Below are positions 1 to 33,403 of a DNA stretch of 33,403 nt, piece after piece. The stretch is from Sulfurimonas crateris. Its GTDB lineage: Bacteria > Campylobacterota > Campylobacteria > Campylobacterales > Sulfurimonadaceae. A program made the position numbers and the translations under genes. How positions within the stretch are numbered: position 1 is the stretch's first letter; every line of letters begins with the position of its first letter. Location of the stretch: NCBI GenBank assembly GCA_945883795.1, contig CAMCYC010000024.1:1-33403 (forward strand), given 5' to 3'. The notes under the pieces were generated by a model. It saw only the letters and a list, made by a program, of their open reading frames with translations. It ran no database searches and was not told the DNA's origin.

Positions 1-159
1 ATTTTAAAGACGCAACTTTTAAACGGTGGCATTCAAAAAGAAAATATTGAGATTTTTCATGAATGTACAAGTTGTAAAAATGACACCTATTTTTCTTATA
101 GAGCAGATGGAGTTACAGGGAGATTTGCTGGGATAATTATGCTTAAACCTTTAGCTTAA
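1..159 (+). CDS. pgeF: Peptidoglycan editing factor PgeF / YfiH-type laccase-domain protein, C-terminal fragment
   Basis: The window opens inside this reading frame and shows only its last 52 codons, ending in TAA at 157-159. The visible residues include CTSCKNDTYFSYRADG followed by VTGRFAGII. This matches the C-terminal signature of the YfiH/PgeF (DUF152) family, where Cys and His residues line a metal site and the protein ends shortly after a TGR-A-G-hydrophobic stretch. Family members act on purine nucleosides and have been linked to removing mis-incorporated residues from peptidoglycan precursors. The gene converges on the minus-strand cyclic di-GMP gene and the two overlap by 9 bases, with no hairpin between them. 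The missing 5' part lies outside the window. The family call is fairly secure; the exact substrate is not visible here. Confidence 0.8.
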   Translation: MLKTQLLNGGIQKENIEIFHECTSCKNDTYFSYRADGVTGRFAGIIMLKPLA

Positions 160-3100
160 AAGTTTTTCAAACTCTACAGCTGGAACGGGTTTACTTTTAA
201 AATATCCTTGATACATGGTACACCCTTTTTCTCTTAAGAACGCTATTTGCTCTTTTCTCTCTGTTCCCTCAGCCAAAACTTGAAATCCGAGTGCTTGACC
301 CATAGCAATTATTGCAGTGACAATTGCCATGTCATCAACATCATAAGGGATATTATCCACAAAACTTTTGTCAATTTTAAGAACATCAATAGGAAATCGT
401 TTAAGATAACTCAAAGAGGAATATCCCGTACCAAAATCATCAATTGCAAGCCGAATTCCTTTGGCTCTAAGTACATGAAGCATCTCAACTACTGCTTCTT
501 CTCGTTGCATTAAGCCACTTTCTGTGAGCTCTAATTCCAAACGACTTGCAATATATCCACTATTTTTAAGAGCATTTTCTACCATAAGAGGAATATTTTG
601 GTAACGGATTTGATGCGATGAAATATTTACCGCCAAAGTCAATCGATACCCTTTATCTAACCAAATTTTACCTTGTCTACATGTTTCATTTAAAACCCAC
701 TCTCCAATATTACTAATAAGCCCTAACTCTTCTGCGATAGGGATAAATTCAGAGGGAGAAATAAGCCCTCTTTGGGGATGATTCCAACGAACTAACGCTT
801 CAGCACCTATAATTCGCTCCGATGCGATATGCACCTGTGGTTGATAATACACTTCAAACTCTTGATTTTCTATCGCATGGCGTAAATCATTTTCACATTG
901 AATACGGGTTCGTGCTAATTTAGTGAGTTCATCTGTATAATAACTATAAGTTCCCCGTCCATCAGATTTTGATTTGTATAAAGCTGCATCTGCATTTTGA
1001 AGTAAATCAGAAGCACTTTGTCCATTGCTTGGATAAAGTGCTATTCCTGCACTCACGCCCACATGTATGAGTGCGCCAGTTGATAACAGATATTCTAAAG
1101 AGAGAGCATCTATCATATTTTGTGCCACTTTTCCAGCTTCCTCTGCATGGAACAACTCTCCTACAATGATAGCAAATTCATCTCCACCTATACGACCAAT
1201 AAAGTCACTATCTCTTAATTGCCCCAAAAAACGCGTTGCAATCTGCTGTAATAATTCATCACCTAAAGTATGCCCATAACTATCATTAATATCTTTAAAG
1301 CGGTCTAAATCAAACATAATCAAAGCTATTTTTATTTGATGGCGTTTTGCGTATTCAATAGCATTTTGTAAATGAGACATAACAAGTGTACGATTTGCAA
1401 GTCCAGTCAAAGAATCATAGTTTGCTAAAATGGCAAGTTTTCCTTCGTAAAGTTTTTGTTCAGTAATATCTTGAACCGTTCCTATAGCGTAAAGAATTAC
1501 CCCTAAACTATCAATTTCAAGTTTTGCATGTTCTCTTACCCATTTAATTTCATTATTTACTAGAATACGATGTTCCACTTCATAATCAGCTCCATCAAGA
1601 GCCAGCTTCCATTGTGACTCCACTTTTTTTCTATCATCAGAATGAATAGACTCTAAAAACAATTGATAGGTTGGTTTAATCTGTTTATCTACACCAAAAA
1701 TTCGATAAGTTTCATCTGACCATTTAAGAGTATTCTCTTGAAAATCAAATCTCCAACTCCCTATTTTTGCTAGTTTTTGTGCTTTATTTAAATCTGCATC
1801 TTTTAACAAAAGCTCATGTTCATAATCTATTTGTTCTGTTAAATCTTGAAAAAGTCCTATTGCCTTAATTGGATTATTCTCTTTATCATATTGAAATTCC
1901 GTATGTGTTTTAATCCATCGAGGAATACCGTTATTATCAATAACCTTATATACAGAACCTAAAGTTTTATTATATTTTGAAGCATCAAAAAGTTGTATTC
2001 TTACTCTTTCTCGCTCCTCAGGTGCAAAATGTTTGATTACCTCACTAAAAGATATATTTTTCTTAGCAGTAATCCCAAATATTTTATATGCTTCTGAACT
2101 GCCATTGAAATGGTCTTGTACAACATCCCACTCCCATGTTCCTATATGTGCTAAAGCTTGAATCTTATCAATTTGCTCATCATTATGTTTTCTATAGCTA
2201 ATATCTCTAGCAATTCCAAGAACTCCAATTATATTACCATCACTATCTTTCATAGGCGTTTTGAGTGTTTCAAAATAACCCTCATAACTTTCATCAGCAA
2301 ATTTTAGATATTCTTCATTTATCCGAGAACCACCAGAAATAATAGAAGCTTTGTCATGCTTACGAAAAAACTCTGCCAATTCAACATTTACAAAATCAAA
2401 ATCACTTTTCCCTATAATTTCACTCTCTTTGGCATTATAAAGTTTTTCAAACATTTGATTACAACTTAGATAAATACCATTTGTATCTTTTAACCATATT
2501 AAATCAGGGATAGTATTAATTACTGTATGTAAGAAAAGTTTTTGTTGATTCAGCTCACTTTGGTGCTGAATAAGATTATCTTCCATCTTTTGTTGTTCTG
2601 TTATATCTCGATACACAGCTATCACATAGTCTTTGGAATCTAATGTAATTGCAACAACATTTACCCAAACATTCAGAAGTTCGCCGTTTTTTTTACGATG
2701 CACAGAACGAAAATCATCAAAACCATTCTTTTGAATAGTTTTTATATGCTGCATAGTTTCTTCAGGTGTTTCAATAACTTCATAATCGGTAATAGAAAGC
2801 TTGCTAAACTCTGAAGCAGAATAACCCAAATCCTCATGTGCTGCTCTATTAAATTCTACTGCTTTCATAGTTATGCTATCAACTAAAACAACTCTATCTG
2901 GAATTGCTTCAAAGAGTTTAAAATATTTATTTTTATGCTCTTCAATGATATTTTTTTCTTTACGGAGTTCTGTTTTTAATTTATGCAATTTAAAGATAGC
3001 ATGATTTTTCTGCTCAATAATTCCCATTAAAAATTCAAAATAAGCACCATGAACAGAGTGGAGAATATTATGACGATTCAAAGTCCCCAGAATGTTTTGT

Positions 3101-3834
3101 GATTCATCTACAACAACGAGTTGATAAATACCATGCTGTTGCATTTTATTTGCTGCTTCGTGGAGAAGTGTCTCTTTTGAGATAAGTTCAAAATGATTTT
3201 GTGGCAAACTCTCAACTGTCATATGCTCAATGTCAGCATGCATTAAAAGTAAATGAGAAATATCTCTCTCACTAATCACACCTACAGGCTTGTTTCCATG
3301 TAAGATAATAACATTATCACTCTTATTTTTATTCATGAGGAAAGCTATCTCTTTAACAGTTAAATCTCGTTGTACCATTAAAGGTAATGGATTCATAACT
3401 TCAGAAACTATTTTAAATTGATTTAAAATATCAAATCCTATATTACGAAGAAAGTCTCCTTCACTTACAACACCAATAAACTTACCTTTTTCATCTACGA
3501 TAATAAGATGTCTAAAACCTTTTGATTCCATCAAAGCGTATGCATCATGAATGGTCATTGTTTTTGCTACACAAAATGGATTTGGAGTCATGACATCTTG
3601 GAGTAACTGATTCGTATCAATAGAATCACTCACTAAACGAAGTGCATCATGCGCTGTAAAAATCCCGATAGGATGATGTAAATCATCTACAATAACAATA
3701 GAACTAATGGCATATTTTGACATCAATTCCAGTGCTTTATCTACCGTTTGATTTGATACAAGCGTAAATGATAATTCAGAAACAATGGATTCTAAAGTAA
3801 CCAAATTAAGCCCTAAAACCTTTTTCAATTTCAA
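151..3834 (-). CDS. Cyclic di-GMP signalling protein with four CBS, about four PAS, GGDEF and EAL domains
   Basis: This 1227-residue protein has no predicted membrane segment. The order is four CBS motifs (about 20-70, 80-135, 145-200, 205-260), a short coiled linker, four PAS/PAC units (about 305-415, 430-545, 560-670, 685-795), GGDEF (about 800-965) and EAL (about 980-1227). The GGDEF signature is intact at 883-887. It is preceded, five residues upstream, by RDSD at 874-877, a canonical RxxD inhibitory site. EAL is intact at 1012-1014, and the DDFGTGYSS and KIDKSF motifs follow, so both cyclase and phosphodiesterase activity look possible. CBS domains usually bind adenine nucleotides. The start is TTG at 3834; its TTGA overlaps the dxs stop, with a weak AAGAGA upstream. 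A second in-frame TTG two codons on is an alternative. It is the last gene of the flagellar/dxs operon. Ligands are unknown. Confidence 0.92.
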   Translation of the reverse strand: MKLKKVLGLNLVTLESIVSELSFTLVSNQTVDKALELMSKYAISSIVIVDDLHHPIGIFTAHDALRLVSDSIDTNQLLQDVMTPNPFCVAKTMTIHDAYALMESKGFRHLIIVDEKGKFIGVVSEGDFLRNIGFDILNQFKIVSEVMNPLPLMVQRDLTVKEIAFLMNKNKSDNVIILHGNKPVGVISERDISHLLLMHADIEHMTVESLPQNHFELISKETLLHEAANKMQQHGIYQLVVVDESQNILGTLNRHNILHSVHGAYFEFLMGIIEQKNHAIFKLHKLKTELRKEKNIIEEHKNKYFKLFEAIPDRVVLVDSITMKAVEFNRAAHEDLGYSASEFSKLSITDYEVIETPEETMQHIKTIQKNGFDDFRSVHRKKNGELLNVWVNVVAITLDSKDYVIAVYRDITEQQKMEDNLIQHQSELNQQKLFLHTVINTIPDLIWLKDTNGIYLSCNQMFEKLYNAKESEIIGKSDFDFVNVELAEFFRKHDKASIISGGSRINEEYLKFADESYEGYFETLKTPMKDSDGNIIGVLGIARDISYRKHNDEQIDKIQALAHIGTWEWDVVQDHFNGSSEAYKIFGITAKKNISFSEVIKHFAPEERERVRIQLFDASKYNKTLGSVYKVIDNNGIPRWIKTHTEFQYDKENNPIKAIGLFQDLTEQIDYEHELLLKDADLNKAQKLAKIGSWRFDFQENTLKWSDETYRIFGVDKQIKPTYQLFLESIHSDDRKKVESQWKLALDGADYEVEHRILVNNEIKWVREHAKLEIDSLGVILYAIGTVQDITEQKLYEGKLAILANYDSLTGLANRTLVMSHLQNAIEYAKRHQIKIALIMFDLDRFKDINDSYGHTLGDELLQQIATRFLGQLRDSDFIGRIGGDEFAIIVGELFHAEEAGKVAQNMIDALSLEYLLSTGALIHVGVSAGIALYPSNGQSASDLLQNADAALYKSKSDGRGTYSYYTDELTKLARTRIQCENDLRHAIENQEFEVYYQPQVHIASERIIGAEALVRWNHPQRGLISPSEFIPIAEELGLISNIGEWVLNETCRQGKIWLDKGYRLTLAVNISSHQIRYQNIPLMVENALKNSGYIASRLELELTESGLMQREEAVVEMLHVLRAKGIRLAIDDFGTGYSSLSYLKRFPIDVLKIDKSFVDNIPYDVDDMAIVTAIIAMGQALGFQVLAEGTERKEQIAFLREKGCTMYQGYFKSKPVPAVEFEKLLS

Positions 3835-5639
3835 ATTCTCTTTGCTAATTGTACTGGTAATAGTCCTAACGATTCTTCTACAGTTTTAGTGTTTCCATGG
3901 GTGATAAATGCATCTTCATATTCAAAACTCACAACCTCAATGCCACTGATGTTATCTCTAGCCAAAAACTCTAAAATCGCACTTGCAACGCCACCCATTT
4001 TTGCGCTATCAGAGAAGACAAACCATCGTTTATGTTTGATACTCAAATCTCTGAGCATCACCTCATCAAGAGGTTTTACAAAACGCAAATCTAAAAGAGA
4101 AACCTTTTGCTCTAAATATTTAGAAGTCTCATAGGCTCGACCAACACCATTTCCATACCCTATAAAAAGAATATCTGTATCATTTGAGAGAAGTAATTGT
4201 GATTTAGCTAATTCAAAAGGGCTAGATTCGGCTAAATCGTTTTCATAAAAAGAACCTCGTGGATAACGCAACGAACAAGGATGCTGATACTCTGAGGCAA
4301 AAGCCATCGCTTGATGAAACGATTTTTCATCTCGTGGAGCAAAAAGTGTCATATTTGGAATAGCTCTCAAAAAACTAACATCAAAAACACCTTGATGTGT
4401 TTCACCATCTTCTCCAACAATTCCAGCACGGTCAAGTGCAAAAACAACGGGTAAATCCATCAAACAAGTATCATGAATAACTTGGTCGTATCCCCGTTGT
4501 AAAAAAGTTGAATAAATTGTACAAAATGGTTTAAAACCCTCTTTTGCCATCGCAGCCATTGAAGTCACTGCATGTTGTTCTGCTATGGCTACATCCCAAA
4601 ATCTATTTGGATATGCCTCCATCAGTTCACTCAAACCAGTTCCCGTTGGCATAGCAGCAGTTGCACCAACTATTTTGTCATTATTTTTAGCTAAATGCAT
4701 TAAAGCTTCTGTGTATATTTGCGTTGCACTTTTTGCAGAACTTTTTTTAGAAGATACTCCACTATTTAAATCAAAAGGACCAACTCCATGCCATTTTTCC
4801 TCTTTGCCCTCTGCAATTTCATACCCTCTTCCTTTAATGGTTTGAACATGAATAATTACTGGTTTATTTAATTTTCTCGCAAGTTCAAATGTGTCGATAA
4901 GCGACTTCACATTATGTCCATCAATAGGTCCAATATAATCAATCCCCATCTCTTCAAACATAATTCCAGGAGTAATTAACTTTAAACTCTCCTCCATTTT
5001 TTTTGCGAGATAATGTGCACCTTCACCAAAATTATCGATAAAATTTTCAGTATGTTTTTTAAATCGCTGATAAAATGGACCAGCCATGGCAGAACTAAGC
5101 ATACGACTTATTGCACCAATAGGCTTTGCAATACTCATCTCATTATCATTAAGAATAATTATCATAGGATATTTTCTATCACCTAATTCGTTCAACGCCT
5201 CATAAACCATGCCAGCAGTCATAGAACCATCACCAATCAAGACAACAGGAATGCGAGATTTTTCTTCACCTTTGATTGCTATTGCCTTAGCAGCACCAAC
5301 ACCCAAAGAGATGGAAGTGGAACTATGCCCAGCTACAAAATAATCATGTGCTGATTCACTTGGTTTTGTGTAACCACACATCCCACCAAATTTTCTCAAA
5401 CTATCGAATTCTTTCCATCTTCCTGTAAGTAGTTTATGTGCATACGCTTGATGTGATACATCAAAAATAAAAGGGTTTTTTTGAGAATCAAAAACTTTAT
5501 GCATAGCAACAATAATCTCTGTAGCACCAAGAGTGGAACTAAGATGTCCACCATTTTTACTCACAACCCGTAAAATTTCATCACGAATATCTTTGCATAA
5601 AACTTCTAACTCTTTTATATTTTTTGATTTAACATTCAT
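3831..5639 (-). CDS. dxs: 1-deoxy-D-xylulose-5-phosphate synthase
   Basis: The 602-residue product joins pyruvate and glyceraldehyde 3-phosphate in the first step of the non-mevalonate isoprenoid pathway; it also feeds thiamine and pyridoxal synthesis. The thiamine-diphosphate motif GDGSMTAG lies at 136-143 and continues to EALN. The substrate-site stretch VSHQAYAHK is at about 61-69, and GHSSTS follows near 104-109. The central transketolase region contains DRAGIVGEDGETHQG, and the C-terminal domain is complete. Length is normal for the family. The ATG at 5637-5639 has AAAGAAG about 10 bases upstream. It follows fliH by 23 bases and overlaps the next gene by 4 bases. The fliF-fliG-fliH-dxs order matches that recalled from Campylobacter jejuni, so linkage of isoprenoid synthesis to basal-body genes is ancestral rather than a local oddity. 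Confidence 0.97.
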   Translation of the reverse strand: MNVKSKNIKELEVLCKDIRDEILRVVSKNGGHLSSTLGATEIIVAMHKVFDSQKNPFIFDVSHQAYAHKLLTGRWKEFDSLRKFGGMCGYTKPSESAHDYFVAGHSSTSISLGVGAAKAIAIKGEEKSRIPVVLIGDGSMTAGMVYEALNELGDRKYPMIIILNDNEMSIAKPIGAISRMLSSAMAGPFYQRFKKHTENFIDNFGEGAHYLAKKMEESLKLITPGIMFEEMGIDYIGPIDGHNVKSLIDTFELARKLNKPVIIHVQTIKGRGYEIAEGKEEKWHGVGPFDLNSGVSSKKSSAKSATQIYTEALMHLAKNNDKIVGATAAMPTGTGLSELMEAYPNRFWDVAIAEQHAVTSMAAMAKEGFKPFCTIYSTFLQRGYDQVIHDTCLMDLPVVFALDRAGIVGEDGETHQGVFDVSFLRAIPNMTLFAPRDEKSFHQAMAFASEYQHPCSLRYPRGSFYENDLAESSPFELAKSQLLLSNDTDILFIGYGNGVGRAYETSKYLEQKVSLLDLRFVKPLDEVMLRDLSIKHKRWFVFSDSAKMGGVASAILEFLARDNISGIEVVSFEYEDAFITHGNTKTVEESLGLLPVQLAKRI

Positions 5640-5662
5640 GCTTTATACTTCTTTATATTATT

Positions 5663-6466
5663 TTATTCACTTAATGCAACTTTTTTAATTCTCTCAAATC
5701 TTTTTGAAATTTGAGAATCAATATTTCCAGCATCACTAATAGCTATCACACCTCCAATACTTACAGCACTATCAGAAATAACTTCTATATGTTTTAATGA
5801 ACCAACATGTTCTGAAATTGGACCATGGTCTTTTGGATTGACTTTAAGTGTAATTTTAGATGCACTTTGTAACTCTTTAATTAATTCATCTGATAAAACT
5901 TTTGCAATTTTTCCAGAAGATAAACTCACTTCAATATTTATTACTTCTTTAGATATATCTAAAGCAGCCACAACTAATTGACTTTTAATCCCCTCTAAAG
6001 CAACTTCATACTCTTTGGCACTTTTTTCCAAACTTGCAATAGAAGTTGCAAATTGAGCTAAACTATTTTTATAGCTTATATCCATTTCTTTAGAAGCTTG
6101 GATTTTCCCCTGTTGTATACCTGAGTTAAATGATTCCTCTTTTGCTTTTTTTAATTGTACTTCATATTCAAGCTCTTTATCTTCTAGTTTCATTTGAAGT
6201 TTTATGAAATTACTTGACATCTCATCTGTTTTTTTCATAAGAGATTCAATAAGTGCATCTTTAGAACTTTGACTAATACCACTAGAATCTATTTTTGTCT
6301 CTTTTACAATAGGTTCTGTCATTCTTGTTTCTGCTTGAGCTTGTTCCATAAGAGCTTGCCGTTCATGAGACGGGGTAGAATTATTCCCGTTCATAGAAAG
6401 TATCTTAAAATTGTATTTATCTACGGCATGTCCAAAGATTTTATCTTGTCTAATTATTGTTGCCAA
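5663..6466 (-). CDS. fliH: Flagellar assembly protein FliH
   Basis: The 267-residue protein is the FliH/HrpE type regulator of the flagellar export ATPase FliI, acting at the cytoplasmic face of the basal body. The middle (about 80-165) is charged and predicted coiled coil, as expected for a stalk. The C-terminal third (LVVAALDISKEVINIEV, then LKVNPKDHGPI and a GGVIAISDAG-like turn) is the conserved FliH domain that contacts FliI. The start is TTG at 6464-6466, two bases after the fliG stop; GGTGGA sits about 9 bases upstream inside the fliG end. An ATG at residue 25 is a weaker alternative. FliI is not in this window. Function is inferred from the domain and from its place after fliF and fliG. 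Confidence 0.9.
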   Translation of the reverse strand: MATIIRQDKIFGHAVDKYNFKILSMNGNNSTPSHERQALMEQAQAETRMTEPIVKETKIDSSGISQSSKDALIESLMKKTDEMSSNFIKLQMKLEDKELEYEVQLKKAKEESFNSGIQQGKIQASKEMDISYKNSLAQFATSIASLEKSAKEYEVALEGIKSQLVVAALDISKEVINIEVSLSSGKIAKVLSDELIKELQSASKITLKVNPKDHGPISEHVGSLKHIEVISDSAVSIGGVIAISDAGNIDSQISKRFERIKKVALSE

Positions 6467-6468
6467 AA

Positions 6469-7497
6469 TTATTCCACCATCTCTTCAGTTGCTGCACCCA
6501 TTTGAATTGTTCCCGCCTCTGCAAGTGCATTTACCACTTCAACAATTTTTCTTTGTGCACCCTCAACCTCTTTCATTTTAACCGCACCCAAAAATTGCAT
6601 CTCCTCTTCAAATGAATCACGAGCTCTCTCTGACATCATCATAAAAAATTTCTGTTTAAGCTGCTGAGGAGAACTTTTTAGTGCTAACATAAGCTCTTTT
6701 TTGTCTACAGCTCTAAGTATTTCACCAATTGCAAATTTATCTAAATTACCAATATCTTCAAATGTAAACATCATGTCTTTGATTAAAGTTGCCAATTCTT
6801 CATCAACTTGCTCTATTTGTGCAAGTGTAGATTTAGAAGATTTCGAACCAAGACGGTTGAATACATCAGCAACTGCTCTAGCACCGCCAACTTCCACTTT
6901 ATATGAAGCAAGTGATTCAAGTTTAGATTCAAGAACTGCAGAAACTCGCTTAATAATAGAAGGGGAAATATCACCGAGTCTTGCCATTCTCATCGAAACT
7001 TCTGAGCGTAAATCATCTGGAAAAAATTGTAAAGTATCAGCAGCTTCACCAGCATCCATATGCGCTAAAATAAGTGCAATTGTTTGCGGATGCTCTGTGA
7101 TAATAAAGTCGGATAATTGTTGTGGTTTAATTTTGGAAAGATAAGAAAAGTTCTGAGTATTTTGTAAACTTCTTGCTAGTTTATCCATGATTTTCTTAGC
7201 TTCTTCTGCTGGAAGTGCTCTATACAATAGCTCTCTTGCGTATTCCATACCACCAGATGTCATAAACTGACCTGATTGAAAAATAGCATAAAATTCTTCC
7301 AAGATAGCTGTGCCTATAGCCTTATCAATACTTTTATTTGTGGCTATATATTTAGATACCGCTGTAATTGTTTCAACATTCATGTTTGAAAACATACTTG
7401 CAGTGATATCCTCACCTAACATCAATAATAAAATAGAAACTTTTTCAGCCATAGTCATTTCATCAAATAATGCTTGTTGTGTTACAGTTAAATTCAT
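6469..7497 (-). CDS. fliG: Flagellar motor switch protein FliG
   Basis: The 342-residue FliG forms the upper part of the cytoplasmic C-ring; it binds the MS ring through its N-terminus and the MotA stator through its C-terminus. The sequence shows the N-terminal FliF-binding domain (VSILLLMLGEDITASMF), the middle-domain EHPQTIALILAHM motif near residues 134-146, and the C-terminal domain with charged residues near DIGNLDKFAIGEILRAVDKKELMLALK, where the torque-generating helix sits. Length is typical. The ATG at 7495-7497 overlaps the fliF TAA by one base (TAATG) and has a strong AAGGAGAG ribosome site. It lies between fliF and fliH, so the three basal-body components are made from one message. 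Confidence 0.97.
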   Translation of the reverse strand: MNLTVTQQALFDEMTMAEKVSILLLMLGEDITASMFSNMNVETITAVSKYIATNKSIDKAIGTAILEEFYAIFQSGQFMTSGGMEYARELLYRALPAEEAKKIMDKLARSLQNTQNFSYLSKIKPQQLSDFIITEHPQTIALILAHMDAGEAADTLQFFPDDLRSEVSMRMARLGDISPSIIKRVSAVLESKLESLASYKVEVGGARAVADVFNRLGSKSSKSTLAQIEQVDEELATLIKDMMFTFEDIGNLDKFAIGEILRAVDKKELMLALKSSPQQLKQKFFMMMSERARDSFEEEMQFLGAVKMKEVEGAQRKIVEVVNALAEAGTIQMGAATEEMVE

Positions 7498-9206
7498 TAT
7501 CTCTCCTTTGCTCCTGGATTTGCTGTTGTTTCTTCAGACAAAAGTGCAACCAATAGAGAAGCTATATCTTCTGGTGCATCTTCCGCCATTGCTCGTACTT
7601 TTTCTAAAATGACATCATGTTTAAGTTCATCTTCGTTAAACCCTTGTCCAACGCCAAGTTGTTCTTCAACTTTTTTCCTCATAGCTTGAACTTTTGCCAT
7701 CAAGTCATCTTGACCATCACTCCCTAGTTCAAGATCAGGTCGTTCCAATTCCTCTTCCTCTTTTGAAACTTCAAGCATTTTTTCTGCAAATGGAGAGATA
7801 ACTTTTTTGTATAAAATAAGCAATAATAAAAGAACAAAAATATATTTAAATGCTCCAGCAAAGGGAGTAATATATTTTTCACTAAATCTTGCAACTTCAT
7901 TCATACCATCAAATTTATCAGCAAGATCTCTTTTAAACTGTAAATTCTTGACAGCTATTTTATCCCCTCTGCCTTCATCTAAACCTATAGAACTACTTAC
8001 TAACGAAGAAATAGCTTCTAAATCAGTTTCATCTAATGGTTGATATTCTATTTCTAATGTTTGCACACCTTGTGCATCTAGTTTATTTTTATATTTTCCA
8101 TCTATCATAACTGCAGCAGTGATTCTCTTAATTCTTGCAAATTCAGATTTTGTTGACGAGACAGTTTTACCAATTTCATAATTTGTAGTTGCGTTATTTT
8201 TTTCATATTTTTCAACAAGTTTCTTATCACTCAAACCTTGAACTGGACCTATATTACTGACAGTTCCAGGGACACCACCAACTGATTCTTGAGGATAACC
8301 CTCTTTTTTTTCTTCATTAATTTGCTCACTTCTTACAACATTCTCAGGGTCATAAGATTCGGAGCTAGAATTTTTAATAGAAAAATCAAAATCTATCGTA
8401 ACCTGTGCGACAATCTTGCCAACACCACCAACAAAAGGGGAAAGAACTTCTATAATTTTTTGTTGTCTTTTTTTCTCTTCTTTTGTTTTAAATCTTTGTT
8501 GCACAAATAATAATTCACTCATCTGTGCATTTTCCTCTTCATCTCCCAAAGTTTCACCATCACTATTTACTAACATGACATTTGCAGGTGTTAATTTAGG
8601 TACTGAAGCCGCAATTAAATTTTTAATTCCTCGAACTTGTTTGGCACTAAGCGCTTTACCATCCACTAAAGTTATCATAACTGAAGCACTTGGTTCAATC
8701 TGTTTAGAGATAAAAAGACTCTCTTTTGGTATTGCAAGACTCACACTTGCAAGCTCAATAGGAGCAAGAGCGTTTATCGTACGGGAAAGTTCCCCTTCAA
8801 GTGCACGAAGATATTTTACATTTTGATCAAAACTTGTAGCACCAAACTCTTGCTTATCAAAAAGTTCAAATCCAACACCACTTGTTTTAGGAATACCTAA
8901 AGAAGCAATAGATATTCTCTCTTTATAAACAATATTTTGGGGAACTTTAATAGTATTATTTGCCGCTAGTTCATAAGGAATATTCTCTTTTTCTAATTGC
9001 TCAATAACCTTAGCAGCATCTTCTGAACCTAAAGATTCAAATAGGACCTCAAATTTATTATTTTCAGCTTTATCAGCTGTGTAAACAACCATAAAAATCA
9101 AAAACCCCACAATTCCAATAATGGCAGCAGCAATAATCAGTTTTTGTTGCTTAGTTAGTTTTGTATATAAAACAACTAACTGTGAAAATAATACTTTAAA
9201 ATCCAT
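7497..9206 (-). CDS. fliF: Flagellar MS-ring protein FliF
   Basis: The 569-residue FliF builds the MS ring in the inner membrane, the platform on which the rotor and export gate assemble. A transmembrane segment is visible at about 23-43 and a second at about 455-468. Between them lies the large periplasmic region with ring-building motifs, including NIKVPQNIVYKERI near 75 and the segment with SYDPENVVRSEQ. The C-terminal cytoplasmic tail is acidic and ends in a helical FliG-binding region (about 525-565). ATG at 9204-9206 has a GGA eight to ten bases upstream. It follows hisC by 20 bases and overlaps fliG by one base. No sigma-28 or sigma-54 promoter is evident immediately upstream, so it is probably transcribed from the amino-acid genes ahead of it. 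Confidence 0.97.
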   Translation of the reverse strand: MDFKVLFSQLVVLYTKLTKQQKLIIAAAIIGIVGFLIFMVVYTADKAENNKFEVLFESLGSEDAAKVIEQLEKENIPYELAANNTIKVPQNIVYKERISIASLGIPKTSGVGFELFDKQEFGATSFDQNVKYLRALEGELSRTINALAPIELASVSLAIPKESLFISKQIEPSASVMITLVDGKALSAKQVRGIKNLIAASVPKLTPANVMLVNSDGETLGDEEENAQMSELLFVQQRFKTKEEKKRQQKIIEVLSPFVGGVGKIVAQVTIDFDFSIKNSSSESYDPENVVRSEQINEEKKEGYPQESVGGVPGTVSNIGPVQGLSDKKLVEKYEKNNATTNYEIGKTVSSTKSEFARIKRITAAVMIDGKYKNKLDAQGVQTLEIEYQPLDETDLEAISSLVSSSIGLDEGRGDKIAVKNLQFKRDLADKFDGMNEVARFSEKYITPFAGAFKYIFVLLLLLILYKKVISPFAEKMLEVSKEEEELERPDLELGSDGQDDLMAKVQAMRKKVEEQLGVGQGFNEDELKHDVILEKVRAMAEDAPEDIASLLVALLSEETTANPGAKER

Positions 9207-9226
9207 TCAATGTCCATTCTTTCAAA

Positions 9227-10321
9227 TTATATGAAATCTTTGATAAGATCAAAGAAACGGGTATTTTGCTCTGGTGTACCAACTGTAACTCGAATTGCAT
9301 TCATTTTATAACTACTTAAATCCCTTACAATCATCCCTTGTCTTAAAAGTTGATTTGCTATTTTCGTTGAATTTAATGTATCTGAAAAACACAATGTGAC
9401 GAAATTTGTATAACTCTCGATTATATCTATTTTTTTACTATTTGCAAATTCTTCATACCGTTTCATCTGCTCAAAATTATGAATGATACTTTTTTGAACA
9501 AATTCTTCATCACTCAAAGCAATCGTTGCAGCCTCAAGAGAAAGGGTTGTAATATTAAAGGGTGGTCTTAATTTATAAAGTTCTTTAATAATTTTTGGAT
9601 TTGCAATTCCATATCCAATTCTCATTCCACCTAATCCATACGCTTTTGAAAAAGTGCCAAGATATAATACATTTTCAAATTTTTCTATCAACTCTTTTGG
9701 CTCAACTTTTTTAGTTTCATCTTTACTAATAGCGTATTCCATATAAGCGCCATCAACCACTACTAAAGTATCAGCATCAATTTTTGCTAGAAATTCAAAT
9801 AATTTCTTTGCATCTATTGCATCGCCTGTTGGATTATTAGGTGTGCATAAAAATATCATTTCTGGTTTATGTTCTAAATAAAGTGCATAAAACTGTTCTA
9901 AATCATGCTCTTGTGAAGTGGTTCGAATCACACTAGCACCCACATGTTTAGCATAAATTTCATACATAGCAAAAGTTATACTATTCATCAATATTTTCGC
10001 TGTTGGAGATGCTTTTGCATGGATGGCAAATTCTATCACTTGGTCACTACCAGACCCAATGATAAGATTTTCTGTTTTAACTTCATATCTTTTACCCAGC
10101 GCATCTTTAAGTTTAAACATGGAGTCATCTGGATACAACGCCATTTTAGAGAGAATATCTGAGACAGCCTCTTTTACTTTCAATGAACACCCAAACGGAT
10201 TTTCATTAGAAGCCAATTTTATTATATTTTTTGGCTCAATACCAAACTCACGAACAACCAATTCAATAGGCTTTCCAGCCTCATAAGTTGTTATATTTTC
10301 CAATGTAGCATTAAATTTCAT
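9227..10321 (-). CDS. hisC: Histidinol-phosphate aminotransferase
   Basis: This class I/II pyridoxal-phosphate aminotransferase of 364 residues carries out the transamination step of histidine synthesis; members can also act on aromatic keto acids. SNENPFG (about 38-44), TPNNPTGD (about 160-167) and [14 protein letters not shown] with the cofactor lysine at about 226 are all present. I choose the ATG at 10319-10321: GGGGA lies six bases upstream, and it overlaps the pheA stop as ATGA. A start 30 bases further upstream would run into pheA without a good ribosome site. Because it follows pheA directly, a part in phenylalanine or tyrosine formation is possible in addition to, or instead of, histidine synthesis. 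The name hisC follows the usual annotation for this locus in the phylum. Confidence 0.9.
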
Positions 10322-11400
10322 GATTCCCCTTTTACATAGCTTCCAAGCCAAGTTACTTCATCTACATGATTGAGTATCGCTTTTTGTACTTTTTCTTCAT
10401 CAATATGACCATAAAAATCGATAAAAAACCAATACCCAAATCCCGTTTTATCTCTTGAAGGGCGAGATTCTATTTTTGAGAGATTAATTTTTTGATTATT
10501 AAAATCTTCTAAAAAACGAACCAAAGAACCCGCTTCAACACCATCTTGCAAACGAACCAACATTGATGTTTTATCGCCTTCTGAAATTGCATTTTTGAAA
10601 TCACTTAAAATAACAAATCTAGTTTTATTATCTGGGTCATCCTCTATATTTTCAAACAAAGTGGGAACACCATAAAGTTTTGCAGCTATATGGGAACAAA
10701 TTGCCGCAGAATTTGGCTCTTTTGCTGCTAAAATTGCAGCCGTTGCAGTTGATTCTACAGGTATTTGTTCCACATTCATAAACCCGTGTTCGAGTAAAAA
10801 ATCTCTACACTGCCCAAATCCTTTATCTTTTGAATATATTTTTTTTATTTCTTCAAGTTTATTCATCTTTGTCACAAACGACATGTGAATTGGCATATAG
10901 ATTTCAGCCACAATTTTTACAGAACTCTTCGCTAAATAATCAAGTGTTTCACCAACAATCCCATCTCTTGAATTCTCAATCGGCACAACACCAAATTTGG
11001 CTCTTTTTGATTCTAATGTTTTAAACACTGCATGGATAGAACTGAGTGAAAGATACTCGCTCATCGCTCCAAAACGACTCTCAGCAGCTTGATGCGTAAA
11101 ACTCCCCTCGGGTCCCAAAAATGCTATTCTCTCTGGCAATTCAAGATTTCTTGCCACTGCAAAAATTTCTAAGTAAATAGCTTCTATTGCATTTTTATTT
11201 AATAACCCATGATTTTCAATATTTATATTTGCAAGTCGCTCAATAATAGCTTTTTCCCGCTCTGGTCTATAAACTGCTGCACCTGTATCATGTTTAATTT
11301 CCCCAACTCTTTCAACGACTTTCATTCTTTTATTTAAAAGTTCTAAAATTTGATTATCAATACTATCTATAGCTTCTCTACACTCTTCTAAAGTTTTCAT
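10318..11400 (-). CDS. pheA: Bifunctional chorismate mutase / prephenate dehydratase
   Basis: The 360-residue P-protein converts chorismate to prephenate and then to phenylpyruvate for phenylalanine synthesis. Residues 1 to about 85 form an AroQ-type chorismate mutase ([20 protein letters not shown], then a YRPEREKAI motif). Residues of about 92-270 form the dehydratase ([30 protein letters not shown], and NKTRFVIL with the catalytic Thr-Arg-Phe). A C-terminal ACT domain (about 285-355) carries the ESRPS motif for phenylalanine feedback. All three modules are intact. The start is ATG at 11398-11400, overlapping the TGA of the preceding HAD gene as ATGA. It is followed by hisC with another 4-base overlap, so the three genes are probably translationally coupled. 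Confidence 0.96.
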
Positions 11401-12173
11401 ATCTGCTCCAAAATCTCTTGCATATCCCCATACACAAAATCTGGTCTCAATTCTTTTTCTAAAAATGGTACTATCTCATTTGCAGTTTTATATTTTCCAC
11501 TTGTGACAAATAAAGTTTTCATACCCATCTCTTTTGCTCCGCCTAAATCCCCTTTGACATCATCACTTATCATAGTAATTTTTTTAAATGTAGCACTTTT
11601 ATCTTGATTTTGAATCATTTTTAAAGCTTCTTCATAAAAAGCGATACTCGGCTTTCCAACAACACTATATTTTGTGCTTGTTGCAAACTCTAAAAGTTTT
11701 AAAATTGCTCCAACACCAGGGTATCTTTTGGAATTTTTAGCATAAATTGAGGTCTCATGCATTCCCACTAAAGAAGCACCTGACAATAAAAAATCTATCA
11801 TTTGTGCGTAGTCATCTGGTAGAAAATCTTTTTTTATAGAAACCAAAACAGTCTTGGGATTTTTATAATCAAAACTATATCCCATGATTTTAAGTGTTTG
11901 CAAAAACTCTTCGGTTCCATAGGCTGCGACTGCATCTTTTGAAACATGAGATTCAAGCATCATTAGTGGATCAATATATTTATCAAAATTAAAATTAAAC
12001 CCTAAAGAAATCAAATAATTATAAAAATCAGAAGAACTTAGTTTCGTATTATTTGTCACAATCATGTATGGAATTTGCTTTTTTTCTAACATGGCAATAA
12101 ACTCTCTGCTACCTCTAATAGGTAACTTATCATCATCACTAATCAAAGTGCCCTGAACATCTACAAAATACAA
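11397..12173 (-). CDS. HAD-superfamily protein, NagD-like, with atypical catalytic motif
   Basis: The 258-residue protein has the NagD-like HAD fold. Motif I is FVDVQGTLI near the N-terminus, motif II is IVTNNT (about 38-43), the lysine motif is VVGKPSIAFYEEAL, and motif IV is ISDDVKGDLGGAKEMGM. The nucleophile Asp5 is present, but the usual second Asp of DxDGT, which acts as acid/base in HAD phosphatases, is Gln7. Phosphatase activity may therefore be weak or changed. The start is TTG at 12171-12173 with AAGGG seven bases upstream; there is no nearby ATG. It lies between lysA (51-base gap) and pheA (4-base overlap), a position I recall for the homologous gene in Campylobacter (around Cj0315). 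Substrate is unknown; a link to amino-acid metabolism is only inferred from neighbours. Confidence 0.8.
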   Translation of the reverse strand: MYFVDVQGTLISDDDKLPIRGSREFIAMLEKKQIPYMIVTNNTKLSSSDFYNYLISLGFNFNFDKYIDPLMMLESHVSKDAVAAYGTEEFLQTLKIMGYSFDYKNPKTVLVSIKKDFLPDDYAQMIDFLLSGASLVGMHETSIYAKNSKRYPGVGAILKLLEFATSTKYSVVGKPSIAFYEEALKMIQNQDKSATFKKITMISDDVKGDLGGAKEMGMKTLFVTSGKYKTANEIVPFLEKELRPDFVYGDMQEILEQI

Positions 12174-12224
12174 GTGAACCCTTCAAGTAATTTATGGCGT
12201 ATCATTTAAAAACCTCAATAATTT

Positions 12225-13436
12225 CTAATTTTGTAAAAATTCTAATTCAAGTGCAATAATATCTTCAAACGATTCGCGTCTGCGTATCAATCTTGCTTTG
12301 CCATCTTGAACTGCAACTTCTGCACTTCGCCCTCTGGTGTTGTAATTACTTCCCATGCCAAAACCGTATGAACCAGCACTATGTATCACTAAAATATCAT
12401 TATGAGCGAGTTCTGGTAATAAATAATCTTTTGCAAAAAAATCACCACTTTCACAAACTGGTCCAACAATATCAACCTTGCGAGGTTCTAAAACGCTTTC
12501 TGTGATAGCTTCGATTTTATGATATGCATTATATAAAGCAGGACGGATTAAATCATTCATGGCACCATCAACAATAACAAATTTCTTATCACCATTTTGT
12601 TTTTCATATAAAACTTTTGTAAGAAAATAACCCGCATTTGCAGTCAAAAATCTTCCTGGTTCACAAACAATAGTGAGGTCTAATGCAGTAAGCGTTGAAA
12701 AAATTGCTTGTGCGTAATCGTATGGAAGAATTGTTTTTTCATCCTTATACTGCACACCAAGTCCACCACCAATATCAAAAAACTTTAACTCAATTTTGAT
12801 AGAGGCAAGAGAACGAATCAAATCCGCTACAATCTCTGCTGATTCTCTAATAGGGTCTAGTTGTGTTAATTGTGAACCTATATGAAAATGGATTCCAATA
12901 GGGTCTAAGTTTTGTGAATTATTTGCAAAAATATACATCCTTTTTGCAGTATTTAAATCAACGCCAAATTTATTTGCATGAAGTCCTGTTGAGATATATG
13001 GATGCGTTTTTGGGTCAATATTTGGGTTTACTCTAATACTGATTCTACATGAAGTATTTAACTCTTTGGCAATTAATTCAACTCGTCCAAGTTCTGCTTC
13101 ACTCTCAACATTGATATAAAGGATATCTTTTTCTATCGCTTCACGAATTTCGTCATCACTTTTACCAACACCAGAAAATATAATTTTATAATTAGGAATT
13201 CCAGCTAAAAATGCACGACGAACCTCACCAATAGAAACACAGTCAGCACCAGCACCTAAATCTGCAAAATGTTTTACAACACTTAAATTAGAATTTGCTT
13301 TTACAGCATACGCTAAAAGCGATTTTTTTCCTTTAAAAGCCCCTTTCAATGCATTGTATTGAGAAGTCATGTAATCTAAATCATACACATACAAAGGAGT
13401 TTTATACTCGTTTACTAACTGTTTAAAATTTATCAT
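12225..13436 (-). CDS. lysA: Diaminopimelate decarboxylase
   Basis: The 403-residue fold-III pyridoxal-phosphate enzyme decarboxylates meso-diaminopimelate to lysine, the last step of lysine synthesis; its substrate is also the peptidoglycan cross-linking residue. The cofactor lysine is in LAYAVKANSN (about K46). HIGSQ, the glycine loop DIGGGLGVQY, CEPGRFL and the active-site CESGDFF are all visible. The ATG at 13434-13436 is preferred because AGGA lies five bases before it and the resulting length matches Campylobacter and Helicobacter LysA. A longer reading frame begins 27 bases upstream with a poor ribosome site. It follows the LptF/LptG-family gene by about 50 bases that could hold a weak promoter. 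Confidence 0.95.
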   Translation of the reverse strand: MINFKQLVNEYKTPLYVYDLDYMTSQYNALKGAFKGKKSLLAYAVKANSNLSVVKHFADLGAGADCVSIGEVRRAFLAGIPNYKIIFSGVGKSDDEIREAIEKDILYINVESEAELGRVELIAKELNTSCRISIRVNPNIDPKTHPYISTGLHANKFGVDLNTAKRMYIFANNSQNLDPIGIHFHIGSQLTQLDPIRESAEIVADLIRSLASIKIELKFFDIGGGLGVQYKDEKTILPYDYAQAIFSTLTALDLTIVCEPGRFLTANAGYFLTKVLYEKQNGDKKFVIVDGAMNDLIRPALYNAYHKIEAITESVLEPRKVDIVGPVCESGDFFAKDYLLPELAHNDILVIHSAGSYGFGMGSNYNTRGRSAEVAVQDGKARLIRRRESFEDIIALELEFLQN

Positions 13437-13461
13437 AAAAATCCTAAATAATTTTTTCGTC

Positions 13462-13470
13462 ATTTTACCA
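13462..13470 (-). promoter_or_regulatory. Possible extended -10 element ahead of lysA
   Basis: Read on the minus strand, TGG followed by TAAAAT forms a TGnTAAAAT extended -10, about 26 bases before the chosen lysA start. The palindrome ACTTATAAGT lies just upstream of it. No convincing -35 box is seen. The site would allow lysA and the genes after it to be transcribed independently of the upstream operon. This is pattern evidence only. Confidence 0.25.
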
Positions 13471-13487
13471 AAAAAGTACTTATAAGT

Positions 13488-14558
13488 TTATGTAGGAGAA
13501 CGAAATTTTCTCCACTGCCAAAAAGCAATTGAAAACAAGACTAGAATTGGGCTAATTACACCAATTTCACTTGGTATAGTTCTATTATTAGAGAGTTCTA
13601 TTAACATAAACAAAATACCCCAAATGAGAAGTGTTACTAATATTGCACTAAAACTAAATAACGAAACATTCAAGAATCTTACACTTACTGGAACGAAAAA
13701 GAAAATGATAACTATAAGACTTGGTATAAAAAAAGGATAAATAAATATTTTATATAATGCACCTCGAATTGTACTCACATCAATATTTTGATTATTTAAC
13801 AAAAAAATAGCATCAAGTGCATCCATAATCGTAAAATTAACTTTTCCCTCGTACACCTGATCGAGTATTTTTGGTCTAAACCCTTCAAGTGTTTTTAAAT
13901 TATTATTTTCACTCACTTCTATTCCAAGCGAATTAAAACTCATATCATCTGGTTTTATAATAATATCAGCCTCTTTTATATGCCAAAAATCATCTCTATA
14001 AAATGCCGAAGAAGCAACTATTACCTCTTTTAAAGAGTTGTTTTGAAGGGTAAAAATTCTTACATCTTCTGCTTTTTCTTGCAATGGTAAAAGGCGTGAA
14101 AAATAGACATATTTATCTTTATAAGTAAAAAATAAATCTCTTGTAGGACTTAAATATTCTGCATTCTTGCGAATATTATTTGAAAACTCATCTGCTCTTG
14201 AAAAGGTGGGCAGTGCATGCAAAAATATAAAAATAAAAACAATAGTTGTAGAAACCACAACAAATGGGCGAAGAATATCAATGCGAGAATAGCCAAGAGA
14301 ATAAAAAGAGACAAGCGCATTGGAACGAATTAAAAATACTTTTGTTGAAATCATAGAAAACACTAAAGCCAAAGGCAAAAGCATATCTATAGCAAAAAAA
14401 CCTCTATAAACTAAATAAATTAAAATTAAGTTAGCAGATTTGGAAAGTTGTTCAGCATTTTGCATATAATCAAATCCAACAAGAAAAAGAACTAATGCCA
14501 TCATGATAATAAAAAAATACTTTAAATAGTGGACAGAAATATATTTAAATGCTAGCAT
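13488..14558 (-). CDS. LptF/LptG-family lipopolysaccharide transport permease
   Basis: This 356-residue inner-membrane protein has the YjgP/YjgQ (LptF/LptG) layout. An N-terminal membrane helix (about 12-30) is followed by two more (about 50-70 and 100-120), then a periplasmic beta-rich domain of about 140 residues (roughly 125-270), and then three closely spaced C-terminal helices. The N-terminal motif with RPFVVVS after a YSLGYSR turn is the coupling-helix region that contacts the LptB ATPase. Such permeases extract lipopolysaccharide from the inner membrane for passage along the Lpt bridge. Whether this copy plays the LptF or LptG part cannot be told from sequence alone, so no symbol is given. 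The ATG at 14556-14558 has GGA eight bases upstream. It lies between pth and lysA. Confidence 0.85.
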   Translation of the reverse strand: MLAFKYISVHYLKYFFIIMMALVLFLVGFDYMQNAEQLSKSANLILIYLVYRGFFAIDMLLPLALVFSMISTKVFLIRSNALVSFYSLGYSRIDILRPFVVVSTTIVFIFIFLHALPTFSRADEFSNNIRKNAEYLSPTRDLFFTYKDKYVYFSRLLPLQEKAEDVRIFTLQNNSLKEVIVASSAFYRDDFWHIKEADIIIKPDDMSFNSLGIEVSENNNLKTLEGFRPKILDQVYEGKVNFTIMDALDAIFLLNNQNIDVSTIRGALYKIFIYPFFIPSLIVIIFFFVPVSVRFLNVSLFSFSAILVTLLIWGILFMLIELSNNRTIPSEIGVISPILVLFSIAFWQWRKFRSPT

Positions 14559-14585
14559 GAAAGTCCATATAATTGAATTTAGGTG

Positions 14586-15146
14586 CTATTTTAGCGGAAA
14601 ATTTTTAATCGTAAAGCGAGAACTCACATCTTCTAATGTATTATCTTGTAAATATTCAACAGCCTCACATGTATGAGAAATAAGTATTTTGATATGCTTC
14701 ATCTCTTCTGGTCTGAAATCACTCAACACATAAGATGCCACTTCACCTTTGTGCTGAGGTTTTCCTATCCCTAATCTTACTCGTATATACTCTTTTGAGA
14801 TTTTTTCATCAGTGGATTTAAGACCATTATGACCTCCATGCCCACCTCCATATTTAAAACGAAGTGTCCCAAATGGTAAATCTAAATCATCATGTATAAC
14901 AATTACTTTTTCAATTTTATAAAAATTTTTCACAGCAACAATAGATTCTCCAGAGAGGTTCATGTAAGTTTGTGGTTTTAAAAGAAAATTTTGAGAAAAT
15001 TTAAAAAGTTCACCCTTAAATGAAGCATTTGAAGAGAGTTTTTGAGAACTATTTCTACGAATAAGCTCATCAATCACCATAAAACCAATATTATGACGAT
15101 TGTTTTGATAAGTCGAGCCAGGATTTCCTAGTCCGACTATAAGCAT
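14586..15146 (-). CDS. pth: Peptidyl-tRNA hydrolase
   Basis: The 186-residue enzyme releases peptides from peptidyl-tRNA that has dropped off ribosomes, recycling the tRNA. The N-terminal VGLGNPGSTYQNNRHNIGF contains the conserved Asn and catalytic His (about H18). HDDLDLPFG (about 85-93) carries the catalytic Asp. GGGHGGHNGLKS and VRLGIGKP form the rest of the active-site groove. Length is normal for bacterial Pth. The ATG at 15144-15146 lies two bases after the rplY stop, with AAAGCGA upstream. The rplY-pth pairing is common in bacteria and couples two translation functions. Confidence 0.96.
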   Translation of the reverse strand: MLIVGLGNPGSTYQNNRHNIGFMVIDELIRRNSSQKLSSNASFKGELFKFSQNFLLKPQTYMNLSGESIVAVKNFYKIEKVIVIHDDLDLPFGTLRFKYGGGHGGHNGLKSTDEKISKEYIRVRLGIGKPQHKGEVASYVLSDFRPEEMKHIKILISHTCEAVEYLQDNTLEDVSSRFTIKNFPLK

Positions 15147-15148
15147 AA

Positions 15149-15685
15149 TTATTTCGCTTTAATGATACTTACTACAGATACACGGTCTGAGTCTGTAAAA
15201 GTAACATTTTCAATTCTTGCTATATCACGAACAAGTCTAGAATCGCCAACATCCATAGGAGTAACATCCACAACGATTAAATTTGGAACATTTTCAATTG
15301 CAGCTTTTACTCTTAAACGAGTTTTTGAAACATTTACAAGCCCTTTGTTTTTAAGACCAAATGCAATACCTTCAGTTACAACTGGAATATGATAATGAGT
15401 TACAACACCTAGTTGTGCCACCATTAAATCAACATGTAAAAGTTTACCTGTTACAGCATGAGATTCATATGATTGAACAACAACATTCATCTCTTTGCCA
15501 CCAACACTCACTGGAAATGCTAAAGCTTCTTTGTTGCGAACAGTACGGATATATTCATTTTCTTTAAATGCTGCATGAACATTTTCTAAACCTTTTCCGT
15601 AAATGTTTGCAATCAGATAACCATCACGGCGAAGTGCTTTCGTACCCTTCTTTCCAATACTCTCTCTAATTATGCCTTCTAACAT
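15149..15685 (-). CDS. rplY: 50S ribosomal protein L25/TL5 (CTC family)
   Basis: The 178-residue protein is the long form of bL25, with an N-terminal 5S-rRNA-binding domain (about 1-90; note the basic [14 protein letters not shown]) and the C-terminal TL5 domain (about 95-178). It binds 5S rRNA in the large subunit and is often stress related in the long CTC form. The ATG at 15683-15685 has a good AAGGA ribosome site. It follows the PilT gene by 53 bases that include a possible -10 box, so it may head the rplY-pth-permease transcript. Confidence 0.95.
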
Positions 15686-15713
15686 ACTAAATCCTTGTAA
15701 TAAAATGGGTGCA

Positions 15714-15719
15714 ATTGTA
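15714..15719 (-). promoter_or_regulatory. Possible -10 box ahead of rplY
   Basis: TACAAT on the minus strand lies about 29 bases before the rplY start codon, in the 53-base AT-rich gap after the PilT gene. There is no clear -35 hexamer, which is usual for housekeeping promoters in this phylum. Weak but positionally sensible. Confidence 0.3.
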
Positions 15720-15738
15720 TTTAAATTTACTTTAAAAT

Positions 15739-16938
15739 CTATTTAAGTCCAAAAATATCTTCTCTTTGCTCTAAAGGCACAACAGGTTCATCTTCATGAT
15801 TATGACTTGAACCTTTTTTATTCCCTATACCACTCATTTTTAATTCCAAATCTGCAGGACTTGTAGCATTGCTCATAGCCTCTTCTTTGCTAATAATCCC
15901 CTCATTATAAAGCTCCATAAGAGATTGGTCAAAACTTTGAGATTTATAATGCTCTCGCCCTCTTTCCATGGCGTCTTTAATCTCAAAATCACGATTATCC
16001 ATGATTAATTTTTCTATAGTAGGAGTACGCACCAAAATTTCCATAGCAGCACGACGACCACCATCAATAGTTTTAACAAGTCTTTGAGAGATAATTCCCT
16101 GAAGTACACCTGAGAGCGATAATCGAACACGGTTTTGCTCTTCAGTTGGAAACTGTGCAATAATACGATTGATAGTTTCTTTTGCATCTATTGTATGCAA
16201 AGTTGAAAAAACTAAGTGTCCTGTATCTGCTGCATGAAGAGCAAGATTGATAGTCTCTTGGTCACGCATCTCTCCAACAAGTATAATATCAGGGTCTTCA
16301 CGCAAAGCAGCTCTCAAAGCTCTACTAAAGGAAAGCGTATCTTCACCAACTGAGCGTTGATTTATAATACACCCTTTATCTTTATGTACAAATTCAATAG
16401 GGTCTTCAATCGTGATAATATGCTTTTTTTTCACTAAATTTATCTCATTAATGATAGATGCCATGGTTGTCGATTTTCCACTTCCTGTCACACCAGTTAC
16501 CAAAACTATCCCTCTTTCTTTATGCACAAAGGAGCTAATAACTTCAGGCAAATGTAACACTTGCATATTGGGGATATTTATAGGAATAATACGAAATACA
16601 GCAGAAACACCATCCATTTGAAAAAATACATTCACACGAAAACGGCTATTTTCATCAAATGGATACACCAAATCTATCTCTTTTTTTTCAATAAACTCCC
16701 CATATCTCCCTTTTAAAAGTTCTTTAGCAAAAGTTATTGCATCCTCTTTTTCAAAAATACTTGTAGAAAGAGGTAAAATAGTTCCTTGTACTCTTGCACG
16801 AAAAACTGAATTTGCTTTAATATGAAGGTCACTTCCGCCTAAATCTATCATCTTTTTAAGATAAAATCGTACTTTTTTTAATTGCTCAAAAGTAAGTTTA
16901 GTAACATCTACAAAATACTTAGATTCTTCAGGATTCAT
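15739..16938 (-). CDS. pilT: PilT/PilU-type twitching motility (pilus retraction) ATPase
   Basis: This 399-residue hexameric secretion ATPase carries the N-terminal DLHIKAN motif (about 37-43), Walker A GVTGSGKS (about 149-156), the Asp box TIEDPIEF (about 176-183), Walker B with [12 protein letters not shown] (about 215-226) and the His box [15 protein letters not shown]. The tail has [21 protein letters not shown] and a closing LELKMSGI, as in PilT and PilU retraction motors rather than PilB extension motors. A charged extension of about 30 residues follows. The ATG at 16936-16938 overlaps the tal TGA by 4 bases. No pilin or other pilus gene is in the window. PilT and PilU cannot be cleanly told apart here; the retraction-ATPase class is secure. 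Confidence 0.9.
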
Positions 16939-17915
16939 AGCGACTCCAATATATCCCTAAATGCATCTTTAAATGCGTCAATTCCATCTGCAATTTGTTT
17001 TGCAATAACTGCATCAAAATCTATACCAATCTCTTTTATAGCTCTAAAATGTTGTTGTATCACCTCATCACTAATTGGTAAAGCCACTGTTTTTATTGAA
17101 GATAAATGAAAAGCTTTTATTGTATCAATTGGAGCCGTATTTATACTATTGTATGCCAAAAGTTTTTGGATGTAATAATCAGCTGGTAAGGAATCATCTT
17201 TAACACCCGTACTTGCAAAAAGCGCTCTACACCCATGCACTGCCATGGATTCTATGGTGTTGTAAATAGCAGCACTATTATAAATTCCAGCCAAAGATAC
17301 AGCCACTCCACTTTGAGCTAATTTTGCATCTAAGGCTCTATCAATTCGACTTACAAAAATACTAATAACAGTATCAACCTTACTTCCATGTTTTTTCATC
17401 CCTGCTTCAAAAGCTTTGGCACAAGATATCGCCTGTGCTTTTGAAAATATAAGTGTTGCATTTACAGGAATTCCACTAGCTATAAGTGCTTCCATCGCTT
17501 CATAACCAGCTTGTGTTGCTGGGACTTTAATCATCACATTTTTTCTATCAATAGTGCTAAAAAGCCTTTTACCTTCTAAAATTGTTGCCTCAGAATCATC
17601 ACACAAAAATGGGTCAACCTCAATACTCACATATCCATCATCTCCAGAATCATAGAGTGGCTTTAAAATATCTGCCGCTTTTGAAATATCATAGATAGCT
17701 ACAGCTTCATATTTTTCTTTTGGACTCAATCCCGCTAAAGCAAGTAATTGCTCTTTGTAAGCAGGTGAACTCAAAATAGCATTTTTAAATATAGATGGAT
17801 TTGAAGTTGCTCCATTTATAATTTTTTGATGAATCAAATCTTTAAACTCATGGTCTAAATAGTCTCTTTCTATAAAATCTGCCCATAAAGAGAACTTTAA
17901 ATCTTCTATATACAT
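16935..17915 (-). CDS. tal: Transaldolase
   Basis: The 326-residue enzyme transfers a dihydroxyacetone unit between sugar phosphates in the non-oxidative pentose phosphate pathway. The long transaldolase form is recognised from LWADFIERDYL near the start, GATSNPSIFKNA (about 35-46), VSIEVDPFL (about 97-105) and NVMIKVPAT with the Schiff-base lysine at about 130. SIFVSRIDR and ASTGVKD follow in the barrel. I choose the ATG at 17913-17915 because GAGG lies eight bases upstream. A longer frame starts with TTG 39 bases earlier and would overlap a TATAAT promoter box. It heads a two-gene unit with the PilT gene. Confidence 0.95.
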   Translation of the reverse strand: MYIEDLKFSLWADFIERDYLDHEFKDLIHQKIINGATSNPSIFKNAILSSPAYKEQLLALAGLSPKEKYEAVAIYDISKAADILKPLYDSGDDGYVSIEVDPFLCDDSEATILEGKRLFSTIDRKNVMIKVPATQAGYEAMEALIASGIPVNATLIFSKAQAISCAKAFEAGMKKHGSKVDTVISIFVSRIDRALDAKLAQSGVAVSLAGIYNSAAIYNTIESMAVHGCRALFASTGVKDDSLPADYYIQKLLAYNSINTAPIDTIKAFHLSSIKTVALPISDEVIQQHFRAIKEIGIDFDAVIAKQIADGIDAFKDAFRDILESL

Positions 17916-17942
17916 ATTGCCTCTATCTTTTAAATTTTGGCT

Positions 17943-17948
17943 ATTATA
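17943..17948 (-). promoter_or_regulatory. -10 box of the tal promoter
   Basis: A perfect TATAAT on the minus strand lies about 27 bases before the tal ATG, preceded by CTTGGGT. No good -35 is seen at 16-18 bases, as is common in Campylobacterota. Transcription would begin near 17936 and leave a short leader holding the GAGG ribosome site. Confidence 0.5.
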
Positions 17949-17960
17949 ACCCAAGATTTC

Positions 17961-18614
17961 TCAATCTAATTTAAATTGTATTACTCTTCTAAGTATCATA
18001 AAAATGAACAGATGCAATAAAGACAACCCATACACAACAAAACTTACTTGATAATTTTGGACATCTTCTACATCAAGCCAAATATAAAAATCAAATATAA
18101 AATTTTCTATCTGCATATAAAGAGCAAATATAGATAAAAAACTTCCTAAAATTATCCATAAATTTATCTCTTCTAACTTTTGAAAATAATCAGTTTTTAA
18201 AACTAAAGTGTAAAGAAGTAAGGCTAAATTAGCAAAATACAATAAAGGGGAAAAACTAAAGAGAAGTAATAAAGATTTATGTAAAGCTAGTAAATATAAG
18301 ATGAGAAAAAAGTTTTTTTCATGATTAAAAAAGAGAAATAAAAATAGAAATTGTAAAAATAAACAATAGGTGTATTCCCCTATGCCCAATAAAGAGAGTG
18401 AAAACAAAAGTTGCATTACAATAAATTCCAGTCGGATTTGTTTACTCATAGCATAAAGCATAAACGCCAAAAAGATGTAAAAAATAGCAATAAATCCTAG
18501 TGGATTTAACTGATAAAAATAGATAAATATCTTCTCATCATGCATAAATGAAAGGAAAAAAATTCTCAAAAACAGTAACACTCCCACCAATAATGTTAGA
18601 TTTGCTACATTCAT
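17961..18614 (-). CDS. Multi-pass membrane protein of unknown function
   Basis: I do not recognise this gene. The 217-residue product is extremely hydrophobic, rich in Leu, Phe and Tyr, with about seven predicted membrane helices separated by very short loops. Charged residues are few, mainly the HDEK turn near 25, a KQIRLE stretch near 57, and RRVIQFK at the C-terminus. No catalytic motif is seen. I choose the ATG at 18612-18614 because GGGATAG lies about 10 bases upstream and the start falls seven bases after the pabB stop. The longer frame (from 18662) would overlap pabB by 41 bases. The position at the end of a bioD-pyrB-pabB operon gives no firm clue to its role. Confidence 0.65.
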   Translation of the reverse strand: MNVANLTLLVGVLLFLRIFFLSFMHDEKIFIYFYQLNPLGFIAIFYIFLAFMLYAMSKQIRLEFIVMQLLFSLSLLGIGEYTYCLFLQFLFLFLFFNHEKNFFLILYLLALHKSLLLLFSFSPLLYFANLALLLYTLVLKTDYFQKLEEINLWIILGSFLSIFALYMQIENFIFDFYIWLDVEDVQNYQVSFVVYGLSLLHLFIFMILRRVIQFKLD

Positions 18615-18621
18615 AAATTTA

Positions 18622-19560
18622 CTATCCCAAATAAATTTTATCCAAAAGCTCTTGATATTCACTTATCGCATCACTATCTAGAGTTATCCCTCCACCACTT
18701 TTATAAATATAACCATCCTTTGTTTTTTCAATAAAACGAATCATCACGCCACTATCGAATTTTTTTCCATCATATACACCGAAAATACCACTAAAATAAC
18801 CTCTCTCATAATCCTCAACAGCATCAATTATTTCTAATGTACTTTTTTTAGGTGTACCACTAATACTCCCAGCAGGTAAAAGCGCCTTTAAAATATCCCC
18901 AATTTTTTCATGCCAAGAAATCCCCACATGACCACTAATATGAGAACTTACTTGTAAAAGTTTTTTCTCTCCAGCTTCAATTTCCTCAACATACCGAAAC
19001 TTTTCTACTTTTACATTATCTGCAACTATAGATAAATCATTTCGCAGTAAATCAACGACCATGACATGTTCAGCCATCTCTTTTTTATTTTCTAAAATAA
19101 TCTCTTTTGCATGAGGAATAGAAGCATCTATTGTCCCTTTCATCGGATAAGTGTGAATTGTATCATTATCTATTTGTATAAACTTTTCAGGAGAAAAACA
19201 GACAAATTGTTCTTTATATCTTAATTTATAATGAGAAGTTGCACCCGCATATATCTCTTTTAAACTAAGATGTGTTTGGATTTTTGTAGGTTGTGTTAAA
19301 TTCAGAAGATAAGTATCCCCTGATTTGATTTTTTCGATTATTTTGTCAAATTTTACTTTATATGATTCAAAAGAGATAGGAAATTTTCTAAGAACATATA
19401 GGGAAGGTTTTTTTATGAGGTGCTCTTCTATAGAAAATTCAATATCTTCACTCTTTAAATCTTTTAAGCGAATAACTTCTAAATTTTTGGCTTTAAAATC
19501 AGATATAAATAAAAAAGCCTCTCTCTTAGAACCAAGAGAGTTTAAATCATTAAATGTCAT
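18622..19560 (-). CDS. pabB: Aminodeoxychorismate synthase component I
   Basis: The 312-residue protein belongs to the chorismate-binding family (TrpE/PabB/MenF). It would aminate chorismate to 4-amino-4-deoxychorismate for folate synthesis, using ammonia from a PabA partner not in this window. Visible motifs are [14 protein letters not shown] (about 85-98), [13 protein letters not shown], the [10 protein letters not shown] segment, [11 protein letters not shown], and the C-terminal [18 protein letters not shown]. The N-terminal part is short compared with full-length TrpE, as in many compact PabB forms, and no fused PabC lyase domain follows. The ATG at 19558-19560 overlaps the pyrB end by 11 bases. 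A 7-bp hairpin lies just inside the start (19521-19540). TrpE is a less likely alternative. Confidence 0.85.
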
Positions 19561-20425
19561 GTATCAGTTTTTTAAGAACTGCCATTCTAATAGAAACACC
19601 ATTTGAAACTTGTCTAAGCACCTTGCATCGCTCATCTGCAAGGAGTTTATCGCAAATATCTATGTTTCTATGCACTGGTCCAGGATGAAGTAAAATAATA
19701 TCTCTCTCACCTACTAATTCAGAAGTGATACAAAAGTCACTTGCATAATCTTTGAGTGAACCATAAGTTTGCGAAGAGTGTCTTTCAGTTTGCGTTCTAA
19801 GACTCATAATTGCATCTACATCGTCTAATATCTCTGAGAGAAAATGTGTCGTTCTTAGAGTTGTTTTTGGTAAAAAATGAGGTGGAGCTACCAAAATTAC
19901 TTCCATGCCAAATCTCGTTAAAAGTTCTATATTAGAATTAGCCACTCGTGAATTTTTAATATCTCCTACTATAGCAATCCGCTTTCCACTAATATCACCA
20001 TAATGTTCTTTAAGCGTATAAAGGTCTAAAAGTGCCTGAGTTGGATGGGCATGTGCGCCATCACCAGCATTTATTATAGAAGCTTTTGTATGGTTCGAGA
20101 GAATTTTTGGAACACCAGCATTTTGATGCCTAACGATGATTGCATGTGGACCCATAGCATCTAAATTCATAGCAGTATCCACTAGGGTTTCCCCTTTTTT
20201 AGTGGAACTATTTGCAACATCAAGATGGACTATCTCTGCACCTAACCTTTTTGCTGCAATCTCAAAAGAACTCCGTGTTCGAGTCGAATTTTCAAAAAAT
20301 AAAGTTATAATAATTTTATTTTGAAGTATTCTCTCAAATCTGCCATCACTAAACTTTTTAGCATCGGCTAAAATCTCTTCTATCTCATCAACTGTAAAAT
20401 CATCTGTGCGAATTAAATGTTGCAT
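19550..20425 (-). CDS. pyrB: Aspartate carbamoyltransferase, catalytic chain
   Basis: The 291-residue enzyme condenses carbamoyl phosphate and aspartate in pyrimidine synthesis. The carbamoyl-phosphate loop [13 protein letters not shown] lies at about 43-55 (STRTR at 47-51), [11 protein letters not shown] at about 127-137, and the closing [11 protein letters not shown] near 246 is intact. Length is close to the unregulated chains found without PyrI, and no pyrI gene is adjacent. The ATG at 20423-20425 follows the bioD stop by 20 bases, with AAAGAGAA upstream. It overlaps pabB by 11 bases, so bioD, pyrB and pabB are probably one transcript from the promoter at 21119-21147. Confidence 0.96.
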
Positions 20426-20445
20426 GGTTCTCTTTTAAAATAATT

Positions 20446-21090
20446 TTACAGATTATACAAGACATCACAAATCGTGTCAATGTCATCATTTACTTTCAAC
20501 ACTTTTTCCCCTATTTCCAAGAAATAAGGTTGTGAAACTGTTGTGAAACTCTCATCTTTTTGACGACAATTAAAAGCCACAACATGTTGAATATTTTTAT
20601 CTTCTAAAGCTTTTTTACTCAGTAAAGTATCATTAATACAACCAAGTGTGCAATGCGTTACTAAAAGTGCTGTGGCTTTATAATAAAGGATTAAATCTAT
20701 CATCATTGTTTTTTCGTCAATAGGAACATACAAACCACCAGCACCTTCTATAATCAAAATATCGCATAATTTTTCAATTTTTTCTATAGCACAATCAAGT
20801 TTTACAAAATCAAGAGGAGTATTTTTAGATGCCACAAAAGGTGCTGCTGGAAGTTCATAAGTGATGGGAACGATATCTGCTACTTTTATATTTTCAAATT
20901 CCATATTAACTCTTTTCACAGTTGCAAGCAACATATCTCCATCAGGAGTATTTTCAATAACTCCAGTTTCTATAGGTTTTATAACACCTACTCGAATTCC
21001 TCGTAAAGCAAATGCTTCTAAAAGAAGTTTTGTTGTATAAGTCTTGCCAATATTTGTATTTGTTGCAGTTACAAAAATTCTCTTTGCCAT
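20446..21090 (-). CDS. bioD: Dethiobiotin synthetase
   Basis: The 214-residue ATP-dependent enzyme closes the ureido ring of dethiobiotin from 7,8-diaminopelargonate, the penultimate step of biotin synthesis. A P-loop-like TATNTNIGKT (about 8-17) occurs at the N-terminus, KPIETGV follows near 37, and IIEGAGGLYVPID is the conserved nucleotide/metal-binding stretch. I choose the ATG at 21088-21090 with GGTGGA about nine bases upstream; the frame extends one codon further to a TTG. The other bio genes are not in the window. It heads a minus-strand operon with pyrB and pabB, with its own good promoter. Confidence 0.93.
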   Translation of the reverse strand: MAKRIFVTATNTNIGKTYTTKLLLEAFALRGIRVGVIKPIETGVIENTPDGDMLLATVKRVNMEFENIKVADIVPITYELPAAPFVASKNTPLDFVKLDCAIEKIEKLCDILIIEGAGGLYVPIDEKTMMIDLILYYKATALLVTHCTLGCINDTLLSKKALEDKNIQHVVAFNCRQKDESFTTVSQPYFLEIGEKVLKVNDDIDTICDVLYNL

Positions 21091-21118
21091 CAATTATTCC
21101 ACCTTATAAAGTGCATGG

Positions 21119-21147
21119 ATTATACACAATATTTACTATAACATCAA
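21119..21147 (-). promoter_or_regulatory. Sigma-70-type promoter for the bioD operon
   Basis: On the minus strand TTGATG (21142-21147) and a perfect TATAAT (21119-21124) are separated by 17 bases, the best-formed -35/-10 pair in the window. It lies about 29 bases before the bioD ATG, so transcription should begin near 21112. It is divergent from the helicase promoter. Confidence 0.65.
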
Positions 21148-21197
21148 CTTAAGTTATTTTAAATATATCTAAGTTTAATTAATCTTTATGTAAGTTT

Positions 21198-21206
21198 TGA
21201 TATAAT
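21198..21206 (+). promoter_or_regulatory. Extended -10 promoter of the DEAD-box helicase gene
   Basis: TGA followed by TATAAT forms a perfect TGnTATAAT extended -10 with no clear -35. Transcription would begin near 21213 and give an untranslated leader of about 70 bases that contains marked inverted repeats. About 50 bases separate its -10 from the -35 of the divergent bioD promoter. Confidence 0.6.
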
Positions 21207-21221
21207 TCGCTAAATATTTGT

Positions 21222-21280
21222 AGGAGAAGATGCCTTAACCGAATCTGGTTAGCTTGTATCATCTCCTTAAATAAAAAGGA
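21222..21280 (+). promoter_or_regulatory. Structured 5' leader of the helicase mRNA, candidate translational switch
   Basis: AGGAGAAGATG (21222-21232) can pair with CATCTCCT (21260-21267) over 8 base pairs with a 3-base bulge. Inside this, TTAACC (21235-21240) and GGTTAG (21247-21252) form a 6-pair hairpin with a 6-base loop. In competition, TCCTT (21264-21268) can pair with AAGGA (21276-21280), which is the helicase ribosome-binding site, around a 7-base loop. The two folds share 21264-21267 and so exclude each other: one frees and the other hides the ribosome site. A two-codon frame ATG-CCT-TAA (21230-21238) lies in the outer stem behind an AGGAG. Pairings are seen in sequence; the switch is inferred. 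Confidence 0.5.
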
Positions 21281-21285
21281 TAATG

Positions 21286-22842
21286 ATGCAAGAAAATGCA
21301 CAAATAATGGCTCCAATAGATGAAGTGTCAATCACATTTGATGATTTAAATTTAAGAAAAGAAGTTCTCCAAGCAGTTAAATATGCGGGTTTTACAATTC
21401 CAAGCCCTATACAAGCTCAAGCAATTCCGTTTGTGTTAGCAGGTCGTGATATAGTTGGTCAAGCACATACTGGTACAGGTAAAACTGCAGCATTTGGTCT
21501 TCCAGCAATCTCAAACATGCACTTAAAAGGTGGTGTAGAAGTTTTAGTCATCACACCAACTCGTGAACTTGCTACTCAAGTTTCAGATGAACTTTTTAAA
21601 TATGGTAGAAATTTAGGTGTTAAAACGGTAACTGTTTATGGTGGTAGTTCTTACAATAGACAAATTGATTTAATTGAGAGAGGGGCTAGTATAGTTGTAG
21701 CAACTCCAGGTCGTCTTTTAGATATTCTCAAAAAGAATTTAGTGAAGGATTTTGCACCAACCTTAGTTGTTTTAGATGAAGCTGATGAGATGCTTGATAT
21801 GGGATTTTTGGATGATATCAATGAAATTTTTTCATACCTTCCAACAAATCGTCAAACACTGCTTTTTTCAGCAACAATGCCTCAACCTATTAAAACATTA
21901 GCTGCAAGAATTCTTAATAAACCTGAATTTATTTCGATTACAAAAGGTGAAACTACAAATACAGATATTGAACAATTTTATTATGTAATAGAAGAATCAG
22001 AAAGAGATGATGCAATTATTCGTCTTATGGATTCAGAAAATACAAAAAAATCAATTGTATTTTGTAGAACAAAAAGTGAAGTAGATAGACTTAGCAATGT
22101 ACTCTCAAGCGCTGGTTATTTAGCAAATGGTCTCCATGGAGATATGGAACAACGCCAAAGAGAAACTGTTATCAAAGGTTTTAAAAGCAACAGCGTAAAA
22201 GTTTTAGTTGCAACAGATGTGGCAGCTCGTGGTATTCATGTGGATAATATTTCGCATGTATTCAACTACCATATCCCTTTTGACCCAGAATCTTATGTTC
22301 ACCGTATTGGTAGAACTGGTCGTGCTGGTACAAAAGGAAAAGCAATTACACTTTTGACTCCACTAGAGTTCAAAGAGCTTCAAAGAATCAAACAAAAAGT
22401 TGGTACTTCAATGGAACATGCTTATGTTCCAAGCAAAACTGATTTAAGAAGCTCAACTATCAAAAATATTGTTAAAAATATTGAAGAGCAACATATCTAT
22501 GATGAAGCGCATAAAGTTCTAGATTTATTAAAAGAAGATATTGATGAAGAAACTATAATCTTTAAATTAATATCTATGATTTTAGACAAACAAGAGATAA
22601 AAGGACCAAATACTATCGGAATTTCTGCTGATAGAATGGAAGCTATTTTAGAAAGAGCAAGTCATAGAGGTGATAGTAGAAATCGAGGAAGAACTGGCAA
22701 TTACAAAGGAAACAACAGTAATAGTAGAAGTCGTTCTGGAAGTAGTAGTAACACTGGAAGTCGTGAAAGAACTCGTAGTGGCGGTAGTAGAAATGCTAGT
22801 GCTGGACGAAGCAGTAGCGGGTACAGAGGCAATAGAGACTAA
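21286..22842 (+). CDS. DEAD-box ATP-dependent RNA helicase (DeaD/CshA/RhlE type)
   Basis: The product, about 518 residues, is a cytoplasmic RNA helicase, likely acting in ribosome assembly, RNA decay or cold adaptation. The Q motif (GFTIPSPIQAQAI, about 35-47), motif I AHTGTGKT (about 60-67), PTREL, TPGRL, motif II DEAD (164-167), SAT (about 195-197), ARGIHVDN and HRIGRTGRAG are all intact. A low-complexity tail of about 55 residues rich in Arg, Ser, Gly and Asn follows; such tails bind RNA non-specifically. Two tandem ATGs occur at 21283 and 21286. I prefer the second because AAAGGA would be only two bases from the first. The tail codons (AGT, AGA, GGA repeats) create a long false frame in another register. 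No close gene lies upstream; a HIT gene follows by 76 bases. Confidence 0.95.
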   Translation: MQENAQIMAPIDEVSITFDDLNLRKEVLQAVKYAGFTIPSPIQAQAIPFVLAGRDIVGQAHTGTGKTAAFGLPAISNMHLKGGVEVLVITPTRELATQVSDELFKYGRNLGVKTVTVYGGSSYNRQIDLIERGASIVVATPGRLLDILKKNLVKDFAPTLVVLDEADEMLDMGFLDDINEIFSYLPTNRQTLLFSATMPQPIKTLAARILNKPEFISITKGETTNTDIEQFYYVIEESERDDAIIRLMDSENTKKSIVFCRTKSEVDRLSNVLSSAGYLANGLHGDMEQRQRETVIKGFKSNSVKVLVATDVAARGIHVDNISHVFNYHIPFDPESYVHRIGRTGRAGTKGKAITLLTPLEFKELQRIKQKVGTSMEHAYVPSKTDLRSSTIKNIVKNIEEQHIYDEAHKVLDLLKEDIDEETIIFKLISMILDKQEIKGPNTIGISADRMEAILERASHRGDSRNRGRTGNYKGNNSNSRSRSGSSSNTGSRERTRSGGSRNASAGRSSSGYRGNRD

Positions 22843-22918
22843 TAGTAAACATTACATGCCTCTATTGGCGTGTAAACCCCTTCCAATCAACACTATCATC
22901 CTAGAAAAAGGAACTGAC

Positions 22919-23287
22919 ATGATAATTTACGAAAATAATTTTTTTTACATAGAAAAAGAGGAAAGTGAAATTCCATGGTTAAAAATTTTTACACAAGAGA
23001 GATACAAAGAATTAGGTGATTTACCAAAAGATATAAGGCAAAAGCTATGGGAAATCTATGACATAATCGAATATGAGATGAAAGAATATTACCATCCAAA
23101 AAAAATAAATATGGCTTCTTTCGCAAATATGCTTCCTCGTGTGCATGTACATGTTATGGCAAGATTTGAAAATGATAGCTATTTTCCAAATCCTATGTGG
23201 GGAGATAAAGTACGAGAAGCAAATCTAAACTTACCAGATGAAAATTTATTTTATGAAAAAATAAAAAAAGCACTCAAGCATATTTAA
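22919..23287 (+). CDS. HIT-family (histidine triad) protein
   Basis: The 122-residue protein carries a HIT-like signature, MLPRVHVHVMARFENDSYF, at about 71-89, with the family continuation FPNPMWG. HIT proteins hydrolyse or transfer nucleotidyl groups through the middle histidine of H-x-H-x-H. Here the first position is Arg74, while His76 (the expected nucleophile) and His78 are present. The N-terminal half is unlike standard Hint proteins and rich in Glu and Tyr. The start is the ATG at 22919-22921 with AAGGA six bases upstream; a longer frame reaching back to 22670 lies inside the helicase coding region and is a repeat artefact. It probably shares the helicase message and ends at a hairpin at 23291-23309. 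Substrate unknown. Confidence 0.82.
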   Translation: MIIYENNFFYIEKEESEIPWLKIFTQERYKELGDLPKDIRQKLWEIYDIIEYEMKEYYHPKKINMASFANMLPRVHVHVMARFENDSYFPNPMWGDKVREANLNLPDENLFYEKIKKALKHI

Positions 23288-23290
23288 AGC

Positions 23291-23309
23291 TCACCCAAAA
23301 ACTGGGTGA
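23291..23309. terminator. Hairpin between convergent genes, probable bidirectional terminator
   Basis: TCACCCA and TGGGTGA form a perfect 7-base-pair stem around AAAAC, between the HIT gene stop on plus and the fabH stop on minus. An A-rich run of six bases follows on plus and TTTAAA precedes, so the poly-U tract is imperfect in both directions. The position between convergent ends makes a terminator the likeliest role. Confidence 0.5.
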
Positions 23310-23314
23310 AAAAA

Positions 23315-24313
23315 CTATTTAAATGGAGAAAATGGCACTAAAGCTGAACCCCATGTCAAACCACCGCCAAAGGCATCTAAAAGCATTAATTCACCAGCTT
23401 GCAGTTTTCCACTTTCATAAATGTCATTTATAGCCATTGGAATTGAAGCGCCTGAAGTATTGCCATATTTTTCAACCGTTAAAACAACTTGCTCATCTTT
23501 AAGATTAAGTGCTTCACCAACTGCTTTTATAATTCTAAGATTTGCTTGATGTGGAACAAAATGTTTTATTGAAGATGTTTCTATATTATTTACTGCTAAA
23601 ATCTCTTTTACATCTTTTGTAAGTGTACGAACAGCAACTTTAAAAGTTTCGTTTCCTTTCATCTGCATATAACATCCTGCAGCTTCTTTATCTAAAGCAT
23701 CATGTGCTGAACCAGTTCCACCATTTGGCGTCATCAATAAATCGGCATAACTACCATCGGCACCAGTATGAATATCAATAATAGCTTCATCTTTATTGTT
23801 AGTAGCACTAATTACAGCAGCACCCGCACCATCGCCAAAAAGAATACATGTACCTCTATCTGTAAAATCCGTAATAGCAGACAATTTCTCAGCACCTATA
23901 ATTAAAACATTTTTATTCATACCAGATTCAATAAATGCTTTTGCTACAGAAAGAGAATAAATAAAACCTGTACATGCAGCTGATATATCAAAAGCGGTTG
24001 CATTTTTCATCCCCAACTTACCTGTAATAACAGTTGCAGTTGAAGGCATACAAAAATAATCAGGCGAGATAGTCCCACAAATAACCAAATCTATATCTTG
24101 AGCATCCAAACCACTTCTTTGCAAAGCAATTTTTGCAGCTTCAACGCCCATATCACTTGTTTTTTCATCTTTTGCAGCGATTCGACGCTCTTTAATACCT
24201 GTTCGTTTCGTAATCCATTCATCTGAAGTATCCACCATCTTTGATAATTCTTCATTTGTCAATATTTTTTCTGGAACATACGCTCCTATAGAGCGAAAAG
24301 CTGCATAAGCCAT
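23315..24313 (-). CDS. fabH: 3-oxoacyl-[acyl-carrier-protein] synthase III
   Basis: The 332-residue condensing enzyme starts fatty-acid synthesis by joining an acyl-CoA primer, usually acetyl-CoA, to malonyl-ACP. The catalytic triad is visible: Cys at about 114 in ISAACTGF, His at about 255 in HFVPHQANLRI, and Asn at about 285 in YGNTSGAS. The N-terminal SDEWITKRTGIKERRI is the CoA/primer loop typical of FabH. The ATG at 24311-24313 overlaps the plsX stop by one base (TAATG) and has AAAGGAAG as ribosome site. It is the last gene of the yceD-rpmF-plsX-fabH block, a classic arrangement joining lipid synthesis and ribosome genes. Confidence 0.97.
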   Translation of the reverse strand: MAYAAFRSIGAYVPEKILTNEELSKMVDTSDEWITKRTGIKERRIAAKDEKTSDMGVEAAKIALQRSGLDAQDIDLVICGTISPDYFCMPSTATVITGKLGMKNATAFDISAACTGFIYSLSVAKAFIESGMNKNVLIIGAEKLSAITDFTDRGTCILFGDGAGAAVISATNNKDEAIIDIHTGADGSYADLLMTPNGGTGSAHDALDKEAAGCYMQMKGNETFKVAVRTLTKDVKEILAVNNIETSSIKHFVPHQANLRIIKAVGEALNLKDEQVVLTVEKYGNTSGASIPMAINDIYESGKLQAGELMLLDAFGGGLTWGSALVPFSPFK

Positions 24314-25311
24314 TATACTTCCTTTTGTTTTAACTGTTGAAGTCTTAATATTATGTGTTCATTCACACCAGTATCAACATAATTTATCGCTTGATAAATA
24401 GCATTTTCAATTGCCATTGAATTACTTTTACCATGGCTTACAATAACACAACCCTTAATACCAATAAGTGGTGCACCGCCAACTTCAGCGTAATCTATCT
24501 CTTTTTTAAGAAGCTTAAACACTTTTCGCATTAAAAGTGCGCCAGTAATTGCAACAGGAGATTTTCTAATATAATCTTTAATCAACTGACTAATAGTAGA
24601 TGCAACGCCTTCTGCAGATTTTAGAACCAAATTACCTACAAAGCCATCACAAGCAATAACATCACAGGTACCATTAAAAATATCTGAACCTTCAACATTT
24701 CCTTTGAAGCCTTTGTAACCTTGAAGTAATTTAAAAGCAGCTTTTGTTACATCATTCCCTTTTGAATCCTCTTCACCATTAGCTAAAAGACCTATACTAG
24801 GATTTTTGATTTTCAACAAATCCTCTGCATAACAACCACCCATAACAGCAAATTGTGCAAGATGTTCAGGTTTTGAATCAACATTTGCACCAACATCTAA
24901 TAAAATAGACCTTTGAGATTTTTTTGTGGGCATTAAAGTAACAAGTGCGGGACGCAAAACACCAGGGAGTCTTCCGAGTCTTAATGTAGCAAGCGTCATG
25001 GTTGCACCACTATGTCCTGCTGAGACGAGACCGTCAGCCTTACCATCTCTCACTAATTCCATGGCTTTATATATCGTGCTTTCTTTTCGTTTAACCGCAT
25101 CTGTTGCTGCATCACTCATAGATATAACATCATCGCAGTCTATAATAGAAATCTTATCTCTATAACTTTTTGGTAACATAGGTAAAATTTCTGATTTTTT
25201 GCCCACTAATATAGGCACAAAAAGTTTTTTCTTTAACGCAGCGACACATCCCTTTACAATTGGTTCAGGACCGAAGTCCCCACCCATTGCATCAATTGCA
25301 ATCTTTATCAT
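24313..25311 (-). CDS. plsX: Phosphate acyltransferase PlsX
   Basis: The 332-residue peripheral membrane enzyme converts acyl-ACP to acyl-phosphate, the donor used by PlsY in phospholipid synthesis. IAIDAMGGDFGPEPIVKG at the N-terminus is the family hallmark; GLVSAGHSGA, LDVGANVDSKPEHL and CDGFVGNLVLKSAEG follow in order. Length is typical. The ATG at 25309-25311 lies three bases after the rpmF stop; the only Shine-Dalgarno-like sequence is far upstream in rpmF, so coupling to rpmF translation is likely. It overlaps fabH by one base. Confidence 0.97.
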   Translation of the reverse strand: MIKIAIDAMGGDFGPEPIVKGCVAALKKKLFVPILVGKKSEILPMLPKSYRDKISIIDCDDVISMSDAATDAVKRKESTIYKAMELVRDGKADGLVSAGHSGATMTLATLRLGRLPGVLRPALVTLMPTKKSQRSILLDVGANVDSKPEHLAQFAVMGGCYAEDLLKIKNPSIGLLANGEEDSKGNDVTKAAFKLLQGYKGFKGNVEGSDIFNGTCDVIACDGFVGNLVLKSAEGVASTISQLIKDYIRKSPVAITGALLMRKVFKLLKKEIDYAEVGGAPLIGIKGCVIVSHGKSNSMAIENAIYQAINYVDTGVNEHIILRLQQLKQKEV

Positions 25312-25314
25312 TGA

Positions 25315-25464
25315 CTATTTATACTCACCAGTTGTTGGGTTAATATGATGAGGAAGCTTATATGTTCCATCTTTATCTTTGACCGGACGAGCTAAAGAAA
25401 TTTTATAATGAGTTCTTCTTTTTGCTGCACGAGAATGTGATACTCTTCTTTTAGGTACTGCCAT
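25315..25464 (-). CDS. rpmF: 50S ribosomal protein L32
   Basis: This short frame encodes 49 residues beginning [20 protein letters not shown] and ending in the PTTGEYK region, the standard bL32 pattern of a basic N-terminus with VPKRR and S-x-x-R-x-x-x-RR. The zinc-binding cysteines found in some L32 proteins are absent; the corresponding position reads [10 protein letters not shown], so it is the zinc-independent form. The ATG at 25462-25464 has AAGGA about seven bases upstream. It is followed by plsX after three bases. yceD usually sits immediately upstream; here a gap of 129 bases with a possible promoter separates them. Confidence 0.95.
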
Positions 25465-25544
25465 TTTTTTCCTTCTATTTAATTTATATACAAAAAAGCT
25501 AAAATCTCTCTTGTAATACGAACAACCATCTAGGTCACTTATGA

Positions 25545-25550
25545 ACTATA
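25545..25550 (-). promoter_or_regulatory. Possible -10 box ahead of rpmF
   Basis: TATAGT on the minus strand, with TTCAAT 17 bases upstream of it, lies in the 129-base gap between yceD and rpmF. It would give a leader of about 75 bases before the rpmF ATG. A conserved ribosomal-protein leader structure could be present, but I see no strong hairpin. Confidence 0.35.
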
Positions 25551-25593
25551 ATCTGGTGCAAAGAATTATTGAAAATATTTTACTCTAATACTA

Positions 25594-25941
25594 CTAATCT
25601 TTACAATTTTCACAATAGTGATAATCACTTTTTACTAATTCAATTTCAGAGACTAATAATTCATCCAAATCTGCATTAGAATCAAAAGATTCAACAACAT
25701 CTATCTCTTGTGTATCTTCATATATACCATCAGAAATAAAAAACTCAATCTCTTCGTTGATTAATAAGTCAAATTCTGAACCACATCGATTACATAGCAC
25801 ATCAACTATACCACTTAAATTTGCTTTTAACAAAATCAATTTGGCGGAATCATACTGCAAATAACCTTTAAAATTTATTTTATCTGATTCGATATCAAAC
25901 TCTAAAGGTGTGTGAATAATTTTTCTAAGTGCTACTTTCAA
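25594..25941 (-). CDS. yceD: YceD/DUF177 family protein
   Basis: The 115-residue acidic protein belongs to the DUF177 (YceD) family, whose genes lie directly before rpmF in most bacteria. Bacterial and plant members are implicated in 23S rRNA accumulation. Two CxxC pairs are visible: C50/C53 in VLCNRCG and C110/C113 in YCENCKD at the very C-terminus, which may bind metal. The middle is acidic and beta-rich as expected. The only reasonable start is TTG at 25939-25941, nine bases after the ndk stop, with a weak AGTAAAG upstream. It is probably co-transcribed with ndk. Family is clear; biochemical role is not established by the sequence. Confidence 0.83.
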   Translation of the reverse strand: MKVALRKIIHTPLEFDIESDKINFKGYLQYDSAKLILLKANLSGIVDVLCNRCGSEFDLLINEEIEFFISDGIYEDTQEIDVVESFDSNADLDELLVSEIELVKSDYHYCENCKD

Positions 25942-25950
25942 ATGCTTTAC

Positions 25951-26364
25951 TTAAGAAATTTCTCTTTCAGAGAAAAAGAATGCAATTTCAATAGCTGCAT
26001 TTTCAACAGAATCACTTCCATGAACGGCATTAGCATCTATATTTTCAGCAAAATCTGCACGAATTGTACCAGATTCAGCATCTTTAGGATTTGTAGCACC
26101 CATTAAATCACGGTTTTTAGCCATAGCATTTTCACCAACCAAAACACTTACAACTACTGGACCACTTATCATAAAATCAACCAAATCATTAAAAAAAGGT
26201 CTCTCAGAGTGAACAGCATAAAAAGCTTCTGCATCTGCACGAGAAAGTTGTATTTTTCTTGTTGCCGCTATTTTAAGACCATTACTTTCAAAACGATCTA
26301 AAATTTTACCTATAACACCTTTAGCAACTGCATCTGGTTTAATTATTGATAATGTTCTTTCCAT
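25951..26364 (-). CDS. ndk: Nucleoside diphosphate kinase
   Basis: The 137-residue enzyme equilibrates nucleoside di- and triphosphates through a phospho-histidine. [12 protein letters not shown] opens the protein (about 4-15); the active-site His is at about 115 in [30 protein letters not shown] forms the nucleotide site. The ATG at 26362-26364 is chosen because AGGAGA lies five bases upstream and the length then matches Campylobacter Ndk; a frame 18 bases longer lacks such a site. It heads the ndk-yceD-rpmF-plsX-fabH block. Confidence 0.97.
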
Positions 26365-26398
26365 CAAATCTCCTATAAACATATAAAATTAGAGTGAA

Positions 26399-26404
26399 AT
26401 TATA
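26399..26404 (-). promoter_or_regulatory. -10 box of the ndk promoter
   Basis: A perfect TATAAT on the minus strand, about 34 bases before the ndk ATG, follows a T-rich stretch with TTGATTTTT and lacks a proper -35 hexamer. T-rich DNA upstream of the -10 is typical of sigma-70 promoters in this phylum. Confidence 0.5.
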
Positions 26405-26513
26405 GCTGAAAAATCAATAATTAACTTTAAATAAATTGTATTTGTATTTTTAATAAAAGAAAGTAAGAAAGAAATGTGATAAAACACTAGAATATAAGGG
26501 AGAAAAATAGGAA

Positions 26514-26539
26514 TTTAAAGCACCAAAAGATGCTTTAAA
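26514..26539 (-). terminator. Probable terminator after the ferredoxin gene
   Basis: TTTAAAGCA and TGCTTTAAA form a perfect 9-base-pair stem around an 8-base loop, immediately after the ferredoxin coding region. On the minus strand the descending arm ends in TTTAAATT and a further T-rich run, fitting a weak rho-independent terminator that separates this gene from the ndk promoter downstream. Confidence 0.55.
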
Positions 26540-26540
26540 A

Positions 26541-26825
26541 CTATTCTACAACAGGCTCTTTATTTGAACGCTGGTCATCAGTTATATCATCACGATGAGA
26601 TGGGCTTTCACCAACTGCATCCCAAGTAATACAACCTTCTGTAGGACATGCTGTTGCACAAGCAGGTTCGTCATGGTGACCAACACATTCTACACATTTA
26701 TTGCTATAAACATAATAAATTTCTTCACCCGTTGGGTTATCATCCTCATCTACAATTGCTTCTACTGGACACTCGTCAATACAAGCGCCACAATTAATAC
26801 ATGTATCGTTAATTACTACTGCCAT
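26541..26825 (-). CDS. fdxA: Alvin-type 2[4Fe-4S] ferredoxin
   Basis: The 94-residue electron carrier has two cluster motifs: C9-x2-C12-x2-C15-x3-C19-P in CINCGACIDECP, and C44-x2-C47-x8-C56-x3-C60-P. The eight-residue insert in the second motif (VGHHDEPA) and the C-terminal extension after it are typical of the Allochromatium vinosum (Alvin) ferredoxins, which have very low redox potentials. It is acidic throughout and soluble. The ATG at 26823-26825 has AGGAGAAGAG upstream. Likely roles are electron transfer with pyruvate or 2-oxoglutarate ferredoxin oxidoreductases used in the reductive TCA cycle; this is inferred from the phylum, not from the window. A gene in the same place after ndk in Campylobacter is named fdxA. 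Confidence 0.92.
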   Translation of the reverse strand: MAVVINDTCINCGACIDECPVEAIVDEDDNPTGEEIYYVYSNKCVECVGHHDEPACATACPTEGCITWDAVGESPSHRDDITDDQRSNKEPVVE

Positions 26826-26851
26826 TCTCTTCTCCTAATTTTATTTGAGTA

Positions 26852-26860
26852 ACTATAACA
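26852..26860 (-). promoter_or_regulatory. Extended -10 element ahead of the ferredoxin gene
   Basis: On the minus strand TGT followed by TATAGT gives TGnTATAGT about 27 bases before the ferredoxin ATG, in the 103-base gap after the GNAT-like gene. No clear -35. Confidence 0.4.
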
Positions 26861-26928
26861 GAACATTTTTAAAAATAGCTAAAAGTTGTTTTCTAAAAGT
26901 GCAATTATCAATAAATCGTTTCAAAAAA

Positions 26929-27258
26929 TCAAAATACTACCTTTTGACACATTCCTATTTTTGCATAATCATTTAAATATTCCAACATGATTGCATCATA
27001 CTTCGCTACATCTTGATTTTTATCACTCACAAAATCAAAAACTTTCAAATGTCTTTTATGCTCAAGCGTTGTCAAAATAGCTACACCGGCATAAGATATC
27101 ACCTCATCTGCTTCTATAATTGCTAGCATTTTATAATTCATATAACGCATGTCATAAATCAAATCTTCAAACTCTTTATAAGACAATTTCACTCTTAATT
27201 GTGAAATAATTTTATAGGCTTTAAACAACTCTTTTAAATCTAGTTCTCTAATTTGCAT
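26929..27258 (-). CDS. Truncated or degenerate GNAT-like protein
   Basis: The 109-residue product resembles the first two-thirds of a GNAT acetyltransferase. The N-terminal IRELDLKELFKAYKIISQLR helix region, the LAIIEADEVISYAGVAIL strand pair and the HLKVFDFVSD strand are in place, and a helix LEYLNDYAK follows. Two things are missing. The acetyl-CoA loop R/Q-x-x-G-x-G/A should come after VSD but reads KNQDVAKYD, with no glycine; and the protein stops about 30-40 residues early, right after the strand QKVVF. An open stretch of about 25 codons continues in another register past the stop. The ATG at 27256-27258 has GAGG six bases upstream, so it may still be translated. It may be a decaying enzyme or a repurposed short protein. 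Confidence 0.55.
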   Translation of the reverse strand: MQIRELDLKELFKAYKIISQLRVKLSYKEFEDLIYDMRYMNYKMLAIIEADEVISYAGVAILTTLEHKRHLKVFDFVSDKNQDVAKYDAIMLEYLNDYAKIGMCQKVVF

Positions 27259-27299
27259 CTGTACCTCTAAATATAAAATTTTCTAATTTTACAATAATT

Positions 27300-27308
27300 T
27301 GATACAAT
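27300..27308 (+). promoter_or_regulatory. Extended -10 promoter of gltA
   Basis: TGA followed by TACAAT gives TGnTACAAT about 39 bases before the citrate synthase ATG. The leader ends in a strong AAAGGAG ribosome site at 27333-27339. Confidence 0.5.
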
Positions 27309-27346
27309 GAGTTAAGTTATAAACTTATTTACAAAGGAGTGAACAG

Positions 27347-28627
27347 ATGAAAAATAGTTTTACGATGGTAAATAACCAAACGGATGAATCATTCGAATTT
27401 GATATACTTGATGGGACACGAGGTCCAAGCGTGGTTGACATATCAACATTTTATGCCAAAACAAAAATGTTTACTTATGACCCAGGATTTACATCAACAG
27501 CGAGTTGTGAGTCAAACATTACATTTATAGATGGAGAAAAAGGGGAACTACGATATAGAGGCTTAGAGATAGGAGAACTTACTTCAAAACATAATTATTT
27601 AGATATTTGCTATTTACTTTTAAATTCTGAACTTCCAACACATGAGCAATCTCTCGCTTTTGATTTAGAGCTTCGACACCGCTCTTTTATACATGAAGGG
27701 TTGCGAAATTTATTTCATGCTTTTCCCTCAGATGCACACCCCATGGCAACACTCTCTTCTGCAACTTCTGCACTTTCATCATTTTATTTCGACCATCTTG
27801 TAATAAAAGATGAAAAAGAGTTTCAAGAGATGGCACGACGCATCATCGCTAAAATGCCAACTATTGCAGCTTTTGCATATAGACATTCAATCGGTGCACC
27901 TTTTATTCAACCAGATATTTCAAGAAGCTTTACGGAAAACTTTTTGTATATGCTTAGAGCGTATCCTGAAGGTAAAATGCATATGACACCCCATGGAGAA
28001 GAAAAAATACGAGCTATTGAGATAAAAGCACTCGATACCATTTTTACACTCCATGCAGACCATGAACAAAATGCATCTACAACTACAGTTAGAAATGTTG
28101 CCTCAACTGGAGCTCACCCTTATGTAGCAATCAGTTCAGGTATCTCGGCGCTTTGGGGAAGAGCACATGGAGGAGCAAATGAATCTGTTATTTCACAACT
28201 TGAAATGATTGGCAATGTAGAAAATGTAGACAAATTTATTCTTCGAGCTAAAGACCCTGATGATGATTTTAAACTCATGGGGTTTGGGCACCGTGTATAC
28301 AAAAATTTTGACCCTCGAGCTAAAATCTTAAAAGAGCTACAAGACCAACTTAAAGATGAACTTAATCTTGATTCAAATCTGATGGCAATAGCAAATAAAA
28401 TTGAGCAAATAGCACTCAATGATGAATATTTTATAAGTAGAAAACTGTATCCAAATATTGATTTCTATTCAGGTGTTATTTTAACAGCACTACAAATTCC
28501 AAAATCGATGTTTACACCTGTCTTTGTAATAGGTCGAACAGTGGGATGGATAACGCAATGGATTGAATACAAAAAAGAGACAAAAACGAAAATTTCTAGA
28601 CCTCGACAACTTTATCGAGGAAAATAA
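27347..28627 (+). CDS. gltA: Citrate synthase (type II)
   Basis: The 426-residue enzyme condenses acetyl-CoA and oxaloacetate. The catalytic residues are visible: the His in LHADHEQNAST, the His in MGFGHRVYKNFDPRAK, and the Asp in YPNIDFYSGV near the C-terminus. The N-terminal beta-rich extension (EFDILDGTRGPSVVDIS) marks the hexameric, NADH-sensitive type II enzymes of Gram-negative bacteria. ATG with AAGGAG seven bases upstream. It is a single-gene transcript between a divergent GNAT-like gene and a 301-base region without an intact gene. Confidence 0.97.
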   Translation: MKNSFTMVNNQTDESFEFDILDGTRGPSVVDISTFYAKTKMFTYDPGFTSTASCESNITFIDGEKGELRYRGLEIGELTSKHNYLDICYLLLNSELPTHEQSLAFDLELRHRSFIHEGLRNLFHAFPSDAHPMATLSSATSALSSFYFDHLVIKDEKEFQEMARRIIAKMPTIAAFAYRHSIGAPFIQPDISRSFTENFLYMLRAYPEGKMHMTPHGEEKIRAIEIKALDTIFTLHADHEQNASTTTVRNVASTGAHPYVAISSGISALWGRAHGGANESVISQLEMIGNVENVDKFILRAKDPDDDFKLMGFGHRVYKNFDPRAKILKELQDQLKDELNLDSNLMAIANKIEQIALNDEYFISRKLYPNIDFYSGVILTALQIPKSMFTPVFVIGRTVGWITQWIEYKKETKTKISRPRQLYRGK

Positions 28628-28928
28628 ATTTCATGAGAAAACTGTAAATAGATTGATTCTAATATATGAAGCAAGAACAAAACTATAAATTTAGGAGAAA
28701 GTGTTGGACTTGTTGATGCTTCTGCTAGGTGAAAAATGAGAAATTGTCATTATTTGCTTTGAAAGAGCTTAAACTTCAAACCCTAATTCCGATGATTGAT
28801 AAATGAAATTGGAGTACTATGCAGGCTCAAAGAAAGGAGCTTTACAGGCTATAAATAAGAATAAAATGTAATATCTTATTCTGCTTAGAGTCTGCTTAAA
28901 CTACAAACCCAAAGCAGATTATTCTGGC
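28628..28928. other. 301-base intergenic stretch with no intact gene, possible gene relic
   Basis: No frame on either strand is open for more than about 26 codons. On plus, short protein-like runs occur in different registers: INLGESVGLVDASAR (about 28688-28732), KNEKLSLFALKELKLQ and following (about 28730-28804), and KLEYYAGSKKGALQAI (about 28803-28853). Such a frame-hopping pattern suggests a decayed gene, but AT-rich DNA can produce it by chance. No tRNA or promoter is evident. The end holds a hairpin, listed separately. Confidence 0.4.
28891..28918. terminator. Possible terminator hairpin between gltA and ccoS
   Basis: TCTGCTT (28891-28897) and AAGCAGA (28912-28918) form a 7-base-pair stem with a 14-base loop, between the converging gltA and ccoS genes, followed on plus by TTATTCT. 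A second TCTGCTTA copy lies at 28880-28887, which could pair with the same arm. The large loop makes this a moderate call. Confidence 0.35.
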
Positions 28929-29135
28929 CTATAATCTTTTCTTTAATCTTTTCTTTTTTTCTTCTTGTTTTACTGCATCATTGAGTTCTTCTTCACCATC
29001 AAACTTTACAGCATTTAAAAATTTCTCTTCATCATCAAACTGTCCACTTTTGAGTGCCCAAAGAAAAGCAAATAAAGCAATAGAACCTAAAATGATTGAC
29101 GCTCCAAGCATCATAAAAACTATCCAATTATCCAT
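28929..29135 (-). CDS. ccoS: cbb3-type cytochrome oxidase assembly protein CcoS
   Basis: The 68-residue protein has one N-terminal membrane helix (about 5-27, IVFMMLGASIILGSIALFAFLW) followed by the CcoS motif ALKSGQFDDEE and a lysine-rich cytoplasmic tail. CcoS is needed for cofactor insertion (heme and copper) into the cbb3 oxidase. The ATG at 29133-29135 follows the copper ATPase stop by three bases, with AAAGGA upstream. Its position directly after ccoI matches the ccoGHIS layout, though ccoG and ccoH are not in the window. Confidence 0.92.
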   Translation of the reverse strand: MDNWIVFMMLGASIILGSIALFAFLWALKSGQFDDEEKFLNAVKFDGEEELNDAVKQEEKKKRLKKRL

Positions 29136-29138
29136 AGT

Positions 29139-31547
29139 TTATCCTTTGTTCCATTTATATCGAATACGCATAGAGTTCCCAACTACCAAAAGTGAACTCA
29201 CGCTCATGGAGATTGCAGAAACTAAAGGTATCACAAAACCACCCATCGCTAAAGGGATTGTAATAGCATTATAAAGCAATGAAATAGCAAGATTTTGTTT
29301 AATTAGACTATAAGTTGTGCGAGAAATTTTAAAAGCATCTTCAAGTGATTTTAATGAATTATTTAAAAGTATCACATCACTTACATCAATAGCAATATCA
29401 CTGCCACTTCCCATAACTATTCCAATATCAGCAGATGCCAAAGCTAAAATATCATTCACTCCATCTCCAACCATAACAACAGTTTTACCTTTTTTATGAA
29501 GAGTATCTATAAAATTTGCTTTATCTTTTGGTGTTTGTTCGTACATGAATTCACTAATGCCAACCTCGTCAGCAACTTTTTTGGCACTAAAACGATTATC
29601 GCCAGTGAGCATAATAGTTTTAATTCCCCGTTTAACCAAACTCTCTACGACCTGTTTTGCGTCCTCTTTTATCTTGTCACTCAATTCATAAATTGCAACC
29701 ACTTTACCATTAAAGGCAAAATAAAAAAGTGTATTATCACTACTAAACTCTATAGTAATATTATTCTCTTGCATAAGCTTAAAGTTACCACCGAAGAACT
29801 TTTTATCCTCAAATGTTGCTGTAATTCCACATGCAGGTACTTGAACAAAATCATCAAAAATCACTTCATCCAATTTCTCTTTATTTTGTGTTAAAAATTT
29901 AAAAACTCCCTTTGCAACAGGATGATTTGAAGACTTTACTAAAGAATAAAGTAATTTAATATCAAATTCTTCATAAATATGCTCTTTTACTACTTCAGGT
30001 TTTCCCATAGTAATTGTGCCTGTTTTATCCAAAACAAGAGTATCTACCTTAGCCATAGTTTCTAATTGAGCAGCTTCTTTAAAAAGTATCCCTCTTTTTG
30101 CACCCAAACTCAAACCAACCAGAGTAGCAACAGGAGTCGCAAGTGCTAAAGCACATGGACAGGCAATGACAATAACGGAAATAGCAACCATAAAAGATAC
30201 TTCAAAAGTATGTGGCCATAACCACCAAATAAAAAATGTTATAACTGAAAATGAAAGAATTACTGAAGAAAAAGATTCAGAAAGCTTATTTGCCATCTGC
30301 TGAATTTTTGGTTTCTTATTTATAGCAGTGTCAAGCAGTGCAACGAGATTTGAAAGTGTTGAATGTGCAAAATCTTTTGTTGCTCGAAAATGGATATCAG
30401 CATCTATACTAGTTGTTCCACTCACAACACTATCGCCTTTACTCTTGTAAATAGGTTCATTTTCCCCAGTTAAATTGGATTCATCAAAAGAACCGTTCCC
30501 TTTGATAATTTCACCATCCAATAAAACTTTCTCGCCAGAAGAAACAACAACAACATCTCCAACCAAGACATCAGATAATTTACAAGAGATAATTTTATTC
30601 CCTTGCAAAATATTCACGATACTAGGAAAATTATTTCCAATAATATCTAATGCATCAATAGCATTTTTCTTACTTAAAATTTCTAAAAATTTCCCTATAA
30701 GAACAAAGGTAATAATCATGCTCACAGAATCAAAATATGCTTCCCCCACATGCATAATTGTTATATATATGGAATAAAGATATGTTGATAATGCCCCAGT
30801 CGCAACAAGAATATCCATGTTCACAACTTTAGTTTTCATACCATAATAAGCACTTTTAAAAAATATCCATCCACTATAAAAAAGTACGGGAGTTGCAAGA
30901 ATTCCCTCTGCAATATTTAACATGGTCTTAATATCTTGGGTAATACCACTAAAATAACCTGCGTATTGAGCAACCGCAATCCACATAATATTCATAGAAC
31001 CAAAAATAGCAACAGCCATTCTGAGATAATAATCTTTTCGCTCTTTATTTGCTTTTGCTTCTTGAATGGAAGCATCATAAGGAAAAGCGTTATAACCAAT
31101 AGCACGAATCATGTCAATAATAGCAGATAATTTCACAACATTATCTGCCCAAACTACGATAGCTTTATTGTTTGTAAAATTAATATTAGCATCAATGACA
31201 CCTTCCATTTTATGAAGTGCTTTTTCATTGAGCCACACACAAGCAGAGCAATGAATACCTTCTATAATTAAAGAAGCTTCACAAAATCCATCACTATTCG
31301 TTTTAACAAATTTATCATAAAAAGTAGACGAATTAAAATTTGAAGAATCTTCATATTGTTGTGTCGGCGGAGTTAAAGTTGTTGTTCCTGCCTTATCATA
31401 AAAACTAATTAAACCTTCATCACGCAAAAGATGAAAAACACCTTGACACCCATTACAACAAAAATAATGTTTCCCATCAACAATCATTACAGACTCATCA
31501 AATGATAAATGACAATGGGAACATCCAACACTATTTAACAATTTCAA
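29139..31547 (-). CDS. ccoI: Copper-translocating P1B-type ATPase CcoI (FixI), cbb3 oxidase assembly
   Basis: This 802-residue inner-membrane pump probably exports copper to the periplasm for maturation of the cbb3 oxidase. The cysteine-rich N-terminus (C9-x2-C12 and C30, C31, C34) is the metal-binding domain found in FixI/CcoI. It is followed by an HMA domain with GIHCSAC (C100/C103), then membrane helices, TGE (360-362), the ion-site CPC (463-465), DKTGT (507-511, phosphorylated Asp), SNHPVAKG and GDGVND. All core motifs are intact. The start is TTG at 31545-31547 with GGGA close upstream, and it overlaps the asparaginase-like gene by 17 bases. It is followed by ccoS. General copper-detoxifying CopA is less likely given the N-terminal domain and ccoS. 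Confidence 0.93.
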   Translation of the reverse strand: MKLLNSVGCSHCHLSFDESVMIVDGKHYFCCNGCQGVFHLLRDEGLISFYDKAGTTTLTPPTQQYEDSSNFNSSTFYDKFVKTNSDGFCEASLIIEGIHCSACVWLNEKALHKMEGVIDANINFTNNKAIVVWADNVVKLSAIIDMIRAIGYNAFPYDASIQEAKANKERKDYYLRMAVAIFGSMNIMWIAVAQYAGYFSGITQDIKTMLNIAEGILATPVLFYSGWIFFKSAYYGMKTKVVNMDILVATGALSTYLYSIYITIMHVGEAYFDSVSMIITFVLIGKFLEILSKKNAIDALDIIGNNFPSIVNILQGNKIISCKLSDVLVGDVVVVSSGEKVLLDGEIIKGNGSFDESNLTGENEPIYKSKGDSVVSGTTSIDADIHFRATKDFAHSTLSNLVALLDTAINKKPKIQQMANKLSESFSSVILSFSVITFFIWWLWPHTFEVSFMVAISVIVIACPCALALATPVATLVGLSLGAKRGILFKEAAQLETMAKVDTLVLDKTGTITMGKPEVVKEHIYEEFDIKLLYSLVKSSNHPVAKGVFKFLTQNKEKLDEVIFDDFVQVPACGITATFEDKKFFGGNFKLMQENNITIEFSSDNTLFYFAFNGKVVAIYELSDKIKEDAKQVVESLVKRGIKTIMLTGDNRFSAKKVADEVGISEFMYEQTPKDKANFIDTLHKKGKTVVMVGDGVNDILALASADIGIVMGSGSDIAIDVSDVILLNNSLKSLEDAFKISRTTYSLIKQNLAISLLYNAITIPLAMGGFVIPLVSAISMSVSSLLVVGNSMRIRYKWNKG

Positions 31548-32016
31548 ATTTTCCCAAAACTTTATTTTTTACTATTTTATTCCAAAGTGATATATGCCCA
31601 CTCATACAAATATATATCCCATACTCTGTAAGGGATTTTGAAAATCCTATCGCCAGACCAAGATTCAAACTTGATTCAACTTTATCTATCTCAAAAGGTC
31701 GCATAGCGCCTGTTAAGATTATTTTTTTATCTTGAAAAACTTCATGAAAAAACTCAGCACTTAAATGTATAGTATCCGTTCCATGTATAATTATAAAAGT
31801 ATCATCTTTGGATTCTTGAATGATATTTGCTAACATTTTTCTATCATGAGCATCCATTTCCAAACTATCTTTATAAACAACTCCCGCCATATCAAACTTT
31901 GTGTCCATACTTTTCAGAATTTGCTCAACAGCATAGTTATCATAAGGAACTTCAAGTTCACCATTCAAAGGATTATACCTTTTGTTAAATGTCCCACCAC
32001 TATTTAAAATTAACAT
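31531..32016 (-). CDS. Single-domain asparaginase-like protein
   Basis: The 161-residue protein equals only the N-terminal domain of type I/II asparaginases, which are normally about 330 residues. The first-threonine motif reads NSGGTFNKRY, and the second, IIHGTDTIH, keeps Thr-Asp. LTGAMRPFEID follows. The C-terminal half that completes the active site at the dimer interface is missing, and the frame ends naturally in TAG with no further homologous sequence behind it. I recall similar short forms in other Campylobacterota, so it may be a stable family rather than a broken gene. The ATG at 32014-32016 abuts the gmhB TAG directly (TAGATG), and the gene overlaps ccoI by 17 bases. Activity on asparagine is unproven. 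Confidence 0.78.
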   Translation of the reverse strand: MLILNSGGTFNKRYNPLNGELEVPYDNYAVEQILKSMDTKFDMAGVVYKDSLEMDAHDRKMLANIIQESKDDTFIIIHGTDTIHLSAEFFHEVFQDKKIILTGAMRPFEIDKVESSLNLGLAIGFSKSLTEYGIYICMSGHISLWNKIVKNKVLGKFEIVK

Positions 32017-32532
32017 CTATTTTTTCCATATTTCATCAAGTTTTGAAACGATTTTAGTCGCTTTAGAAACTTTTACACTCTTTGATTCATCAAAAAAATA
32101 AGTTTCTAACAGACCTGCATTTAATCCAGCTTCAATATCTCTTTCTTTGTCACCAATCAATATCGAATTTTTTAAATCTAAATTATATTCAACATCAGCA
32201 GTAAAAAGCATGCCAGCCTTTGGTTTTCTACACTCACAAATACCATTAACTTCTGGATGGTGTGGACAATGATAAACTTTTTTTATCTCTATGTTATTTT
32301 TGAAAAACTGTTCAATCATCCATCTAGTTAAAATATTATATTCAGATTCAGTGTAATGACCACGAGCAATTCCAGATTGATTTGTCACAATAAAAATGAG
32401 ATATCCCAAGTTTTGATAATATTGGCATAAAGCAATAATTCCATCAATAAATTTAAAATCTTCAACTTTATAAAGATAATCTATATCAATATTTACAACA
32501 CCATCTCGGTCTAAAAATAAAGCTTTCTGCAT
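32017..32532 (-). CDS. gmhB: D-glycero-beta-D-manno-heptose-1,7-bisphosphate 7-phosphatase
   Basis: This 171-residue HAD phosphatase removes the 7-phosphate from heptose 1,7-bisphosphate on the way to ADP-heptose for the lipopolysaccharide core. LFLDRDGVVN (nucleophile Asp8 and acid Asp10), VTNQSGIARG, the zinc loop CPHHPEVNGICECRKP with three Cys and a His, and LIGDKERDIEAG are all present. The related histidinol-phosphate phosphatase has a similar motif; the gmhA neighbour decides in favour of GmhB. ATG at 32530-32532, three bases after the gmhA stop. Confidence 0.92.
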   Translation of the reverse strand: MQKALFLDRDGVVNIDIDYLYKVEDFKFIDGIIALCQYYQNLGYLIFIVTNQSGIARGHYTESEYNILTRWMIEQFFKNNIEIKKVYHCPHHPEVNGICECRKPKAGMLFTADVEYNLDLKNSILIGDKERDIEAGLNAGLLETYFFDESKSVKVSKATKIVSKLDEIWKK

Positions 32533-32535
32533 AAT

Positions 32536-33126
32536 CTACTTACTAATCCCATCACCAAAAGTCTCTTTTTCAATGATATCACAAAGAATATGACCTATTA
32601 AAATATGAGATTCCTGAATTCTAGGAGTAGAATAAGATGGCACAATCAAAGCAACATCAGCCATGCTAGCCATAATTCCGCCATCTCGACCAGTTAAAGC
32701 AATAGTAATTATCCCTTTTTTCTTTGCTGATTCAAAAGCTTTAATAATGTTTATAGAATTTCCAGAAGTAGAAATACCAATAAAAATATCTCCTTTTTGA
32801 CCCATACCTTCTAATTGACGAGAAAAAACATGTTCATACCCATAATCATTACCAATAGCAGTTAAGTTTGAAGTATCTGTAGTTAAAGCCAATGAGGGGA
32901 TAGAAGGTCTGTCAAATCCATAACGACCAACTAATTCAGCTGCAATATGTTGTGCATCAGCCGCACTTCCACCATTCCCAGCTAAAATAGTTTTTTTATC
33001 AGTTTTATAAAGTGCTACGCATCTCTGAGCAACATCTTCAATTTTATTTAATAAATCATCATTTTCATAAATAGCCTGTTTTATTTCATAAGATTTTTTT
33101 ATTTGTTCTTTTATATATTCTTTCAT
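32536..33126 (-). CDS. gmhA: Sedoheptulose-7-phosphate isomerase
   Basis: The 196-residue SIS-domain enzyme converts sedoheptulose 7-phosphate to D-glycero-D-manno-heptose 7-phosphate, the first step of ADP-heptose synthesis. Motifs are AGNGGSAADAQHIAAELVGRY (split here as AGNGGSAADAQHI and AELVGRY), SGNS in the sugar-phosphate loop, and the C-terminal ESHILIGHILCDIIE with the catalytic His. I choose the ATG at 33124-33126, with AGGA seven bases upstream, over a longer frame starting 36 bases before. It heads the gmhA-gmhB-asparaginase-ccoI-ccoS unit. The next pathway genes, hldE and hldD, are not in the window, because a 5S rRNA gene lies upstream. Confidence 0.95.
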   Translation of the reverse strand: MKEYIKEQIKKSYEIKQAIYENDDLLNKIEDVAQRCVALYKTDKKTILAGNGGSAADAQHIAAELVGRYGFDRPSIPSLALTTDTSNLTAIGNDYGYEHVFSRQLEGMGQKGDIFIGISTSGNSINIIKAFESAKKKGIITIALTGRDGGIMASMADVALIVPSYSTPRIQESHILIGHILCDIIEKETFGDGISK

Positions 33127-33152
33127 ATAACATCCTAAAAATTTTATGTGAA

Positions 33153-33161
33153 ATAATAGCA
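33153..33161 (-). promoter_or_regulatory. Extended -10 promoter ahead of gmhA
   Basis: On the minus strand TGC followed by TATTAT gives TGnTATTAT about 27 bases before the gmhA ATG, after a T-rich stretch. No -35 is evident. Readthrough from the rRNA operon is also possible because no terminator is seen after the 5S gene. Confidence 0.45.
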
Positions 33162-33256
33162 TAGATTGTATTATGAAATACCTAAAAAAATAAAAGTTTA
33201 AAATATAAAAAATAAGTTAAAAAGAGTAAATTAGGAAGTAAAGAATGTTTTGACGA

Positions 33257-33373
33257 ACTAGGCAGCGACCTACATTTCCAACCCTGCAAGAGTCAGTATT
33301 ATGAGCGATGAGGGGCTTAGCTTCTGGGTTCGGAATGGAGCCAGGCGTTTCCCCCTCTCTATAGCCACCTAGA
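33257..33373 (-). rRNA. rrf: 5S ribosomal RNA
   Basis: The minus strand shows a complete 5S gene of about 117 bases. The 5' end CTAGGTGGC and the 3' end GCTGCCTAG pair to form helix I. Between them the conserved loop GGGGAAACGCCTGGCTCCAT and then TTCCGAACCCAGAAGCTAAG are clearly recognisable, and GGAAATGTAGGTCGC closes the 3' side. Ends are set by helix I and are good to a few bases. The sequence closely matches 5S genes of the Sulfurimonas/Campylobacter group. It is the last gene of an rRNA operon whose 23S gene would lie beyond the window's right edge. No clear GC-rich terminator follows; only T-rich DNA is seen between it and gmhA. Confidence 0.95.
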
Positions 33374-33403
33374 CAATCAAACCTAAAGGTAATTTTGAAT
33401 GTT

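Follow-up and report, generated by a model that had tools for sequence, protein, structure and literature searches.

The mRNA leader of a DEAD-box RNA helicase gene in Sulfurimonas crateris can form two mutually exclusive helices, one of which hides the ribosome site and the start codon, as judged from folding calculations and from 128 aligned leaders. The comparison of related genomes indicates that this arrangement is very probably a conserved two-state translational switch across the genus. For the complete reading, namely a bistable leader that controls helicase translation in cis and is refolded by helicase catalysis, we estimate a probability of roughly 0.55. The window, that is, the whole stretch of DNA analyzed, comprises 33,403 nucleotides of contig CAMCYC010000024.1 (assembly GCA_945883795.1), which carries the helicase gene and is part of a 2.41-Mb genome assembled in 126 contigs. 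A 5S rRNA gene lies near the contig end (window 33257–33372, minus strand). The features of the helicase leader are as follows.

21201–21206, plus strand: predicted −10 box TATAAT of the helicase gene, read in the sequence; a −10-like hexamer is conserved.
21222–21233, plus strand: segment 1 (arm A, anti-sequestor), AGGAGAAGATGC, pairing with 21256–21267.
21235–21252, plus strand: inner hairpin enclosed by arms A and B, seen by folding, with a TTAACC/GGTTAG stem; its sequence and length differ among leaders.
21253–21268, plus strand: segment 2 (arm B, the shared strand), CTTGTATCATCTCCTT, partner either of arm A or of the ribosome site and start.
21276–21280, plus strand: Shine–Dalgarno sequence AAGGA, paired with 21264–21268 in the OFF fold (585 of 640 cells in 128 leaders).
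21283–21292, plus strand: segment 3, the start region ATGATGCAAG with both ATGs, paired with 21253–21262 in the OFF fold (1220 of 1280 cells in 128 leaders).
21297–21301, plus strand: segment 4, TGCAC in codons 4–6, able to pair with TGCA of the start (21287–21290) or with the end of arm A; its role is putative.
21283–22842, plus strand: gene for a CshA/DbpA-like DEAD-box RNA helicase of 519 amino acids, assigned from NCBIfam profile matches; the conserved start is probably 21286.

The top NCBIfam matches of the helicase were CshA (496.1 bits, cut-off 646) and DbpA (402.7 bits, cut-off 524). Because both scores fall below the respective cut-off, we name the protein only CshA/DbpA-like. Seven PF00270 matches with E ≤ 1e-20 were found in the same genome, five of them with E ≤ 1.1e-45. 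The adjoining gene is divergent and ends at position 21093. Since the first ATG (21283) is kept in only 104 of the 128 leaders of relatives, the second ATG at 21286 is probably the conserved start codon.

In the ON state, AGGAGA-A-GATGC (21222–21233) pairs with GTATC-A-TCTCCT (21256–21267) through 6 + 5 = 11 base pairs around a 1 × 1 A·A mismatch, leaving the Shine–Dalgarno sequence and the start codon free. A first-pass annotation of this DNA had placed the strings AGGAGAAGATG (21222–21232), CATCTCCT (21260–21267), TCCTT (21264–21268), and AAGGA (21276–21280) correctly and had also recognized the enclosed six-pair hairpin, TTAACC/GGTTAG, at 21235–21240/21247–21252. Its description of the outer stem as eight pairs with a 3-base bulge is better replaced by the 6 + 5 reading. 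When folded alone, positions 21213–21300 adopted the ON hairpin at −25 kcal/mol (z = −4.48; none of 200 dinucleotide shuffles was as low). In 97 of 128 leaders, the stretch between the arms had a folding energy below −1 kcal/mol.

In the OFF state, CTTGTATCAT (21253–21262) pairs with ATGATGCAAG (21283–21292) and TCCTT with AAGGA, giving a helix of 15 pairs in all that buries the Shine–Dalgarno sequence together with both ATGs. The TCCTT/AAGGA pairing proposed earlier is therefore real, but it represents only the five-pair tip of a helix that covers both start codons. Similarly, positions 21264–21267 are indeed shared by the two folds, but the true overlap is larger and extends over 21256–21267, except that 21261 is paired in OFF only and 21263 in ON only. 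Positions 21252–21300, from which arm A is omitted, folded into the OFF hairpin at −16.1 kcal/mol (z = −5.77; again none of 200 shuffles was as low). When the leader and 36 coding bases were dinucleotide-shuffled 1000 times, no shuffle equalled the 5′ half or both halves together, and seven equalled the 3′ half.

We searched 135 Sulfurimonas genomes at the DNA level with the leader as query (E ≤ 1), and a match, not always a strong one, was found in all 135. Thirty loci were aligned (alignment A1), and a covariance model, R1, was built from this alignment with the ON structure. The model was then run against 228 genomes of the family, consisting of the 135 genus members and 93 others. It detected exactly one match per genome in 129 of the 135 genus genomes. 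Five of the six genomes without a match also lacked a helicase match at E ≤ 1e-100, and the sixth (G112) matched only query residues 231–462, the start of the gene being missing. All 129 leaders run into the first codons of the helicase. Hence, the element resides in these 129 genomes on the message of the presumed regulator itself and in front of that gene only, which is the placement of an autogenous leader. A crude score flagged 10 of the 129 extracted leaders; all 129 were inspected by eye and kept.

With E values from 1.2e-4 to 0.006, R1 gave four weak hits in the 93 family genomes outside the genus; those in G153, G166, and G168 lie at helicase starts, and the one in G148 does not. In a phylum sample, 47 of 397 genomes had a match. 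Fourteen matches came from outside the family (E 1.9e-4 to 0.0097), and none of the 13 that we inspected by eye (L106–L118; G554 was left out) lay at the start of a DEAD-box gene. We treat the weak hits outside the genus as chance. Upstream of helicase orthologues in other genera of the family, different complementary arms were seen, namely AGGGCAC or AGGACAC with GTGTCCT in genus g7 (L122–L125), and GGACACC with GGTGTCC in genera g4 (L139, L146) and g2 (L140). The folding z-scores of leaders from other genera and families were mixed; as their start codons were guessed, these values serve for orientation only.

Base pairs were counted from arms aligned without gaps in 128 leaders. G049, the arms of which are not alignable, was left out, and so was the covariance-search alignment A2, in which long-insert leaders had been aligned piecemeal. 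Conservation of the stems in relatives had been set beforehand as a test, and both stems are kept in the 128 aligned leaders. The ON helix, with the A·A mismatch excluded, is paired in 1395 of 1408 cells (99.1%; 11 pairs in each leader), and the OFF helix in 1805 of 1920 (94.0%; 15 pairs). At least 10 of the 11 ON pairs are kept in 127 leaders, the remaining leader having 8; at least 12 of the 15 OFF pairs are kept in 123 leaders, and 10 or 11 in the other five, with a minimum of 10. The mismatch position holds A·A in 120 leaders, C·A in seven, and A·U in one. In slid registers, only 44–65% (ON) and 34–54% (OFF) of the cells paired. The genus comparison thus backs the earlier proposal of mutually exclusive folds over the ribosome site of the helicase.

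The sequence changes that do occur are mostly one-sided. One ON pair is A–U in 27 leaders, G–U in 88, G–C in 12, and unpaired in one; another is A–U in 20, G–U in 76, G–C in 31, and unpaired in one. In the core of arm B, GUAUC, U is replaced by C in 31 leaders and A by G in 39, giving all or part of GCGUC, and both pairings survive. With each partner, these two commonest core changes turn one wobble pair into a Watson–Crick pair and one Watson–Crick pair into a wobble. Other changes in arm B cost pairs. Its twelfth base is changed from U to C in 12 leaders, which gains a G–C pair in ON and costs the OFF pair in all 12; its tenth base is G in four leaders, with one pair lost in both folds; and its last base has no OFF partner in 32 of the 128.

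Covariation statistics were computed on the 94 distinct rows of the 128, using letter shuffles that ignore relatedness. The paired fraction exceeded that of all 1000 shuffles for both helices (ON, 98.84 vs. 98.03%; OFF, 93.40 vs. 92.85%). Taken together, the pair counts and the letter shuffles show conservation with compatible changes for both helices. Two-sided changes occurred in 2 of 1034 ON cells and 1 of 1410 OFF cells, values that were reached by 11 and 456, respectively, of 1000 shuffles in which relatedness is ignored. In some slid registers, two-sided cells were more numerous, their number rising to 12 for ON and 22 for OFF. The shuffle test on A1 alone (30 rows) was uninformative. 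Of the compensating changes that the first-pass annotation proposed to look for, compatible substitutions and pairing above the shuffled level were thus found, but two-sided exchanges are rare. From the alignments, we consider both complementarities to be strongly conserved and the covariation to be modest and supportive; it is not decisive because the arms vary little.

Both arms of G049 have other letters, and both folds nevertheless remain. Its 5′ part forms AAAAGA/TCTTTT plus AGGCA/TGCCT (−10.2 kcal/mol), and in its 3′ part the Shine–Dalgarno sequence is paired within TTTTGCCTT/AAGGCAAAA (−12.0 kcal/mol). Both halves together were equalled by none of 1000 shuffles, and singly by 12 and 35. 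In the full-length minimum (−19.2 kcal/mol), the start codon is buried and AAGG lies in a hairpin loop. Though it comes from a single genome, this is the pattern expected if selection acts on the architecture rather than on the letters.

In 121 of 129 leaders, 14 or 15 nt separate the −10 box from arm A. Therefore, the transcript start is expected upstream of arm A, at about 21212–21214 in the window and some 8 nt before the arm, in agreement with the earlier expectation that it does not lie downstream of 21232. A sigma-70 consensus scan did not have the TATAAT at 21201–21206 among its predictions because no −35-like hexamer fits. At the other end of the leader, AAGG ends 6 nt upstream of the ATG in 127 of 129 leaders, and the stretch between arms A and B ranges from 2 to 50 nt. 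Fixed ends with a free middle would fit a ligand-binding domain less well than a switch folding co-transcriptionally.

Two kinds of insertion were observed in the leaders. In G086 (L283), the −10 box and arm A are 71 nt apart owing to the insertion of a long inverted repeat, AAGTGCCAGTCCATA ... TATGGACTGGCACTT, and the switch downstream is intact. The linker from arm B to the Shine–Dalgarno sequence measures 26–34 nt in 20 of 129 leaders (e.g., L080, L083, and L088) and 4–13 nt in the other 109; in the examples read, the long linkers carry an extra hairpin such as AAGACTTTTAGAAGTCT.

A fourth segment may take part in the folding. The four pairs of TGCAC with TGCA of the start are present in 126, 126, 125, and 123 of 126 leaders, and those with the end of arm A in 125, 106, 126, and 61 of 126 (G025 and G045 were left out of these counts). 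The sequence suggests a layout of 1:2 + 3:4 versus 2:3 (+1:4) that acts at the start site. In the window (21286–21303), helicase codons 2–6 (CAA GAA AAT GCA CAA) belong to a stretch that is synonymously frozen throughout the genus, more so than the OFF helix requires. Ala-5 is encoded by GCA in 123 of 123 cases and Asn-4 by AAT in 118 of 120, compared with 48% and 49% in 55 gene bodies, the corresponding binomial values being naive. Early codons are commonly A-rich anyway.

Ensemble energies were calculated for the 128 leaders from nearest-neighbour estimates with each core helix forced; for G099, the forced ON pairs that fall outside the fragment were omitted. At 37°C, OFF was the lower fold in 112 leaders (mean difference 2.7 kcal/mol, s.d. 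2.5); at 5, 15, and 25°C, it was the lower one in 100, 103, and 105 leaders, respectively. Warming from 5 to 37°C moved the balance towards OFF in 54 leaders and towards ON in 74, the mean change being −0.15 kcal/mol. The single temperature direction that characterizes a switching-mode thermosensor is thus not seen across the 128 leaders in the nearest-neighbour model. In the window, the two folds lie within about 1.5 kcal/mol of each other, and the lower one varies with the fragment. With 36 coding bases, OFF was lower by 1.4 kcal/mol at 37°C and ON by 0.2 kcal/mol at 5°C; with 24 coding bases, ON was lower by 0.8 kcal/mol at 37°C, and ON is also the minimum in 21213–21300. In a direct path search in 127 leaders (G086, with its large insert before arm A, was left out), the median barrier from ON to OFF was 16.0 kcal/mol at 37°C, 17.1 kcal/mol at 25°C, and 20.2 kcal/mol at 10°C; these values are upper bounds, and rates derived from them mean little. 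In 106 of 128 leaders, strand exchange could start from a CTT/AAG toehold.

These values bear on a cold-responsive thermoswitch resembling cspA or lambda cIII, in which temperature alone would move the balance between ON and OFF. Bacterial helicases are often cold-induced, according to the available text of a study on Helicobacter pylori (PMC5874925). Furthermore, cooling from 37 to 5°C displaces the balance in the window by about 1.6 kcal/mol in favour of ON, and the ON-to-OFF barrier climbs in the cold. The temperature switch suggested in the first-pass annotation finds no support as a general rule, however, since the window's shift to ON upon cooling stands beside opposite directions in 54 and 74 of the 128 leaders. 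The slight preference for OFF, the lack of a consistent temperature direction, and the high barrier together argue against a plain thermometer and for an ON-to-OFF refolding that is driven by a factor. We therefore regard a thermoswitch as unlikely.

How such a factor might operate can be outlined from the order of the segments. Arms A and B would be transcribed first and would form the ON hairpin, with the Shine–Dalgarno sequence and the start codon open. Once the start region has been made, arm B could re-pair with it, yielding the OFF state with a hidden start. According to the calculated energies, the message would be laid down in the ON state, usually slightly uphill of OFF, and would be slow to convert alone. 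An RNA-remodelling protein, most likely the encoded helicase, would catalyze the step from ON to OFF. Ample helicase would then close its own message, and helicase that is scarce or hampered by cold would leave the message open. As a DEAD-box helicase is a natural catalyst of refolding and the controlled gene encodes one, negative feedback is the simplest way to close the circuit. We give about an even chance to the helicase itself being the trigger, that is, to autoregulation. In any case, the leader probably lets the cell set the amount of helicase made. More tentatively, the leader may sense helicase activity: the message would be kinetically locked in ON, and the helicase would report spare unwinding capacity by refolding it to the stabler OFF state. 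If so, helicase synthesis would go up in the cold, or when misfolded rRNA titrates the helicase, and neither a thermometer nor a ligand would be needed.

Another trans-acting factor, such as 30S availability, a ribosomal protein, CsrA, or an sRNA, might choose the fold instead of the helicase. Any strand-binding factor could act in this way, and AGGA-like motifs occur in arm A and in the ribosome site. The fact that the element precedes one gene only suits self-control better than a global factor, and for CsrA in particular the GGA of arm A is not kept, its fourth base being G in 100 of 128 leaders. A CsrA site in arm A was ruled out on this ground, and the involvement of one of the other factors appears as unlikely to us as the thermoswitch.

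Lower still we rank the idea that the 5′ hairpin mainly shields the message from 5′ decay, with the helicase and a degradosome partner lifting the shield and the pairing at the start being secondary. The position of arm A, about 8 nt past the expected transcript start, would fit such a role, as would the feedback of H. pylori RhpA and RNase J via the rnj 5′ UTR described in the available part of the report (PMC5874925). On this view, the pairing of arm B with the Shine–Dalgarno sequence and start codon, kept in 128 leaders, would have no explanation, which makes a decay shield quite improbable as the main function. It is less probable again that the pairings are conserved but passive and fix the translation level without a switching signal. 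The closeness of the two folds in energy would permit a fixed mixture, but two competing helices of 11 and 15 pairs are a costly solution where a weaker ribosome site would do. Finally, we give hardly any credence to a leader peptide that starts in arm A (AGGAGA..ATG) and exerts control by ribosome stalling: arm A of the window does resemble a ribosome site followed by ATG CCT TAA, but a usual ribosome site would need a longer spacing, and the codon in question is ATG in 57 leaders, GTG in 50, GTA in 11, ATA in nine, and GTT in one.

Several other candidates were examined and set aside. An attenuator with a leader peptide was rejected, as no short reading frame is conserved and the start codon is absent in at least 21 of 128 leaders. 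A scan for intrinsic terminators between 20500 and 21700 found none. The leader has no Rfam match at the gathering threshold and no conserved domain in the 2–50 nt between the arms, and a metabolite riboswitch was rejected; below threshold, the best weak leader match had an E value of 1.2, and weak matches across 21100–21400 had E ≥ 0.17. Arm B also resembles the 3′ end of 16S rRNA. Since any strand that pairs with a Shine–Dalgarno sequence would resemble it, we do not claim mimicry.

On the basis of the sequence comparisons, we regard the genus-wide bistable leader as real, its anatomy as well supported, and its role in feedback as plausible and testable. Several bacterial DEAD-box helicases have been reported to regulate themselves; to our knowledge, the molecular step involved is still little understood. 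With a short leader that carries two conserved, exclusive folds at the helicase's own start, one could directly test whether the enzyme senses its activity through the refolding of its message. In addition, the evolution of two folds on one strand could be studied in the series of 129 natural variants, one of which differs entirely in its arms.

Trp-type attenuators are likewise four-segment leaders, in which helices 1:2 + 3:4 compete with 2:3. Unlike these, the Sulfurimonas leader would act on the start site, without a terminator or a conserved leader peptide. Our searches of the open-licence literature turned up no description of such a leader in Sulfurimonas, as judged from titles or abstracts. 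In the available text of a transcription-start survey of Campylobacter jejuni, TPP is the only metabolite riboswitch reported, and the word helicase is absent (PMC3847290). The accessible passages on rhlE of Caulobacter crescentus describe a structured 186-nt UTR with several predicted stem-loops, a higher expression of the transcriptional fusion in the rhlE null strain, and a greatly increased expression of a translational fusion, apparently at 10°C (PMC5472812). This system resembles ours as a DEAD-box helicase gene with a structured leader and post-transcriptional control, whereas those passages describe no mutually exclusive pair of folds, and the phylum is a different one (PMC5472812). 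CrhR of Synechocystis regulates itself, partly post-transcriptionally and in response to temperature; the part of the article available describes transcript and protein half-life, in contrast, and no leader switch (PMC3485376). In H. pylori, a DEAD-box helicase of related bacteria takes part in a feedback through a 5′ UTR, but, as far as the available text goes, the leader concerned is that of rnj, and RhpA is not induced at 33°C (PMC5874925). The calculated balance of the Sulfurimonas leader, which has no consistent temperature direction, distinguishes it from the thermosensors of lambda cIII and E. coli cspA. With these it shares the central feature, as outlined in the accessible part of the source, of two mRNA structures, one of which hides the ribosome site (PMC8346122).
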